Shown: positions 1 through 64,000 of the stretch, piece after piece
Layout of the letters: each line of letters starts with the position of its first letter
How positions within the stretch are numbered: the first letter of the stretch is position 1
From: Shewanella sp. OMA3-2
GTDB taxonomy: Bacteria > Pseudomonadota > Gammaproteobacteria > Enterobacterales > Shewanellaceae
NCBI RefSeq assembly: GCF_021513195.1
Contig: NZ_CP090974.1
Location: forward strand, 3,732,001-3,796,000
DNA length: 64,000 nt
Direction: 5' to 3'
Translations under genes and position numbers: made by a program
Notes under the pieces: generated by a model
The model's input: only the letters and a program-made list of their open reading frames with translations
The model's database searches: none
What the model was told of the DNA's origin: nothing

Positions 1-79
1 ACGGTTTCGCAATAAGCAAAGCACAGGGCACTAGACAAGCTAGCACCAGCCAAAGCTTTATTGCACTAAACTGTTTCAT
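1..79 (-). CDS. Partial exported or membrane protein (N-terminus only)
   Basis: Only the first 26 codons are in the window; the gene runs off the left edge. The peptide starts MKQFSAIKLW and continues as a hydrophobic stretch rich in Leu, Val, Ala and Cys, so it looks like a signal peptide or first membrane segment. An AAGGA Shine-Dalgarno sequence lies 8 nt before this ATG; an in-frame ATG 9 nt upstream is too close to it. The function cannot be told. Confidence 0.5.
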   Translation of the reverse strand, partial: MKQFSAIKLWLVLACLVPCALLIAKP

Positions 80-240
80 TTCATACATCCTTTTTTAAAC
101 ATTCACCAACATCCTTTGATGAGGCCATTTTCGATATCAGTCAAAATCACTATGCATTTTGTGCACTAACTATATATCACAACAGCCACTTTTTGAAACT
201 TATCTTTAACAACTCACTGTATGCTCAAGTAATATGATGA

Positions 241-543
241 TTAGCCTAACTCTTCATCGTCATGATCTTGAACGTCTGCTTCAGTTTCACTTGATTCTGC
301 AGCAATGGCATCAGCTAAGGTTTTTGCTTTTAAATGCTTAGCCGTTTTACGCTTATTACGATCAGCTTGTTTACTTAAAAAACCCTTTAATGCTTCTTCG
401 CCCCATGCTGTGGCTTCTGCTTCTGTTGCAAAACCATCATGACTTTTCGATACTATCGTTTTAGTCGAGGTCATACGGCGAGTGATTTCTGTTTTCCAGC
501 CATTGTCAGCTTGAAACACGCGAGACTCATACTTTTTACTCAT
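241..543 (-). CDS. DUF3622 family protein
   Basis: A 100-residue soluble protein. The N-terminal 60 residues match what I remember of DUF3622 from Vibrio and Shewanella: a start like KKYESRVFQ, then an ITRRMTS.KT.VSKS segment and a FATEAEA.AWG helix. The C-terminal part is basic (KQADRNKRK) and then very acidic (residues about 84-100). The biochemical role is unknown. It stands alone downstream of the RlhA-like gene on the same strand with an 86-nt gap. The family call rests on memory of the motif, not a search. Confidence 0.7.
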   Translation of the reverse strand: MSKKYESRVFQADNGWKTEITRRMTSTKTIVSKSHDGFATEAEATAWGEEALKGFLSKQADRNKRKTAKHLKAKTLADAIAAESSETEADVQDHDDEELG

Positions 544-629
544 TTATCTATATTTCCTAGTGAATTAACGCTTTAACAGGCATTTAGCCTAATTTATTAC
601 TGTACGAATAAGTGCTTATTAAGTGCAGT

Positions 630-2543
630 TTAACTTTTTACCATTTGATTTGAACCAACAATCATCATTTCGCATTTTTGGCAATCAAACACTAATTTCA
701 ATTTATCTTTACCAACATCTAAAAACATTGGGTCAGCTTTTATGCCTTCAACTTCTTTAGGGCATAAATTAAAGCTGTAACGTAAACAATGTTTTGTCAC
801 CATTAATGGCGCATCATGCAGTACTTTATTTTTCTCATAGGTGTCTTCCATTTGAATAACACCATGTTGTTCATAAAAACTACGGGCTTGCTCGTTAGCC
901 ACATTAGATAAAAAACTTAACGATTTCTGCGGAAAACGCGCCTCTTTATCATGTGTCCAGCGTTCAGGTCGTTTATAAGCTGCTACTCGTGCAAGCATTA
1001 AGGCATCAACCGCATCACGGCGAAGCTCGTTCACGGTTGAGGCTGGTAAAAACCAGGCTTGTGCGGTTAATAAATTCAGCTTATTAACAACAAAATCAGT
1101 ACTGCCTAACTTACCTAACTGCTTTTTAAGGTTAGCAGCCGATTTAGCTTGATCATTTGCCGCTTGCTTTTCACATTGTAAGCTGGCCGTAGCGCTAATG
1201 CCGTGAATATCTGTCATCGTTAGCGCAACACCATCTGCAGTATCATGCAATTGCATATCAACACTGATTTTGCGGGTAGCGGATTCTTTATTTAACATCG
1301 ATTCAAATTTATGATCGAAGTTTCTGAACATCATTACGCCAACTTTTAAATCTTTTGGCACCTCTGTTAGATATAAGGTATTGCCATCTGCACGGTTAAC
1401 GCGCGTACCGGCAAGCTTGTCATCCGACAAACGTTGGGTTTCATAATGCTCAACAAAAAAACACAGACCATCGCCGTTATTGAACACAATATCTTTGCCG
1501 CTTTCAGTCGTATCGAGTTTGATAAAATCTTTACCAACTTGGGTAATACGGCCCACTTTTTCACCAATAAATTTAGGTGAACTAAAGTGTTCAATCGCTT
1601 CGGTTCTTTGGGTGACAAAATAATCAGTTTTGCCACGGTTAAAGCTTTTATCAGGATCTGGGGTAAAATTAAACTCGCAGCGCCCATGAGAAATAGATTC
1701 AACATCACTGCGCTTAGCAATAATGGCATCTAATTGCTGACGATAATGGGCGGTGACGTTTTTAAGATAAGTAATATCTTTTAAACGGCCTTCAATTTTA
1801 AACGATGACACCCCAGCCTCAATTAATGCTTCAAGGTTGTCGGTTTGATTATTATCTTTTAATGACAATAAATGCTGGTTCTCCGCTAACACTTCACCTT
1901 CTCGAGTGGTCAAGTTACACGGCAAACGGCACATTTGTGAACACTCACCCTGGTTAGCGCTGCGATTAGAGTAAGCATGACTTAAGTTACATAACCCGCT
2001 GTAACTAACACATAAAGCACCATGAATAAAAAACTCTAGCTTCATTTTAGTGCTGTTAGCAATATCTCGAATTTGCGCAATATTAAGTTCGCGCGCCAGT
2101 ACCACTTGAGAGAAACCCACTTGCTCTAAAAAAACCGACTTTTCAGGGGTACGATTATCCATTTGCGTACTGGCATGTAACGCTATTGGCGGTAAGTTTA
2201 ATTGCAACACGCCCATATCTTGAATGATTAACGCATCAACGCCTGCTTCGTATAAATCCCAAATCATTTTCTCAGCTTTAGGTAACTCATCATCCATTAA
2301 AATAGTATTTAAGGCGACAAACACTTGGGCATGATAACGATGAGCGAACTCAGCTAAACGGGCAATATCTTCAACACTATTACCCGCATTATGACGGGCA
2401 CCAAAAGCAGGACCACCAATATAAACTGCATCAGCACCATGGCGAATAGCCTCAATACCATAATCGGCATTTTTAGCAGGCGCTAACAGTTCAAGCTGAC
2501 GCTTTTTGGCAGGTGCAGGTGTAAAAAATTCAACAGAGGCCAT
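630..2543 (-). CDS. rlhA: U32 family 23S rRNA hydroxylase, RlhA-like
   Basis: 637 residues, close to the length of E. coli RlhA (YdcP) and longer than TrhP (YegQ). RlhA is needed for the 5-hydroxycytidine at 23S rRNA position 2501. The LELLAPAKN start, the GADAVYIGGP.FGARHNA motif (about 36-53), a conserved Cys cluster (C178, C185, C201, C205, C209) and the C-terminal U32 domain with KHCLRYSFNLCP and a CxxC (DCQKCEM) all fit RlhA better than TrhP. The cysteines probably hold an iron-sulfur centre, as proposed for the family. It is a single gene, with a terminator of the upstream gene just before it. Confidence 0.88.
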   Translation of the reverse strand: MASVEFFTPAPAKKRQLELLAPAKNADYGIEAIRHGADAVYIGGPAFGARHNAGNSVEDIARLAEFAHRYHAQVFVALNTILMDDELPKAEKMIWDLYEAGVDALIIQDMGVLQLNLPPIALHASTQMDNRTPEKSVFLEQVGFSQVVLARELNIAQIRDIANSTKMKLEFFIHGALCVSYSGLCNLSHAYSNRSANQGECSQMCRLPCNLTTREGEVLAENQHLLSLKDNNQTDNLEALIEAGVSSFKIEGRLKDITYLKNVTAHYRQQLDAIIAKRSDVESISHGRCEFNFTPDPDKSFNRGKTDYFVTQRTEAIEHFSSPKFIGEKVGRITQVGKDFIKLDTTESGKDIVFNNGDGLCFFVEHYETQRLSDDKLAGTRVNRADGNTLYLTEVPKDLKVGVMMFRNFDHKFESMLNKESATRKISVDMQLHDTADGVALTMTDIHGISATASLQCEKQAANDQAKSAANLKKQLGKLGSTDFVVNKLNLLTAQAWFLPASTVNELRRDAVDALMLARVAAYKRPERWTHDKEARFPQKSLSFLSNVANEQARSFYEQHGVIQMEDTYEKNKVLHDAPLMVTKHCLRYSFNLCPKEVEGIKADPMFLDVGKDKLKLVFDCQKCEMMIVGSNQMVKS

Positions 2544-2584
2544 ATGGTTATATCAATTCTTGTAATTAAGCAAAAACGGTTGGA

Positions 2585-2618
2585 TAAAAAAGTGCGCCAA
2601 CAAAATTGTTGGCGCACT
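2585..2618 (-). terminator. Intrinsic terminator of the phosphoribosyltransferase gene
   Basis: A perfect 13-bp stem (AGTGCGCCAACAA and its complement, 2-nt loop) is followed on the minus strand by a T6 run. It lies between the end of the 2664-3230 gene and the start of the RlhA-like gene. Confidence 0.85.
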
Positions 2619-2663
2619 CATATATTTTGTTATTCTAGCAAATTTGTTGTAAAAATACCCAGA

Positions 2664-3230
2664 TTAGATAAATAAATCTTGGATGTTTTTCAAATCAGCT
2701 TTGCCGTTGGCAATTTCGTCTGGACTAAGACCTTTGACTTCATGTGGAAACACTAACCACTCGTCAGACTCATGGATAAAATAGTCTGGTTTTAAGGACA
2801 CTTTGGTGTTGTTTGGCTTGTAATAAGGACAGGCGATACGGATATCAGCTGGAATATTTAATCGCATAAACTTCTGCAACTTACCGATTAGTGCATCGAT
2901 ACTACGGCCAGAATCAAATACATCATCAACAATTAATAAGCCATCTGTGGCGTTGGCATTTTCAATAATATAATGCAAGCCATGCACTTTAATGTTCTTA
3001 TCTTGCTTGTCGGTTCCTATACCATAATAAGATGAGGTACGAACGGCAATATGGTCTGTTTCCACTTTTTTGAAATCAAAATATTCTTGCACCGCAATCC
3101 CTATAGGTGCACCACCTCGCCATATACCGACAATAAATTGTGGTCTAAAGCCAGATTGATATACCTGTGCTGCTAAACGGAATGAATCTTCAAGTAATTG
3201 TTGTGCGCTTATAAAGTGTTTGTCGGTCAT
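2664..3230 (-). CDS. Purine-type phosphoribosyltransferase
   Basis: 188 residues with the type I phosphoribosyltransferase fold. The PRPP loop is LLIVDDVFDSGRS at residues 98-110, and an early IVGIWRGGAP turn (about 33-42) matches the PPi-binding loop. The likely reaction is transfer of ribose-5-phosphate from PRPP to a purine base. It differs clearly from the standard Hpt found at 41652-42179 in this window, so it may prefer xanthine or guanine, but the substrate cannot be read from the sequence. It is monocistronic and ends in a strong terminator. Confidence 0.8.
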   Translation of the reverse strand: MTDKHFISAQQLLEDSFRLAAQVYQSGFRPQFIVGIWRGGAPIGIAVQEYFDFKKVETDHIAVRTSSYYGIGTDKQDKNIKVHGLHYIIENANATDGLLIVDDVFDSGRSIDALIGKLQKFMRLNIPADIRIACPYYKPNNTKVSLKPDYFIHESDEWLVFPHEVKGLSPDEIANGKADLKNIQDLFI

Positions 3231-3395
3231 TGGTGTTTGCCCCCATTTTTATTGCGAAGAATTTTATACCAAAACCAGTCACTTTGCCTGCATTGTTAAC
3301 ATTTATTAGATAATGAACACGCTATAAAGCAGATAAAAATCTACTTTTCCTTACATCATCACTATGGCATAGTATTTTTTATCACCACTTTCAGG

Positions 3396-4070
3396 ATGAA
3401 GACGATTATTATGTTATTCGAGAAACGTTCAACAGAGCCTAGCTTAGAGGCGCCATCGTCATCGATGACTGCTGAAAAAGGTGATAACCCGCTTATTTGG
3501 CCACTGTTAAGTGTGTTGCAGTCCTCAAATCACAGCTGGAAAGTGCATCATTTAGCCAGTGAATTACAAAATAAAGGCCTAATGCACGGTTTAGATCCAG
3601 TACCAGAAAAAGATCTGTTTAAACGTAATTTTCTATTAATGAATGCCTTGTATGAGTTACAAGATATTTTGCTGCCCAAACAATGGTTACAAGTAAAGGC
3701 TATGGACATTCAGTTGTTTAGAATTGTTCCAGGTAATGCAGACTTATTACACCGCCAAGACGCTGCGCTACGGGATTATTATTTAGACTGGAAAAATTAC
3801 GATACTAGCATCAATGTTGTCCGTGAAATGTTGGAGTCATTCTGGAACTGCTACCAAGAATATATTGGTGTAAACATACAATTAATGAATAAAGGCCATG
3901 CCTTAAAAGTATTCGAGTTAGATGATAGTGCATCAAACAAAGACATTAGAAGACAGTGGAAAAAGCTCGCGTTAAAATGGCATCCAGATCGAGACCAAGG
4001 CAATGCCGAACGTTTTAAAGAAGTTTGTGAAGCATGGCAAACATTGCGTGAAAAAAGCCTAGTGGCCTGA
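3396..4070 (+). CDS. DnaJ-related protein with C-terminal J domain
   Basis: 224 residues. The C-terminal 60 residues form a J domain with the HPD tripeptide at about 196-198 (ALKWHPDRD), which would stimulate a DnaK-type ATPase. The N-terminal 150 residues match the 'DNAJ related, N-terminal' region of gammaproteobacterial proteins (NPLIWPLLSVLQ, then a helical LLPKQWLQVK part). No zinc-finger or Gly/Phe domain is present, so it is not the general DnaJ. The start is uncertain: ATG at 3396 has its AGG too close, and ATG at 3411 has it too far. Confidence 0.8.
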   Translation: MKTIIMLFEKRSTEPSLEAPSSSMTAEKGDNPLIWPLLSVLQSSNHSWKVHHLASELQNKGLMHGLDPVPEKDLFKRNFLLMNALYELQDILLPKQWLQVKAMDIQLFRIVPGNADLLHRQDAALRDYYLDWKNYDTSINVVREMLESFWNCYQEYIGVNIQLMNKGHALKVFELDDSASNKDIRRQWKKLALKWHPDRDQGNAERFKEVCEAWQTLREKSLVA

Positions 4071-4215
4071 TGCATTAATAGGCATATAGGTCGCACTAAA
4101 AGGCAGTATTTGTCATAAACCACCGCTAGATCACATAAACTTTACGGTCTAGTTTGCCAAAATATGTCATCATTAGCAGATTAAATTCTATTAAGAACAT
4201 ACTTTTGAGGTACTC

Positions 4216-4896
4216 ATGTTTAAACATTTCGCATTAGCCACCAGCTTAATGACCATGCTCATTATTTCTTTAATTTTTACCCCTTTTAACAGTTTCGCCG
4301 CCCCATTTATTGAAGGTAAACATTACACGCAAATTTCCAATAACATGGTGCCAAGCCAACCCAAAGTGACCGAGTTTTTCTCTTTTTATTGTCATAACTG
4401 CTTCAATATGGAAACCAAGTATTTACCAGAGATTAAAGCGGGTTTAGATAAACAAGTGACATTTGACACCAAGCATGTTGATTTTATGAACAGTGATTTA
4501 GGTACTGAGGTTATGCGCTCATTAGCCGTGATCCACAGCCAAAATAATCAACAAGCGTTAAAGGTGGCGATGTTCGGTGCCATTCAAGGTAACGAAAATG
4601 ATGGCGGTCATGATCACAGTGCTCACGGTGATAAGCACGAGTCACAGGTTAATAGCCGAGATGACATTAAAAAAGTGTTCGCCCAGTTTGGTATTGATGC
4701 CGCTAAATATGATGAACTAGCTGACAGTACTGATACCGACAAGAAGTTAAGTCTATGGCGCCAACAGCAGGTGGTATACCGAGTTCAAAGCGTACCGACT
4801 TTTATCGTCAATGATAAATATGCCATTAATATGGACGAAATGCGCAGCCTTGATGACATAATCAATGTGATGAACTACTTAGCATTACAGAAATAA
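4216..4896 (+). CDS. DsbA-family periplasmic thiol oxidase with His-rich loop
   Basis: 226 residues with a signal peptide cleaved near residue 29 (NSFA-AP). The thioredoxin-like active site is C59-H-N-C62 (FYCHNCF), and the cis-proline loop is SVPTF near residue 195. This fits the DsbA family, which oxidises cysteine pairs in secreted proteins. E. coli DsbA has CPHC, so this is a variant active site. An insertion in the helical domain (about residues 128-145) is rich in His, Asp and Gly (GGHDHSAHGDKHE), unusual for DsbA and possibly metal binding. SD GAGG precedes the ATG. A terminator follows. Confidence 0.85.
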   Translation: MFKHFALATSLMTMLIISLIFTPFNSFAAPFIEGKHYTQISNNMVPSQPKVTEFFSFYCHNCFNMETKYLPEIKAGLDKQVTFDTKHVDFMNSDLGTEVMRSLAVIHSQNNQQALKVAMFGAIQGNENDGGHDHSAHGDKHESQVNSRDDIKKVFAQFGIDAAKYDELADSTDTDKKLSLWRQQQVVYRVQSVPTFIVNDKYAINMDEMRSLDDIINVMNYLALQK

Positions 4897-4927
4897 CTAA
4901 ATTGTTCAGCTAATTTAGCTTACACAC

Positions 4928-4966
4928 AAAAAAAACCGATATGGCACTGCCAATATCGGTTTTTTT
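4928..4966. terminator. Bidirectional intrinsic terminator
   Basis: The stem ACCGATAT-GGCA / TGCC-A-ATATCGGT is flanked by A8 on the left and T7 on the right, so it can end transcription from both the DsbA-like gene and the convergent lipoprotein gene. Confidence 0.85.
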
Positions 4967-5029
4967 ATTGTTAACCGTATATGTTAACCGTAAATCGATT
5001 GCAAGCCGACTTAATGTAACATCACAGTT

Positions 5030-5641
5030 TTAGAAGTTATTAGACCTTTCTTCAATATGCATTTGTTCAACTAATGCTTTATCCTCAGCCCTTTGCTCAA
5101 CTAATCCGGAACCATTACGTTGCTGATATTTGCCTTCAGCTTGCTTCATACGGCTACTACCGCTGTTAATCAAACTTTGGCCTTGTTCAATGGCACTTTC
5201 GCCTTCAGCTAGTTTGGTATTACCATCCTCGACCAATTCTTTACCATCAGCAAATTTGTCATCGGCGTCCTCCCAAAGCTCGGCAATATCTTCCAACTTA
5301 TTCAATAATTCGATAGCGCGTTTACCCGTTGGGGCAGCATTTAATGTGCTAGTAAAACTTTGAAAAGCTTGTTTTTGCTTTTGCCCTTCAATTCTTGCCT
5401 CGGCGATCAGCTTTTCGCCCTCGCGGATCTCTGCGGTACCTTTTTGCACCAGCTTACGGCCATCTTGTAATTGCTCTTTACCATTTCTAACATCCTTATC
5501 GCCCTGCTCCCACTGTTGAGATAAATCAAGGTTATGTGCACCTTCAGACTTAACTTTAGAGGCAAAATTATTTTGAGTCGCTGTACAACCACTCATACCA
5601 ATAACGCCTAAAACCAGTAAACAACATAGAATAGGTTTCAT
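5030..5641 (-). CDS. Lipoprotein with glycine heptad repeats
   Basis: 203 residues. The lipobox is MSGC19, so it should be lipidated and anchored in a membrane. Two blocks show an exact 7-residue period with Gly in the same place: G47, G54, G61, G68, G75 and again G133, G140, G147, G154, G161, each with a hydrophobic residue four places later (GKEQLQD, GRKLVQK, GESAIEQ). The protein is otherwise charged and should be a long helix or coiled coil. Similar glycine heptads occur in the extracytoplasmic part of YhgE/Pip-type proteins. No function is recognised. It is monocistronic and convergent with the DsbA-like gene. Confidence 0.75.
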   Translation of the reverse strand: MKPILCCLLVLGVIGMSGCTATQNNFASKVKSEGAHNLDLSQQWEQGDKDVRNGKEQLQDGRKLVQKGTAEIREGEKLIAEARIEGQKQKQAFQSFTSTLNAAPTGKRAIELLNKLEDIAELWEDADDKFADGKELVEDGNTKLAEGESAIEQGQSLINSGSSRMKQAEGKYQQRNGSGLVEQRAEDKALVEQMHIEERSNNF

Positions 5642-5810
5642 ATATAATTCTCAATAAAATGAAGTAGAGATAAATTGCCGCAATTAGACAATTGAGCGAA
5701 GCAAATAGCAAGTGGCAGCAATGTTAAATCGTGTTAATACTGTAAATAATTTAGATCGAGATAATCGCTAGGAGATCGAGTCTTAAAATGTCTGGCTTAT
5801 AAAAACATGC

Positions 5811-6326
5811 CTAATCAAAAAAATCCTTAATATGCAGTAACCCTAATAGCAGATGAATAATCATAAAACCGATAAAGCATTGAGCAAATATTTGATGATA
5901 GCTGCGCCATGTTAGGGCATCACCTAAGTCAACAAAGTACCAAATCACGCCAGTTACAGCCACCAGCAAAAGTAAGATGATGCCTATTCCTTCCACAATA
6001 CTCAGCAGTCCCTTACCCCCTGACATAGGTGTTCTACCTTTAACAATACCCACTAAATCGATTTTAAGTGGGTTAAAGTCCAGCAGTAACCAGGGAAAGA
6101 ACTGTCGCCATTGACCTTTAAAACAGATTTTTATGGCAAACAATAACGCTAAACATGCGGTAATAAGGCCGCCATATACATGAAATAGGCTCCAAAAACC
6201 GGCATTTTCACTTAATTGCCGTCCCATTAACACCCAAGGACTCGTGCACACTAATATGACCGACATAACGAGTACCAACGCATGTAACTTAGCAGCAATT
6301 TTTTGCCATATCAGCTTTAGTGTCAT
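5811..6326 (-). CDS. Cytochrome b561-like membrane protein
   Basis: About 171 residues from ATG 6326, with four hydrophobic segments. Histidines suited to haem b binding lie in or near them: H15 (KLHALVL), FHVYGG, SYHQIF and the IIHLLLGLLH tail. The ATG begins 4 nt after the hemG stop and has GAGG 9 nt upstream, so it should be translated with hemG; an upstream TTG gives a longer frame but no good ribosome site. The pairing suggests an electron-transfer partner that links HemG to the quinone pool, but this is inference. Confidence 0.75.
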   Translation of the reverse strand: MTLKLIWQKIAAKLHALVLVMSVILVCTSPWVLMGRQLSENAGFWSLFHVYGGLITACLALLFAIKICFKGQWRQFFPWLLLDFNPLKIDLVGIVKGRTPMSGGKGLLSIVEGIGIILLLLVAVTGVIWYFVDLGDALTWRSYHQIFAQCFIGFMIIHLLLGLLHIKDFFD

Positions 6327-6330
6327 TGCT

Positions 6331-6861
6331 TTAGGCCTCAATCATTTTAGCGATAAAGTCATCCACCTTTTGCCAATCTGTGTATTCAACCTTGGTATTA
6401 AGGTCGGTTGGGCCTTTGGTTATCCACATAATAAATCGAATAATGTGGCGATCCATTACGCCATAACCTTGGTAATCTAAATTACCAGCAAAGGTTTGCA
6501 ACAAAGCGGGTTGCCATAAAATTTTTTGTAAAAAGGCCTGCATATAGGCATTGGTTTCTGGAGTGTTTTTATTCGGTTTACGAGCCACTAAACTAACCGA
6601 AAAAAAACCGCTAGGCTTAGTTTCTAATTCGACCTGATGCTGCTGAATAAACTCATATAACGCGGGTCGATGCTTACCGTGTCGAATGCTTGCACCAATA
6701 TAAATGCTATCAAATCCAGATAAATCATCTACATCGTCCAAAGCAGCTAAGGTCACATAGTGTTCAGCTTGATCTGCTTGATGTACTTTTTGTTTAATGT
6801 ACTCGCATATTTTGCGGGTTTGTCCATGTACGCTAGAGTAAATAAGCAGAATTTGAGTCAT
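6331..6861 (-). CDS. hemG: Menaquinone-dependent protoporphyrinogen IX oxidase, flavodoxin type
   Basis: 176 residues from ATG 6861 (a second in-frame ATG lies 21 nt upstream). The flavodoxin P-loop for FMN is near the N-terminus (YSSVHGQTRKI), followed by GASIRHGKH and SVSLVARKPNKNTPETN, all typical of HemG. It oxidises protoporphyrinogen IX to protoporphyrin IX in haem synthesis and passes electrons to the quinone pool. The C-terminal DRHIIRFIMWITKGPTD stretch is the conserved HemG tail. It is the first gene of a two-gene unit with the cytochrome b561-like gene. Confidence 0.9.
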   Translation of the reverse strand: MTQILLIYSSVHGQTRKICEYIKQKVHQADQAEHYVTLAALDDVDDLSGFDSIYIGASIRHGKHRPALYEFIQQHQVELETKPSGFFSVSLVARKPNKNTPETNAYMQAFLQKILWQPALLQTFAGNLDYQGYGVMDRHIIRFIMWITKGPTDLNTKVEYTDWQKVDDFIAKMIEA

Positions 6862-6958
6862 ATTGCCGCCTAAACAAATCATTAATTCGCTTATTTTACG
6901 TTATATAGCAAGCTGAGACCTTGAAACAGATCACGGCTTTAATATCAAAATTCGCCAA

Positions 6959-6985
6959 TAAAAAAGCAAGGACAAGCCTTGCTTC
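6959..6985 (-). terminator. Terminator of the porin-imelysin-dihaem operon
   Basis: The stem AGCAAGG / CCTTGCT is followed on the minus strand by T6, just after the end of the di-haem gene. Confidence 0.8.
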
Positions 6986-7031
6986 TTAATACCAAAATGT
7001 AAAATCAGTTATTACCCCGAGCTGAGGTTTA

Positions 7032-8669
7032 TTATAACGACATTAAAAATGCCACTACCTGATCACGCTCATTTTGAGTTAGCGCCATAAACCCTTGCTG
7101 GCTTTTTTTAGCTTCGCCGCCATGCCATAAAATAGCTTCTTCTAATGTTGCCGCTCGGCCATCATGTAAAAATCCGGCTTGTGGATTAACCGTTTGAGTT
7201 AGGCCTATGCCCCATAAAGGACGTGTACGCCATTCATTACCGCTAGCTAAAAAATCTGGACGACCATCAGCGAGCCCTTCGCCCATGTCATGTAATAGCA
7301 TGTCACTGAACGGATATATTGTTTGACCTTTTAAGCTGTCGCTCATAGGTTCACCGCCAATATCGCCTGCGGTTTTGGTGGTAAATGTAGGGGTATGACA
7401 ACCAGTACAATTCAGCTGTTCAAACAAACGTGCTCCTTGACGAACATTGCTGTTACCTATATTGCGTCTGGCTGGCACCGCTAGGGTTTCTGCATAAAAA
7501 GTGACGGAATCACTGAACGCCGCATCGGCTTCTGGCTCACCATTTTCGTCACTGCCCGTATCAACAAAACCAGTACGGGTTAAATAGTCATCATGTAAAC
7601 TGGTGCCTGCGATACTTTCGTCGGGAAATAGTGGGTTAGTAACACCAATATCGCCCCGTAGTGCGCCAAGTGATTGCACGCGTACACTTGGGGTGTTGGC
7701 TTTCCAGCCAAAACGGCCTAGCGATACTGGAGGTGCGACACCATCTCGGGCTTTTACTGCATCAAATACCCAGTTAGCACGGCCAGATACCCCGTCGCCA
7801 TCTGCATCATTGACATCAACATTGGCTAGAATATCCGCTTCTGGTATGGCTTCTAATAAGCCTAAGCCAAATACTGGCATACCATTTCGCCATCCCATTA
7901 ATACGTCATCTTGCAATAAATTAGAGGTAACATTAGCGCTTTGTTTGGTTTCACCCGGTGCATCGTAAGGGTTTTCAACATCAAACAAAGGCTTTTTAAG
8001 GGTAACGGTTTTACCATCAGCATAGGTTATTTCGCTGCGCTGATAAGACAAATATACGTCAGCTTGGCCAACAAAAGCATTTTGCTGCCAATCAGGACGG
8101 GCTTTCAGTACACCACGATGAAATAGCTGGTCGCCAAAATCGGGTACCGTTACTGGGGCACAATAATTATTCTGCGCTGTACCTTCAGTGCACACCTCAT
8201 CAGGTGCCTTACTAATGCGTAAAAATATCCCCGCGGCTGAGCCTAACTTAACGCGGGTTTCATTGGCGGCTAAAAATGGCGTTGAGTTACGGCCATCGCG
8301 TTGATGGCAAGAGTTACAATCGGCATTATTAAATACTGGGCCTAGGCCATCTAACTCAGGATGTTCGCTATTAGGCGCTGTGGTAAAAGAGGTTTCAAAA
8401 TTAACATCGCCCTCTAAATGTAATGCCAGTTCGGCGGCAGTTAAATTTGGCGCGGGGGTAGAAAAACCATGACCAGAATTACTGGCATCAAAGGTAGTGG
8501 TATCGCCACCTGAGGCAATTATATCGGTATAACTTGGGTAAGTAATGACTGGCGGCTCAGGTATTGTTTCAGTGGCAGTTTCTTCACCACTTCCACCACA
8601 GCCGACTAAAATAGTTGCTGTCATCATTACTGATATTAACCCATAAAGCTTAAGTGTTATTTTCATCAT
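7032..8669 (-). CDS. Di-haem oxidoreductase (DUF1111 / peroxidase-like) lipoprotein
   Basis: About 545 residues from ATG 8669; the frame also opens at a GTG 9 nt earlier. The lipobox is LVGC (C24). Two CxxCH c-type haem sites are visible: C118-NS-C121-H122 (NADCNSCHQRDGR) and CTGCH near residue 422. The spacing and the FHDGRAATLEEAILWHGGEA motif near the C-terminus fit the di-haem oxidoreductase / putative peroxidase family (PF06537). It should sit in the periplasm on a lipid anchor and pass or accept electrons. It is the last gene of the imelysin operon, a recurrent pairing in iron-regulated loci. Confidence 0.85.
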   Translation of the reverse strand: MMKITLKLYGLISVMMTATILVGCGGSGEETATETIPEPPVITYPSYTDIIASGGDTTTFDASNSGHGFSTPAPNLTAAELALHLEGDVNFETSFTTAPNSEHPELDGLGPVFNNADCNSCHQRDGRNSTPFLAANETRVKLGSAAGIFLRISKAPDEVCTEGTAQNNYCAPVTVPDFGDQLFHRGVLKARPDWQQNAFVGQADVYLSYQRSEITYADGKTVTLKKPLFDVENPYDAPGETKQSANVTSNLLQDDVLMGWRNGMPVFGLGLLEAIPEADILANVDVNDADGDGVSGRANWVFDAVKARDGVAPPVSLGRFGWKANTPSVRVQSLGALRGDIGVTNPLFPDESIAGTSLHDDYLTRTGFVDTGSDENGEPEADAAFSDSVTFYAETLAVPARRNIGNSNVRQGARLFEQLNCTGCHTPTFTTKTAGDIGGEPMSDSLKGQTIYPFSDMLLHDMGEGLADGRPDFLASGNEWRTRPLWGIGLTQTVNPQAGFLHDGRAATLEEAILWHGGEAKKSQQGFMALTQNERDQVVAFLMSL

Positions 8670-8695
8670 TGTGTTCACACATTTTTATTGTTTTT

Positions 8696-8723
8696 ACACC
8701 TAGCCTCAATTGAAGCTAGGTGT
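8696..8723 (-). other. Intercistronic hairpin between imelysin and di-haem genes
   Basis: A perfect 9-bp stem (ACACCTAGC / GCTAGGTGT) lies in the gap. In the direction of transcription it is followed by A-rich sequence, so it is not a terminator; it may act as an mRNA processing or stability element. Confidence 0.45.
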
Positions 8724-8737
8724 AATTAGACGACACG

Positions 8738-9892
8738 TTAGCTTGCTTTCCAATCTGACAATAAAGGTAACATGTCCGATTCTAGCGAGGCTTGCAGCTT
8801 ACTTAATGCATCAACGGCCACTTGCACACGTTTACGACCTTCTACATCTAAAATAGCCTGACGAAATGGCATATCGCTACTGCCTTTAATCGCTTGAATT
8901 TTTAAGATAGCATCATCAATTTCACTGCCAATACGAGTCGCTAAAGCAGTATTTGCAGCGGCAACAAAATCAATTAGACCTTGCTTGTCTGCACTGCCGG
9001 TATATTCGCCCTGGTAGACATTACGTACGCCAATGATGTTATTTGAAAAGTCTGTTAATGAATTCCAAGAATATTGCGATTCTACTTTAGAGGTATCAGC
9101 AGTGGTCATTGAGTCACCAAATGGATCGGCAATTTTACCGTTACCGACTTCATCAACAATACCAATCATGCCATTGATTAATTCTTCAATAACCGCAAGT
9201 TGTGAGGAGTAAATAGTATTAGTGCTGGTGCCTGGTTGCTTTAATAGCTCAGCATACGGCAGGGCGTTAGCATCTTGTGGGTTATGGCTAATTTGCCATG
9301 CATCATCAAGTTGCTTAGTGTAGTCCCGAAATACTTCCGCTAAGGCCACTAAATACTCACGTTCACGGGTAGTTAACTCGGCAATTGCTTTAGTATTATT
9401 GTTAACGCCATCACCAAATAATAGGTATTCCATTGTATGGAAACCTTGCACATCATCGTTCCAGCCTTTAATGGTGTCAGCATCAAAGCCGACCGCACTG
9501 TTTAGCTGGGTTTGTAGATCAGTAGTATTTAAAGGCCAGCTGTCTAAATGCGGATCAATACTTAACGAATCCACCAGGCCAAAAATATGCGACTCACCTT
9601 GCTCCCATGGCTGACGTGCCGCTTTCCAGGCTGCTTGTGCTGCGGTTAAATCAGCTTGAGCGGTTGAGTTAATTAAACTTTGAGTCGCATTGAATAATGC
9701 TTCACCTTTACTGGCTAAATCAGCATAACCGTCAACAATAACCTCATCGGTTAAGTTGGTGATCATTTCAGTCGCCACAAATGAAAAACTATCATCTGGT
9801 ACGATTGGCGCTGCATCGTCTGAGCCTGAACCGCCACAAGCAGATAGCCCCATGATTAATGAAAAAGCGATAGCTGAATATTTAAATTTCAT
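8738..9892 (-). CDS. Imelysin-family lipoprotein (putative iron-binding)
   Basis: 384 residues. The lipobox is LSAC (C19), followed by a Gly/Ser/Asp linker. The imelysin GxHxxE signature is G150-F-H152-T-M-E155 (GFHTMEYLLFG), with WPLNTTDLQ before it and a second helical half ending RKRVQVAVDAL. Imelysin proteins (ICMP, IrpA, EfeO relatives) are periplasmic or surface proteins linked to iron uptake. GGAG precedes the ATG. It lies between the porin and the di-haem protein, which supports an iron role. Confidence 0.9.
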   Translation of the reverse strand: MKFKYSAIAFSLIMGLSACGGSGSDDAAPIVPDDSFSFVATEMITNLTDEVIVDGYADLASKGEALFNATQSLINSTAQADLTAAQAAWKAARQPWEQGESHIFGLVDSLSIDPHLDSWPLNTTDLQTQLNSAVGFDADTIKGWNDDVQGFHTMEYLLFGDGVNNNTKAIAELTTREREYLVALAEVFRDYTKQLDDAWQISHNPQDANALPYAELLKQPGTSTNTIYSSQLAVIEELINGMIGIVDEVGNGKIADPFGDSMTTADTSKVESQYSWNSLTDFSNNIIGVRNVYQGEYTGSADKQGLIDFVAAANTALATRIGSEIDDAILKIQAIKGSSDMPFRQAILDVEGRKRVQVAVDALSKLQASLESDMLPLLSDWKAS

Positions 9893-9922
9893 AAAAACTC
9901 CATGTAGAACAAATTAATGTCT

Positions 9923-9946
9923 AAAAAAACAGATGTTCAAACATCT
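9923..9946 (-). terminator. Internal terminator / attenuator after the porin gene
   Basis: On the minus strand the stem AGATGT-TTGA-ACATCT is followed by GT7. It sits between porin and imelysin genes, so part of the transcripts probably stop here and the porin is made in excess over the downstream proteins. Confidence 0.65.
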
Positions 9947-9960
9947 ATTAAGACAATGAC

Positions 9961-11373
9961 TTATAAAGAAAATTGGTACCCAACGCCTAAGGCGAAAAAG
10001 TGAGTATCCGGAATGCTGGCCACAGCAACTTGATGTAAGCCGCCTTCTGCCTTAATCACAATCTCAGGAATAGGGAAATAATTGATACCTACGCTGCTCC
10101 AAGTGTTTTCAAAACGCTTAGTGGCAGTGCCTGTTTCAACCGCCATAAGCGGATTTGAATAATCGATGTTGGCAAATGCGGTAATCGGCACATTGATCCA
10201 GCTATCCAGCTTGACACCGGCTTCAACAAAGAAAGACTGAGATTCAGAACCTAGTTGGGCAAAGTTACCTGGGCGTAATCCAGGGGTAGTTTTGTTGGCT
10301 TGCGTAATCGCATCACTATTGTCTAACGTGCCGTAAAGATACTGGCCACGTAGAATCCATGGGCCTTCAACAAATGCGCCAGCAACGGACACAATACTCA
10401 TTGCACCATCAACATCTAACTTATTGCTTTTATGGCGGTTACCTGAAGTATTACCATAATAATAAGCCACACCTACAGCGCTACCCGTTTTAAAGTTACC
10501 GTAATCCAAACGACCAGCAAACGCTAAGTCATCACCGTTAACATGCTCAAAACGCTTTTGATGCCCAGAAGCAGCCCAGTCATAGGTACGGAAGTATTCT
10601 GAATTTAATCCACTGACAACCTGAGCCTGATAATGAAAGTCGCTAATTTCGCCATAAACACCGATACCGTTTTCATTCCACACTGCCGGTAACATGGCCG
10701 CTTCGCTTTTATGACGTAACACTGTGAGGTACTGATTAGGCTTGTGCAGCGTGCTAGTTAAACCGATTGGAAGGTGAATATTACCGAACTTAACCCCAAA
10801 CGCTTTACTTGGGCGGTAACGGATTTCTGCTTTTTCAACAACAACTTCGCCGCCCGCTTCGATTTCAGATTCAAACTCGCCAAACTCATCAAAACCGTCA
10901 TATGCAAGTGATGCCCCAGTACCACCATGCTCGTATTCAATTTCAACTTCCATACTCCACTCATCGGTGAACTGATAACCAAACTCAGTCACTATGCGCT
11001 CTAAGTCAAAACGATTACGTCGCTCAGGGGTGGTATCTTGAACATTATCGAAATATTCATCACTGGTGTAGTTAGCAGTACCGTAAGATTTAAAACTAAA
11101 GCGGTTATAACGGTTCTGGGCGCTAGCAACATCATCTGCTACTTTATCAATCTTAATCGCTAAAGCATTGCGCTCAACCTGTTGCTGGTCTGACTGAACC
11201 TGCAGCTGGGTTAACTTGTTTAACTGTTGCTTTAACGTTGCAATTTCAGCTTCTTGTTTTGCAATCGCTTTAGCGAGTGCATCGGTTTCATTAGCCGCAT
11301 TTGCGTTCGCTGCAGCACCTAAGCCGATAACACTCGCTAAAGTCATCGCCAATAATGAGATTTTGCTATTCAT
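9961..11373 (-). CDS. Outer-membrane porin-like protein of the imelysin operon
   Basis: 470 residues. A signal peptide (cleaved near ANANA) is followed by a short coiled coil (about residues 28-70: TDALAKAIAKQEAEIATLKQQ and similar). The rest is a beta-barrel pattern of alternating residues ending in the C-terminal Phe motif GVGYQFSL recognised by the BAM complex. This design (coiled coil plus barrel) is that of trimeric porins for phosphate, carbohydrate or metal. GGAGAG lies 6 nt before the ATG. It is the first gene after the Fur-box candidate, so I infer a role in iron or metal entry; the substrate is not visible. Confidence 0.8.
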   Translation of the reverse strand: MNSKISLLAMTLASVIGLGAAANANAANETDALAKAIAKQEAEIATLKQQLNKLTQLQVQSDQQQVERNALAIKIDKVADDVASAQNRYNRFSFKSYGTANYTSDEYFDNVQDTTPERRNRFDLERIVTEFGYQFTDEWSMEVEIEYEHGGTGASLAYDGFDEFGEFESEIEAGGEVVVEKAEIRYRPSKAFGVKFGNIHLPIGLTSTLHKPNQYLTVLRHKSEAAMLPAVWNENGIGVYGEISDFHYQAQVVSGLNSEYFRTYDWAASGHQKRFEHVNGDDLAFAGRLDYGNFKTGSAVGVAYYYGNTSGNRHKSNKLDVDGAMSIVSVAGAFVEGPWILRGQYLYGTLDNSDAITQANKTTPGLRPGNFAQLGSESQSFFVEAGVKLDSWINVPITAFANIDYSNPLMAVETGTATKRFENTWSSVGINYFPIPEIVIKAEGGLHQVAVASIPDTHFFALGVGYQFSL

Positions 11374-11439
11374 ATCAACTCTCCACGTGCACCTAAGTAT
11401 TTAAGGTTATTTTAATAATTCGACACACGATAAACTAAT

Positions 11440-11454
11440 TGATAATCATTTGCA
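11440..11454 (-). promoter_or_regulatory. Fur box candidate upstream of the porin operon
   Basis: TGATAATCATTTGCA matches the 7-1-7 Fur consensus TGATAAT-N-ATTATCA at 12 of 14 defined positions. It lies about 67 bp before the porin start, a typical place for repression, and also upstream of the divergent MFS gene (about 112 bp). Confidence 0.65.
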
Positions 11455-11565
11455 TTAAAATTAAGATCTTTTTTCGTACTACCATTTACAAATAAATTAC
11501 ACTTCCCATAAAAATGTTTTTTTGCCACTATGGTTACACGCTTTTGATATCACTTTTGGAACCCA

Positions 11566-12816
11566 ATGGACTCACCATCCCTCAACACAGCTAATACTTC
11601 GGCTAATACACAGCAGAAGTCCGCAACGAATACGCCAATCTATGTCGGTTATAAAACTAACCCGCAACATTTGTTGCTATGGATGACGTTTGTGATGTCG
11701 ATGGTTTTTGCGGTATGGCAAGCCTTGTTAAATAACTTTGTGATTGAAAGAGCGGCGTTTACTGGTGCTGAAATAGGCATATTGCAAAGCTTACGAGAAG
11801 TGCCTGGATTTTTGGCATTTACAGCGGTTTTTGTATTGCTGTTGATCCGCGAACAGGCTTTTGCCCTTATATCGCTGGCATTATTATGTATCGGTGTGGG
11901 TATAACTGGATTTTTTCCCGACGTACTTGGGCTTTATCTCACCACAATTTTAATGTCGATAGGCTTTCATTATTTTGAAACCATCAACCAATCATTAACA
12001 TTGCAATGGGTAGACAAAACCGAAGCTCCAGGATTTATGGGTAAAGCACTCGCATGGCGATCTGCCGCCGCATTAATCGGATATGGCAGTATTTGGTTAG
12101 TGATGACATGGCTAAAACTTGACTACATTTGGATGTATTTAATCATTGGCGCCTTAGGACTAATAATGGTGCTAATAATGGGCCTGTATTTCCCTCGTTT
12201 TAATATTAGCGAAACACAGCACAAACATTTATTAATGCGTAAACGTTATTGGTTATATTATTTACTGACCTTTTTTTCCGGTGCCCGTCGGCAAATATTT
12301 ATGGTGTTTGCCGGTTTTATGATGGTCGAAAAATTTGGCTATTCGGTAGCAGAAATTACCGCTTTATTCTTAATTAACTATGTGGTTAATTTATTTTTCG
12401 CCCCCGCTATTGGAAAGCTGATTGGCCGTATTGGCGAGCGTTACGCACTAATATTTGAATATGTCGGCTTAATTATTGTTTTCATCAGCTATGCCTATGT
12501 AGAAAATGCCCGTATGGCTGCAGGTTTGTATGTGATCGATCATTTATTGTTTGCCATGGCAATCGCAATGAAGACCTACTTTCAAAAAATTGCTGATAAA
12601 CAAGACATTGCATCAACCATGTCGGTTAGCTTCACCATTAACCATATTGCTGCAGTGATCATCCCCGTATTACTGGGTATGCTGTGGTTAAGCTCGCCTA
12701 AATATGTATTTTTCATCGGAGCTGGGTTTGCAGTATGTTCTTTATTGCTGGCCTTTAATGTGCCCAAATATCCTAAACCAGGGTTTGAAACTTATTGGCC
12801 TAAAACACATGAATAA
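11566..12816 (+). CDS. MFS transporter
   Basis: 416 residues. About 35 polar residues rich in Asn, Thr and Ser come first, followed by about 12 hydrophobic segments and a basic cytoplasmic loop in the middle (LLMRKRYWL, near residue 225), as in the major facilitator superfamily. The substrate is not recognised; the loop between segments 2 and 3 does not match the classic sugar or drug motifs closely. It is divergent from the Fur-boxed porin operon, so it could share iron control, and 26 nt upstream of the TIGR03899-like gene, with which it may form an operon. Confidence 0.8.
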   Translation: MDSPSLNTANTSANTQQKSATNTPIYVGYKTNPQHLLLWMTFVMSMVFAVWQALLNNFVIERAAFTGAEIGILQSLREVPGFLAFTAVFVLLLIREQAFALISLALLCIGVGITGFFPDVLGLYLTTILMSIGFHYFETINQSLTLQWVDKTEAPGFMGKALAWRSAAALIGYGSIWLVMTWLKLDYIWMYLIIGALGLIMVLIMGLYFPRFNISETQHKHLLMRKRYWLYYLLTFFSGARRQIFMVFAGFMMVEKFGYSVAEITALFLINYVVNLFFAPAIGKLIGRIGERYALIFEYVGLIIVFISYAYVENARMAAGLYVIDHLLFAMAIAMKTYFQKIADKQDIASTMSVSFTINHIAAVIIPVLLGMLWLSSPKYVFFIGAGFAVCSLLLAFNVPKYPKPGFETYWPKTHE

Positions 12817-12842
12817 TCATTACTTTAAAATGAGTAAACTCT

Positions 12843-13688
12843 ATGTCTGAACCAGACAACAACCCAACTGAAGTGGATATACAGGCAACTGACACGGTTA
12901 ATATGTCTGCACGCAAAAAAGCCTTGTTATTGGGACGCATATTAGGGCTAGCCAGTGAAGATGATTATCGGCCATCAAGTGCATCGATCGCCGAACGCGC
13001 GCAGCATCGCCAACGCAAACAGCTAAGTGCATACCAAGCCAATCTGGAAAATATTTTTTCGCTGGCATTAAATTACACCCCTTCGGACGTAACCGGTGTC
13101 GATCTAGATGCCGATTGGAGCCATCAATTTTTTCAGATGGCAGAGCAAATTCATAATCGTAAGATGCAGGACTTATGGGCACGAATTCTCGCCAGTGAAA
13201 TAGTGTCTCCAGGCAATTTTAGCCTTAGGTCACTGTCGGTGCTAAAACAGTTTACATTTCGTGAAGCACTTATTATCGAGAAAGCCTTAGGCATGTCGGT
13301 CAAAATTGGCGCTGATACCCGTTATAAATTACTCAGTGGTTATCGAATTAATGGCGGAGTGAAACAATATTTTCGTAAAAATAATCAAGTCAACATCCCG
13401 CTATCTCAATATGGGCTACCTTACTCCAACATTTTAACCTTGATAGATACAGGGGTGCTCCATAACAGTGAGTTCGAAACAGGGCTGCTTGACCCCAAAG
13501 TCACATTACCAATGCAATTTGTGCATGATAATTTTAATCTTCAACCAATGAGCCAACATCTATTGTTTACTTATTATCGTTTCACCACCACCGGCGATGA
13601 AATTTGTCAGCTTATCGCAGCTAAGCAAGATAATGGCTTCACTCAAATGTTAAAAGGGATATTGCAGCAGGATTTTAATATAAGCTAA
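12843..13688 (+). CDS. TIGR03899-like conserved protein
   Basis: 281 residues, no signal peptide or membrane segment. It contains ARKKALLLGRILGLA near residue 23, a basic RAQHRQRKQ stretch, and a DLWARILASEIVSPGNFSLRSL motif near residue 115 that I remember from TIGR03899/DUF2806-type proteins of Vibrio and Shewanella. No catalytic motif is visible. It starts 26 nt after the MFS gene and is convergent with the PilZ-like gene. The family call is from memory. Confidence 0.6.
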   Translation: MSEPDNNPTEVDIQATDTVNMSARKKALLLGRILGLASEDDYRPSSASIAERAQHRQRKQLSAYQANLENIFSLALNYTPSDVTGVDLDADWSHQFFQMAEQIHNRKMQDLWARILASEIVSPGNFSLRSLSVLKQFTFREALIIEKALGMSVKIGADTRYKLLSGYRINGGVKQYFRKNNQVNIPLSQYGLPYSNILTLIDTGVLHNSEFETGLLDPKVTLPMQFVHDNFNLQPMSQHLLFTYYRFTTTGDEICQLIAAKQDNGFTQMLKGILQQDFNIS

Positions 13689-13735
13689 CCATGTTAAACC
13701 TAGCTTATTCATCGCATCGTTTGCTCGAATTGAAC

Positions 13736-14392
13736 TTAAATATTATAAAGATGAGAATACTTGGCTTTGTGAGCACTAAACAAAAACTGCCTTAATGCTT
13801 CTCTTGCTTCACCATGAGCATTAATTTTGGCTGCCATAATGCCGTTTTCTGCACGTACTGGCTCAAAATCGACATCCACTTGCAAGCCGTTGGTCAACAT
13901 CAGTTTACCAGAGGTAGGCATTTCAGCATGCAGTTCACCACGCATTTTAATCGTTAATCCTGAACTGGATAACGACAAAACCTCTACTTCCTGCTCAGCA
14001 TTATCAACAACCGTAACATCTTTTAAATCTGTTACGCGCCAACTGCGTTCAGCACCTTGATTATCGACTACTTCAGGTACGCCTAATACTGGAATAAATT
14101 GTCCTAATTCATCGCGTTTTAATACCAATGGGAACCATAAGCGGTAGTGACTAATTTCAGCAAGCAGAGTTAATTTAGCTTCACCCAGAATATGGGCTAA
14201 TACCTGAGGAATTTCTGTCGAAACACTTAACGCATTATCAGCCAGAATATCCGCATCTGTTTTAGACTGTGAATCATTCCCCACTGTCATACTGGATGTA
14301 AATATATCATTAAAACAGGCTAACTCTTCATCACTCAATGATTTTGACACGCTTTCAATATCCTTTTGATTCAAATTGTATAATCTAGACAA
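13736..14392 (-). CDS. PilZ-like domain protein
   Basis: 218 residues. The second half (about 105-200) looks like a PilZ barrel: a basic RSWRV stretch is followed about 30 residues later by LSLSSSG, which resembles the (D/N)xSxxG c-di-GMP motif but with Ser in place of the first acidic residue. The first half is helical and acidic. PilZ domains bind c-di-GMP and pass the signal to a target; here the motif is degenerate, so binding is uncertain. Two GGDEF proteins are present elsewhere in the window. Confidence 0.5.
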   Translation of the reverse strand: MSRLYNLNQKDIESVSKSLSDEELACFNDIFTSSMTVGNDSQSKTDADILADNALSVSTEIPQVLAHILGEAKLTLLAEISHYRLWFPLVLKRDELGQFIPVLGVPEVVDNQGAERSWRVTDLKDVTVVDNAEQEVEVLSLSSSGLTIKMRGELHAEMPTSGKLMLTNGLQVDVDFEPVRAENGIMAAKINAHGEAREALRQFLFSAHKAKYSHLYNI

Positions 14393-14496
14393 TATATCAT
14401 TATTTACACAATTGAATAAACTTTAACCGTTTATGTTGAGAAAAAATAATCTTGTGTACTACTATTGTGTTACTAACGCCTATTTTACAACCAATA

Positions 14497-14528
14497 AAAA
14501 ACAAAAAAGCAAACCTAAGTTTGCTTTT
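14497..14528 (-). terminator. Terminator of the curA-like / DJ-1 operon
   Basis: A 10-bp stem AAAAGCAAAC / GTTTGCTTTT with a 4-nt loop is followed on the minus strand by T6-G-T6, downstream of the DJ-1/PfpI gene. Confidence 0.8.
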
Positions 14529-14552
14529 GTATACGCGGCTAAATAATCTCGA

Positions 14553-15230
14553 CTAGCTTAAAAGCGTCAACATATGGTGCGCCACTAGCTCAGATGATGC
14601 CGGGTTTTGGCCGGTCACTAATTTACCATCAACCTGCGCAAATGGATGCCAGTCATCTGTCTTGACATAATCTGCGCCATTGGCAATTAACATGTCTTCG
14701 ACTAAAAATGGCACTATGTCGGTTAACTGCACCGCATCTTCTTCGCCATTAGTAAAACCAGTGACTTTTTTGCCTTTAACAATAGAGGTGCCATCAGCAT
14801 TCTTAGCATGCTTTAGCGCACCAGGTGCATGACAAACTAAGCCTAATACCTTGTCTAGTTTTACCGCATTTTCAATTAATGCAATTGACGTGCGGTCTTC
14901 GGCTAAATCCCACAAAGGACCATGGCCACCTGGGTAAAATACTGCATCGTAATCGGCAACATTCACCGTCGACAACACTAAGGTGGTAGCCAGTTGCTGC
15001 TGAGCAGCTGTGTCTAATTTAAAACGTTTGGTTGATTCAGTTTGAAAATCCACTTCATCACTTTTAGGGTCTAACGGTGGTTGGCCGCCTAAAGGAGACG
15101 CCAGTACCACTTCCACTTGCTTGTCTTTGAACAGATAATATGGCGCGGCTAATTCTTCTAGCCAGAAACCGGTTTTATGACCTGTATCGCCCAATTTGTC
15201 GTGCGATGTTAATACCATTAATACTTTCAT
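14553..15230 (-). CDS. DJ-1/PfpI family protein (Hsp31-like)
   Basis: 225 residues with the class I glutamine-amidotransferase fold. The nucleophile elbow is G-L-V-C133-H134-A-P-G-A, and an acidic residue near the N-terminus (WLEE, E25/E26) fits the family triad. The long form with SHDKLGDTGHKTGFWLEELA matches bacterial Hsp31/glyoxalase III-like relatives, which convert methylglyoxal or act as chaperones. It follows the CurA-like reductase by 31 nt and is divergent from an OhrR-like regulator, which suggests a shared job against reactive carbonyls or electrophiles. Confidence 0.85.
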   Translation of the reverse strand: MKVLMVLTSHDKLGDTGHKTGFWLEELAAPYYLFKDKQVEVVLASPLGGQPPLDPKSDEVDFQTESTKRFKLDTAAQQQLATTLVLSTVNVADYDAVFYPGGHGPLWDLAEDRTSIALIENAVKLDKVLGLVCHAPGALKHAKNADGTSIVKGKKVTGFTNGEEDAVQLTDIVPFLVEDMLIANGADYVKTDDWHPFAQVDGKLVTGQNPASSELVAHHMLTLLS

Positions 15231-15261
15231 TTATATATTCCTAATACGTTAAAAAACTTCA

Positions 15262-16296
15262 TTAAATCGCGAGAGGTTCGTTCAGTTTAATCACTAACTT
15301 ACCAAAGTTTTCGCCTTTCAACAGGCCGATAAATGCTTTGGTAGTGTTCTCTATACCGTCGACTAAATGCTCACGATATTGGATCTCGCCATTGGCTAAC
15401 CACTGGCTCATATCCTTAGCAAATTCTGGATAACGATGACCATAATCATCAAAAATGATAAAGCCTTGCATCTTAATGCGCTTAACTAACAAGGTGCCCA
15501 TCAGTAACGACAAACGATCAGGCCCTGCGGGTAATGACGTGGCGTTATATTGTGAAATCATGCCGCACACTGGCACCCTAGCGCCTGTGTTTAGCAAAGG
15601 TAAAACCGCATCAAATACCTTGCCGCCAACGTTTTCAAAATACACATCAATGCCTTTGTCACAGTGTTTGGCTAACTGCTGTGCAAAGTCTGCTGCTTTA
15701 TGGTCAATACAGGCATCAAAACCAAGCACTTCAACCGCATGACGACATTTTTCAGCACCGCCGGCAATACCAACCACTTTACAGCCTTTAAGCTTACCAA
15801 TTTGACCAACAGTTGCGCCAACAGGCCCAGTTGCCGCAGCAACCACTAAGGTGTCACCCGCTTTAGGCGCGCCAATTTCAAGCAGGCCCATATAAGCGGT
15901 AAAACCTGGCATCCCCATAATACCTAACGCATAAGATGGCATACTTGGGTTAGCGCCTAAGTTCATTAAGCCTTCGCCATTAGACAGGCTATAATCTTGC
16001 CAGCCACCAAAAGCTAATACCCAGTCACCCACTTTGTAATCATCATGCTGACTTGCTTCAACTTGTGAAACCGTCGCGCCCACCATTACCTCATCAATAC
16101 CAACCGGATCAGCATATGATTTAGCATCATTCATGCGTCCGCGCATATAAGGGTCAAGTGATAGATAAACCGCACGCAGTAACACTTCACCTGATTGAGG
16201 CGTAGGCTTGCTTACCGTTTCTAAACGAAAGTTTTCCGCAGTCGGTTCGCCCTGTGGACGAGAGGCTAACACGATACGACGATTGTGTGATGACAT
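15262..16296 (-). CDS. Zinc-free NADPH-dependent reductase, CurA-like (MDR family)
   Basis: About 344 residues from ATG 16296, which has AAAGGA 8 nt upstream; a longer frame starts 21 nt earlier. The start RRIVLASRPQGEPTAENFRLE, the LSLDPYMRGRM motif and the dinucleotide site AATGPVGATVGQ are those of the CurA/leukotriene-B4 dehydrogenase branch of medium-chain reductases. These reduce the C=C bond of enones with NADPH and need no zinc. It is the first gene of a pair with the DJ-1/PfpI gene and divergent from the MarR/OhrR gene. Confidence 0.85.
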   Translation of the reverse strand: MSSHNRRIVLASRPQGEPTAENFRLETVSKPTPQSGEVLLRAVYLSLDPYMRGRMNDAKSYADPVGIDEVMVGATVSQVEASQHDDYKVGDWVLAFGGWQDYSLSNGEGLMNLGANPSMPSYALGIMGMPGFTAYMGLLEIGAPKAGDTLVVAAATGPVGATVGQIGKLKGCKVVGIAGGAEKCRHAVEVLGFDACIDHKAADFAQQLAKHCDKGIDVYFENVGGKVFDAVLPLLNTGARVPVCGMISQYNATSLPAGPDRLSLLMGTLLVKRIKMQGFIIFDDYGHRYPEFAKDMSQWLANGEIQYREHLVDGIENTTKAFIGLLKGENFGKLVIKLNEPLAI

Positions 16297-16348
16297 GATT
16301 AATCCTTTTAATTGCAATACAAAACGCTGACAACGGTTGATTCAATGA

Positions 16349-16363
16349 TAGCTACAATAGCTA
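16349..16363. promoter_or_regulatory. Operator candidate for the OhrR/MarR-like regulator
   Basis: TAGCTA-CAA-TAGCTA is both a direct and an inverted repeat and lies in the 151-bp gap between the divergent regulator and the curA-like operon, a usual place for a MarR-family operator. Binding is inferred only. Confidence 0.4.
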
Positions 16364-16447
16364 AAACAACAGTGGTAACATCGTCACACGTTTTACTTAT
16401 TTACGTGACTGTGAGCCATTTTGATCACAATCCAGACAGAGTGAGTT

Positions 16448-16897
16448 ATGAAAGAAGACCATCAGTTACAGCTTGATAATCAACTTTGTTTCGCTGTTTA
16501 TTCAACATCACTGGCTATTACTCAGCTCTATAAACCTTTATTAAGCTCGATAGGGCTAACTTATACCCAATACCTTATTATGTTGATTATTTGGCAAGAT
16601 GAAGGCTTAAACCTTAAAGACATCGCCCATAAACTAAACCAACAACCCGGTGCTATTGCCCCTGTGGTTAAACGACTTGAAGCCTTAAATTATCTCCAAC
16701 GCGTTAGACACCCTGATGATGACAGACAACTGTCATTAACCCTCACAGAAAAAGGCGTGGCGCTAAAGTCAAAAGCCATGCAAATCACCCAGCACGTTAA
16801 AGCCCAAAGTGGTATTGATGAAACCGAAATGGCCGATCTCAAACAACGCTTAGATGCATTTCGTCATAAATTGCCAAAGCACATTAATCTGCCTTAG
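16448..16897 (+). CDS. MarR-family regulator, OhrR-type redox sensor
   Basis: 149 residues with the winged helix of the MarR family (LNLKDIAHKLNQQPGAIAPVVKRLEAL, wing RHPDDDRQ). The N-terminus has C14, Y28 and Y39, which keep the spacing of the peroxidatic Cys15, Tyr29 and Tyr40 of B. subtilis OhrR. This suggests direct sensing of organic hydroperoxides or electrophiles through C14. No ohr gene is adjacent; the divergent neighbours are a CurA-like reductase and a DJ-1/PfpI protein, the probable targets. Confidence 0.8.
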   Translation: MKEDHQLQLDNQLCFAVYSTSLAITQLYKPLLSSIGLTYTQYLIMLIIWQDEGLNLKDIAHKLNQQPGAIAPVVKRLEALNYLQRVRHPDDDRQLSLTLTEKGVALKSKAMQITQHVKAQSGIDETEMADLKQRLDAFRHKLPKHINLP

Positions 16898-17030
16898 GCA
16901 TTAGCCCTAACATTAACCGCTAGCAAAATTGTCATTGTGTAGGACCATTAAAACACATTATTATCGCGATAATCAATTGCGCGCAATTAAATAACATTAA
17001 TAATAGAATGAGATGAACGTGAAGCGCTAA

Positions 17031-17069
17031 ACAACTGACGGATTTTATCCTATAAAAACTGTCAGTTGT
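17031..17069. repeat. Inverted repeat downstream of the amidohydrolase
   Basis: ACAACTGAC and GTCAGTTGT form a 9-bp stem with a 21-nt loop. The T tract is weak, so it may be a poor terminator for the minus-strand amidohydrolase. Confidence 0.35.
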
Positions 17070-17112
17070 GATAGATGATGGCTGACTTAACTGTTTAATT
17101 TATAAAGTTTAT

Positions 17113-18427
17113 TTATATCTCTTGCTTGTAAACAACACCTGACTTCATCACGAAGGGAATACTTAACAAGGTTTCAATGTTATCAAGCGGGCTTTGTGAG
17201 GTAGCAATAATATCGGCATACTTACCCGTTTCCAGCGTGCCAAGCTGAGCTGACATATCAATTAACTCTGCCGCATTCACCGTCGCACTTTTTAAAATAT
17301 CCATATTACTCATACCCGCATTGTGCATTAATACTGCTTCTTTAGCGTTATCGCCATGCTGTGATACACCGCTGTCGGTGCCATAAGCAATGTTAACGCC
17401 TGCCTTATAAGATGCCTTAAAGTTGGCCATCATATCGCCACCAACACGAATAGCTTTTTCTTTAATAGCAGGAGAAAACACATCAGTGCTTTTAGCCATT
17501 TGCACTACAGTGTCGCCAGCCAGTAAAGTTGGCACTAAAAACGCGCCGGTTTTTTTAAACAACTTGATACTTTCTTTATCGGTATAGCTGCCATGCTCAA
17601 TACTATCAACACCGGCACGTAACGCCGCGTTAATGCCTGACGCTGAATGGGCATGACTGGCTACTTTACGCCCTAAAGCGTGGGCTGCATCAATCACTTC
17701 TTTTAGCTCATCGTTTTCCATTTGCTGACCTGTACCAGTATTGGTGTCAGACAATACGCCGCCTGTAGAGGTAATTTTAATCACATCAGCACCAAATTTA
17801 ATTGCCCGACGCGTTGCACGGCGACAATCATATGGGCCGTCACAAATGGTTTTTTCTGTGTATAAATCGAGTAAATCTGGGCTCATACCATCTACATCAC
17901 CATGGCCACCCGTCACCGACACGCCGCCTGATGCAATTATTCTTGGGCCATCAACCCAACCTTTATTAATGCCATCTCGCAGGGCATAGATTTGCTCAGC
18001 TTTAGCGCCTAAATCACGTACCGTAGTAAAACCCGCTAGTAAGGTTTTTTTGCAAAATACGCACTGTGCATTGCCACATCAGCATCGGACATACGCAGTT
18101 TCTGACTGTCATTTTTAGGGCCTAATTCCCCCTGTAAATGCACGTGCATGTCCATTAGGCCGGCATAACAAATGCCTGGCTTAAATCTATAATCGCTAAG
18201 GTGTCATCAGCGGTGACAGTAACATCTTTCACAAAGCCGGCTTTTACCTGCTCAATAATGCCATCACGAATAATAATAGATTGCTGCTGTAGCGGCTTTT
18301 CACCAGGTACCGCCAGTAATTGTCCTGCATGAATAATTTGTATATCAGCGGCTTGAGATGCTAGCGTTAATAACGCGCCGCCAATTAAAGTGGTTAATTT
18401 TGATACTGCGAATACTGTTGTTTTCAT
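17113..18427 (-). pseudogene. Exported amidohydrolase (imidazolonepropionase-like), two frameshifts
   Basis: The intact protein would be about 438 residues. A signal peptide ends in ASQA, followed by a beta-sandwich start and the metal-binding barrel. The first frame stops at AFVMPA, where PGLMDMHVH is expected (about 18166); one base is missing. The middle frame carries the HVH zinc ligands and stops after a run of seven A where eight are needed (about 18052). The rest (SHAHSASG, SIEHGS, YGTDSG ligands) is then open to the end. The length is 1 mod 3, which fits two single deletions. The family includes exported Xaa-Pro dipeptidase-like enzymes. It may be a consensus error rather than real decay. 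Confidence 0.85.
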
Positions 18428-18647
18428 TATAAATCGCTCATTTGATAATAGTTGTCACCTAAGCTGACAAAAAAGACCAAAAGTTACAAGTCATTATGTT
18501 TTTTGTTACATTTTAGTCTGATGTTATTGTTATAACATAAAAACAAAACGGCATAATTTAACGCTAACAATTTTGCAAAATCGACAACACGAATGACTTA
18601 TTGCAGATGCACTTTCATTGTAAATGCACTTTATTGGATAAAATTAA

Positions 18648-19700
18648 ATGAGCAAACCAACCAGCACTGCAATGAATATTGCCGTTTATGGCGCAGGCTC
18701 TACCGGCTGTTATTTAGCCGCAGAGCTGTTACTCGCTAAGCAAAATGTGACCTTAATCTGTCGTGAACGCATTAAACAAACGATTGTTGATAATGGCGGT
18801 ATCGCTATCAGTGACTATCACGGTGCCAACCACTGCGTTATGCCAACCAATATCATCACCGACTTAACAAGTTCAGCCCCATCAGCCAGTAAGCCCACCA
18901 GCTTCGATTTAGTGTTTGTCACCTTAAAATGCCATCAAGTTGACAGTAATTACCTTGATTTACTTAACATTACCCATGCCAACAGCAGCATTATTTTTAT
19001 GCAAAATGGTCTTGGCAGCTTTGATGACGCCGCACAGCATTTACCCCATAGAGAATGTTACCAAGGCATTACCCCATTTAACGTGCTGCAATTACCCAAT
19101 GGCCGATTTCATAAGGGCACCGAGGGAAGCTTTATGTGGCCAAATACCCATCAAACAACGCGTATCGCCGCCGCCATGAACAGCTATAACCTGTCCAGCA
19201 CTTTAGTGGATGACATGGCCGCGGTTATCGATGGCAAACTATTACTTAACCTCAATAATGCGCTTAATGTTATTTGTGACCTGCCGATACAAACTCAGTT
19301 GAAACAGCGCCCTTTAAGATTATTGCTAGCTCAAGCCATGCAAGAATGGCTTGATATATGCCATAAAACCCAGCGCCCGTTAAGGCAATTTACTAAAGTT
19401 GCCCCAAAATGGTTGCCATTCATACTGCGTTTGCCCAACGGCTTATTTAATATTGTCGCTAAGTCTATGTTAGCCATAGACCCAGATGCCCGTTCATCCA
19501 TGTGGGAAGACATTCAAGCCAAACGCTTAACCGAAATTGACTATTTAAATGGTGCGGTAGTCAAACTAGGGGCGCAATGTAATATTGCGACACCGGTAAA
19601 TGAACTAATATATCAAACAATAAAACAGCTAGAACAAGGTGAGAAGGTCAACATTAACGATCTCACTACTCGGTTAACTGTGCCTAAAAAGAAAATATAA
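18648..19700 (+). CDS. Ketopantoate reductase-like oxidoreductase
   Basis: 350 residues. A Rossmann motif MNIAVYGAGSTGCYLAAEL (from residue 13) binds NADP, and a C-terminal helical domain includes KLLLNLNNALN and an SSMWEDI segment, as in ApbA/PanE proteins. The family reduces 2-dehydropantoate to pantoate for CoA synthesis. Length is somewhat above E. coli PanE (303), so it may be a paralogue with another keto-acid substrate. It ends 4 nt before the wHTH-STAND gene, so the two are probably co-transcribed. Confidence 0.8.
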   Translation: MSKPTSTAMNIAVYGAGSTGCYLAAELLLAKQNVTLICRERIKQTIVDNGGIAISDYHGANHCVMPTNIITDLTSSAPSASKPTSFDLVFVTLKCHQVDSNYLDLLNITHANSSIIFMQNGLGSFDDAAQHLPHRECYQGITPFNVLQLPNGRFHKGTEGSFMWPNTHQTTRIAAAMNSYNLSSTLVDDMAAVIDGKLLLNLNNALNVICDLPIQTQLKQRPLRLLLAQAMQEWLDICHKTQRPLRQFTKVAPKWLPFILRLPNGLFNIVAKSMLAIDPDARSSMWEDIQAKRLTEIDYLNGAVVKLGAQCNIATPVNELIYQTIKQLEQGEKVNINDLTTRLTVPKKKI

Positions 19701-19704
19701 TAAT

Positions 19705-22700
19705 ATGAATAAACAACATTTCTTCTTCGGGGCCTGGCAGGTCAATCCAGAAAGTAATAGCTTGCAGCAGGGCACAGACATCAAGCAAATTGAGCCCAAA
19801 GCGATGGATGTGCTGGTGTTACTCTGCCAACATTCAGGCGAAGTACTCAGCCCAGATAACATAGTCGAACAATGTTGGGGCCATACCGTAGTGGGTGATA
19901 ATCCGCTACACAAAATCATTACCCAGCTGCGTAAAGCTTTAGGCGACAGCGCATCAAAACCACTTTTTATTGAAACCATTCGCAAACGCGGTTACCGCAC
20001 CTTAGCCGAAGTTCACTACCCATTAGTGGAACAAGTCGAACATATTCAACCAAACACCTGGCATGGCGGCTCCCCTTTTCCCGGTTTACGGGCCTTTGAC
20101 GCCAAAGATGCCGATGTATTTTATGGCCGCACCGAACAGGTCAGCACTTTATTAAAACGCATGAGTAAGCAAGTGCAATTTGGCCGAGCATTTTGTTTAT
20201 TACTCGGCCCAAGTGGCAGCGGTAAGTCATCATTATTAAATGCCGGTGTGGTGCCACAATTTATGCACCCACAAGGGTTTGATGGTATTCGTATTGTGTC
20301 CCACACCAGCTTAGATTTAGCCGATATCAGCCAAGATAGGTTGTTCACCGACATCGCGCTGGCCATGCTCGATTTAGACATAAATGATGTTCCGGTATTT
20401 GAGGGCATGACCGCACAAGGCCTTGCCGACTTATTACAACAAGATATGCCAGAGGTTATCAAACAAGCGCAGCAGGCGTTAACCAGCATAGCGCCAACTG
20501 ATACAGCTTATACGCCCAAACTATCGCTATTTATTGACCGCCTAGAAGTCTTATTATCATCACCGTTATTCACCGAGCCAGAAATTCAAACGGCGTTAGA
20601 TATCATCGAGTCACTCGCCACCAGCGGCTGCTTTATGCTGTTCAGTGCCTGTCGAAACGATTTTTACCCGCAGGTGGTCAGCCGCCCAAGTTTAATGGCC
20701 GGAAAAGCCAGCGGCTCGCACTTTGATTTAGCGCCACCCAGCCGCACCGAATTACTGCAAATGATCCGCCTGCCAGCCAAAGCTGCAGGCCTTAAATGGG
20801 ATACAGACCCACAAACCAGCAGCCCGTTAGATGAACTACTGTGCAGCGAAGCGGCCAACAACCCCGACGCCCTGCCGATGCTGCAATACACCTTGCAAGA
20901 GCTCTATTTACAACGCGATGACAACGACACCTTACTTGTGTCTGTGTACCAAAAGCTTGGCGGCATTGAAGGCGCCATCGGCCAAAAAGCCGAAGGCATA
21001 TTTGCCGCATTAGCCGCAAAACATCAGCACTGCCTAAGTAAAGTATTATCATTGCTGGTGACACTATCAGCGGACGAAACCAATATCACCAGCCGTGCAG
21101 CCCGTTGGAGTCAACTCAGTGACGACAATGAAATCGCCCTAGTGCAAACCCTCATCGACAACCGCTTATTTGTGTCACATTTACAGCACAATCAAGGCTG
21201 TTTTAGTGTTGCCCACGAAGCCCTGCTAAGGCGCTGGCCTAGGGTATTACACTGGATTGAAGCTCACCGCGACAGCCTGCGGGTTAACTCTCGCCTAGTG
21301 ATCCTTAGTCAGCGTTGGCATGATGAACAGCAGCAAAGCGCCTATTTACTGACCGAAGGCAAGCCGCTGCAAGAGGCGCTAGCACTAGTGCATAACCCCT
21401 TATTTAACCTCGACACCGAGCAACATGCTTTTATTCAAGCCTCAAAGAAAAGTGCCGGGCTAAAACGTCTAGCCAAAATGTCCACCCTAGCCATACTGTG
21501 CCTGTTAACTGTGCTGTCGATATTTATGACAGTTAGAAGCACAGAAGCGGAGCACCGCGCCCAAGAAAAACGTTTAGCGGCTGAGAACTTACTCGGTTTT
21601 ATGGTAGGTGAATTCGCCGACAAAATGCGCAGCATTGGCCGCATGGACTTGCTTGATGGTATAAGCAATAAAGCCTTAGAATATTTCAGTAACTTCAGCA
21701 ATGCAGACGACGCGCGTCATCTTAGCTTTGAGGCACGCTTTCAGCATGGGCAAACCTTAGAAGCCATGGGCGAAGTCGCCTACTCGCGCGGCAATACCGA
21801 AGAAGCCAAAAGCGCCTTACTTGCCGCAAGAGAAAAAATGCTGCCATTAGTCGATTTACAAGCCAACAACTTATCTTTACTTAAAACCTTAGGCGCCAAT
21901 GCCTTTTGGTTAGGCCAACTGGAATATGATCAAAGCGACTGGCAAGCCACATTGCCCTGGTTTGAGTTATATCTGCAATACAGCCAAACCATGTACCACT
22001 ATGCCCCAACGAACTTTGATGCAGTGATGGAGTTATCCTACGCGCATAATTCCATCGGCTCAGTGTATATGGAGCAACAAAACTTTAATGCTGCAAGGCA
22101 GGCATTTGAGCATTCGCTTGAGTTAAAACTCTCATTATTAAAGCAGGATAAATCAAATAGTCAGCTCATTGCTGATGTTGCCAATACACATTCATGGCTT
22201 GCCAGTGCTGCGACTTCACAAGGTGATGTGCCAACGGCAATTAATATTCATACAGAAATACAAATGCTGCTTACCCGTCTTGCTGGTGAAAAACAGCCTT
22301 ATATACTTGATAGGTTATCCAGCAGTTATTTGCTATTAGCTAGATTATTAATATTCCAAGATGATGTAGGTAGGGCTAATGAAAAAATGCACCAAGCAAT
22401 AAAAACTATCAACAAAGCGATAAAACAAGACCCTGATAATGATATGTGGATTACCCAGCAGTCAATGATTTACATTGATATGCTAAAAAATACTCATACT
22501 ATCATCGACAAGAGCACACCTCATAGCATCAATGCTTTAGCTAAAATGTTAACTGACGACCAAGTACTCAGTAGCTCAACTAAAAAACAAGAGTTATGGG
22601 CATTATACGAATTAGCCGCGGCGCAATATTTAATGCACACAGGCGCTGTCGAAAAAAGCCTGACCTATGCAGAAACGGCCACCCACTCATTCAACGAGCT

Positions 22701-22983
22701 AGTTATTCAATTTGATCAGAAATCATCCTACAAATCCAAGTTAGCTGAAAGCCAGGTGTCCCAAGCCGCCATTTTAAGTCAGCTAAATCAGCCAGAACAA
22801 GCTAAATTATTATGCCGTAAAACAATCGATTTACTAAGTAAGCTAGTAGCAACCACTAATGACCCAGAATATTTAGTACCCTATGCTAGGGCATTAGATT
22901 GTATTGATGAGCTAACTCTGTACCCTCAAATTTTGCAACAATTACAAAATTCAGCAATAACTAACTATCAATTTACTCACTAA
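19705..22983 (+). CDS. wHTH - nSTAND1 NTPase - TM - TPR signalling protein
   Basis: 1092 residues. Residues 1-105 are an OmpR/CadC-type winged helix (EPKAMDVLVLLCQHSGEVLS, ETIRKRGYR). A PFPGLRAF...FYGR motif begins the nSTAND1 NTPase, with Walker A GPSGSGKSS near 167-175, a Walker B-like LFIDRLEVL near 273-281 and an ACRNDFY sensor motif. The usual DQFEE is changed to DRLEV. A single membrane helix lies at about 592-612, and TPR-like helices fill about 640-1050. The layout suggests a membrane-bound regulator that binds DNA in the cytoplasm and senses a signal on the other side through TPRs. It is co-transcribed with the genes on both sides (gaps of 4 and 16 nt). Confidence 0.85.
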   Translation: MNKQHFFFGAWQVNPESNSLQQGTDIKQIEPKAMDVLVLLCQHSGEVLSPDNIVEQCWGHTVVGDNPLHKIITQLRKALGDSASKPLFIETIRKRGYRTLAEVHYPLVEQVEHIQPNTWHGGSPFPGLRAFDAKDADVFYGRTEQVSTLLKRMSKQVQFGRAFCLLLGPSGSGKSSLLNAGVVPQFMHPQGFDGIRIVSHTSLDLADISQDRLFTDIALAMLDLDINDVPVFEGMTAQGLADLLQQDMPEVIKQAQQALTSIAPTDTAYTPKLSLFIDRLEVLLSSPLFTEPEIQTALDIIESLATSGCFMLFSACRNDFYPQVVSRPSLMAGKASGSHFDLAPPSRTELLQMIRLPAKAAGLKWDTDPQTSSPLDELLCSEAANNPDALPMLQYTLQELYLQRDDNDTLLVSVYQKLGGIEGAIGQKAEGIFAALAAKHQHCLSKVLSLLVTLSADETNITSRAARWSQLSDDNEIALVQTLIDNRLFVSHLQHNQGCFSVAHEALLRRWPRVLHWIEAHRDSLRVNSRLVILSQRWHDEQQQSAYLLTEGKPLQEALALVHNPLFNLDTEQHAFIQASKKSAGLKRLAKMSTLAILCLLTVLSIFMTVRSTEAEHRAQEKRLAAENLLGFMVGEFADKMRSIGRMDLLDGISNKALEYFSNFSNADDARHLSFEARFQHGQTLEAMGEVAYSRGNTEEAKSALLAAREKMLPLVDLQANNLSLLKTLGANAFWLGQLEYDQSDWQATLPWFELYLQYSQTMYHYAPTNFDAVMELSYAHNSIGSVYMEQQNFNAARQAFEHSLELKLSLLKQDKSNSQLIADVANTHSWLASAATSQGDVPTAINIHTEIQMLLTRLAGEKQPYILDRLSSSYLLLARLLIFQDDVGRANEKMHQAIKTINKAIKQDPDNDMWITQQSMIYIDMLKNTHTIIDKSTPHSINALAKMLTDDQVLSSSTKKQELWALYELAAAQYLMHTGAVEKSLTYAETATHSFNELVIQFDQKSSYKSKLAESQVSQAAILSQLNQPEQAKLLCRKTIDLLSKLVATTNDPEYLVPYARALDCIDELTLYPQILQQLQNSAITNYQFTH

Positions 22984-22999
22984 CAATAAGGTAGCTTCA

Positions 23000-23383
23000 A
23001 TGTCAGCACTAAATAACCAAGAAACAATTATTAATGTGATTGTGACTTTAGAAAACAATCAGCCTATTTTCAGCTATACCGATGAAAACAATAACCCAAG
23101 AAGTGGCGATGTTGTCATGACCGAAAATGGCTTAATATCGTACAACTTAATCGATAAAACAGCGCGCGGATTAGCCTTTGTTGGCGCTGCATTTTCAACC
23201 CCATTTGATAGCGTGATTGATCAAGTACAGGTAGTAAATAATGGCAGCACATTGCAGTTAAGCGACAGCGACCAAGTGATTGGCAATACCGAGTTTAGAC
23301 TTATACTGTCAAATTCGACTCCAGGATTTAGCTCTCATCTGCTATTAAGTCCAGATCCTGAAGTAATCAACCGCCCAAGCTAA
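23000..23383 (+). CDS. DP-EP-like small conserved protein
   Basis: 127 residues, no signal peptide, with a beta-rich pattern (INVIVTLENNQPIFSYT, ENGLISYNLIDKT) and a C-terminal LLLSPDPEVINRP. This resembles the DP-EP family (PF08985) described in Shewanella and relatives, as I remember it; the DPEV ending is a variant of the family name motif. No catalytic residue is evident. It is 16 nt after the wHTH-STAND gene, so it is probably its partner or output. Confidence 0.55.
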   Translation: MSALNNQETIINVIVTLENNQPIFSYTDENNNPRSGDVVMTENGLISYNLIDKTARGLAFVGAAFSTPFDSVIDQVQVVNNGSTLQLSDSDQVIGNTEFRLILSNSTPGFSSHLLLSPDPEVINRPS

Positions 23384-23457
23384 TATATTAAATCAAAATA
23401 AAAACAACACCTTAAAACCAGAAGGTTAACGGAAGGCTACTTTTTACTTTTTTGAAT

Positions 23458-23499
23458 AAAGTGTGTGTCATCAAAATACTTTTGTTTGATACACACTTT
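23458..23499. repeat. Long imperfect hairpin upstream of the PAS-GGDEF gene
   Basis: AAAGTGTGT-GTC-ATCAAA pairs with TTTGATACACACTTT, leaving a 3-nt bulge. It ends 20 nt before the PAS-GGDEF start, just before the AAAGGA ribosome site, and has no T tract, so it may be a leader structure. Confidence 0.4.
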
Positions 23500-23518
23500 A
23501 TAATAGAAAGGACTGAGC

Positions 23519-24613
23519 ATGATAACCTCTGACAATTACCAAGAAATCCATGACACATTGACCCGTGCCACCGAACTTGCCAAAGCGTTATCGGGTAAAA
23601 ATTTCCCTACACCGGACAAACCAACCGCCTCAGTTCCGGTTGAACCCAGCGCATTAAAAAGTACCGTCATTGCACCGAAAACACCTCAGGTTATTGAGCA
23701 CACTTTAGACCAAGCTAATCAGCTTTCTAGCTTAAACTTTTTAATGAATGCCATTTCAGAAGCCATTTTTGTGGTCAACGATGAGGGCGTCATTGAGATG
23801 ATTAATCAACATGCGGCTAAGCTATTTGGCGCGCCAAAAGAATTATTGATTGGCCAAAAATGGACTAACTTTGTTAACTCCGCCTACCAGGAAGAATACC
23901 AAGATTTGTTTGTCCACTGGCGCGAAACTTTCACCCCGTTTAATCATGGCCCGAAAGAAATTGTGCTGCAACGTGTCGATTCAAGTTTGGTAGATGCTGA
24001 TTTATCATTATCGTGTTTACCGGTTGGCGAGCATGCTAAACCGCTTATCATTGGCGTAATGCATAATCTGACCAGTCATAAAGAAAAATTTGCTGAGTTA
24101 ACCCGTCTAGCTAATACCGACAAATTAACCAATTTAGCCAATCGTCATGCCTTTGATGAAGCCCTAGAAAATGCCTGGGACGACAGCAGACAACACCAAC
24201 ATCCTTTAAGCTTAATTCTTATCGACATCGACTTTTTTAAGATTTTTAACGACAACTATGGTCATATCAATGGCGATAAGTGCTTACAAAAAGTGGCTCA
24301 GGCAATTGCCGCCGCCATGCCTAACCGCGACTGTTTAGCCGCCCGTTTTGGCGGCGAAGAGTTTACCGTAATACTGCCTAACTTCAGCCAGGCTCAAGCG
24401 CAACGAGTGGCAGAGAAAATTCAACGTCAAATTAGTCAAATTAAATTCACCGACATGGGCTTAACTAACGAAGTAAAAGTGAGTGTTAGCCAGGGTATTG
24501 CCTGTGAACAAAAAGGCCAGTTCCGCACCGCCACTGCGCTAATTTGCGCAGCAGATACCGCACTTTACCGCGCAAAATCAGAAGGTCGTAACCGTGTTAG
24601 CCTTAGTTTGTAA
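23519..24613 (+). CDS. PAS-GGDEF diguanylate cyclase
   Basis: 364 residues, soluble. A PAS domain lies at about 75-190 (LNFLMNAISEAIFVVNDEGVIEMIN). A GGDEF domain follows from about 198 (DKLTNLANRHAFDEAL) with the active-site GGEEF at about 278-282. It should make c-di-GMP from two GTP under control of the PAS sensor. The inhibitory I-site RxxD expected at positions -9 to -6 before GGEEF reads NRDC, so product inhibition is probably lost. AAAGGA precedes the ATG by about 7 nt. Confidence 0.9.
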   Translation: MITSDNYQEIHDTLTRATELAKALSGKNFPTPDKPTASVPVEPSALKSTVIAPKTPQVIEHTLDQANQLSSLNFLMNAISEAIFVVNDEGVIEMINQHAAKLFGAPKELLIGQKWTNFVNSAYQEEYQDLFVHWRETFTPFNHGPKEIVLQRVDSSLVDADLSLSCLPVGEHAKPLIIGVMHNLTSHKEKFAELTRLANTDKLTNLANRHAFDEALENAWDDSRQHQHPLSLILIDIDFFKIFNDNYGHINGDKCLQKVAQAIAAAMPNRDCLAARFGGEEFTVILPNFSQAQAQRVAEKIQRQISQIKFTDMGLTNEVKVSVSQGIACEQKGQFRTATALICAADTALYRAKSEGRNRVSLSL

Positions 24614-24635
24614 TATTGATAATGTTTAGTGCTAG

Positions 24636-24660
24636 ATATGCCATTAAACTAATGGCATAT
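24636..24660. repeat. Perfect hairpin after the PAS-GGDEF gene
   Basis: An 11-bp stem ATATGCCATTA / TAATGGCATAT has a 3-nt loop. It lies 23 nt after the stop codon but no T run follows, so it is at best a weak terminator. Confidence 0.4.
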
Positions 24661-24823
24661 TATGTAATCGTTAATCGCTAGCTAAAACTAAAGCCTCAAA
24701 AAAATATATAAATTAACCCTTTTTGATTCTAGTTGCGTTTATATCTACAAATCATCTATTGATACTTGATATTGACCAGCCTCAATGTAACGTCAATAAA
24801 TTCTATTATTTGTGGAGCACATT

Positions 24824-25531
24824 ATGAGATTAGTGACTAAAACCTTTACGCTTGCATCGTTAACATCAGCCTTAGTCTTTACAGCTTTACCTGTTATGGC
24901 AGCAGACTTGCCTTTTCCCCATTTAGAAACCATCGGCACTAGCGAAATTAGCATCGAAGCGGATATGGCCACGGTTGATATTGAAGTGGTAGTTGATGCG
25001 CTAACGGCAAAAGAAGCCAAGGCAGAATCAGATAAGGCGATTAGTCAGTTTTTAAGTCGATTAGACAAAGCCGGTATTGCCAAAAATGATATCGACAGCG
25101 CCAATTTAAATATTCGCCCACAATACCATTATCAAAACAATGAACCCGCTAAGTTAGTGGCTTATCAAGCCAGCAGAAGCATGACCATTACCGTACGAGA
25201 TTTAAGCCAGTTAAATGACTTACTCGATACTGCTTTAGATCAAGGTATTAATCGGGTTAATAACATTAAACTGAGCTCAAGTAAGCAGGCAGAATATGTT
25301 GAGCAAGCACGCCAAAGCGCCATTGCCGATGCTAAACAAAAAGCGGCATCGTTAGCCAAAGGGTTCGATAAAAAGGTCGATGGCGTGTGGCAAATTCGCT
25401 ACTTTGACCAACAACCCGTGCAACCGGTAATGTACCGCATGGCGGCCGAATCAAGTGACGCGAGCCAAGGTTATCAGCAAGGGCAAGTGAGCATTAGTGA
25501 TCGTGTCGAAGTAATATTCAAATTGAAGTGA
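24824..25531 (+). CDS. SIMPL-domain (DUF541) periplasmic protein
   Basis: About 235 residues from ATG 24824, with GGAG 6 nt upstream; a GTG 12 nt earlier is too close to it. A signal peptide ends near VMAA. The SIMPL domain is recognised by ETIGTSEISIEADMATVDIEV, by the DIDSANLNIRPQYHY motif and by the final VSISDRVEVIFKL strand. E. coli YggE of this family lowers oxidative stress by an unknown mechanism. It is monocistronic and ends in a strong terminator shared with lgt. Confidence 0.85.
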   Translation: MRLVTKTFTLASLTSALVFTALPVMAADLPFPHLETIGTSEISIEADMATVDIEVVVDALTAKEAKAESDKAISQFLSRLDKAGIAKNDIDSANLNIRPQYHYQNNEPAKLVAYQASRSMTITVRDLSQLNDLLDTALDQGINRVNNIKLSSSKQAEYVEQARQSAIADAKQKAASLAKGFDKKVDGVWQIRYFDQQPVQPVMYRMAAESSDASQGYQQGQVSISDRVEVIFKLK

Positions 25532-25601
25532 TTTTAAAATAGTCATAGCGGCCTACAGGCACGCGAGACTAGAGGGTTATCGACATAATTGTTATTAACA
25601 T

Positions 25602-25642
25602 AAAAAAGTGGTCAGGCGCATATCGCCTTGACCACTTTTTTT
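25602..25642. terminator. Bidirectional terminator between SIMPL gene and lgt
   Basis: The stem GTGGTCAGGCG / CGCC-T-TGACCAC is flanked by A6 and T7, so it serves the convergent genes on both strands. Confidence 0.85.
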
Positions 25643-25687
25643 ATTCGCTTGTTAAATCGCGTTAGAAATATTGATAGCGTTAGCTAA

Positions 25688-26482
25688 TCACGTCTTTGTC
25701 ACAGGCTCACTTTTTGCCATTATAGCGCGACCAAGTAATACAACACCGACAATTAAAAACGGCACACTTAACCACTGCCCAGCTGTCATAAAGGCTTCGC
25801 TGTAAGCGGTTTGGCTTACTTTAACGGATTCAATAGCAAAACGAGCGCTAAATACGAGCACTAAAAACACCCCGAATAAGCCACCATGTTGCAGCTTTAA
25901 CTTTGTTTTACGATATAAACCCACCAGCAAAATAAAGATCAATAAGTAAGCGAACGCTTCATACAATTGCGCTGGATGACGCGGTAGCATATCGATACGT
26001 TCAAAAATAATACCCCAAGGTTTTGTGGTTGGCTCACCTAGAATTTCTGAATTGGCAAAATTTGCCATACGCACAAAAAAGCCGAAAATAGCCGTAGCGA
26101 TCGCTAGTCTATCTAACAAGTACAAAAATGGCAGACCTATTTTTCGTTTGTAATAATACAGGGCTAAAATAGCCCCTAACCCGCCACCATGACTGGCTAA
26201 ACCGCCTTCCCATATCGCGAGAATTTTTAGCGGATGAGCAAAATAATAACTCGGGTCATAAAACACACAATGGGCTAGTCGTGCACCAACAATAATACCG
26301 ATAACGCAGTAAACCAAAAAGTTGTCTAATGACTCAAGGTCTAAGCCTTCTGCCTGATAGATTTTTTTCATTACCTGAAAACCCGCCGCTATCGCGGTAG
26401 CAAATAATGCGCCGTACCAATGTACAGTCAACCCCATAAACGACACCAAAACGGGGTCTGCATTCCAAACAAAATGGTCCAA
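25688..26482 (-). CDS. lgt: Prolipoprotein diacylglyceryl transferase
   Basis: About 264 residues with seven hydrophobic segments. Lgt signatures are present: VHWYGALFATAI, GARLAHCVFY, the EGGLASHGGGLG loop with the essential His, and FVRMANFANSEILGEPT. It moves the diacylglyceryl group from phosphatidylglycerol to the lipobox cysteine of prolipoproteins. No ATG fits; a TTG at 26482 has GGAG 6 nt upstream and is preferred over the TTG at 26494. The WEGGLASHGGG and HPLKIL wording recalls Bacteroidetes Lgt more than E. coli Lgt, so it may be a second or transferred copy. Confidence 0.85.
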   Translation of the reverse strand: MDHFVWNADPVLVSFMGLTVHWYGALFATAIAAGFQVMKKIYQAEGLDLESLDNFLVYCVIGIIVGARLAHCVFYDPSYYFAHPLKILAIWEGGLASHGGGLGAILALYYYKRKIGLPFLYLLDRLAIATAIFGFFVRMANFANSEILGEPTTKPWGIIFERIDMLPRHPAQLYEAFAYLLIFILLVGLYRKTKLKLQHGGLFGVFLVLVFSARFAIESVKVSQTAYSEAFMTAGQWLSVPFLIVGVVLLGRAIMAKSEPVTKT

Positions 26483-26662
26483 TTGTTGCTCCAAAAAAGG
26501 CTTACTTATGGTGCTAATGCTACGCTGTTTTACCTTACCAATAAAGAAACTTACCGCTAAAATGATCTGAAAGATTATTCATCTATCAGCAAATTGATCA
26601 CCTCTTCCTCGATAAAATCGCGTAAAATAGTCTTTACCAAACCGTTAAAGTCGATATAAACC

Positions 26663-27520
26663 ATGCCAGATACGCCACCGTCAGCAGACAATTTAATTGA
26701 ATGTCACCTTGATATCACCTCTTGTGAGGCTGATGCTGGCACGTTACTGTCGCAACAAACGGGCCTGTCAAAGCAAGCGATTAAACAAGCAATGCAAAAA
26801 GGCGCGGTTTGGCACACCCATGGTAAGCAGGTTGTCAGGCTACGGCGGGCTAAAAAGGCATTAAAAGTGGGTGATAAACTGCACTTATATTACAACAGCC
26901 ATATACTGGCAGAAGTGCCTGCTACTGCAGAGTTGATGTTTGACCAAGGCGATTATAGCCTATGGTATAAACCCTATGGTTTACGTTGTCAGGCATCGAA
27001 GTGGAGCGATCACACGACGATTAATCGCGTCATTGAATTAAATACTGAGCCGCCACGCAGTGCGTATATTATTCACCGCCTTGACCGCGCGGCATCTGGG
27101 TTAATTATTATTGGCCACACCAAAAAAGCCACCGCGGCTGTCGCTAAACTGTTTGAGACTCGTCAATTAGATAAGTTTTATCAGGTGATAGTTGCAGGAC
27201 ATTTTGCTGATAACACTGTGACCATTACTACCGAAGTTGATGGCAAACCTGCGCTGTCACACGCCAGTTTATTGAGTTATAACGCCGCGTTAAACCAATC
27301 TAAAGTACGGGTTAAAATTGAGTCTGGCCGTAAGCATCAAATTCGTATTCACATGGCCAGTATTGGTCACCCTGTTATTGGCGACAGATTACATGGCAAT
27401 GCTTCAGCCGATGCACCGGATTTAAAGTTGTGTTGCTGTGAGTTTGCTTTTATTTGCCCAGTAAGTGCAAAACCTGTGCAATTTTCACTGCCAGAAGCGT
27501 TAAGGCCTCAATTTGAATAG
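26663..27520 (+). CDS. RluA-family pseudouridine synthase
   Basis: 285 residues. The catalytic motif is IIHRLDRAASG with the nucleophile D141. The N-terminal 90 residues look like a degenerate S4-type RNA-binding start (LLSQQTGLSKQAIKQAMQKGAVW), and the C-terminal SGRKHQIRIHMASIGHPVIGD motif is typical of RluA enzymes. It isomerises a uridine in rRNA or tRNA, but the target site is not evident; it is shorter than RluC and RluD. It is convergent with ybaK with an 18-nt gap. Confidence 0.85.
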   Translation: MPDTPPSADNLIECHLDITSCEADAGTLLSQQTGLSKQAIKQAMQKGAVWHTHGKQVVRLRRAKKALKVGDKLHLYYNSHILAEVPATAELMFDQGDYSLWYKPYGLRCQASKWSDHTTINRVIELNTEPPRSAYIIHRLDRAASGLIIIGHTKKATAAVAKLFETRQLDKFYQVIVAGHFADNTVTITTEVDGKPALSHASLLSYNAALNQSKVRVKIESGRKHQIRIHMASIGHPVIGDRLHGNASADAPDLKLCCCEFAFICPVSAKPVQFSLPEALRPQFE

Positions 27521-27538
27521 CGGCAGTGTCTAAACTGC

Positions 27539-28009
27539 TCAGCCATTCACAATATCATTAAAGCTGGCGGATAATAGTGCTTGTAAATCCGTTGGCGACA
27601 GTTGTAATTCCAGCCCCCTTTTACCGGCACTAAAATACATTTGTGGCAATAACGCTGCGCTTTTATCTATCACTGTCGGCAAGCGCTTTTTTTGCCCCAA
27701 AGGGCTGACGCCACCTAATACATAACCTGTAGTGCGTTCCACCAATGCACTGTCTGCCATGTGCACCTTTTTAACCTTAAGCGCTTTGGCCATTTTTTTC
27801 ACGTTCAGCTGCTGACTAACAGGCAATATCGCTACCGCTAATTTATGGCTGTCAGTTTCAACCACTAAGGTTTTAAACACCTGTTCAGCGGGAACTTGCA
27901 GTTTTTCAGCCGCTTCTAAACCATAAGAGACCGCATTCGAGTCATGCTGATACTCATGAACAGTGAAAGATAAGCGATGTTTTTTAACCAAATCGATAGC
28001 GGGTGTCAT
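27539..28009 (-). CDS. ybaK: Cys-tRNA(Pro)/Cys-tRNA(Cys) deacylase
   Basis: 156 residues, the usual length of YbaK. Motifs include FTVHEYQHD, VFKTLVVE, AILPVSQQLNVKKMAKAL and the GYVLGGVSPLGQKKRLPTVID stretch that lines the active site in the YbaK/ProX family. It hydrolyses Cys-tRNA(Pro) made by mistake by ProRS. It is monocistronic. Confidence 0.9.
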   Translation of the reverse strand: MTPAIDLVKKHRLSFTVHEYQHDSNAVSYGLEAAEKLQVPAEQVFKTLVVETDSHKLAVAILPVSQQLNVKKMAKALKVKKVHMADSALVERTTGYVLGGVSPLGQKKRLPTVIDKSAALLPQMYFSAGKRGLELQLSPTDLQALLSASFNDIVNG

Positions 28010-28213
28010 GGTAATACCTTTTAAAATCGATATTTAAGTCTATTCATTTTGTTAACTCTTTACTTAGAGTCATTTTATTTGAGGATCAATTTACCTCAAA
28101 CTTTGTACTGCCTCAAAGTCATTGTCATTGTCAAAACCCAAGTCCAAGTCTGGTAATAGTTATACTCAGCTAAAATAGCAGGTTATTCAAATGAGGCTTT
28201 AAAGCACAAAAAC

Positions 28214-28238
28214 AAAAAAGGAGCATAATGCTCCTTTT
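28214..28238 (-). terminator. Terminator of dbpA
   Basis: The stem AAAGGAGCAT / ATGCTCCTTT is followed on the minus strand by T6-G-T5. The rest of the 28010-28294 gap shows nothing else. Confidence 0.85.
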
Positions 28239-28294
28239 GGGGTGAAATTAACGATTAGCAATTAACCAATAGCGCTTAATCGATAAATCCGCGG

Positions 28295-29698
28295 TTACAT
28301 AAACCAGGCGCGGTAAGTTTTACCTTTCAGCTTGCCCTTAGTAATTTTTGCCATTGCTTGTTGTGCAACGTTACGAGATACCGCCACATAGGCACGAATA
28401 TCAGTCACTTTAATTTTACCGATATCGTTAAAATCAATGCCGTTTTCGCCAGTCAATGCACCAACAATGTCACCAGGACGAATTTTTTGTTTCTTACCGC
28501 CCTCAATCTGTATGGTTTGCATAAGAGGCGCTAGTGGCGCTTTAGTTAATGCACTTAATGGTGGCAGTGTTGAAGCAACAATATCTTTGTTCAGTGCTTC
28601 TTCAATCATCGCCATTTTATAACCATCATTCTCACCAAAGAAACTATATGCCGCACCTTGGCTGCCCGCGCGGCCTGTACGGCCAATACGGTGAATATGC
28701 ACTTCGCTGTCGTAGGCTAAGTGGTAGTTAAATACCGCATCTAATGCATCAATATCTAAACCACGAGCTGCTACGTCAGTTGCCACTAAAATGCGGGCAC
28801 TTTTGTTGGCAAATTGCAGTAACATTTGATCGCGATCGCGCTGCTCTAAATCGCCGTGTAATGCTAAAACGCTAAAACCAAACTCAAGTAATGCATCTGC
28901 TACATCTTGGGTTTCACGCTTAGTATTACAAAATACCACAGCACTTTCTGGCTGTTTATCAAGTAACAACAAACGTAGCGCTTCTAAGCGACCTTGGTTG
29001 TCTTCAATACGGTAAAAGCGCTGTTCAATGGTCAAGTTGTCGTGGGTTGATTCCACTTTAACCATAACCGGCTTATACATAATGCGTTCAGCAATAGACT
29101 GAATTTGCTCAGGGAACGTCGCACTAAACAGTAACGTTTGGCGCTCATGCGGGGTTTGATCGATAATCGCGTCAATGTGCTCTTGAAAGCCCATTTCTAA
29201 CATGCGATCAGCTTCGTCTAGCACCAACATATTCACTTCGCTTAAATCAAGACGGTTACGATCTAAATGATCAATAATACGTCCTGGGGTACCGACAATA
29301 ATGTGGGCGCCATGTTCAAGTGAACCAATTTGTGGCCCCATTGGCACACCACCACATAAGGTGAGTACTTTTACGTTATGAATACCGCGGGCTAAGGTAC
29401 GAATTTCTTTAGCAACCTGGTCGGCAAGCTCACGCGTTGGACAAAGCACCATAGTTTGAATGCGAAAACGCTTCACATCTAATTTATTTAACAAGCCTAA
29501 ACCGAAAGCGGCAGTTTTGCCTGAGCCGGTTTTACCTTGGCCAATCACATCATCACCCGCTAAAATCGGCGGTAAACTTTCTGCTTGGATTTGTGTCATA
29601 GACTCATAGCCCATAGTGCTAAGATTATCTAATAACTCGGGTTTTAAGTTTAATGATGAAAATGCCTGACTGGCAACTTGCGAAGGTGATTGACTCAA
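28295..29698 (-). CDS. dbpA: DEAD-box ATP-dependent RNA helicase DbpA
   Basis: About 467 residues. All helicase motifs are visible: GQGKTGSGKTAAFGL (I), PTRELADQ (Ia), TPGRIIDHL (Ib), DEAD (II), SAT (III) and HRIGRTGRAG (VI). The C-terminal 75 residues are the DbpA RNA-binding domain (KIRPGDIVGALTGENGI, GKTYRAW), which in E. coli binds 23S rRNA hairpin 92 and targets the helicase to large-subunit assembly. No ATG fits; TTG at 29698 has AGGA 7 nt upstream and is preferred over TTG at 29722. Confidence 0.93.
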   Translation of the reverse strand: MSQSPSQVASQAFSSLNLKPELLDNLSTMGYESMTQIQAESLPPILAGDDVIGQGKTGSGKTAAFGLGLLNKLDVKRFRIQTMVLCPTRELADQVAKEIRTLARGIHNVKVLTLCGGVPMGPQIGSLEHGAHIIVGTPGRIIDHLDRNRLDLSEVNMLVLDEADRMLEMGFQEHIDAIIDQTPHERQTLLFSATFPEQIQSIAERIMYKPVMVKVESTHDNLTIEQRFYRIEDNQGRLEALRLLLLDKQPESAVVFCNTKRETQDVADALLEFGFSVLALHGDLEQRDRDQMLLQFANKSARILVATDVAARGLDIDALDAVFNYHLAYDSEVHIHRIGRTGRAGSQGAAYSFFGENDGYKMAMIEEALNKDIVASTLPPLSALTKAPLAPLMQTIQIEGGKKQKIRPGDIVGALTGENGIDFNDIGKIKVTDIRAYVAVSRNVAQQAMAKITKGKLKGKTYRAWFM

Positions 29699-29736
29699 AG
29701 GAATATCCTGTGCTGAAAGCAAACTGAAAATAATAA

Positions 29737-29759
29737 GGCCAAAGCGAATGGCTTTGGCC
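29737..29759 (-). other. Leader hairpin upstream of dbpA
   Basis: A perfect 9-bp GC-rich stem GGCCAAAGC / GCTTTGGCC lies just before the dbpA start, downstream of a TATAAT -10 candidate. It may be a leader structure affecting dbpA translation or the end of the pirin transcript. Confidence 0.35.
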
Positions 29760-29870
29760 GGAACGGACTAATTATAGCAATAAACCCTAAAAATTACTGC
29801 ATCATTGTTTAGAAACTGCTTTAAATCCTGTTTGTTAGCTGTTCAATAAAAACACCAACACGTTAGGTTA

Positions 29871-30740
29871 TCAATCGGCTAAATGACCAAAACGGCCTTG
29901 CTGGTAATCTTCAACCGCTTGATTAATTTCAGCTTGAGTATTCATCACAAACGGCCCCATATGCACTATTTGCTCGTTAATCGGGTTACCCGCTAAAATT
30001 AAACATCCTAGCCCTGAATCACCAGCATTAAACTGTGCCAATATTTGCGGATTAAGTTTAAGCATGGTGCCTTCGCCAAACACCACATTATCACCGTCAA
30101 CTTTTACATTAAGCAGTCCCTGGTATATATACACATTCACGGCACCATACTGATTTAACAAAATATTAGCGCTGCTGTTTGGCTCAATAATCATATCAGC
30201 AATGGCGCCACTGCCCGCAAGCCCTTCAATATGAGTGTTGGTGATACTGTTTGGTACATCAGCAAACTGCCAGGTTCCAGCCAATGCAATTAGCTTGGCG
30301 CCCTTACCATTAAGCAAACTGGGATTAGGGTTAACGGTTGTATCACGATAAATAGCAGGGCGCATTTTGTCTTTGGCAGGCATGTTGAGCCAAATTTGAA
30401 AGCCGTGCAGCCCTTCATTTGCATCTGCTGACGGCATTTCAGAATGAATAACCCCACTTCCTGTGCTCATCCATTGTACATCGCCAGCACGAATGGCTTT
30501 AACGTTACCCATGTGATCACGGTGCTCGAAACCGCCTTTCATTATATAGGTAAACGTTTCTATGCCACGGTGAGGATGCGGCGGAAAACCACCAATAAAA
30601 TCTTGTTTATCATCTGATTTTAATTCATCCAACATTAAATAGGGATCAAAGCTTTGTTTGCCAAAATCAGCAACACGTTTAATATTTACCCCATCACCGT
30701 CCATTGCTGGGCGGGCTTGAGTTTTATTGATAATTTGCAT
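29871..30740 (-). CDS. Pirin-family cupin protein
   Basis: About 289 residues from ATG 30740, with AGGTGG just upstream; a longer TTG frame is unlikely. The N-terminal cupin carries the pirin metal site, seen as PPHPHRGIETFTY with a later GVIHSEMPS (His/Glu ligands), and the C-terminal cupin follows. Bacterial pirins such as E. coli YhhW show quercetin 2,3-dioxygenase activity, but the real substrate is unknown. It lies upstream of dbpA on the same strand with a 172-nt gap. Confidence 0.88.
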   Translation of the reverse strand: MQIINKTQARPAMDGDGVNIKRVADFGKQSFDPYLMLDELKSDDKQDFIGGFPPHPHRGIETFTYIMKGGFEHRDHMGNVKAIRAGDVQWMSTGSGVIHSEMPSADANEGLHGFQIWLNMPAKDKMRPAIYRDTTVNPNPSLLNGKGAKLIALAGTWQFADVPNSITNTHIEGLAGSGAIADMIIEPNSSANILLNQYGAVNVYIYQGLLNVKVDGDNVVFGEGTMLKLNPQILAQFNAGDSGLGCLILAGNPINEQIVHMGPFVMNTQAEINQAVEDYQQGRFGHLAD

Positions 30741-30873
30741 AACCACCTCGAATACACCAAACCAGCAAGACAATTTGCCAGTGAATTGTGTCTAGCTTAT
30801 CGGCTATTTAGTTGAATACAAATAGCAAAAAATGCCTTAAAACATTCGATTTATTAGAATTTATTTAGATTGG

Positions 30874-31089
30874 ATGAACTATAAAGACAATGGGATAGGC
30901 ATTCCAGTTCATGATAAGCCAAAAATTTTCGACCCATTTTTCACCACCAAACGTGACCAAGGAGGAAGCGGCTTAGGGATGAATATTGTTTATAATCTTG
31001 TGACAGGAAAGCTAGACGGAAATATTACTATTGAGAATAAGCAGGACAATGGAGTCTATTTCCTCATTACGATTCCAGAAGCACTATGA
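30874..31089 (+). pseudogene. Histidine-kinase remnant (C-terminal ATPase part)
   Basis: 71 codons that match only the end of an HATPase_c domain: YKDNGIGIP (G1 box), IFDPFFTTKRD (F box) and GGSGLGMNIVYNLV (G2 box). The N box, the H box with the phosphorylated His and any sensor are absent; the sequence before it is the pirin upstream region. It is therefore a decayed fragment, 55 bp left of the IS4-family insertion. Confidence 0.8.
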
Positions 31090-31215
31090 CAAAACAATCA
31101 CAAATGATTTTCTGCCAACGCGCCGTAAAGGTTGGCCGGTGACCTAATGCCGATCAGTTAAGAACTGAAGTGATAAAAAATATACCGATCTATTGACCGA
31201 TCCTTTTAGTCTGCC

Positions 31216-31248
31216 AAAATCCGATAATCTTTATTATCGGATTTTTTT
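31216..31248 (+). terminator. Terminator hairpin directly before the transposase start
   Basis: A perfect 13-bp stem (AAAATCCGATAAT / ATTATCGGATTTT, loop CTTT) runs into T7, and the transposase ATG at 31249 is the next base but one. It should end transcripts entering from outside and hide the ribosome site of any read-through RNA. Confidence 0.75.
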
Positions 31249-32574
31249 ATGGAACTTTCAGAAGCACTTGCTCGCACTTCAATTAACCGACTCACCGAAT
31301 TTTCATCTCTTGCTGATGTCCTTGAACCCGATATTATTCAATCTTGTCTAGACTCCAATGGTGTTGCCACATTAAGACGTCGAAAACTACCCATGGACGC
31401 TATGGTTTGGGCTGTTATTGGGATGTCTTTATTTCGCACTGAATCCGTTCGTCAATTGATTAACAAGCTTGATATTGTGCTGCCACAAGAGGTTGATTAT
31501 GTGGCGAGAAGTGCTGTCACACAGGCCAGAAAAAAGCTTGGCAGTGATGTGGTTCGCGATATATTTCATCGCTCAGCGGCCACATGGCATCAACGTGCTG
31601 AACATCCTCATTGGTGCGGTTTGAACCTCTTTGGCGTTGATGGCGTAGTCTGGATAACGCCTGAAACGAAAGAGAATAGTGCAGCTTTTGCGCGCACAGC
31701 AAACAAATCAAGTGAGTCTGGTTACCCTCAAGTGCGCATGGTTTGTATGATGGAACTGAGTAGTCATTTACTGGTTGATAGCGTCTTTGACAGTGTGGCT
31801 GAAAATGAAATGAACTTAGCGGCTAAGCTTATCAAAAGTGTACCCGACAACAGCTTAACCTTGTTTGATAAAGGCTTTTACTCGCTAGGCTTATTACACG
31901 ATTGGCAGGCTAAAGGCGTCAACACCCATTGGTTATTACCGTTAAAAAAAGGCACTCAATATGAAACAATCCGCAGTTTAGGTAAGCACGATAAGCTTGT
32001 CAGGTTAAGTACAACGCCTCAATCGAGAAAGAAACGCCCTGAATTACCATTAACAATAGAAGCCAGATTAACCACTCGTCAGATAAAAGGTAAACAGGTC
32101 AACATTCTGAGTTCAATGCTTGATGTTATGGCCTATCCAGGTGCAGAAATAGTTGATTTATATACACATCGCTGGGAGATAGAGCTGGGTTATCGAGAAA
32201 TGAAACAATATATGTTAGAAAGTCGATTTACGCTGAGAAGCAATCTTCCAGAGTTAATAAATCAAGAGCTATGGGGACTATTATTAGCTTATAATTTAAT
32301 ACGTTATAAAATGATTTTAATGGCGAAATCGCTTAAAAATGTATTTCCAAATCAGCTGAGTTTTCGAGATGCTTCATCTCATATTATCAATCAACTCACT
32401 AATATGCCGTTATATGCACCAGGAAATGTTCCGAGGTTTATTTTAGATATAGAGAGAAATGCCAAGCAGTTTAAGCTGGAAGGAAAACGAGAAAGAAGTT
32501 ATCCAAGGTGCTTAAAAGTCAGTAAAAATGGCTACCCAGTCGCAAAAATAAAAAATGCCGCTCACCTTAAGTGA
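31249..32574 (+). CDS. IS4-family transposase
   Basis: 441 residues. The DDE catalytic residues are visible as FGVDGVVW (D), [10 protein letters not shown] (D) and the signature Y-2-R-3-E-6-K in [15 protein letters not shown]. The N-terminal part matches the IS4 N-terminal domain ([44 protein letters not shown]). The stop codon lies within the right inverted repeat. There is no normal Shine-Dalgarno sequence, since a terminator hairpin ends at the start codon; this would keep expression very low. Confidence 0.93.
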
Positions 32575-32582
32575 ACGGCATT
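32551..32582 (-). terminator. Inward-blocking terminator at the IS4 right end
   Basis: AATGCCG-c-TCAC pairs with GTGA-a-CGGCATT across the transposase stop and the inverted repeat. On the minus strand T6-A-T5 follows, so it would stop antisense transcripts entering from the right. Confidence 0.55.
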
Positions 32583-32642
32583 AGGCCGGTGACCACTGTT
32601 TTTTCTGGGGTGATATTTTTGCAGCTCCGTCAAACGGCCACT

Positions 32643-34619
32643 TTACATAGAATGGCTAATAGAAAGCAACTTCTTACTTATCGACTCTTCCAGATCCTGA
32701 TGTAAAACTAAATCAAATGATTTTGGTGCCAGTATCTCGTCAATACAGACCCAGCAATTTCGTTGCTGGCGCTTGCCCATATAGAGGGCATTATCTGCCA
32801 GCTTCACAAGTTGAGCCCATGGTATATCTAATGTCTCTTTAGGCGAGTTTGGATAAATCACCCCGCCAACAGTACAGCTAACCTTAAGCTTCAGGTTATT
32901 TTCTAATTCAAACTCGACCTGGCTGATTGTGTTGCGCACCCGTTCAGCAATGCGATGATAATCCGCGGTGTCAAACAACCTGGCCACCAAAATAAACTCC
33001 TCTCCGCCCCAGCGAATAAACATATCTGAGTCACGGATAGACTCATTGATGCGCCGAGAAAACTCTTTGAGTACATTATCTCCGATATCATGACCATAAT
33101 TATCATTAACTTTTTTAAAGTGATCGATATCAAAAAGATAAATAGCAATTGGATTATATTTGTTGCCTTCCTTTGCCCGTTTAACAAAATTAATCTCTCG
33201 ATCGATATTCTGTTCAAAATAATGACGATTATGCAATCCTGTTAAGCTATCGAAAAGACTCATTCGGGCGAATTGATTGGCCAGTTTCTGTTTTTGCCTT
33301 AATTGCAGTAACACTATTAACAGAACGAGCACAAATACGGTAATTATTGCCATTGACAGCTTAGATTGACTAGCGATTTTGTCCTGTACCGCAGCAGTTA
33401 GCGCTCGTTCTTTTTCGATTAATTCGCCTTTTAATCGGGATTCCTGTTGCAGGCGGCTTAACTCGGTCCGAGATGCTGATTTTGCTGAATTCTGTTTAAG
33501 TAGTGGCTGTAAACTATTTTGGTATAACGCATAAAGCTTTGTTAACCCCAGTTCGCTCAGGTCGGCATAATCAGATTCGATCATCCGTTTGAAAAGATCT
33601 TGCTGTACTTCAATAGGAGTCGTTTCACTTAGGCGGGTGCAATTATCGATATCATAAGACATTGCCAATTTAATCTGAATAACCTGCTGATAACACGTTA
33701 AATACTCTGAATCAAAATCATGACTAGCCGGTGTTGTATATGACTGCTGAAGCAGCTCTTTTGCTTTTAATGTGTTATCAAGCTCAATATAAGATAAGCT
33801 CGAAAAAACTAACACAGATTGTCTTAATTCAGCTATTTTTGGGTTAATAAGTTCAAACCAAGGTAATGCTTGCTCATAGTTTGTACGATGAAATATGTTT
33901 GCGATACCAAGATTGAAGTAAATTCTGGCTAATGTACTATCAACGTATTCTAAGCTGGCTGGATTTTTCGTCTTTAAATCTTTAAGTCGAGTAATAGACT
34001 CAAGCATTAAATCCACGCCTTTATCGATATATTCATTATCACCATGAACGATATAAAGGGTGGCTAAGTTAAGCGTTATATCATTAAGCAAATATATATT
34101 AACATGCTCAGCCAGAGGCAACGCGGCTTCATAACTGAGAAAAGCTTGTTCTATATCCCCTACACCAGATTGGATCCAACCAATAATACTTAATGATTCA
34201 GCCGCAATACTGATATTGTTATTATCAAGTGCATCTTGTTGAAGTTCCAGCAACTGTCTCAACTTGGCTTGATCGTTCTGCTTCAGCGCTAATAAACATA
34301 GTAAACGATAATCCAAATCGTGTTTTTCAGGCGAAAATGACTGACAAGTTGACACTACAGCATCATTGGCATTATTGCGCTCGTACTGGAATGCAAGCTT
34401 TCTGGTAAGACGATAAATATTAACATCATCGGTAGCATTACTTATTGCGTCGGTTAACCAAGATACTCTTTCTTTATCACCATACGTCTCAAACTCTGGT
34501 GGTAATGGAGCAAGCTCCTCTAAAGCTTGTATTGAAATGTGCTCATTCGAAAGTGCCTGTAACGGTAACAACATGACAATGCTGAGCGTAAATATTCTCG
34601 TCAAAAGTTTCAATTGCAT
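32643..34619 (-). CDS. TPR-containing membrane diguanylate cyclase (GGDEF)
   Basis: 658 residues. A signal sequence (1-24, LQALS) precedes about 370 residues of TPR-like helices in the periplasm, a coiled stretch (TELSRLQQESRLKGELIEKE), one membrane helix at about 421-443 and a cytoplasmic GGDEF domain. The active site is GGEEF near 537 and the inhibitory I-site RDSD is present at the correct distance, unlike in the PAS-GGDEF protein at 23519. It should make c-di-GMP in response to a periplasmic signal. The gene ends only 49 bp from the IS4 target duplication. Confidence 0.9.
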   Translation of the reverse strand: MQLKLLTRIFTLSIVMLLPLQALSNEHISIQALEELAPLPPEFETYGDKERVSWLTDAISNATDDVNIYRLTRKLAFQYERNNANDAVVSTCQSFSPEKHDLDYRLLCLLALKQNDQAKLRQLLELQQDALDNNNISIAAESLSIIGWIQSGVGDIEQAFLSYEAALPLAEHVNIYLLNDITLNLATLYIVHGDNEYIDKGVDLMLESITRLKDLKTKNPASLEYVDSTLARIYFNLGIANIFHRTNYEQALPWFELINPKIAELRQSVLVFSSLSYIELDNTLKAKELLQQSYTTPASHDFDSEYLTCYQQVIQIKLAMSYDIDNCTRLSETTPIEVQQDLFKRMIESDYADLSELGLTKLYALYQNSLQPLLKQNSAKSASRTELSRLQQESRLKGELIEKERALTAAVQDKIASQSKLSMAIITVFVLVLLIVLLQLRQKQKLANQFARMSLFDSLTGLHNRHYFEQNIDREINFVKRAKEGNKYNPIAIYLFDIDHFKKVNDNYGHDIGDNVLKEFSRRINESIRDSDMFIRWGGEEFILVARLFDTADYHRIAERVRNTISQVEFELENNLKLKVSCTVGGVIYPNSPKETLDIPWAQLVKLADNALYMGKRQQRNCWVCIDEILAPKSFDLVLHQDLEESISKKLLSISHSM

Positions 34620-34696
34620 TTAGCACCCAAAATAATAAAAGTATCCATACTAGGTTATTAATCCATTATCACTGTAACCGAATTTATAGTTGTTAA

Positions 34697-34804
34697 CTAC
34701 TTTTGAGCACATCTATATAGGTAACAAACAACTATGGAAGACCGCTGATAATCTTTAACAACTTGGTGACCCACCTCTTTTACTAAAAATTTAACGATTA
34801 CCAT
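34697..34804 (-). CDS. Possible 35-residue peptide
   Basis: An ATG at 34804 has AGGGAG 6 nt upstream and opens a short frame beginning MVIVKFLVKEVG and ending CAQK. The ribosome site is good but the peptide has no recognised domain. It could be a gene remnant or chance. The rest of the 34620-35022 gap shows nothing else. Confidence 0.25.
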   Translation of the reverse strand: MVIVKFLVKEVGHQVVKDYQRSSIVVCYLYRCAQK

Positions 34805-35022
34805 ACAAAACTCCCTTTCATTGCATAGTGCAGTAAGAACTCACAATGATAGTTAATTATTCAAGCGGCAACTTAACGTTTAATCGGTATGTTTGATGCT
34901 ATATGAATGTGTTTTTTACGGTCGTTTATTGAGGGAGAATGACCCCGAAGCTAACAAAAACCAAGCCAAAACCTAACCTGAGCCCTCCATGAGTTAAATC
35001 AATTAACACGGTCGACTCAATC

Positions 35023-36342
35023 TCAGTCTTTCTCCTTTAATGAAGTGTGCTGAGTTTGTGAAGAGCCACTCGTCGTTGCGAATATAGCGGCCTCTTGAAC
35101 TCCCCTAAAGTCTTCAGCCATATCCAGTGCACTTCCGGCACGTTTTAGCGCCAGTCGACTGTGATACTCAGCTGCATCGCGCATTTTCGAATCACCGACC
35201 GATGCTAGGGAATTAAGTGCCTTTTGCAGGCGTACTGACACCTCGACGACACCCGCTCCGTCACGGGCTATCGCCGTGAAAGCGTCATCGAACATGTCCC
35301 GCACCGAGAGCTCAGGCACATATACGCGATCGTATTTCAGCGTATCTTCATCCCTAGTGGTCACAGGCTGACTCCACATAGAAAAAAGCCGGACCAATGT
35401 TCCTACAATACTGATAGCTGTGCCGGGATCATTGATGCCTGGCGACAAGGCGCGACCAGCGATTTCCGACAGCACGACTAAACCAAATCTTGGATCGTCG
35501 TCAAAGAGACGCTCTTCTCCAATGTGGAACGAATCAGCAACGCACTTGCTGTCAATTTCGGACTGTTCACTGGACTGATGCCTGACGAACGCTAGCGCCC
35601 TGCCAGCTGCGGCAAATGTGCCAGGTAAAGCTGCTACGACCACCTGAACTTGGGCTTTCTCTGCCCACGTTTGGAGGCCGGCAATGTCAATGTGTTGCAC
35701 GTAACCCACGCTCGCAGAGTATACCGCTTGCCCGTGTTCATCCTCGGCGCTACCCACAATACCGTGAAGTGATGGCGCATCTCGGCGGCGCTTTAAAGCT
35801 GCGGCGGTTGCATTTTCAACTTTGGCGATCGTCGAACCTAGACGTCCGAGACGAGCAATGCGGTCAACCCAGCGCACAAACGTGATGATGACCACCCCAA
35901 ATACAAGTGCAGTGAGGACGAAAAGGATAAAAAGACCTGCTGTCTGAAAGTAATCGTTCTTAACCGACGTGAGAGCCACAATACTGAAAATGAACGCGCC
36001 AACAAAAGTCGACAGAGCATTCTGAGACGCATCGTCGGCGACAACCAAATTGAATGACCGCGGAGTTGCCGTGCTGCTTGCCGAGGCATAGGCTGACACC
36101 ATGGATGTCACAGAAAAGGTGGCAATAACTAGCATACTAGAAGCCATGATAGATAGGAGCGTCTCGATAGAGTCTGCAGCAATAACAGGCACAAGTTTAG
36201 CTAACCCAGTGCCCTCAGCGAGCTTTGCGATGAAAACCGCCGCGATCGAAAGCAAACAAACTGCTAATGGCTTTACCCAAAGCCGTTCGCGAAACCTGTT
36301 AAGGATAAACCTGAGTCGATCACCCGAAAGATTAAATGCCAT
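35023..36342 (-). CDS. DUF2254 family membrane protein
   Basis: 439 residues with four hydrophobic segments in the first 160 residues, then a long cytoplasmic part. The motif FSVTSMVSAYASASSTATPRSFNLVVAD and the later GRALSPGINDPGTAI are those of DUF2254 proteins; the function of the family is unknown. AGGAGG precedes the ATG. The gene is visibly richer in G+C than its neighbours, a sign of transfer. It is preceded by GGCGTTATAC, the same wording as before the DoxX-like gene. Confidence 0.85.
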   Translation of the reverse strand: MAFNLSGDRLRFILNRFRERLWVKPLAVCLLSIAAVFIAKLAEGTGLAKLVPVIAADSIETLLSIMASSMLVIATFSVTSMVSAYASASSTATPRSFNLVVADDASQNALSTFVGAFIFSIVALTSVKNDYFQTAGLFILFVLTALVFGVVIITFVRWVDRIARLGRLGSTIAKVENATAAALKRRRDAPSLHGIVGSAEDEHGQAVYSASVGYVQHIDIAGLQTWAEKAQVQVVVAALPGTFAAAGRALAFVRHQSSEQSEIDSKCVADSFHIGEERLFDDDPRFGLVVLSEIAGRALSPGINDPGTAISIVGTLVRLFSMWSQPVTTRDEDTLKYDRVYVPELSVRDMFDDAFTAIARDGAGVVEVSVRLQKALNSLASVGDSKMRDAAEYHSRLALKRAGSALDMAEDFRGVQEAAIFATTSGSSQTQHTSLKEKD

Positions 36343-36719
36343 CTAGACCTCCTTGTGCGTTGTATAACGCCTTAATTATGCATTAGCTTTAGTTTGGTCT
36401 TTCCTCTGAGACTTTTGCTATTTATAGACTATAGCTTCAAATCGTTTGTTTCTTCTCATGAGTCACAGTGATAATAACAAGGGGCATCCAAGCTAACCAT
36501 TGATTGGATTAGTCTGATCATCTTCAAATACCCTCTAGAAAAGATAAATAAAGCGTAGCTTATTGTTTATTATTCGTTCCCAAATAATAAGCCATATTAT
36601 TTAAAACCGATAAATATTAGTCTTTTAGCCCAGGGCTACCGCATATAGTGTGTGTTTGTTGCTCACAATGAATATTTATAATACTGATTTACTTCCAGTC
36701 AATAATGAAGGCGATAACT
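36343..36719. other. Gene-free stretch, about 380 bp
   Basis: AT-rich, with no convincing gene. It contains an attC-end-like TATAACGCCTTAA at about 36363-36375 beside the DUF2254 start and a weak inverted repeat GCTTATT / AATAAGC near 36558-36592. Confidence 0.4.
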
Positions 36720-37808
36720 TCACTTATTCTCTCCTGGCTGTGGGACATCATACTTACTAACGCCCTGATTTTCAGCTATCTCTTTCGACCAATTATGGTC
36801 AGAAGCATCAGGGGTTAATCCATCTTGGCTGGCCCCTTTCTCGGGAGAAAAAATCAGTTTAGTCAGTAAGGTAAAATGGTCTGAACCAATCGAGGGTAAA
36901 CGTTGGATGGACTCTAAAGTAAAGTGTTGACTGTGAAACAGATGATCCAAAGGCCAGCGTAAAAAAGGATAGTCCGCATGGAATGTGTTGTACATGCCCC
37001 GCCCCACGCGCGGATCTAATAAGCCACTAATTTTTCTAAAAAGACGCGTTGTGGCGGACCAAGCGACGTCATTAAGATCACCCGTGACGATAACAGGTTG
37101 ATCACTGTCGGCAACACTTCGGGCCACAATCACTAACTCGGCATCCCGTTCGGATGACTCTGAATTTTCAGTCGGACTAGGTGGAGCAGGATGAACAAAG
37201 TGCATGCGAATTGTATCGCCTGTGCGTAGCATCAACGAGACGTGTATCGAAGGTACATCTTCCTCGACCAAGTATAATATTTCTTTCTCATCTAAAGGCA
37301 ATCTTGAAAAAACATGCATACCATAAAGGTTGTCCAAAGGGCATTTTACGCAGTAAGGCATGTCTGCTTCCAATACTTTAAGCTGATCTTCCCACCATTG
37401 ATCAGACTCCAATGTGACCAGAACATCAGGCTTATGCTCCTTTGCATGCCGGATTAACGCATCAGCTTTTCGATTGGGGGTAAGTACATTGGCCGTCATA
37501 ATACTGAGCTGATTTTCACGGCTGTTACCGCAGGCTTTCTTCACCTCTCGAGGCCATAAAATAGTATAGGGTAAGATCCACCACAGTTGCCAAATCAGGC
37601 ATAAGGTCGCGACTATAATTAATGGCCATGTGAATGCCGATTGCATATCAAGTAACAAGAAATCGGCAAGCAACAAAATGGCTATATAAATAGCAAATTG
37701 CAACCGCGGAAAATCCATCCCTCTAACAAACCAATGAGGATGCCGAGATAGAGGTAGCAAAGTGACCAGGACTGCTAGCGCCGTAAAGAAAAAAAGTACC
37801 GACGTCAT
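36720..37808 (-). CDS. Membrane endonuclease/exonuclease/phosphatase-family protein
   Basis: 362 residues. Three hydrophobic helices occupy residues 1-85, followed by an EEP domain: MTANVLTPNRKADAL, LVTLESD, VIVTGDLND, WPLDHLF and GSDHFTL supply the metal and catalytic residues. The family cleaves phosphodiesters in nucleic acids or lipids. The same TM-EEP layout occurs in many marine bacteria; the real substrate is unknown. It starts 45 nt after the 37854-38228 gene, so the two may be co-transcribed. Confidence 0.82.
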   Translation of the reverse strand: MTSVLFFFTALAVLVTLLPLSRHPHWFVRGMDFPRLQFAIYIAILLLADFLLLDMQSAFTWPLIIVATLCLIWQLWWILPYTILWPREVKKACGNSRENQLSIMTANVLTPNRKADALIRHAKEHKPDVLVTLESDQWWEDQLKVLEADMPYCVKCPLDNLYGMHVFSRLPLDEKEILYLVEEDVPSIHVSLMLRTGDTIRMHFVHPAPPSPTENSESSERDAELVIVARSVADSDQPVIVTGDLNDVAWSATTRLFRKISGLLDPRVGRGMYNTFHADYPFLRWPLDHLFHSQHFTLESIQRLPSIGSDHFTLLTKLIFSPEKGASQDGLTPDASDHNWSKEIAENQGVSKYDVPQPGENK

Positions 37809-37853
37809 ATATTTTACTCCAATTTTACTTGAGTTATTTTCTCTGTTAGCCGT

Positions 37854-38228
37854 TTATGAGGAACTGCTTTTCAATAAGTCGGTAAATTCACTTAATGTAT
37901 TTCTATAAAATAAACGTATCAATTCTTCAGTTTCAATAGCATTTTTGTCGATAAAAATATGAAATGTATCTCGTTTAAAAAATGGTCCAAAAAAACGTCT
38001 GCGGTTAGACACATTTGCGGTGATGCACCATTTATTTTTTTCTAGACAAGAAACATGCATAGACGCATCATCTGGAATTTGAAGCATTAACACTTTCATT
38101 GCAGATTGTGTTTTTTCATTTTCCCAATGAAATTTTTTAAACAATAACAGTGCTTCATCTAAAGTAGGTTGCATCGGTACATCCTGATCTATCTCTTCAT
38201 CGTAGTACCCACAAAATATTCCATCCAT
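37854..38228 (-). CDS. Unrecognised 124-residue protein
   Basis: A soluble protein with an acidic start (GYYDEEIDQDVPMQPTLDEA), a central basic RRRFFGPFFKR stretch and an acidic helical end. No known family is recognised. AAGGATATATTCA precedes the ATG with an AGGA about 9 nt away. The size, acidic character and accessory surroundings recall immunity or cassette proteins, but nothing in the sequence proves this. Confidence 0.6.
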   Translation of the reverse strand: MDGIFCGYYDEEIDQDVPMQPTLDEALLLFKKFHWENEKTQSAMKVLMLQIPDDASMHVSCLEKNKWCITANVSNRRRFFGPFFKRDTFHIFIDKNAIETEELIRLFYRNTLSEFTDLLKSSSS

Positions 38229-38315
38229 TGAATATATCCTTAAATCAATAACTGACTCTACAACTTGAAACGACTAACGAACCTGTAGAATTATTCGTTT
38301 TAAATTTATTTTTGA

Positions 38316-38500
38316 TTAGGCCTGTTGATCTTTACTGGTTGAATTTTGTTCGAACTAAAAACGTTTTAATTGAGGCGATGGATTGACGCCTAGGCATCTA
38401 AGCAACTCTTTATTCACAAAGATGCATTCAACAAAGAGTAAAACGTTTTTAGCCGAACCCTTCGCTGCAAAAAAAATCTTAGAAGATCAGCAGACCCTAA
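38316..38500. mobile_element. MITE-like element with long inverted repeats, about 185 bp
   Basis: The two ends read TTAGG-CCTGTTGATCTT and, inward from the right, TTAGGGTCTGCTGATCTT. About 20 bp further in, CTAAAAACGTTTTA (38355-38368) pairs with TAAAACGTTTTTAG (38439-38452). Smaller hairpins lie inside (GGCG/CGCC, GCATCT/AGATGC, ACTCTTT/AAAGAGT). TGA flanks both sides. There is no coding frame, so it is a non-autonomous repeat or a structured RNA. Confidence 0.5.
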
Positions 38501-38710
38501 TGAACAAACAATATCTGAGTTCCTATTTTGATTCAATTATTTAGTGTTTTTTAAAGGGAGTGTAAGGCGGATTTGGTGAGCTTTTTGTGTTAAAAATGAC
38601 TTAGCTTTTTTAGTGCATGGCGTGTTGCAGCTTTTCAATGTTGTGAACAAAACAGTCAACTGTATTTTTGTCCCTCTTGAAATTCTTGTATGGATAATAA
38701 ACCTACCTAA

Positions 38711-38887
38711 TTAAGTAAATAAACCTGCTAGCCAGTCAAAAGTTAAAACGGTTGTGAACACTTTTAACCCTATTAAAGCTATAAATAGCAGTAATAGAGC
38801 TATTTTTAATTTCATACTTTGAATATTATTCCAAAAGAGTAATTTAGCTTTAAACTCACTCTTTAGCTCGTTAATAGATTCTTTCAT
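38711..38887 (-). CDS. Small single-span membrane protein, 58 residues
   Basis: ATG 38887 has AAAGGA 6 nt upstream and opens a frame of 58 residues beginning MKESINELKSEFKAK. A charged amphipathic start is followed by one strongly hydrophobic helix (about residues 27-50, KIALLLLFIALIGLKVF) and a short tail DWLAGLFT. It should lie in the inner membrane with the N-terminus inside. No family is recognised. It lies between the unknown 124-residue gene and the DoxX-like gene, on the same strand as both. Confidence 0.6.
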   Translation of the reverse strand: MKESINELKSEFKAKLLFWNNIQSMKLKIALLLLFIALIGLKVFTTVLTFDWLAGLFT

Positions 38888-38942
38888 CAAAGTTCCTTTA
38901 ATTCATGAATAGTTTAAATTTAAAACCAAAGTACGATGAAAA

Positions 38943-39017
38943 CATAACGCCCAAATAGCGTGCAAAGTAAATGTTGGCAAAATGTGGAACCCATCTAACA
39001 CAATCAACGTTTATATA
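38943..39017 (-). other. attC-like sequence between DoxX-like gene and small ORF
   Basis: Read on the minus strand it ends in GGGCGTTATG, like the end of integron attC sites, and opens with ATAAACG about 70 bp before. The inner arms pair only weakly. It is suggestive at most. Confidence 0.25.
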
Positions 39018-39047
39018 TCACTGATAATTTTATTTTTATACATACAC

Positions 39048-39425
39048 TTAACTCTGCCGTCGCGCTTGTATGCTAGCCAATAAAATGAAACTTAACCCAA
39101 TTAGAGGGATATTAGTTGTTACTGGATTAAATGCTCCAATTAAGAGCTGAGGTTGAAGAATAGCCACGAAAAGTAGCAAACCAGTTAACCCTGTAATGTT
39201 TAGTAATATAACAATACGGTTTTTATAAAATAGGATAAATATAAGACCAAATATGAGCTCACCAACACCTGCAGATTTAGTAATAAAATAAGATGTTTCG
39301 TCAGAAAAACCGAGGCTAGCAGTCATTGCCTTTTCAAGTGGAGCAATCTGCAATAACTTGGGAAATATTCCATGATATAACCAGCTAAACCCAATAATAT
39401 ATCTAGCAATTTGATCAGATGACAC
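39048..39425 (-). CDS. DoxX-like membrane protein
   Basis: 125 residues with four hydrophobic helices. The start IARYIIGFSWLYHGIFPKLL and the central SAGVGELIFGLIFILFY match the DoxX-like family (PF13781), a set of small membrane proteins of unclear role. It starts with GTG and has AAGGAAG about 7 nt upstream. It is the first same-strand gene right after the attC-like site at 39443. Confidence 0.78.
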   Translation of the reverse strand: MSSDQIARYIIGFSWLYHGIFPKLLQIAPLEKAMTASLGFSDETSYFITKSAGVGELIFGLIFILFYKNRIVILLNITGLTGLLLFVAILQPQLLIGAFNPVTTNIPLIGLSFILLASIQARRQS

Positions 39426-39442
39426 CAGACACTTCCTTGTAT

Positions 39443-39497
39443 GTATAACGCTTTATTGAACGGCTCGGCCGCTCACGCCGCCAGTTTAAGTTATTGA
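39443..39497 (-). other. attC-like recombination site
   Basis: On the minus strand CAATAACTT opens the site, CGGC...GCCG arms form a GC-rich centre, and AAAGCGTTATAC closes it about 18 nt before the DoxX-like start. Length (about 55 bp), order of arms and the GTTAT ends resemble short integron attC sites such as that of aadA. GTTATAC is not the strict GTTRRRY consensus and no integrase lies in the window. Confidence 0.4.
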
Positions 39498-39827
39498 TCT
39501 ACAACATCCTACATTCTCTATCTCTTTGATGTAAAGCAATTTAATAACGTGTAATCTCGGATATAAAAGCGAGATTGTGCGTTAAAAGTGTTGTTTTAAA
39601 ATTTAAAAATAAATCAAACAAAGTCAATTGATTAGATTTTATCTGATTTTTTACCCCTATATTTTAGATTGATTTTTATACTAATTTGGTTGATATTTAT
39701 TGCGGTAAACCCATTTTTACTGTCTATATACAAGTGTATACACAGTCCAATAGATTATAGCGAGCAGTAGAAACCCTCAACATCTCGAGCATGCCGACAA
39801 GGCTAAAATCTTTTAAATAACACCCAC
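39498..39827. other. Gene-free AT-rich stretch, 330 bp
   Basis: No coding frame with a ribosome site and no clear regulatory motif was found. It separates the accessory gene run from the core ABC exporter genes. Confidence 0.5.
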
Positions 39828-39853
39828 AAAAAAGGACTCTTATGAGCCCTTTT
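39828..39853 (-). terminator. Terminator of the ABC exporter operon
   Basis: On the minus strand AAAAGGGCTC-ATAA-GAGTCC is followed by T6, just after the end of the permease gene. Confidence 0.8.
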
Positions 39854-39878
39854 AAATTAATTGTATGGCTGTTACTTA

Positions 39879-40649
39879 TTAGCTGCGTAAGCCAATTCCA
39901 CGTGATATTAGGTAGTAAGCCAAGGTCCATAATGCGACACAAAACCCAACCATAATAGCGACAGATAACGGCACGCTGATATCGGCAAAACCTAAAAAGC
40001 CATAACGGAATACGTTGATCATATACACCACAGGGTTTAAACCTGACACACCTTGCCAAAATTCCGGCAGTAATGATAACGAGTAAAATACTCCGCCTAG
40101 GTAAGTTAATGGTGTTAACACAAACGTAGGAATAATGCTGATATCGTCAAAACTTTTGGCAAATACCGCATTAATTAACCCGCCGAGTGAAAATAACACT
40201 GAGGTTAAAAATACGGTTAAGATAACCAGACCAACATGATGTAAGCTGATGTTAACAAACAGCATAGCTACCACAGTCACAATAAGACCGACACATAAAC
40301 CACGGGCAACACCGCCGCCAACATAGCCAGCTATCATCACATAGTGCGGCACGGGGGCCACCATAATTTCTTCTATATTGCCTTGAAACTTAGCACTATA
40401 AAATGACGAAGCGACATTGGAATATGAGTTAGTAATTACCGACATCATAATTAAACCTGGGGCGATAAATTCCATGTAGCTTACGCCGCCCATTTCACCA
40501 ATACGGCTGCCGACTAAGTTACCAAAAATCAGAAAGTATAGCGTCATAGTGATAGCTGGCGGCACTAAGGTTTGTATCCAAATTCGGGTAAAGCGATTAA
40601 TCTCTTTCTTTAAAATACTTCTAAAGGCGACTAAATATAGGGCATTCAT
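39879..40649 (-). CDS. yadH: ABC-2 type permease, YadH-like
   Basis: 256 residues with six hydrophobic segments. The ABC-2 family motifs include the start LVAFRSILKKEINRFTRIWIQTLVPP, GSRIGEMGGVSYMEFIAPGLIMMSV and the later LTPLTYLGGVFYSLSLLP. Length and wording match E. coli YadH. It would form the membrane part of an exporter with the ATPase encoded just before it; the ATG overlaps the ATPase stop (TAATG), so translation is coupled. Substrate unknown. Confidence 0.88.
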   Translation of the reverse strand: MNALYLVAFRSILKKEINRFTRIWIQTLVPPAITMTLYFLIFGNLVGSRIGEMGGVSYMEFIAPGLIMMSVITNSYSNVASSFYSAKFQGNIEEIMVAPVPHYVMIAGYVGGGVARGLCVGLIVTVVAMLFVNISLHHVGLVILTVFLTSVLFSLGGLINAVFAKSFDDISIIPTFVLTPLTYLGGVFYSLSLLPEFWQGVSGLNPVVYMINVFRYGFLGFADISVPLSVAIMVGFCVALWTLAYYLISRGIGLRS

Positions 40650-41584
40650 TATTTTATCCCCTTGGCTTTTTCAACGAGCTCGACAAATAACTCTTCTAGG
40701 CGGTTAGCTTTATTGCGCATCGATAGGACTTCTATGTTGGCGGTGGTGAGCTGGGTAAACAGGTTATTCATACTTTGGCTTTTAGCTACGTCCACTTCTA
40801 AAGTGTGGGGGTCAATTAAACGACATGACATGTTTTCAAGCTCAGGTGCGACGCTGATGTTTTGAGTCAAATCTAATATAAAGGTTTCGACATTCAGCTT
40901 ACTGAGCAACGACTTCATGCTAGTGCATTCCACTAAACGTCCGGTGTCGATAATACCAATATTACGACACAGCATTTCAGCTTCTTCAAGATAGTGGGTA
41001 GTAAGAATAATCGTCACGCCCTGGGCGTTAATCTGCTTTAAAAAGTCCCACATTGAACGGCGCAGCTCAATGTCTACTCCTGCTGTTGGTTCATCTAAAA
41101 TAAGCAGTTTAGGTTCATGCATTAAGGCGCGTGCAATCATTAAGCGGCGTTTCATGCCACCCGATAATTCACGAGCCTGGGCATTACGCTTATGCCATAA
41201 ATCCAGTTGTGTTAAATATTTTTCAGCCCGAACCAAAGCAATATTGCGTGTTACGCCATAATATCCTGCTTGGTTAACAACAATTTGCAGCACGGTTTCA
41301 AACTGATTAAAGTTAAATTCTTGCGGCACTAGGCCAATACATAACTTAGCGCGCTCAAGTTGTTGGTCGATATCAAAACCAAACACCTTGACGCTGCCTG
41401 CAGTTTTTTGCACTAATGAGCTAATAATGCCAATGGTGGTCGATTTACCCGCACCGTTAGGGCCGAGTAACGCAAAAAAGTCACCTTGTTTAACCGTTAA
41501 GCTGAGTGATTTAACGGCTTCAACACCCCCTTTGTAGGTTTTTTGTAGATTTTCTATCACCAGGGCATCGGTGCGTTCAGTCAT
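40649..41584 (-). CDS. yadG: ABC transporter ATPase, YadG-like
   Basis: 311 residues. Walker A is LLGPNGAGKSTT, the signature LSGGMKRRLMIA, Walker B LLILDEPTAGVD and the switch TTHYLEEAE. The layout is that of ABC-2 exporters, and the pair with a YadH-like permease follows E. coli yadGH. The C-terminal 80 residues are a typical extension (LEVDVAKSQSMNNLFTQL). It powers export of an unknown substrate. Confidence 0.9.
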   Translation of the reverse strand: MTERTDALVIENLQKTYKGGVEAVKSLSLTVKQGDFFALLGPNGAGKSTTIGIISSLVQKTAGSVKVFGFDIDQQLERAKLCIGLVPQEFNFNQFETVLQIVVNQAGYYGVTRNIALVRAEKYLTQLDLWHKRNAQARELSGGMKRRLMIARALMHEPKLLILDEPTAGVDIELRRSMWDFLKQINAQGVTIILTTHYLEEAEMLCRNIGIIDTGRLVECTSMKSLLSKLNVETFILDLTQNISVAPELENMSCRLIDPHTLEVDVAKSQSMNNLFTQLTTANIEVLSMRNKANRLEELFVELVEKAKGIK

Positions 41585-41605
41585 GCTAAATTCCTTATTT
41601 TATCG

Positions 41606-41632
41606 AAAAAAACTCCCACAATAGTGGGAGTT
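41606..41632 (-). terminator. Terminator of the mpl-ubiX-hpt operon
   Basis: A 9-bp stem AACTCCCAC / GTGGGAGTT is followed on the minus strand by a T7 run, 20 nt after the end of hpt. Confidence 0.85.
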
Positions 41633-41651
41633 ATTTGTAATACTGTTGTCG

Positions 41652-42179
41652 TTATAAAGGGACGACTTTAGCGATGTAAGGCAGATTACGATATTGTTCG
41701 GCATAATCAATGCCGTAGCCAACAATAAACTCATCGGGAATGGTTATGCCAATAAAATCAACCGGCACATTCACTTCACGACGCTCAGGCTTATCTAACA
41801 AAGTGCATAAAGCTAAGCTTTTTGGATTACGCAGTAATAAAATTTCGCGCACCTTATTTAGGGTGTTACCTGAGTCAATTAAGTCTTCGACAATCAGCAC
41901 GTCACGGTCAGCAATATCTGATTGGATATCTTTTAAAATTTTAACATCACGAGAACTGGTGATGGCATTGCCGTAACTTGATACCGACATAAAGTCGATT
42001 TCAACATGACCTTTAATACGCCGACATAAATCTGCCATAAAAACGACCGAGCCTTTTAATAAGCCAACCATTAATAAACGTTCGCTGTTGGCATAGTGAG
42101 CGTTAATACGCTCGGCTAGTTGGTCTAAAGTTTGATTGATTTCTTCGGTTGAAATCATAGGTTCTATGGTGTGTTTCAT
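41652..42179 (-). CDS. hpt: Hypoxanthine phosphoribosyltransferase
   Basis: About 175 residues from ATG 42179 ([10 protein letters not shown]), the start used in related proteins; a longer frame overlaps ubiX. The PRPP loop is [14 protein letters not shown], the [13 protein letters not shown] turn lies near the N-terminus, and the C-terminal [30 protein letters not shown] is typical of Hpt. It salvages hypoxanthine to IMP. It starts 8 nt after ubiX and ends at a strong terminator. Confidence 0.93.
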
Positions 42180-42186
42180 ACAGTTC

Positions 42187-42846
42187 TCAATTATCGATAT
42201 CTTGGGGAGCGTCAATGCCATAACCCCAGCGATTTGTCAGTGCGTGTGCAATACCCAAATGATCCAGAATTCGGGAAACCATGAAGTCTACCAGATCTTC
42301 CACCGATTTGGGATTATGATAAAAACCTGGTGCGGCTGGCATTATGGTGGCACCATTGCGGGTCAGGCTTAACATATGTTCTAAGTGTATGGCACTAAAA
42401 GGGGTTTCTCTTGGAACAAGTATTAATTGACCGCGCTCTTTAATCACCACATCGGCCGCGCGTTCTAATAAATTATTGCTCATGCCGGTGGCGACTGCCG
42501 CTAACGTGCCTGTTGAGCATGGGCATATCACCATTTGCTTAGGCGCTGCACTGCCAGACGCTGGCGGCGAAAACCATTCATCTTTACCCAGTACAATTAA
42601 TTCACCCGCTAATGGCACCTGTTGCTCAGTAAAATAGCGGTGTAATTGCTCGCGTGCTTTGTCAGGATTGGCACTTAACTGTAAGCCGTGTTCGGTGGCA
42701 AGTACCACTCTGGCAGCACTAGATATCATTAAAAAAACCTGATAATCCGCCGCCAATAAACATTGCAATAATTTGATGCCATAAGGTGCGCCAGAGGCAC
42801 CGGTCCAGGCTAAACTAATTGCTTTCTCTTTTTTGGCGTAAGCCAT
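42187..42846 (-). CDS. ubiX: Flavin prenyltransferase
   Basis: 219 residues. The FMN-binding start [13 protein letters not shown], the [14 protein letters not shown] helix, the [28 protein letters not shown] motif and [19 protein letters not shown] are those of UbiX. It attaches a dimethylallyl group to FMN to make the cofactor of UbiD in ubiquinone synthesis. The C-terminus ([13 protein letters not shown]) also fits. It lies 77 nt after mpl and 8 nt before hpt. Confidence 0.93.
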
Positions 42847-42923
42847 CGTTAATCCTTATTCAATATTACGTTTTGCCGCTAGTGTGGCTCTGGGACGCGT
42901 TATCCAGCTCTGGCTGTACTTAT

Positions 42924-44324
42924 TCAGCTTTGAGAGGACTGAGTAAGTAATGCCTGAATGATTTGCTGGTGAATACCATTAAAACCACCGTTACTCATGA
43001 CCACTATGGTGTCACCAGGGTTAGCCGCTTGAGTGACTTTTGCCACAATATAACTAATATCGTCACTGACGGTAACCGGAATAGAAGCTGAACGCATATT
43101 GTCGGCAATGTCCCAACCAACATTGCTGGCTTGATACAGCCATGCTTCGTCGGCCAGTGCCATCGAACTGGCTAGGGTATCTTTGTGCACGCCACTTTTC
43201 ATGGTGTTAGAACGAGGTTCAAGCACCACTATAATTTTGCCACTGGCGTTATCCCCACTCCCCACTTTGGCGCGAAGGCCTTTTAGGGTGGTTTCAATCG
43301 CGGTTGGGTGATGGGCAAAATCATCGTAAACCGCAATATTATTCGGTGTGGCTAATAATTCCATACGTCGCTTTGGCGGACTAAATTGCGCTAAAGCTTC
43401 AATAGCATGTTGCGGGGTAACGCCCACGTGACGTGCGGCGGCAATGGCCATTATCGCATTTTCAATATTATGCTGACCAATTAAACCCCAGTTTAATATC
43501 CCCTGGGACTCACCTTTAAATAGCACTTCAAACTCATGACCGTCAGCGGCAATGCACTGACCTTGCCAACCCTCATGCGTTGTGACACTAAAGGTTTCTT
43601 GCTCACTCCAGCACCCCATATCAATAACCTGTTTAACCGCAATAATATCTTTAGGCCAAATGACTTTGCCCTCACCTGGTACGGTGCGAATAACATGGTT
43701 AAATTGACGTTGAATAGCCGCTAGGTCTGTAAAAATATCGGCATGATCAAATTCTAAATTATTGATCACCAATGTGCGTGGTTTGTAATGCACAAACTTA
43801 GAGCGTTTATCGAAAAAGGCACTGTCGTATTCGTCTGCTTCTACCACAAAAAAAGCCGAGTCGCCTAATCGTGCTGACACACCAAAGTTTTGCGGTACGC
43901 CACCAATTAAAAAGCCCGGTTGATAGCCGCAATACTCTAATACCCATGCAAGCATGCTGGCTGTAGATGTTTTTCCGTGGGTGCCAGAAACCGCTAATAC
44001 CCAACGATTAGGCAAAATATGTTCTGACAAAAATTGCGGCCCAGAGGTATATTTTATCCCGCGGTTTAATACCGCTTCCACGCACGGATTACCTCGGCTC
44101 ATGGCATTACCAATCACCACAATATCGGGCTGATTAATGCCTTCTTCACCCAATTGACTTGGGTCAAAACCTTGAATTAACTCTATGCCTTGCTGTTCAA
44201 GTTGGGTGCTCATTGGCGGATACACATTAGCATCGCTACCAGTCACCTTGTGACCCATTGCACGTGCTAATAACGCTAAACCACCCATAAAGGTGCCACA
44301 AATGCCAAGAATATGTACGTGCAT
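42924..44324 (-). CDS. mpl: UDP-MurNAc:tripeptide ligase (murein recycling)
   Basis: 466 residues. The N-terminal ILGICGTFMGGLALLARAMGHKVTGSD, the ATP loop SGTHGKTSTASML near residue 115 and EADEYDSAFFDKRSKFVHY are those of Mpl, which joins the recycled tripeptide L-Ala-D-Glu-meso-DAP to UDP-MurNAc. The FAHHPTAIETTLKGLR motif in the C-terminal domain is shared with Mur ligases. It opens the mpl-ubiX-hpt unit. Confidence 0.93.
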   Translation of the reverse strand: MHVHILGICGTFMGGLALLARAMGHKVTGSDANVYPPMSTQLEQQGIELIQGFDPSQLGEEGINQPDIVVIGNAMSRGNPCVEAVLNRGIKYTSGPQFLSEHILPNRWVLAVSGTHGKTSTASMLAWVLEYCGYQPGFLIGGVPQNFGVSARLGDSAFFVVEADEYDSAFFDKRSKFVHYKPRTLVINNLEFDHADIFTDLAAIQRQFNHVIRTVPGEGKVIWPKDIIAVKQVIDMGCWSEQETFSVTTHEGWQGQCIAADGHEFEVLFKGESQGILNWGLIGQHNIENAIMAIAAARHVGVTPQHAIEALAQFSPPKRRMELLATPNNIAVYDDFAHHPTAIETTLKGLRAKVGSGDNASGKIIVVLEPRSNTMKSGVHKDTLASSMALADEAWLYQASNVGWDIADNMRSASIPVTVSDDISYIVAKVTQAANPGDTIVVMSNGGFNGIHQQIIQALLTQSSQS

Positions 44325-44431
44325 GCAAAAACTCTTTTAAAGAACAATTTGCGCTTATTCTACCCAGTAGCTGCGCCATTGTCAGTTAACAATGCCTTAA
44401 TTTAACTTCATATTAGGTTTGCATCGACGCT

Positions 44432-45109
44432 TTACGCGCCAAGAAACTCAGCCCGAGTAGAAGCGTTAGCCTTAAAGCTGCCACCTAATGCAGTGGTTTG
44501 CGTGTTTGATGTGGTGTCCATTATGCCGCGCGACTTAACGCAATAATGCGTCGCTTTAATGGTTACCGCTACATCTTGGGTTTCCAATAAGGTTTGCAAT
44601 GCCACTAACACTTGCTGAGTTAAGCGCTCTTGCACCTGAGGGCGCTGAGCAAAAAAACGCACAATACGATTTATTTTAGACAAACCAATGATTTTGCCTT
44701 TAGGGATATAAGCCACTTTGGCGACACCATCTATGGTAATAAAGTGATGCTCACAGGTGCTGACCACGCTGATATCGCTGACTTTAACCATTTCTTCCAC
44801 GCCCATCTTGTTTTCAATTTGGCTGATTTTTGGAAAGTTAGCGTAATCTAATCCGGAGAAAATTTCATTCACGTACATTTTAGCGATACGGTGTGGTGTT
44901 TCAGCTAAACTGTCATCGCTTAAGTCTAGTCCCAGCGTTGACACAACCTCTGTCATTAGCTCTTTAATACGCTCATACTTTTGCTGTGCGGTAAGTTCCG
45001 AAGGCAACAACGGCGTTTCTAACCCCTGCTCAACTAATGCTGACTGCACCTTTTTAGCGGCGTCTGAAATATTGCCGTGGTTGACTGACACAGTACGATT
45101 TACTGACAT
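44432..45109 (-). CDS. folE: GTP cyclohydrolase I
   Basis: 225 residues, close to E. coli FolE (222). Zinc and catalytic residues are in [12 protein letters not shown] and the later [42 protein letters not shown] is fully typical. It converts GTP to 7,8-dihydroneopterin triphosphate, the first step of folate and pterin synthesis. It follows folX by 20 nt, so both act on the same intermediate from one transcript. Confidence 0.94.
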
Positions 45110-45129
45110 AATTGACCCCTTAAATGAGT

Positions 45130-45507
45130 TTAACGGCGATACTCTAAAGATAACGATACTGAATCGGCAAAGCGTAATGCATGGGGCTTGTCGATAGTGA
45201 CTTTCGCTAGAGTGACAGACGGATGTTGGCTACATATGTCAACTACATCGGCCACCAGCTTTTCAAGTAATAAGAATCGCCCTTCCTCAACGTGCTGAAT
45301 CACTTTTTTGGTGATGATTTTGTAATTGAGTGCATCTGCCACATTGTCAGTTTGAAATGACTTGTCTGCGGGGTAATGAATTTCAATATTGATCACCACA
45401 TCCTGCTGTTTTTCTCTTTCATCCTGGTTAAACCCGATAAAAGTGCGTAAACGAAGATTGGTGACATTAATAATAGCATGGCTATAAGCGCCTATTTTTA
45501 AAGACAT
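45130..45507 (-). CDS. folX: Dihydroneopterin triphosphate 2'-epimerase
   Basis: 125 residues of the FolB/FolX fold. [41 protein letters not shown] and the [10 protein letters not shown] end match E. coli FolX more closely than FolB. It converts dihydroneopterin triphosphate to the dihydromonapterin form, used in tetrahydromonapterin synthesis. It precedes folE, which makes its substrate. Confidence 0.9.
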
Positions 45508-45595
45508 CTTTATGGCTCACATTAAATACAGATGCCTCGTTATACGGCACGTTTAGATGAAAGGTTCACATATTTAAAAGGATTGGTATAACCGT

Positions 45596-45628
45596 AATAA
45601 AAAAGCCCTGCTCGATGAGCAGGGCTTT
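45596..45628 (-). terminator. Terminator of the RND efflux operon
   Basis: A 12-bp stem AAAGCCCTGCTC / GAGCAGGGCTTT with a 3-nt loop is followed on the minus strand by T6, just after the RND gene and before folX. Confidence 0.9.
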
Positions 45629-45646
45629 GAGGCTGATTAATGCGAC

Positions 45647-48600
45647 TTAGAAGGTCTTGTAATCACGGTATTTCACATTAAAGAATATGATGTAAAACAC
45701 AGGCACAATAATTAACGTTAAGATGGTGGCCACACCTAAACCAAACATCACTACCGCGGCTAATGATTCAAAAAATGCATCTGTTATTAACGGTAAAACT
45801 CCTAAAATGGTAGTTACCGCAGCCATACACACAGGGCGTACACGACTAACGGTAGACTCAAACACCGCCTGAAATATCTCTTTGCCTTCATTAATCTCGG
45901 TGTTGATTTGATCAAGCAACACGATACCATTTTTAAGCAACATGCCCGATAAACTCAACATCCCCAGCAGCGCCATAAAGCTAAAGGGCTTGTCTAAAAT
46001 CAATAATCCTGAAGTAATACCAATAATCGCTAAGGGAACACAGCACCAAATAACCAGAGGCTTACGCACTGAATTAAACAAGAAAACCGTGATTAAAAAC
46101 ATCATCAAGAATCCTATAGGTAAAGTAGAAAACAACGACGCTTTCGCATCACTGGATGATTCAAACTCACCGCCCCATTGCAATTCGTACCCTGCGGGTA
46201 ACTCAAGCGCTTCAATTTTAGGCCTAACTTGATTAAATAATGCCGCGGGTAAAATATCATATTCAAAGTCAGCATCAGCAAACACAGTTAAGGTGCGCTT
46301 ACGGTCACGGCGTTGAATAATCGGGTCTTCAAATTTAACGTCAAAGCCATCTACAACCTGCTGAAGTGGCACAAAGCCATTCACAACAGGACTCCAAATT
46401 CGAATACTTTCCATTGACTCAATATCAACACGTTCATCGTTAGGTAAACGACCGATAATAGGCAATAAGGTAGTGCCTTCACGGTAAACCCCTATGTCCA
46501 CCCCAGTAAAGGCGAACTTAATGGCTTTATCGACTTCACTTTTAACAATACCTAAGCGGCGGGCCTGGGTTTCATTAAAGCGCGGTGCAATATATTTAAC
46601 CCGATCACGCCAGTTATGACGTACGTTAACTGTACCGGGTGTCGTTAAAAATGGTCATAACCTGTGAACCAAGTTCACGCAGCACATCAGGATCTGGCCC
46701 GCTTAATCTGGCTTCAATTTTGGCATCTGTTGAAGGGCCAATTTCTAGGCGTTTAAATTTAAGCTGGGTTTGCGGGAAAAACTGTTCAGCCTGACGTCTA
46801 AACTCAACCATTACCGGTTGTAAGGTATCAAAACTACTGGTGCGAACCGCTATTTGACCGTATGAGGCAAAGTTTTTCTCCGGTGAGTAAGTTAATAAGA
46901 AACGCGGAAAACCTTTACCTATGGTTGAGGCAACATACTCTACATTTTCAATGGCAACGACTTTAGCTTCCATTTGCTTAATCACCACTTCTGTTTCGCG
47001 CACATCTGCTCCTTCAGGCATCCACACATCAACTAAAAATATCGGCGTTGTTGAAGGCGGGAAAAAGGATTGCTTAACATAGGCAAAGCCTGCAATAGAA
47101 ATAACAAACATCACCAGTACAACAAAGGTACTGAACCAGCGGAATCGCATACAAATATTGAGTATTTTTTTGTAAAACACAAAGAATGCGCCGCCATAGG
47201 GATCGGCTAACTCACCTTCAGGCACTTTCTCACCGTCTTTACCGAAAAATATTTGTGCAAAAAATGGCGTAATCGTAATGGCGGTAATCCAAGATAAAAA
47301 CAGTGAAAACAGCAACACCCAGAATAATGACCCAGCAAACTCACCCGTAGCATCGGGTGACAAACCAATTGGTGCAAAGGCAATAATAGCGATAACGGTA
47401 GCACCTAATAATGGCCACATCGTTTGCTTAACAATGGCCTGGCCAGCTTCAAGTGTGGTTTGGCCTCGTTGGCGACCAATCAGAATACCTTCAACCACCA
47501 CAATGGCGTTGTCCACCAGCATGCCTAAGGCAATGATCAATGCGCCAAGTGAAATACGCTGCAGTTCAATTTCTGCCTGCTGCATCAGCATAAAGGTGCC
47601 AAGACAGGTTAAAAATAGAATCAGGCCAATTAAAATACCGCTTTTAACCCCCATAAAGACCAGTAGTACACCAATAACAATGACGACTGCGGCAATAAGG
47701 TTCCACACAAAGCTGCTAACCGAAACATCCACCTCGTTAGGCTGGTTATACATGGTTTCAATGTGCATACCTGCCGGTCTTGCACTTTCAATTGAGGCTA
47801 ACTTAGCATCGACTAGCTTGCCCACTTCAACAACATTGACCCCTGATGAAAACGAGATACCTATGTTAATGGCGCTATGTTGGTTAAAGCTTAATAGGTT
47901 GGTGGGAATATTTTGAAAACCACGGCTAACGGTGGCGACATCTTTAAGGTAAATGAGTTTGTTACCTTGGGTGCCAGGAATAATTAGCTCTTCTAACTCT
48001 TCAACAGAACGAAAACCGCCGCTGGTTCTGATTTTAAGGTTATCACCCGATACCCTAATATTACCGGCATCAGACACCATGTTTTGTGAATTAAGTAGAT
48101 TGGAAATAAGCTGTGGATCAATATTAGAACTGGCCGCCTTATTCAGTGACATTTCAACAAACACTTGCTCTTGTTGTTTACCCGCAAGTGACACCTTACC
48201 AACACCAGGTATAAGCTCTAACTCACGCTTTACATAGTCAACATAATCTAATAAATCTCGGTAACTGTAATCCGTACCGCTCACCATCAGCATAATGCCG
48301 TAAACATCACCAAAGTCATCATTGACCATAGGGGCATGCGCGCCCTGGCGGTAAACTTGATGCCATGTCATTCACTTTACGACGCAGTTCATCCCAAATT
48401 TGGGGTAATTCATCTGGGCCATAATTGTTTCTCATGGTGACAGTAATTTGCGACATACCTGAAGTACTGAGCGAACGAATTTTATCGATATAAGGCAGTT
48501 CTTGAATGGCTTTTTCAACCAAGTAAGTCACTTCTTCCTCAACTTCTGTTGAGGTAGCCCCAGGGTATAAGGTCACGACCACAGCATCTTTAATGGTAAA

Positions 48601-48717
48601 TGGTGGGTCTTCTAACTGGCCTAATCCAGTGAAGGACATTAGCCCACCGATAAGTAAAATAAGGATAAACATCCAACTTATCACGGTATTTTTTACGAAA
48701 TATCCTGCAATATTCAT
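45647..48717 (-). pseudogene. RND-family efflux pump (AcrB/TriC-like), two frameshifts
   Basis: The intact protein would have about 1023 residues, the usual RND length, with 12 membrane helices and two periplasmic domains. The first frame (MNIAGYFVKNTVISWMF to MASSLPPG) ends because one extra base sits in the CCC at 48343-48345; the next frame resumes as GAHAPMVNDDFGD. That frame ends at FNDTRYS near 46635, where DTPGTVNVRHNW is expected, so bases are lost or gained there; the last frame then runs to the end (GILLVLDQ-like LLKNGIVLLDQ motif). The length is 2 mod 3, consistent with these shifts. As read, the pump is not functional. Confidence 0.9.
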
Positions 48718-48724
48718 ATAGTAA

Positions 48725-49807
48725 TTACCCTTGAATTAATTGAACTTGTTGGCCTTCAATCATGCGTGAAGCTCCTGTGGTAATAATAGTCTGACCGTCT
48801 TTAAGTCCACTGACCACTTCAATATTGTCACCCACAATAACCCCCAGTTTGACTGGCTGATACTGCACGGTTTTAGTGTTAGCCTGGTAAACCCACACGC
48901 CGCTTTCCTGATGGGCGAGTTGGTCACCGTCTTTCATGACCACCGCTTTAATGGGCAATAAAAATTGGCGGCTATAGGTGTAGGTCATATTGCTTAAATT
49001 GACTTTCACTTTGGCTGGCATCCCTTCCAATACCTTATATTGCTCATCTAAATCTACCGCGATAGTGGCAATATAGGTTGATGTAGTGGGATCTTTTTCA
49101 GTATTAATTTCAAGTAATCGCCCCTCAAATACTACCCCATCAAATGCTTCAAAACTGACTTCAAAGGCACTTTCATCTGTCGCACGTCGGGAAACCGCAA
49201 TCAACATATCGGGAATTTGCACATCGACTTCAATTTGTTCGGTTCTTTGCACGCTTAACACCGATATACCAGGTTGAACGTTTTCAAATGACTGGAGAAA
49301 AACATCGCTAATCATGCCATCAAAAGGCGCACGTAATTCAGTATATTGCAGACTAAGCTCAGCTTGTTTTGCCTGTGCTTTTGCCACTAAATATTGCGCG
49401 TTCATTTGGTCATATTCAGATTGTGCCATCAGCTTTTGATTAACTAATTGCTTACCACGCTGGGCTTGTTTAAAAGTGACCTCCATACGAGCTTGACGAT
49501 CATTGAGCACTATTTCATAATCACGCTTTTCAAGTACGGCCAGTAAATCACCTTGTTTAATAGGCTGACCTTTAACCACAGGTAACCGCGCGATACGCCC
49601 TTCAACTCGAAATGATAATTTAGTCAAATCTTGCGCCCGTGACACGCCATTAAATTCCCGCATCACCTGATTTTCAATGCTGGGTAAGGTGTATACATCA
49701 ACTAAAGTCGGTTTGTGTTCCATTTCAAGCGGTTTACTGCAACCGGTCATAAAGACAAATGAAGTTAGAACGCTGATAACAATATTAGTGGTGTTGTTAA
49801 TCTTCAT
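48725..49807 (-). CDS. RND periplasmic adaptor lipoprotein (second adaptor)
   Basis: About 360 residues from ATG 49807, one base after the stop of the preceding gene; the longer frame overlaps that gene. The lipobox is VFMTGC. The membrane fusion domains are ordered as lipoyl half (EGRIARLPVVKGQPIKQGDLLAVL), helical hairpin (KQAQRGKQLVNQKLMAQSEYDQ), second lipoyl half (LRAPFDGMISD) and beta-barrel. It would bridge the RND pump and an outer-membrane channel. It differs from the first adaptor in the operon. Confidence 0.9.
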   Translation of the reverse strand: MKINNTTNIVISVLTSFVFMTGCSKPLEMEHKPTLVDVYTLPSIENQVMREFNGVSRAQDLTKLSFRVEGRIARLPVVKGQPIKQGDLLAVLEKRDYEIVLNDRQARMEVTFKQAQRGKQLVNQKLMAQSEYDQMNAQYLVAKAQAKQAELSLQYTELRAPFDGMISDVFLQSFENVQPGISVLSVQRTEQIEVDVQIPDMLIAVSRRATDESAFEVSFEAFDGVVFEGRLLEINTEKDPTTSTYIATIAVDLDEQYKVLEGMPAKVKVNLSNMTYTYSRQFLLPIKAVVMKDGDQLAHQESGVWVYQANTKTVQYQPVKLGVIVGDNIEVVSGLKDGQTIITTGASRMIEGQQVQLIQG

Positions 49808-49808
49808 A

Positions 49809-50909
49809 TTACAGCCCTCTTTCCTTAACCCAGCGCACTGTGTTTTCACCGTCGGTTAACTCACTGGCACCAGCTACCACTAACCAGTCACCGTCATCTA
49901 ACCCTGATTCAAGTCGATTATCATTTAATCTCACCGCCACTTTTTGTACTTTTTGCTGTTCTGGTAACCAGCGAAACACATAAGTCTGGCCATTTTCATC
50001 AACTCTAGCGCCTGCGGTAATTAGCGGGTTACTACTTGCGCCGCGGTAAGGTAATTTAACCCTAACCGATGCAACCATGCCGGGTAATACATTTAATTCA
50101 GTAGGCATTTTCAAGGTTAAAATAATGGTATAACTGCCAGTACTGGGATCAGCAACGGTACTGAGCTCTTTCAGTCTGGCTTTATACCAGGCATCGCGGC
50201 TGTCAAATTTCACATCAATGTTTTCGACCTGACCTTCATTAACTCTATTAGCCTGAATTGCACCAATAAACTGTTCAGGTAATTGAAAGCTAATGTCGAT
50301 AAATGATTCGGTACGAATGCCCATAATCGATTCTTGTGCTTGTACAAACTCAAACTGTTTGCGATCACGCTTTGAAATCATGCCGTCATAAGGCGCTTTT
50401 AGTTGAGTATAAGCAAGATCAGTTTCAGCTTTATCCAGTGCGGCTCTGGCAATGGTAAAATCACTTTTTGATTGGTCAAAATCATTACGAGACACCACAC
50501 CTTGCTCGACTAAACTGCTGGCGCGTTCAAACAACACTTTGGCTAGCTCATATTGCGCTTTAGCCACTTCATGTTGCTGTTGATATAAATCACTGTCTAA
50601 CTTAGCCAGTAAGTCACCCGCTTTAACATGATCGCCAGGGCGAACAAAAATATCGGCTATTTGTCCTGCCACCCTAAACGACAACGACGCTTTATCTGCC
50701 GCGCGCACTTCACCAGGTAATAACCGCTCCCGAAAACCTTTGCCAATATCAAGCTGTATGACTTTAACAGGGCGAGCAAACGACTGAGTATTTGCATCCA
50801 GTGTGATGTCATTGCTATCGCTAGCAATAGCAGTGGTCGGCGGGACAAACATCATGCTTAACAGCATGATCGAGGTGGAAAACGAACAGAAGATCTGACG
50901 AGCATTCAT
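49809..50909 (-). CDS. RND periplasmic adaptor protein (first adaptor)
   Basis: About 366 residues from ATG 50909, with AAGGA about 10 nt upstream. A signal peptide ends near TAIA. The lipoyl halves (AGQIADIFVRPGDHVKAGDLLAKLD and LKAPYDGMISKRDR) enclose a helical hairpin (VLFERASSLVEQGVVSRNDF), as in HlyD/AcrA adaptors. No lipobox, unlike the second adaptor. Two adaptors with one RND pump is the arrangement of P. aeruginosa TriABC; no outer-membrane channel gene is nearby, so a TolC-type channel elsewhere would be needed. Confidence 0.9.
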   Translation of the reverse strand: MNARQIFCSFSTSIMLLSMMFVPPTTAIASDSNDITLDANTQSFARPVKVIQLDIGKGFRERLLPGEVRAADKASLSFRVAGQIADIFVRPGDHVKAGDLLAKLDSDLYQQQHEVAKAQYELAKVLFERASSLVEQGVVSRNDFDQSKSDFTIARAALDKAETDLAYTQLKAPYDGMISKRDRKQFEFVQAQESIMGIRTESFIDISFQLPEQFIGAIQANRVNEGQVENIDVKFDSRDAWYKARLKELSTVADPSTGSYTIILTLKMPTELNVLPGMVASVRVKLPYRGASSNPLITAGARVDENGQTYVFRWLPEQQKVQKVAVRLNDNRLESGLDDGDWLVVAGASELTDGENTVRWVKERGL

Positions 50910-51148
50910 TGTGCTTGATCCTTCAAAACAAATATTAATGAATATTAACATTTAACTAAGTGAGACATTAAGTCAATTTAAAACAATTAGGATCTAATCA
51001 GGCGATTTAATCGTATAATTTTTCATTCGATACTGATTTAAACTAGCCTAATTGCGCCAATAGTTAGCACCCAGAATGGGTATAAGATAAGGGCACTTGT
51101 ATGGCTTGCTTCATAGTCTAGGCTTCAGTGTAATAATAAGAGGGAAAT

Positions 51149-51556
51149 ATGATGGAATTGACCATATTTTATGACAGTACATGTCCACTGTGTGCCAATG
51201 AAATGCGCCAACTGAAACGGCATGATAAGTATGATGAAATTCATCTAGAAGACTTATACAGTGCTGACTTAAACGAACGCTTCCCACAAATTGATATCGA
51301 AAAAGCTAACATCATGCTTCACGGATTAACCAAAGACGGACAAATGCTGCTGGGGTTAGACGTTACGGCAAAAGCATGGGGGATTACCGGTAAAAAAACC
51401 TGGATTCAATGGCTTAGAAAGCCTTTGATTAAACCTGTTGCTGATAAAGCTTATCTGATACTTGCCAAAAATCGCTATAAAATCTCATATCTGCTAACCG
51501 GCAAACAACGATGCAATAATGGTCAATGTGGCTTACCGAAAAACAATTTCAAGTAA
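51149..51556 (+). CDS. DCC family thiol-disulfide protein (DUF393)
   Basis: 135 residues. The DCC-family motif FYDSTCPLCANEM carries a CxxC, and the HGLTKDGQMLLGLDVTAKAWG stretch and a second Cys pair near the end (QRCNNGQCG) are usual in the DUF393 group. A thioredoxin-like fold is predicted for the family, but the reaction is unproven. Two ATG codons lie in tandem; the second (51152) is at the better distance from GAGGG. Confidence 0.82.
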   Translation: MMELTIFYDSTCPLCANEMRQLKRHDKYDEIHLEDLYSADLNERFPQIDIEKANIMLHGLTKDGQMLLGLDVTAKAWGITGKKTWIQWLRKPLIKPVADKAYLILAKNRYKISYLLTGKQRCNNGQCGLPKNNFK

Positions 51557-51634
51557 TCGATTTTAAGTAAACAGTAATGACAATTAACCTCAAAGGCTTA
51601 TGAAACCTTCAATTTAACATGGTGGATGCAATCA

Positions 51635-52504
51635 ATGGACAGTGACGCGAACCGAAATAACTCTATTAGTGCGGCTGAAGTTGTGATTATTATTGGCGCT
51701 AATTCGGCTATTGGCCAGGCCTTTGCTGTTCAATGTATTAAGCAACATAAAATCGATGCGGGTAGCAACAATCATCAGCAAAACGACAAATACATCGATG
51801 ACGACAAGCGGTCCATTCATTTAATAACCATTAGCCGAGATGAATACCAACACAGTGCCGAGATGCATCCTCTAGTGCTTCAAAATCAACAGCAGTTATC
51901 ATGGCAACATTACCAATGTAATAATTCGCAACAGAATATTGAGCAACTGGTAGAACAGCAGATCATCCCTCACATTGCAGCAAGTCACGGCACCGTCAGT
52001 CGAATACTTATTTGTAATGGCGTATTGCATCAAGGGGCAATACAACCTGAAAAAAAGATAGAGGATATCAATGAAGCCAATTTGCTCGCCTTGATGCAGA
52101 TGAATACCATCACGCCTATGCTTTGGCTGCAAGGTTTGGTAAAGCTTCTATCAAAGCAGCGAAATCCTGTAGTGATCAGTATTTTAAGCGCCAGAGTCGG
52201 CAGTATCAGTGACAATCGCCTAGGCGGCTGGTATAGCTATCGAACCAGTAAAGCAGCATTAAACATGTTGATAAAAACCACTGCGGTTGAGTTTGCTAGG
52301 CGGCTCAAGCATGTAAAACTAATGGCTTTTCATCCGGGCACCACAGACACTGCCCTATCAAAACCTTTTCAGCAGAATGTTGCCGCAGAGAAATTATTTA
52401 CCCCTGAATTTGTGGCGGTGCAGCTTTACAATATACAGTCGAATATAGCGGTAGACGGGCAAGCGAGTTTTATTGATTGGGCAGGTAATGATATTCAGTG
52501 GTAG
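51635..52504 (+). CDS. Short-chain dehydrogenase/reductase
   Basis: About 289 residues from ATG 51635, which has GGTGG 8 nt upstream; an ATG 9 nt earlier overlaps that site. The dinucleotide motif IIIGANSAIGQAFA is followed by an unusual 50-residue polar insertion rich in Asn, Gln, Asp and His (GSNNHQQNDKYIDDDKRS), then SILSARVGS (catalytic Ser) and the YxxxK pair in YSYRTSKAALN. The family reduces carbonyls with NAD(P)H; the substrate is unknown. Confidence 0.83.
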   Translation: MDSDANRNNSISAAEVVIIIGANSAIGQAFAVQCIKQHKIDAGSNNHQQNDKYIDDDKRSIHLITISRDEYQHSAEMHPLVLQNQQQLSWQHYQCNNSQQNIEQLVEQQIIPHIAASHGTVSRILICNGVLHQGAIQPEKKIEDINEANLLALMQMNTITPMLWLQGLVKLLSKQRNPVVISILSARVGSISDNRLGGWYSYRTSKAALNMLIKTTAVEFARRLKHVKLMAFHPGTTDTALSKPFQQNVAAEKLFTPEFVAVQLYNIQSNIAVDGQASFIDWAGNDIQW

Positions 52505-52630
52505 AGGCACTTTCTAGCTGTATATGCTATTTACTTTGATCATTGCTAATGGCATTCGCTTTAATCATTGGTAATTGTGCGTCGCTTTAGCGGCGGTGAT
52601 ATAAGTGGCAGTGCTACAAATTACAGCCAT

Positions 52631-52662
52631 AAAAAAACGCGAAGCATTGCTTCGCGTTTTTT
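52631..52662. terminator. Bidirectional terminator after mdh
   Basis: A 10-bp stem ACGCGAAGCA / TGCTTCGCGT has A7 on one side and T6 on the other, serving mdh on the minus strand and possibly the SDR gene on the plus strand. Confidence 0.88.
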
Positions 52663-52676
52663 ATTAGAGAGTTGAA

Positions 52677-53612
52677 TTACTTAACGAATTCAACACCTAG
52701 TTTAATGTCAGCTTTTAATGTATCTAACATTGAATCACGTGCGTTAGCTTCAAATGCACTTACGTCACCGTAAGGAAGCACTTTTTCTACGCCGTTTTTA
52801 CCAAGAAGAATAGGTTGAGCGAAGAACTCAGCGTGTTCGCTGCCACCATCAACATAGGCACATTCAACGATGTTAGCTTCACCTTGAAGACCACGTACTA
52901 ATGATAAACCAAAGCGACATGCTGCTTGGCCCATTGATAATGTTGCGCTACCGCCACCAGCTTTAGCTTCAACAACTTCAGTACCTGCGTTTTGAATACG
53001 AGTAGTCATTGCTGCTACTTCTTCATCAGTGAAAGTCACGCCTTCAACCTGAGAAAGTAGTGGCAGAATAGTCACGCCACTGTGGCCGCCGATAACGTTA
53101 ACTTTAACATCAGCAACGTTTAAGCCTTTAAGCTCAGCAATGAAAGTTTCGCTACGGATAACGTCAAGTGTAGTAATACCGAATAAACGGTTTTTGTCAT
53201 AAACACCGGCATTTTTTAATACTTCAGCAGCAATCGCTACCGTAGTGTTAACTGGGTTAGTAATAATACCCACTAATGCTTTAGGACAAGTTACCGCCAC
53301 TTTTTCCATTAGGTTACGCACGATACCCGCGTTGATGTTGAATAGATCTGAACGATCCATACCAGGCTTACGCGCAACACCAGCAGACATTAATACTACA
53401 TCAGCATCAACTAATGCATCAGTTGGGTCTTGACCAGCAAAACCTTTTACTTCTACATCTGTTGGGATGTGACTTAAGTCAACCGCAACACCAGGAGTAA
53501 CAGGAGCGATGTCATATAGAGACAACTTTGAGCCAGCAGGCAGTTGAGTTTTTAACAATAAAGCTAAGGCCTGGCCAATACCACCAGCAGCACCAAGTAC
53601 GGCAACTTTCAT
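52677..53612 (-). CDS. mdh: Malate dehydrogenase
   Basis: 311 residues from ATG 53612, as in E. coli Mdh (312), with GGAG 7 nt upstream; a longer frame starts 12 nt earlier. The NAD loop is [15 protein letters not shown], substrate residues are in [14 protein letters not shown] and [12 protein letters not shown], and the catalytic His is in GGHSGVTI. It interconverts malate and oxaloacetate in the citric acid cycle. It stands alone between a terminator and a 477-bp gap. Confidence 0.96.
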
Positions 53613-54089
53613 AATCATCTCCATCTATTTATACAATTTGTGACATAGACTACTATCTATCGTGGCGTCACATTACTGGATTGGCGGGGTAATTTCAATT
53701 ATCCATTAGTGGAGTGTAGTAAATAAGTGTTTACTCAATTCAAGGTAAATCAGCGTTGCGCGTTTGAATGCAGGGTTTAGATCATTACCTAATGAGATAT
53801 GACAAACTCATGCAAGTTTAAATGCTGGTTTTAACACCATGGATTTTACCGCGTATTTGATTAAACGAACTTGGGTTAGGCTTTGATTTAAATTAGATTA
53901 TTTAGTAATTTAACGCGTTAGTGATGTTTCCCTGCAGAAATTTGATATAGCTTCCTTAGCCGCTAGTTTGTAAAGCCTATTGGGGTGGTACTACTATGAG
54001 TTGCTAGGCCATTTATAGTAGGATGCCGATATCCGCCTATATTGATTTAAGTCAATTAATCAAAACCATTCGCAAATTGAGAGAACAAA
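53613..54089. other. Gene-free upstream region of mdh and the acetyltransferase, about 480 bp
   Basis: It must hold the promoter of mdh. TGTGAC near the mdh side and GTCACA about 25 bp away form a widely spaced repeat that is too long for a CRP site. TTGATTTAAGTCAA at 54042-54055 matches the FNR/EtrA consensus at 9 of 10 defined bases but is only 34 bp before the acetyltransferase start. No gene was found. Confidence 0.45.
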
Positions 54090-54539
54090 ATGAAAATAAG
54101 AAAAGGCCAATTAGCAGACCTGAACGCACTGGTTAATTTCAACCAAGCCATGGCAATGGAAACTGAAAATCTACAGTTAGACAATGCTACCCTTACCCGT
54201 GGGGTAAGCGGATTACTCAATAACCCTGAACGCGGTTTTTATTTAGTGGCTGAAATAAATGATGTGATTGTCGGCTCATTAATGGTCACATTTGAGTGGA
54301 GCGACTGGCGCGCGTGTCAGTATTACTGGATCCAAAGTGTGTATATTCGCCCAGAAAATCGTCGTCAGGGTATTTATGCAAAACTATATCAAGCTATAAA
54401 AGATATGGCGGCAGAAAAAGGCGATGCTGCTAGTTTCCGTTTATATGTAGAACAAGAAAACAAACCGGCGCAAAAAACCTATGAAGCGTTAGGAATGGAG
54501 CAAAGCCATTATTTGATGTACGAAGAAAAAGCTAAGTAA
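54090..54539 (+). CDS. GNAT-family N-acetyltransferase
   Basis: 149 residues with the full GNAT core: IRKGQLADLNALVNFN at the start, VGSLMVTFEWSDWR, the acetyl-CoA loop VYIRPENRRQGIYAKLYQ and the final RLYVEQENKPAQKTYEALGMEQSHYLMYE. It transfers an acetyl group to an unknown amine. AGAGA lies before the ATG. It is monocistronic, with a hairpin terminator downstream. Confidence 0.85.
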   Translation: MKIRKGQLADLNALVNFNQAMAMETENLQLDNATLTRGVSGLLNNPERGFYLVAEINDVIVGSLMVTFEWSDWRACQYYWIQSVYIRPENRRQGIYAKLYQAIKDMAAEKGDAASFRLYVEQENKPAQKTYEALGMEQSHYLMYEEKAK

Positions 54540-54568
54540 CTTAAATCACCATTAGTGCAATCACAACA

Positions 54569-54605
54569 AAAACAGCTTACAAAACCTCGGCTAGTAAGCT
54601 GTTTA
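54569..54605 (+). terminator. Terminator-like hairpin after the acetyltransferase gene
   Basis: A 10-bp stem AACAGCTTAC / GTAAGCTGTT with a 13-nt loop is followed by TTTAATAAA, a weak T tract. Confidence 0.5.
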
Positions 54606-54688
54606 ATAAACGTTAAAACAAATAAAAACTGACCATGAAGGTCAAGTAAACAAACTTGTTTACTATCGTATTGTTAAGGATAATCAGT

Positions 54689-55489
54689 TTGTTAAACATG
54701 AAAAAATTATTAATACTTCTAGGGGGAATGACGTTCTCGGTTTCAACGATTGCTTCACCAGAAATGTATCTTGAGTGCAATACTTGCACAACTCAGTCTC
54801 AGCTGGTTAATTTTGCTAAAACGAACGCAAGATTAAATACGACGGTTGTCATGCATGTCATTAACTTAAATCATATTTTGTATGAGAAATATCTAGTCAC
54901 TAAAACGAAATCTTTTGAATGTGAACAAAACAACCAGTCAGATATAACAACAGACAAATCACCGGTTTGCCAGAATGTTTATCATTACAAAACGATCAGT
55001 CAAAGTGTTGATAAACAAGATTTAACTGACTTTACCCATTATGCCTTAGCGTATAATGAGACTAAAGATTTTTTCAACCAAAGCGCCATCGAAATCCCAA
55101 ATAATATAACGACCTCAGCTTTTGAGTTAATTGGCAATAGTTATGCCCAAGGTCTTTCAGTTGATTATTTCAATAATAGCTTACAAAAATCAGCGCTTTA
55201 CAAAGAAAAACTCACTAAATGGGCTGAAGGAATTTCAAGCAAAATAAGCACTTCAATAACGGTCAAACCACCATCAATAGTCTTTACCTATTCTGATGGC
55301 ACTTTAGCTTATGCTGTTGTAGATTTCGTCGATATGGACGGGCAATACCATTTTAAATTTACAACAATTGAAGATAGTAATAATCGTTTCGACTTAACAA
55401 AAACCAATCCATTTGGTGACTATTATACTTTTTCGGATATGCGACTTGAATCTTGGCATATTTTATTGGAAATAACTATCACTTTATAA
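54689..55489 (+). CDS. Unrecognised exported protein with cysteine pair
   Basis: About 266 residues. A signal peptide ([19 protein letters not shown]) leads to [17 protein letters not shown], a CxxC near the mature N-terminus, with more cysteines at FECEQ and VCQNVY. The rest is polar with a C-terminal beta pattern. The start is uncertain: TTG at 54689 has AAGGA 8 nt upstream, while ATG at 54698 gives a cleaner signal peptide. I do not recognise the family; a periplasmic protein with disulfides is the simplest reading. Confidence 0.6.
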
Positions 55490-55598
55490 CCTGAATTTCA
55501 GCGGTACAAGCGAAAATACAGTACCGAGTGGTAAGGTCAATACTGTACCTATATGAACAACAAGTGAAGTCTGCGCTGATCAAAATTAATATTGGGTC

Positions 55599-55632
55599 AA
55601 TTTACTGCGGGTGACTGCACCTGCAGTAAATT
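55599..55632. repeat. Long hairpin downstream of the RNase HI gene
   Basis: AATTTACTGC-g-GGTG pairs with CACC-t-GCAGTAAATT, 14 bp in all. No T run follows on either strand. Confidence 0.4.
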
Positions 55633-55676
55633 ACCTCAAACAGTACTAAAAATTGACTAGAAACAGTATCTAAAAG

Positions 55677-56485
55677 CTACCCTGCTCGCATCGCCATTAT
55701 CGCCGTAAGGTTAATAGGCTCGGGATATTGAACAAAATCCTTTTGTTGCTGATCAACCGCATAAATAGACATTCTGTCGGCAAGCTCATTCCCTTCAATA
55801 CCAATATGCGCTGCAACATGGACTAACTCTAATCTATCTTTTAGCGCATCATAAAGTGCATGTGCTTGTTTAATTAGTGCCAAATTAGCAATCTCGCCGC
55901 CTTTACGGGTCCAGCCTTTAGCTTTCCAACCATAAGCCCAATTACTGATGCAATTGATTGAGTATTGTGAGTCACTGTAAATACGCACGGTTAAATTGTC
56001 AGCCAGAGCGCTGGCGGCCATTTTGATGGCTTCATGCAGTGCATTTAATTCAGCGGTATTGTTAGTGCCATTAGGGTTAAATAAGCCATACCACAAGTCA
56101 GTCAGTTTACCTTTGCGGTATACCGCCACACCAGAACCTGCTTTACCTGGGTTAGGATCGCAGCCGCCATCGGTATAAAGTACGATATCAAACTCACTTA
56201 ATGCTGCAGGTTGATGCTCAGCAGTTGAACTTGATTGAGTTTTTGTTTTTGTCGTTGCCGATTTAGCCGAGCTAATGTTTGCAGAGCTCATGCTAGGAGA
56301 GCTATTTTTAGCCGAAAAAATGGCTTTATTGGCTGACTGGGCAAAAGCTGCTTTAGCCTCTGATTCGCTGGGGAATGATTTATATTTAGCTCCAGGAAAC
56401 TTGTCCACCTGGCGCTTTGCTTCATCCCAAGTGGTATAAATACCGGTGTATGGCCTTGCCAAACGACGTAAAATTTCTTTGCCAT
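55677..56485 (-). pseudogene. Ribonuclease HI with N-terminal hybrid-binding domain, one frameshift
   Basis: The intact protein would have about 269 residues. The first frame begins at ATG 56485 (MAKKFYVVWQG), the start of the RNA/DNA hybrid-binding domain of eukaryote-type RNase H1; the continuation TGIYTTWDEAKRQVDKFPGAKYKSF lies one frame over. One base is missing near 56451-56455; adding it gives WQGRYTGIYTTW. The RNase domain is complete: YTDGGCDPNPGKAGSG, NNTAELNALHEA, IYSDSQYSIN and AHIGIEGNELAD. It removes RNA from hybrids. The downstream frame could still start internally. Confidence 0.85.
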
Positions 56486-56550
56486 GTGTGGCCTTGATAT
56501 GTTGAAAAACAATAAGTCGATCATGCCATGTAAGGCTTATGTCGTCTATT

Positions 56551-56610
56551 GCTTATGGCTTTGTTTTGGCTTATGGCTTTGTTTTGGCTTATGGCTTTGT
56601 TTTGGCTTAT
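56551..56610. repeat. 18-bp tandem repeat, 3.3 copies
   Basis: GCTTATGGCTTTGTTTTG is repeated three times without change, plus GCTTAT. It lies between the DGSG-repeat gene and the RNase HI gene, upstream of the latter. Confidence 0.9.
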
Positions 56611-56684
56611 AGATTAGTGCCTGGCATTGCCAATAGCTTAATGATCGCTACCGATGAAATTAGATAGCGAACGTGGTACTAGCT

Positions 56685-57494
56685 TTATAAGTTTACTGGC
56701 TCATCAATATGTTGATATTTTACATCACCAGAACCCGCAGTGTGAATAGTTAGCCCTTTAGCATATTCAACATCGATACTGCCTGAACCGTCATTAATGC
56801 TAACTAATCCTGCTACATGCTTAATGACCATGCTACCTGAGCCGTCATTCACATCAAGGCTACCTTTAATATCGGTTACATCTATGGCGCCTGAGCCGTC
56901 TTTAATGCTTAAGTTACCCGCCACATGATTAATAGTTATGCCACCTGAACCGTCTTTAATGGTTAAATTACCTGACACATTTTGCACATCAATAGCACCT
57001 GAACCATCTTCAATAACAAGGTTTTCACCGCCATCAATCGTGATACTGCCAGAGCCATCTTTTAAGCTAATATCGGCATTCATTCCATGAATATCGATAA
57101 GGCCAGAACCGTCAGTAATATCCATCAGTAGATGTTGAGGCAAGGTCAAGGTGACATCGATATAAGGTGAGTCAACATTAATCCAGCTTGAGCTTGGCTC
57201 AACTTTAGCCACCAACGTAGCTTGGTCACCCTCTTTGACTAGCTGTAAAGTGATATCGGCATCATCATCGGCAAAAATATCTGCTATTAGCTTTATATTT
57301 TTGACGTTTTCATCGCCTTTAATCACTAACTTACCCGCGCCAGTTTGTGCAACTAACTTTTGAATATCAGTGCTGTCTAGCATAAGTACTTGTTGCCTTT
57401 GGTCAAAGTCGCTGGCGATGCTGTAAGACACATCAAACACGTCGGTATACATAATTAACAATGCCGCAGCAGCGCCTACTAGTACTAATTCCAT
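56685..57494 (-). CDS. DGSG-repeat beta-helix protein (DUF4097-like), restarted by IS630
   Basis: 269 residues as read. A hydrophobic N-terminal segment (LVLVGAAAALLIMYTDVF) anchors or exports the protein. From about residue 128 a repeat of about 20 residues with the pattern DGSGxIxIxxVxGxLxI occurs seven times, with an eighth degenerate copy (AGSGDV), which predicts a right-handed beta-helix as in DUF4097 proteins. The native start is cut off: an IS630 element lies in codon 11. The ATG now used comes from the IS end and follows the transposase stop directly (TAAATG), giving MEL in place of about 12 native residues including two lysines. Confidence 0.82.
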   Translation of the reverse strand: MELVLVGAAAALLIMYTDVFDVSYSIASDFDQRQQVLMLDSTDIQKLVAQTGAGKLVIKGDENVKNIKLIADIFADDDADITLQLVKEGDQATLVAKVEPSSSWINVDSPYIDVTLTLPQHLLMDITDGSGLIDIHGMNADISLKDGSGSITIDGGENLVIEDGSGAIDVQNVSGNLTIKDGSGGITINHVAGNLSIKDGSGAIDVTDIKGSLDVNDGSGSMVIKHVAGLVSINDGSGSIDVEYAKGLTIHTAGSGDVKYQHIDEPVNL

Positions 57495-58619
57495 TTAATT
57501 CTGACTGTTTAAAAACTTATAAGCTCGGTTGAGTTTCGACCGGGCGTTATCTACATCAAACATCCAATTAATACTAGCCTTCTCGTTATTCCTGGTTGTT
57601 TCCCAAGCCTTAAGAGAAAGCCGCAGATCATTCCACGTGCCAATTCGTCTATCCAAACATTGTCTGTTCATCACGCCTATCTCAATTTCTACCATATTTA
57701 ACCAACTGGCATGTTTTGGGGTGTAGTGAAATTCAATTTTCTTCAAGATACGCCGAGCTTCTGCTGCTGGATAAGCTTTGTATAAAGAGCCTGGGGAGTG
57801 CGTTGTGTAGTTGTCTAAAACCAAGTGGATTTTATCGGCATCAGGATAATGAACATCAACCAAATCCCGCATACACGCTGCAAAGTCTTCTCGTTTCTTG
57901 GTTGCTGTTGCTTTAGCATGTCGCCAGCCTCTATGCCTATCGTACATCAGATAGATATTGGCCACATCTTCACGCCGGTACTCGTAATCTTCTTTAGCTA
58001 AGTGTCCTGGCGAAGCTAATTTGGGCGGTTTCACATGTGACACCAGTTGTTTCATTGCTTCATCAAAATTAACCACAGGATGTTTTTCATCCGCAGGCAT
58101 TGCATAAATATCAAGTACCTCTTCCATCTGCGCAATGAAGTCGCTATCTAACTCGCCAATACACCACATCTTCTTTTGCCATGGTTTTAATTCATTGTTT
58201 TTAAGCCGTTGACGGACGGTTTCCAGCGATACGCTTTCAAGCTCTGTCAGCGTAATTAATCTGTCTGCGATGAGTGATAATGTCCAGCGAGCGCGGCCAT
58301 CTGGTGGCTCGCTACAAGCAATGCTAACTAATGTTGCATCATCATTAGCTGAGAGTAATTTGGGTTGCCCTGTTCGTTTTCCTTCGGCGAGTGCGACCTT
58401 CAGTCCTTCTTCTACGAAGCGTTTTTTGGTTCGGTAAATAGTAGAGGTACTGGTATTGAGTAACTGGCTGATATCTTTATCACTGTGTTGATGTTGGTTT
58501 GCAAGCAACAGTATGTTGGCTCGTTTTAACAAGCGAGCATTGTGTAGGCCCTTGCTTAATAAAGTCTTTAAGGTGTGCAGTTCTTCTTGGGTCAACTCTA
58601 CAAGGTAAGTGATATTCAT
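57495..58619 (-). CDS. IS630-family transposase
   Basis: 374 residues. The N-terminal third holds two helix-turn-helix parts (ANQHQHSDKDISQLLNTSTSTIYRTKKRFV and the Leu-rich TVRQRLKNN region). The DDE core is seen as PVVNFDEAMKQL (D), IHLVLDNYTTHSP (D) and ASWLNMVEIEIG (E). It should cut at TA targets. The stop codon is followed directly by the ATG of the adjacent DGSG-repeat gene. Confidence 0.92.
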   Translation of the reverse strand: MNITYLVELTQEELHTLKTLLSKGLHNARLLKRANILLLANQHQHSDKDISQLLNTSTSTIYRTKKRFVEEGLKVALAEGKRTGQPKLLSANDDATLVSIACSEPPDGRARWTLSLIADRLITLTELESVSLETVRQRLKNNELKPWQKKMWCIGELDSDFIAQMEEVLDIYAMPADEKHPVVNFDEAMKQLVSHVKPPKLASPGHLAKEDYEYRREDVANIYLMYDRHRGWRHAKATATKKREDFAACMRDLVDVHYPDADKIHLVLDNYTTHSPGSLYKAYPAAEARRILKKIEFHYTPKHASWLNMVEIEIGVMNRQCLDRRIGTWNDLRLSLKAWETTRNNEKASINWMFDVDNARSKLNRAYKFLNSQN

Positions 58620-58671
58620 GGCATGATACTCTCATCTATCAAAGACGATAATTGATCACAAAGCCTTAAAA

Positions 58672-58935
58672 ATGTCGATCCCCACAGAGAAAAAAATTAA
58701 TTCCGCATTTAGTGTGAAGCAAGGCCAATACCTTGCTTTCATTTATTATTACAGCAAAGTGAATGGGTATCCGCCAGCTCAGGCTGATATCCAGAAGTAC
58801 TTTGGTGTTTCAGCCCCAACAGTTCATCAGACAATTTTGAAGTTAGAAACAGACAAATTGATCAGCCGAACTCCGAGAGAAAGTCGTTCTTTGAAAGTAT
58901 TAATAAAGACCGATGAGCTACCATTGGAATGGTAG
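58672..58935 (+). CDS. LexA-N-like winged-helix protein carried by the IS630 element
   Basis: 87 residues. The fold is recognised from FSVKQGQYLAFIYYYSKVNGYPPAQADIQKYFGVSAPTVHQTILKLE, a winged helix like the LexA DNA-binding domain. It has no protease domain. It lies inside the IS, divergent from the transposase with a 52-bp gap, and ends 29 bp before the right end. A role as regulator of the transposase promoter is plausible but unproven. No clear Shine-Dalgarno sequence. Confidence 0.7.
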   Translation: MSIPTEKKINSAFSVKQGQYLAFIYYYSKVNGYPPAQADIQKYFGVSAPTVHQTILKLETDKLISRTPRESRSLKVLIKTDELPLEW

Positions 58936-58964
58936 CTCAATCGATCATAACTAAATTGAAATGG

Positions 58965-58997
58965 TACTAGCACGACTTTAGTTTTCATTGTGGCCAT
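58965..58997 (-). pseudogene. Severed 5' end of the DGSG-repeat gene
   Basis: ATG 58997 has AAGGAAG upstream and encodes MATMKTKVVLV before running into the IS630 end. Joined across the TA duplication to 57482, it continues in frame as LVGAAAALL, which restores a normal signal sequence with KTK before the hydrophobic core. Confidence 0.8.
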
Positions 58998-59310
58998 TTT
59001 ATTCTTCCTTGTTTTTATTTTATTGGCTTCAGACAGTTGAAACCGTCAATATAATTTGATCACTCTGTGTAAGATGTAATGGGTATTAAAAGTTAACACA
59101 GACTATTTACTGCTATTAAGTCATGATTAGCAATTGATCAGCAATTCGCGTACCACAATAGTAACAAGCTGTTTTATATAAACTAACTTAATTTATAATT
59201 AAAAAAACTTAAGTGAAAAACACCACAAATTATGATTTTTCACTCATTTATGTTCAAGTATCAACTTCTGCTATCATGGCGGTTATCTCTATGTAAATAC
59301 AATAAGTAAA
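58998..59310. other. Gene-free stretch between the split gene and yjjX, 313 bp
   Basis: AT-rich. It contains the ribosome site of the split gene and presumably its promoter and that of yjjX. No other feature was seen. Confidence 0.4.
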
Positions 59311-59319
59311 ATGCATCAT

Positions 59320-59877
59320 ATGACTCAACAACACCTTACTATTCTTGTCGGTTCAAACAATCCAGTTAAAATTGCCGCCGCTAAAGACGCGATAAGCCAA
59401 TACTACCCACACGCAGATATTAATTGCCAAGGTATGCATGCGCCATCATTAGTGGCAGAGCAACCCATGACAGAATTGGAAACTAAGATTGGTGCTATTA
59501 ATCGCGCTAAATATTGTCAGCAACATGCTATTGAAACAAATCAGCCTGCGGATTTTTATATTGCAATGGAAGGTGGTGTAGATAAGTTTGACCATGGTGC
59601 CGCTACCTTTGCTTATATGGCAATAATTCATCAGGATCAACTTAGCATTGGCCGTAGTGCCTTATTGCCTTTACCGCAAAAAGTGTTTAACGCCTTACAA
59701 GCCGGTGAAGAATTAGGCCATGTAATGGACAGACTGTTTAATACCCATAATGTGAAGCAAAAAGGCGGTGCGATTGGTTTATTAACCCAAGGGCTAGCCA
59801 CTCGAGGTAGCATTTATACCCAGGCGATTATTTTAGCGATGGCACCAATTATTAACCCTGAATTTTTTTCCGAGTAA
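59320..59877 (+). CDS. yjjX: Inosine/xanthosine triphosphatase
   Basis: About 185 residues from ATG 59320 (an ATG also lies 9 nt earlier). The start ILVGSNNPVKIAAAKDAI, the central DFYIAMEGGVDKFDHGAATFAYMAI and GRSALLPLPQKV, and the late KGGAIGLLTQGLATRGSIYTQAI are those of YjjX. It hydrolyses ITP and XTP so that deaminated purines stay out of nucleic acids. The next gene starts 6 nt after the stop. Confidence 0.9.
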   Translation: MTQQHLTILVGSNNPVKIAAAKDAISQYYPHADINCQGMHAPSLVAEQPMTELETKIGAINRAKYCQQHAIETNQPADFYIAMEGGVDKFDHGAATFAYMAIIHQDQLSIGRSALLPLPQKVFNALQAGEELGHVMDRLFNTHNVKQKGGAIGLLTQGLATRGSIYTQAIILAMAPIINPEFFSE

Positions 59878-59883
59878 CTTACT

Positions 59884-60372
59884 ATGTCTATTTCAGTCCC
59901 TAATATCCGCCGGTTAACCGCCCATGATGATGCCGCTATTGCAGAGGTTATCCGTCAAGTATCCGCTGAATATGGTCTAACACCCGATAAAGGCTTCAGT
60001 GTTGCTGACAAAACTTTAGATACCTTAAGCCAAGTTTATAGTACTGCCCGCAGCCAGTATTGGGTTATCGAGTTAGATGGTTTGATAATCGGTGGTGCCG
60101 GTATTGCCCCATTAACCGGTTACAGTGATATTTGCGAATTACAGAAAATGTACTTTTTACCGCAGGTTCGCGGTAAAGGATTAGCCAAGGAAATATCTAA
60201 TTTAGCGTTCGAATTTGCTAAAGAACAAGGCTTTAAGCAGGTCTATTTAGAAACCACTGCGGTATTAGTTGAAGCGCTGGCGTTATATCAAAAACTCGGA
60301 TTTGAGACTTGTAAACACCTTGGTGAAACCGGCCATGATGCCTGTGAAATTGCTATGTTGAGAAACCTTTAA
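59884..60372 (+). CDS. GNAT-family N-acetyltransferase
   Basis: 162 residues. [21 protein letters not shown] opens the fold, and [41 protein letters not shown] (acetyl-CoA loop) and [21 protein letters not shown] follow. The substrate is not known. It starts 6 nt after yjjX, so the pair should be co-transcribed. Confidence 0.85.
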
Positions 60373-60503
60373 GGTCATAGGCTTAGTTTAATCAAGTTAT
60401 CGCTGACTTTTTAAGCAATATATTTACTGATGATTCAATAACCTTTGCAATCTGCTCAAAGCTTGATAGTTTTGAAGCATAAGGTTTCCATCAGGAGGAT
60501 GAT

Positions 60504-61544
60504 ATGGAATATCGACGTCTTGGGCATTCAAGCCTAGAAGTAAGCAATATCTGTTTAGGTACCATGACATGGGGTGAACAGAATAATCAGTCTGAAGCAT
60601 TCGAGCAATTAGATTATGCCATTGGGCAAGGGATCAATTTTATTGATACTGCAGAAATGTATCCCGTGCCGCCAACAGCAGAAACACAAGGTGAAACCGA
60701 ACGAATACTAGGCCGCTATTTAAAGGCCCAAGGTAATCGTGATGAATTAGTCATTGCCACCAAAGTAGCCGCACCTGGGATGAAAAGTGGCTATATTCGG
60801 CCAAACATGGCATTAGATTGGCGTAACATTCATCAGGCAGTTGATGACTCTTTGTCACGTTTACAAATCGACACCATAGATTTATATCAAGTCCACTGGC
60901 CTGACCGAAATACCAACTTCTTTGGTGACATGATTTATACCCATGATGAAGATGAGCATTACACGCCTATTCTAGATACCCTTGAAGCCTTAGCTGAAGT
61001 GGTAAAACAAGGTAAAGTGCGCTATATCGGCATTTCGAATGAAACCCCTTGGGGTTTTACACAGTATCTGCGTTTAGCCGAAAAACACGATTTACCTCGT
61101 ATTGTGAGTATTCAAAACCCGTATAACCTACTCAATCGCAGCTTTGAAATTGGCATGTCCGAAATAAGCTTACGTGAAAATGTGCCCTTATTGCCATACT
61201 CCCCGTTAGCGTTTGGCGCGTTAACCGGTAAGTATGAAAATGACCAATGGCCAGCAGGCGCTAGACTAACAATACACAAACGTTTTGCCCGTTATAACAG
61301 CACGCCAATGGCGTTACAGGCCACCCAGGCTTATGTCGACTTAGCCCGTGAGTTTGGCTTAAGTCCGGCGCAAATGGCATTGGCCTTTGTTAATTCTCGC
61401 CAGTTTGTTGCGTCCAACATCATAGGTGCCACTAACCTGCATCAACTCAAAGAGAATATCGACAGCCATAAAATCATCTTGTCTGATGAGCTCCATAGTC
61501 GATTATATGAATTAACCACACTGTACCGCTTCCCTTGCCCGTAA
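60504..61544 (+). CDS. tas: NADP(H)-dependent aldo/keto reductase Tas
   Basis: 346 residues, the length of E. coli Tas. MEYRRLGHSSLEVSNICLGTMTWGEQN, the catalytic Asp/Tyr in FIDTAEMYPVPP, and the VHWPDRNTNFFGD motif match Tas closely. It reduces aldehydes or ketones with NADPH; the physiological substrate is unknown. AGGAGG lies 6 nt before the ATG. A terminator follows. Confidence 0.92.
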   Translation: MEYRRLGHSSLEVSNICLGTMTWGEQNNQSEAFEQLDYAIGQGINFIDTAEMYPVPPTAETQGETERILGRYLKAQGNRDELVIATKVAAPGMKSGYIRPNMALDWRNIHQAVDDSLSRLQIDTIDLYQVHWPDRNTNFFGDMIYTHDEDEHYTPILDTLEALAEVVKQGKVRYIGISNETPWGFTQYLRLAEKHDLPRIVSIQNPYNLLNRSFEIGMSEISLRENVPLLPYSPLAFGALTGKYENDQWPAGARLTIHKRFARYNSTPMALQATQAYVDLAREFGLSPAQMALAFVNSRQFVASNIIGATNLHQLKENIDSHKIILSDELHSRLYELTTLYRFPCP

Positions 61545-61587
61545 GCATGGCTTAGGTATAGGTTTAAAATCAGGTTAACCTTGCAAT

Positions 61588-61624
61588 AGGCATCAATATC
61601 ATTGAAGATCTTGATGCCTTTTTA
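61588..61624 (+). terminator. Terminator of tas
   Basis: The stem AGGCATCAA / TTGATGCCT with a 13-nt loop runs into TTTTT just before csdA. Confidence 0.75.
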
Positions 61625-61639
61625 ATGAGTGTTAAGTGA

Positions 61640-62873
61640 ATGACCGACAGCCAATTTGATCACCAAGCCATACGCAGCCAATTTCCGATCCTAGATCAGC
61701 AGCTAGGTGAACATTCGCTTTGCTATTTAGATACCGCCGCAACCAGCCAAAAACCGCAATGTGTGCTTGATGCGATGAATGACTACTATGTGCAAAATAA
61801 TGCCAATGTACACCGTGCAGCGCATCAGTTAGCCGCCAGAGCCACGCAACAATATGAAAACGTGCGTATACAAGTGCAGCACTTTATTCATGCGGTCACC
61901 AGTCAACAAATCATCTTTACCCACGGTACTACTGAATCAATTAATATGGTCGCCCACGGGCTAACCGAGCAGTTTAAACCTGGTGATGTCATTTTAGTTG
62001 AGGGCGCCGCGCACCATGCCAATATTGTGCCCTGGCAGGCTTTAGCGCAACGAACTGGTGCCAAGGTTATCGCGATCCCGTTAGATAATAACGGTCAAGT
62101 TGATCTTACCGCTTACAATAGTTTATTAGCTCAGCAGCCAAAATTAGTGGCTTTATCCCATGTCACCAATGCACTAGGGATTCAAAATCCGGTTGCCGAC
62201 ATGGTGGCTAGCGCCAATAAAGTCGGCGCGATAACCTTAATTGATGGTGCGCAAGCCGTGGCGCACTTAGAGGTTGATGTAGAATCAATGGGTTGTGATT
62301 ACTATGTATTTTCAGGCCATAAAATGTATGGACCTACTGGGGTTGGCATTTTATATGGCAAACTTAACGCCCTTGAAATACTTACCCCTATGCTAACTGG
62401 CGGTGAAATGATCAAAACGGTCAGCTTTGCTGGTACAAGCTATGGCGAGTTACCAAATAGATTAGAGGCGGGGACGCCAGCAATAGCAGAGGTGATCGGC
62501 TTAGGCGCGGCGATCAGCTTTTTTATCTAATTTACCTAAAATACAGATCCGTCAACACGAACAATATTTAATTCAATATCTTCAGCAACAGTTAAGCCAA
62601 TTGGGCGATATTAACGTATATGGTGTAACGACTAACACCCCCAATATTGGCGCTGTGGCGTTTAATCTGGCTAATGAGCACCATCAAGATGTCGGCATTT
62701 TATTAGATCAGCAAGGCGTGGCTATCCGTGGCGGCCATCATTGTGCTATGCCGTTAATGCAAAGCTTACAGATTAAAGGCTGTTGTAGAGCCTCAATAGG
62801 GGTGTACAGCAATCAACAAGATGTTGATCGCCTTATTAGCGCACTGACTGAAGTAAAATCGATTCTATTGTAA
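61640..62873 (+). pseudogene. csdA: Cysteine desulfurase CsdA, one frameshift
   Basis: The intact protein would have about 410 residues (class II, SufS/CsdA). LCYLDTAATSQKP, HRAAHQLAARAT and the PLP-binding K228 in FSGHKMYGPTG lie in the first frame, which ends at AAISFFI. A run of six T at about 62519-62524, where five are expected, shifts the frame; the second part continues as LSNLPKIQIRQHEQYL and carries the active Cys in RGGHHCAMPLM. The length is 1 mod 3, as expected for one inserted base. The enzyme would release sulfur from cysteine to CsdE. The gene may be intact in the living cell if this is a reading error. Confidence 0.9.
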
Positions 62874-62881
62874 GGTCAAAC

Positions 62882-63331
62882 ATGACTCACAACACCATAC
62901 CAGCTTCAACCTTGTTCTTGCCTGTATCTGATGACTTGTTAACCGGCGCCAAGTTGATACAGCAAGCCAGTAATTGGCAAGAAAAATACCGTCAAATTAT
63001 GCTATTAGGTAAAAAGCTGCCAAGCTTAGCAGATGAATATCGTCTTGAGGTCGCCCAAGTAAAAGGTTGTGAAAGCCAGGCATGGCTATATCACCGTCAC
63101 ATTAATGGCCAACATTTTTACCTAGCCGACAGTGATGCGCGTATAGTCAAAGGGCTTATTGGATTATTACTTGTGGCCACCCAAGGGCAAACCCGCAGCC
63201 AAATAGCGCAATTTGATGTCAGTGCTTACTTCGATAACTTAGGGTTAAACGGACAGTTAAGCCCCTCGCGTACCAATGGTTTGCACGCACTAGCACAAGC
63301 CATTAAACACTACGCAACTGAGACCTACTAA
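62882..63331 (+). CDS. csdE: SufE-like sulfur acceptor CsdE
   Basis: 149 residues of the SufE family. The sulfur-accepting cysteine is C63 in QVKGCESQAWL, with WQEKYRQIMLLGKKLP before it and IVKGLIGLLLVATQGQT after. It takes persulfide sulfur from CsdA and passes it on. It begins 8 nt after the end of csdA, so both lie in one operon. Confidence 0.92.
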   Translation: MTHNTIPASTLFLPVSDDLLTGAKLIQQASNWQEKYRQIMLLGKKLPSLADEYRLEVAQVKGCESQAWLYHRHINGQHFYLADSDARIVKGLIGLLLVATQGQTRSQIAQFDVSAYFDNLGLNGQLSPSRTNGLHALAQAIKHYATETY

Positions 63332-63346
63332 AAGGATAAATCATTA

Positions 63347-64000
63347 ATGCCACATGACTTGCTCACCCGCCGTAAATTACTTAAAGGCCTTGGCGCAGCA
63401 GCGTTATGTAGTCCATTTCTGAGCCAGCAAGCCTGGGCAGCACGATCACACCCTTTATATATCGACGGTTTATCTTTTTTACCTAAGGATATTAACGATG
63501 TAAAAGCCTCTAAGTTGAGTGCCTTTATTGCCGATATTTCTGATATAGAAGCCATCAAACAGGCTGATGGCACCACCAATTATAAACGCAGTTATAATGC
63601 ATGTATAAAAAGCATTAAAGCAGCCAAAGCAGTAGTAGATGCTAACCCAGAAGTCTACTTACAAGGGCAAATAGGCCTTGATGTTACCAGAGCATATGAC
63701 ACCAATCGTACCGCTGTATTTTTCCAAATTCAAGGTGCTGATTGTGTTGAAACTGACAGCAGCGATACCGATTGGCAGCAACTAGAAGAATTTAAACAGC
63801 AGGGTTTACGGGTTTTACAGCTCACCCATCATTACGGTAACCGTTTTGCAGGTGGCGCATTAGATAACAATGGCAAAATAGGGTTAAACTTACCTTTAAC
63901 GCCAGCAGGCCATGAGTTAGTTGAGGCCATAAACCATCGCCATATGTTAATCGATGTTAGCCATTCCAGCGCAAAAACGGCACTTGATACCGCTAAAGCC
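63347..64000 (+). CDS. Membrane dipeptidase (peptidase M19), partial
   Basis: 218 codons are present; the gene runs off the right edge. The N-terminus LTRRKLLKGLGAAALCSPFLSQQAWA is a twin-arginine-type export signal. FFQIQGADC, LTHHYGNRFAGG and LIDVSHSSAKTA carry residues of the renal dipeptidase family, including metal-binding His. A typical HTD-type first metal pair is not obvious (IDGLSFLP in its place). It hydrolyses dipeptides in the periplasm. It follows csdE by 15 nt, with AAGGA about 11 nt before the ATG. Confidence 0.82.
   Translation, partial: MPHDLLTRRKLLKGLGAAALCSPFLSQQAWAARSHPLYIDGLSFLPKDINDVKASKLSAFIADISDIEAIKQADGTTNYKRSYNACIKSIKAAKAVVDANPEVYLQGQIGLDVTRAYDTNRTAVFFQIQGADCVETDSSDTDWQQLEEFKQQGLRVLQLTHHYGNRFAGGALDNNGKIGLNLPLTPAGHELVEAINHRHMLIDVSHSSAKTALDTAKA

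Follow-up and report, generated by a model that had tools for sequence, protein, structure and literature searches.

A repeat-derived, in-frame start codon at the edge of an IS630-family insertion bearing a LexA-like gene in Shewanella sp. OMA3-2

A 64,000-nt stretch of the genome of Shewanella sp. OMA3-2 (contig NZ_CP090974.1, positions 3,732,001 to 3,796,000; hereafter the window) carries an IS630-family element close to the start of a gene for a DGSG-repeat envelope-type protein, and the terminal inverted repeat of the element provides an ATG that is in frame with the rest of that gene. Taking all parts together, we consider it likely that a recent insertion by a member of a regulator-bearing IS630 subgroup strongly reduced the DGSG protein, the in-frame ATG having come with the repeat. 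The regulator-bearing subgroup is a more durable finding than the fusion.

Results

Boundaries of the element

The genome (4.09 Mb, one contig) contains a second copy of the element, which differs from the window copy by one base (57542) in 1486 bp. Both copies have identical junctions (CTA/GTAC ... GTAC/TAG) with the TA duplicated in CTAG, which fixes the element ends and the CTAG target (Table 1). The preliminary description had placed an IS630 insertion at 57477 to 58997 with its TA in codon 11 of the host gene; the insertion and the TA stand, whereas the junctions of the second copy move the borders inwards to those of Table 1 and empty-site relatives put the TA in codon 10. Read inward, the terminal inverted repeats (left GTACTAATTCCATTTAATTCTGAC, right GTACCATTTCAATTTAGTTATGAT) match at 17 of the first 22 positions, and the left end reads GTACTAG in close relatives, GTAGTAG in V. 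mytili and ACACTAG in two distant ones. The transposase was recognised by NCBIfam transpos_IS630 (NF033545, 218.7 bits, cut-off 100) and Pfam DDE_3 (PF13358, 91.8 bits, cut-off 28.6). The DDE transposase, the TA duplication in CTAG and the inverted repeats are those of IS630, and the single transposase gene of that family is not what we found: since a second, conserved gene lies beside the transposase, the element is assigned to a variant subgroup, not to plain IS630.

Table 1. Features of the insertion locus (window coordinates)
Feature	Position	Strand	Size or composition	Remarks
Hybrid ORF (MELVLVGAAAALLIMYT...), DGSG-repeat envelope-type protein	56685-57494	-	269 aa (native 274)	
Left TA of target duplication	57480-57481			inside CTAG
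IS630-family element	57482-58967		1486 bp, GTAC...GTAC ends	block and junctions common to second genomic copy
Left terminal inverted repeat	57482-57503			contains transposase stop and outward ATG; 17/22 match to right end, ends compared across relatives
IS-borne ATG	57492-57494	-		directly after transposase stop
IS630 transposase	57495-58619	-	374 aa	NCBIfam transpos_IS630, Pfam DDE_3
Operator-like dyad	58623-58652		11-bp imperfect arms, 8-bp gap, 7/11 paired here	just before transposase start
Divergent passenger gene, LexA-like winged helix, probable element repressor	58672-58935	+	87 aa	Pfam and profile match, conservation, dN/dS
Right terminal inverted repeat	58946-58967			
Right TA of target duplication	58968-58969			inside CTAG
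Severed native 5' end of DGSG gene	58970-58997	-	codons 1-9 and first base of codon 10	
Native Shine-Dalgarno AAGGAAG	59004-59010	-	-5.4 kcal/mol	now apart from gene body; same in empty-site L014

Shewanella provides the nearest named relatives of both the element and the DGSG host gene, and Shewanella inventionis has more copies of the element (99% over 1151 bp), most of them interrupted by contig ends. Close relatives of the element are scarce in the order (2 of 394 genomes, this one included, at E <=1e-100), more distant transposases are frequent on plasmids (129 records at E <=1e-60), and a search of phages for the element gave no match. A bare 24-bp left end, with no transposase, was seen at about 1495-1518 of L127 (G067:C64), some 380 bp beyond a transposase gene of IS200-like type (Y1_Tnp), and is possibly a remnant or a small derivative. 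On Bradyrhizobium and Rhizobium plasmids (L155 and L156, near 2595) an annotated ABC-transporter/ATP-binding gene overlaps the transposase 3' end and terminates within the element; it is apparently their end, and not their start, that these host genes take from the IS.

Empty site and hybrid reading frame

Empty-site relatives of the interrupted gene read MATMKTKVVLVGAAAA, in the same frame as the hybrid, and the empty site itself is K-V-V-L-V-G-A. The nearest uninterrupted ones start MATMKTKVVLVGAAAALL (L014, 85%) and MATMKTKFVLVGAAAALL (L015, 70%), the L014-type start being found also in P0122, P0123 and P0125, and the flanks of the window joined without the element give an uninterrupted protein of 274 aa, MATMKTKVVLVGAAAALLIMYT. 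An empty site in another reading frame was looked for, and L014, L015 and the joined flanks all have the same one. The ancestral start MATMKTKVVLVLVGAAAA proposed earlier is two codons too long; its extra L-V comes from the insertion, as the empty-site relatives and the joined flanks reveal. Homologues of the DGSG protein occur in 108 of 117 genomes of the genus (E <=0.001), many of them distant, and the hybrid protein is found in the protein database from this genome only (P0121, one member). The native promoter side now stands 1.5 kb from the gene body.

The transposase ends in NSQN-TAA (stop at 57495-57497, - strand), and the stop is followed by ATG GAA TTA GTA C and then by TA G of the host gene, giving the in-frame ORF MELVLVGAAAALLIMYTDVF. 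The preliminary description had joined TAA, ATG GAA TTA G and the host gene in one frame, which the intact ORF of 269 codons confirms, and had noted a retained hydrophobic core with loss of charges, with which our values agree: the best 12-residue Kyte-Doolittle mean is 2.94 in the native and 2.91 in the hybrid protein, and the charge of the n-region falls from +2 to -1. An n-region such as that of the hybrid is uncommon, though precedents exist, and the charge change alone is no proof of an export defect, because 13 of 103 N-terminally hydrophobic proteins in a 464-kb sample of the genome (352 called genes) have n-regions of -1 or below.

Elsewhere in the window, a SufS/CsdA-type cysteine desulfurase gene (61640-62873, +) appears to be frameshifted or to contain a sequencing error, since it falls into two frames that overlap (61640-62530 and 62505 to 62873).

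Origin of the outward ATG

The outward motif TAAATGG is part of the terminal inverted repeat. CCATTTA, that is TAAATGG read outward, is present also at the right end of the Vibrio copies L052 and L070 and of the Legionellaceae-type copies L045, L046 and L047 (the last filed as a Crocinitomicaceae MAG); the presence of the motif at that opposite end too assigns both the stop codon and the ATG to the inverted repeat. Shewanella right ends have CAATTTA, not CCATTTA, and the more distant relatives L044, L048, L049, L053 and L062 have no TAAATGG left end. Judged by these ends, the outward ATG is a by-product of the inverted repeat and has a mundane cause.

Frequency of in-frame fusions

The rate of fusion expected by chance was taken from 464 kb of this genome with 1052 CTAG sites, corresponding to 2104 site-orientations. 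Within called genes CTAG lies in the CTA/G phase, the one in which the outward ATG reads, at 474 sites, in the next phase at 241 and with TAG in frame (possible only as stop codons) at 13. An outward ORF of at least 50 codons was obtained at 25.2% of the site-orientations and one of at least 250 codons at 9.0%; at these rates a single fusion is unremarkable by itself. The comparison set comprised the 12 copies with a transposase end before the repeat, out of 19 outward-frame rows; those dropped were L127, L074 and L075 (no transposase before the end), the right-end rows of L045, L046 and L070, and L051, which has another end (TAATG) and an outward ORF with 6 codons. Outward ORFs of at least 50 codons were present in two of the 12, with about three expected, and enrichment of fusions among the copies was rejected (2/12 vs about 25%). 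Right-phase insertion within the first 12 codons is offered by 14 of the 1052 CTAG sites, about 0.7% when halved for orientation. Two start-proximal cases among 12 copies are striking, and we make no claim from them because the first was picked by the reader of the window and the category was set after the fact.

The two fusing copies are that of the window (269 codons) and L070 on a Vibrio alginolyticus plasmid (NZ_CP014052; 122 codons). L070 resembles the window copy in its transposase (71% identical), its passenger gene, its TAA-ATG end and the way it is fused, in frame, to the N-terminal part of a membrane protein, which the database annotates as a permease starting at the IS ATG; it differs in the host gene and in the outward reading (MERVLV, MELVLV in the window). 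The L070 fusion is an independent parallel. Both host proteins start with a hydrophobic segment. On its other flank, L070 has a GGAG resembling a Shine-Dalgarno, together with an ATG that precedes the CTAG by a few codons. Other plasmids have near-identical relatives of the permease, which match from residue 17 on in the 15 listed of 29 matching records.

Further copies were sought with TAAATGGNNNNGGTACTAG, a pattern to which the Shewanella ends (AGTACTAG) do not conform. It hit 51 stretches in viral contigs, one of them (L100) with a transposase end before it, and within the class it was found in one of 369 genomes (G584, two places). These two TAAATGGAAAGGGTACTAG sites (L074 and L075) are identical in letters to the end of the Vibrio plasmid copy and have no recognisable transposase before them; they may be chance, since a reversed control pattern gave three places in the same genomes.

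Signals for translation and transcription

Pairing with the anti-Shine-Dalgarno was +0.2 kcal/mol at the IS ATG, compared with -5.4 kcal/mol at the native start; among the 352 called starts, 0.9% show pairing this weak, but the start caller prefers strong Shine-Dalgarnos and so biases the percentage. The local RNA fold at the IS ATG is ordinary (z 0.25). Five promoter-like sites were found in the region (shuffle mean 5.1) and three terminator-like sites on both strands (shuffle mean 1.4), one of them a stem on the strand of the native promoter (57622-57637) within noise; with the promoters at the shuffle mean and the terminators at 3 vs 1.4, these scans decide nothing. Even where no strong Shine-Dalgarno is present, ribosomes can terminate and reinitiate across TAAATG, and an ORF abutting a stop codon often permits some restart. 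A strongly reduced DGSG protein, with at most low-level restart, would be the most likely outcome, because the protein could be made only by restart without a Shine-Dalgarno.

A conserved LexA-like passenger gene

The preliminary description correctly assigned an IS630 element and a host gene to this interval and overlooked a gene that diverges from the transposase, with 52 bp between the two start codons. Its product matches Pfam LexA_DNA_bind (PF01726, 25.5 bits, cut-off 23.7), and a profile of 30 members matches LexA 3k2z with E=5.8e-8, followed by MepR/MarR regulators with E=0.011. The match to TIGR00498 (27.7 bits, cut-off 110.95) covers positions 4-70 of 203 only, and the passenger ends after the winged helix, where LexA continues with its C-terminal self-cleaving/dimerisation domain.

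The passenger is present in all 13 scorable relatives with a transposase identity of at least 50% and in none of five more distant ones. These 18 were scored among 31 loci scanned: the 13 with sufficient upstream sequence are L044-L050, L052, L053, L070, L072, L155 and L156, and the five distant ones, each with at least 390 nt upstream, are L055, L056, L058 (50% in one piece, 35% in the other), L059 and L061. The 13 unscored loci were L043, L054, L057, L060, L063, L064-L067 and L069 (upstream sequence too short, or a transposase that starts at a contig end), L068 (a short transposase fragment at a contig end, no passenger seen in 4 kb upstream), and L051 (55.9% identical, 206 nt upstream) and L062 (a transposase remnant), in neither of which a passenger was seen; weak passenger matches in L060 and L064 (E 2e-4 and 4e-4) lay far from the transposase. 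Outside the 31-locus count, L005, L010 and L011 also have passenger sequence. That of L005 (G103:C49, 1553-1799) is a decayed relative in three pieces in different frames. The dN/dS of the passenger is 0.054 between two Vibrio copies and 0.092 between two Legionellaceae copies, similar to that of the transposase in the same pairs (0.048 and 0.061), which indicates that the passenger is a maintained protein.

An operator-like dyad before the transposase

At -33 to -4 from the transposase start, an operator-like dyad is common to five gammaproteobacterial relatives, which have 11, 9, 9, 7 and 6 of 11 positions paired. The total of 42/55 exceeds the maximum of 34 in 20000 column shuffles, a test made somewhat favourable by taking the position and spacing of the dyad from the best case (L044). 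Of the 14 sequences scored, L072, which was outside the shuffle test, has 7/11 paired at the same place, and the eight others (L045-L050, L155 and L156; Legionellaceae-type, alphaproteobacterial and further) have 3-6/11, about chance to slightly above; the dyad is thus confined to Shewanella/Vibrio-type copies and does not extend to the whole subgroup. The passenger probably represses the transposase, in which case the dyad would be its candidate site, and the subgroup is apparently self-regulated.

Discussion

The data are best explained by a recently moved IS630-family element that inserted, probably by cut and paste, at the TA of a CTAG in codon 10 of the DGSG gene, parting it from its promoter side, its Shine-Dalgarno and codons 1-9. 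The left inverted repeat (TAAATGG) contains the end of the transposase frame, for which reason an ATG follows directly upon the stop, and at this CTAG it happens to be in frame with the host gene. Protein would then arise only if ribosomes, having completed the transposase, started again with no Shine-Dalgarno, and the phenotype would most likely be a strong reduction, between no product (knockout) and a trace of MELV- product. Meanwhile the LexA-like protein of the subgroup would repress the transposase, the dyad at the transposase promoter being the candidate site in Shewanella/Vibrio-type copies. Against this explanation, the native promoter could still give rise to a transcript that crosses the element, and the body of the hybrid gene is undamaged. 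Its lower limit, included in it, is that translation never starts at the ATG, leaving the gene dead; the severed native start region and the missing Shine-Dalgarno at the IS ATG favour such a plain knockout, the intact ORF that directly abuts the stop codon opposes it, and we regard it as a serious possibility of slightly less than even chance. That the hybrid works, with translation coupled to the transposase and export changed by the lost positive charges of the n-region, appears unlikely. An intact in-frame ORF with its hydrophobic core kept and an n-region gone from +2 to -1, the same arrangement in the V. alginolyticus plasmid gene annotated as a permease, and a dN/dS of 0.10 between the DGSG gene and that of L014 would agree with it; yet most of this dN/dS predates the insertion, since the two IS copies are 1 base apart in 1486, and amino-acid changes number 10 on the window lineage and 5 on that of L014, a small difference that we consider too few to show decay. 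A functional hybrid with altered export, as put forward in the preliminary description, thus lacks support, given the +0.2 kcal/mol at an ATG without a Shine-Dalgarno, the origin of that ATG in the inverted repeat, a fusion rate among copies not above expectation and the 13 of 103 proteins with comparable charge.

It could further be supposed that the outward ATG was itself selected, as a portable start in the CTA/GNN phase that softens insertion damage, a proposal compatible with the other readings. The ATG is kept in the 12 left ends with a transposase 3' end before them, but the search pattern contained ATG; of the 728 CTAG sites within called genes, 474 have the CTA/GNN phase. Vibrio/Legionellaceae-type copies have this motif at their other end as well, which points to the inverted repeat instead, five relatives (L044, L048, L049, L053 and L062) do without it, and only two of 12 copies use it, and we consider such selection very improbable. 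As the main reading it was rejected, the inverted-repeat origin explaining the motif. Scarcely more probable is a combination in which an autorepressor and a stop-start fitting the commonest CTAG phase would place host translation, after near-start insertions, under transposase coupling and repressor control, with two independent examples. If true, promoter, Shine-Dalgarno and signal n-region would have been swapped in both the window gene and the Vibrio plasmid permease.

On the explanation that we prefer, insertion with strong reduction, a start codon can arise by accident at the edge of an insertion where an inverted repeat overlaps the stop, and annotators should be warned that such ORFs are called as genes, as with the Vibrio permease, although insertions created their starts. 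To judge from the conserved LexA-like gene, transposition in this IS630 subgroup may be under built-in control. Neither a passenger-bearing IS630 subgroup nor the terminal ATG was found described in the literature searched, ISfinder lying outside that search.

Among known systems, the DUF4097/LiaG-like beta-repeat envelope proteins have the DGSG repeat body in common with the host protein, and some of its homologues carry PF13349; the window protein differs in having no Pfam match at E 0.001 and a score of 39.9 bits against the LiaG-like profile, far under the cut-off of 285. The passenger has the winged helix of the LexA DNA-binding domain (3k2z, 1lea), and its candidate site consists of two arms separated by 8 bp; these arms differ from the LexA box. 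Unlike LexA it has 87 aa only, and because the protease and dimerisation domain is absent, no SOS cleavage is expected. The element itself has the DDE transposase, the TA duplication and the CTAG preference of IS630 of Shigella sonnei and of the IS630/Tc1/mariner family (ISY100). For an IS630-associated transposon, TA in 5'-CTAG-3' is named in the title of a 1991 paper that PMC2170065 cites, and IS630 and ISY100-type elements are described with a single transposase gene in PMC2170065; the window element departs from them in its second, conserved regulator gene divergent to the transposase.
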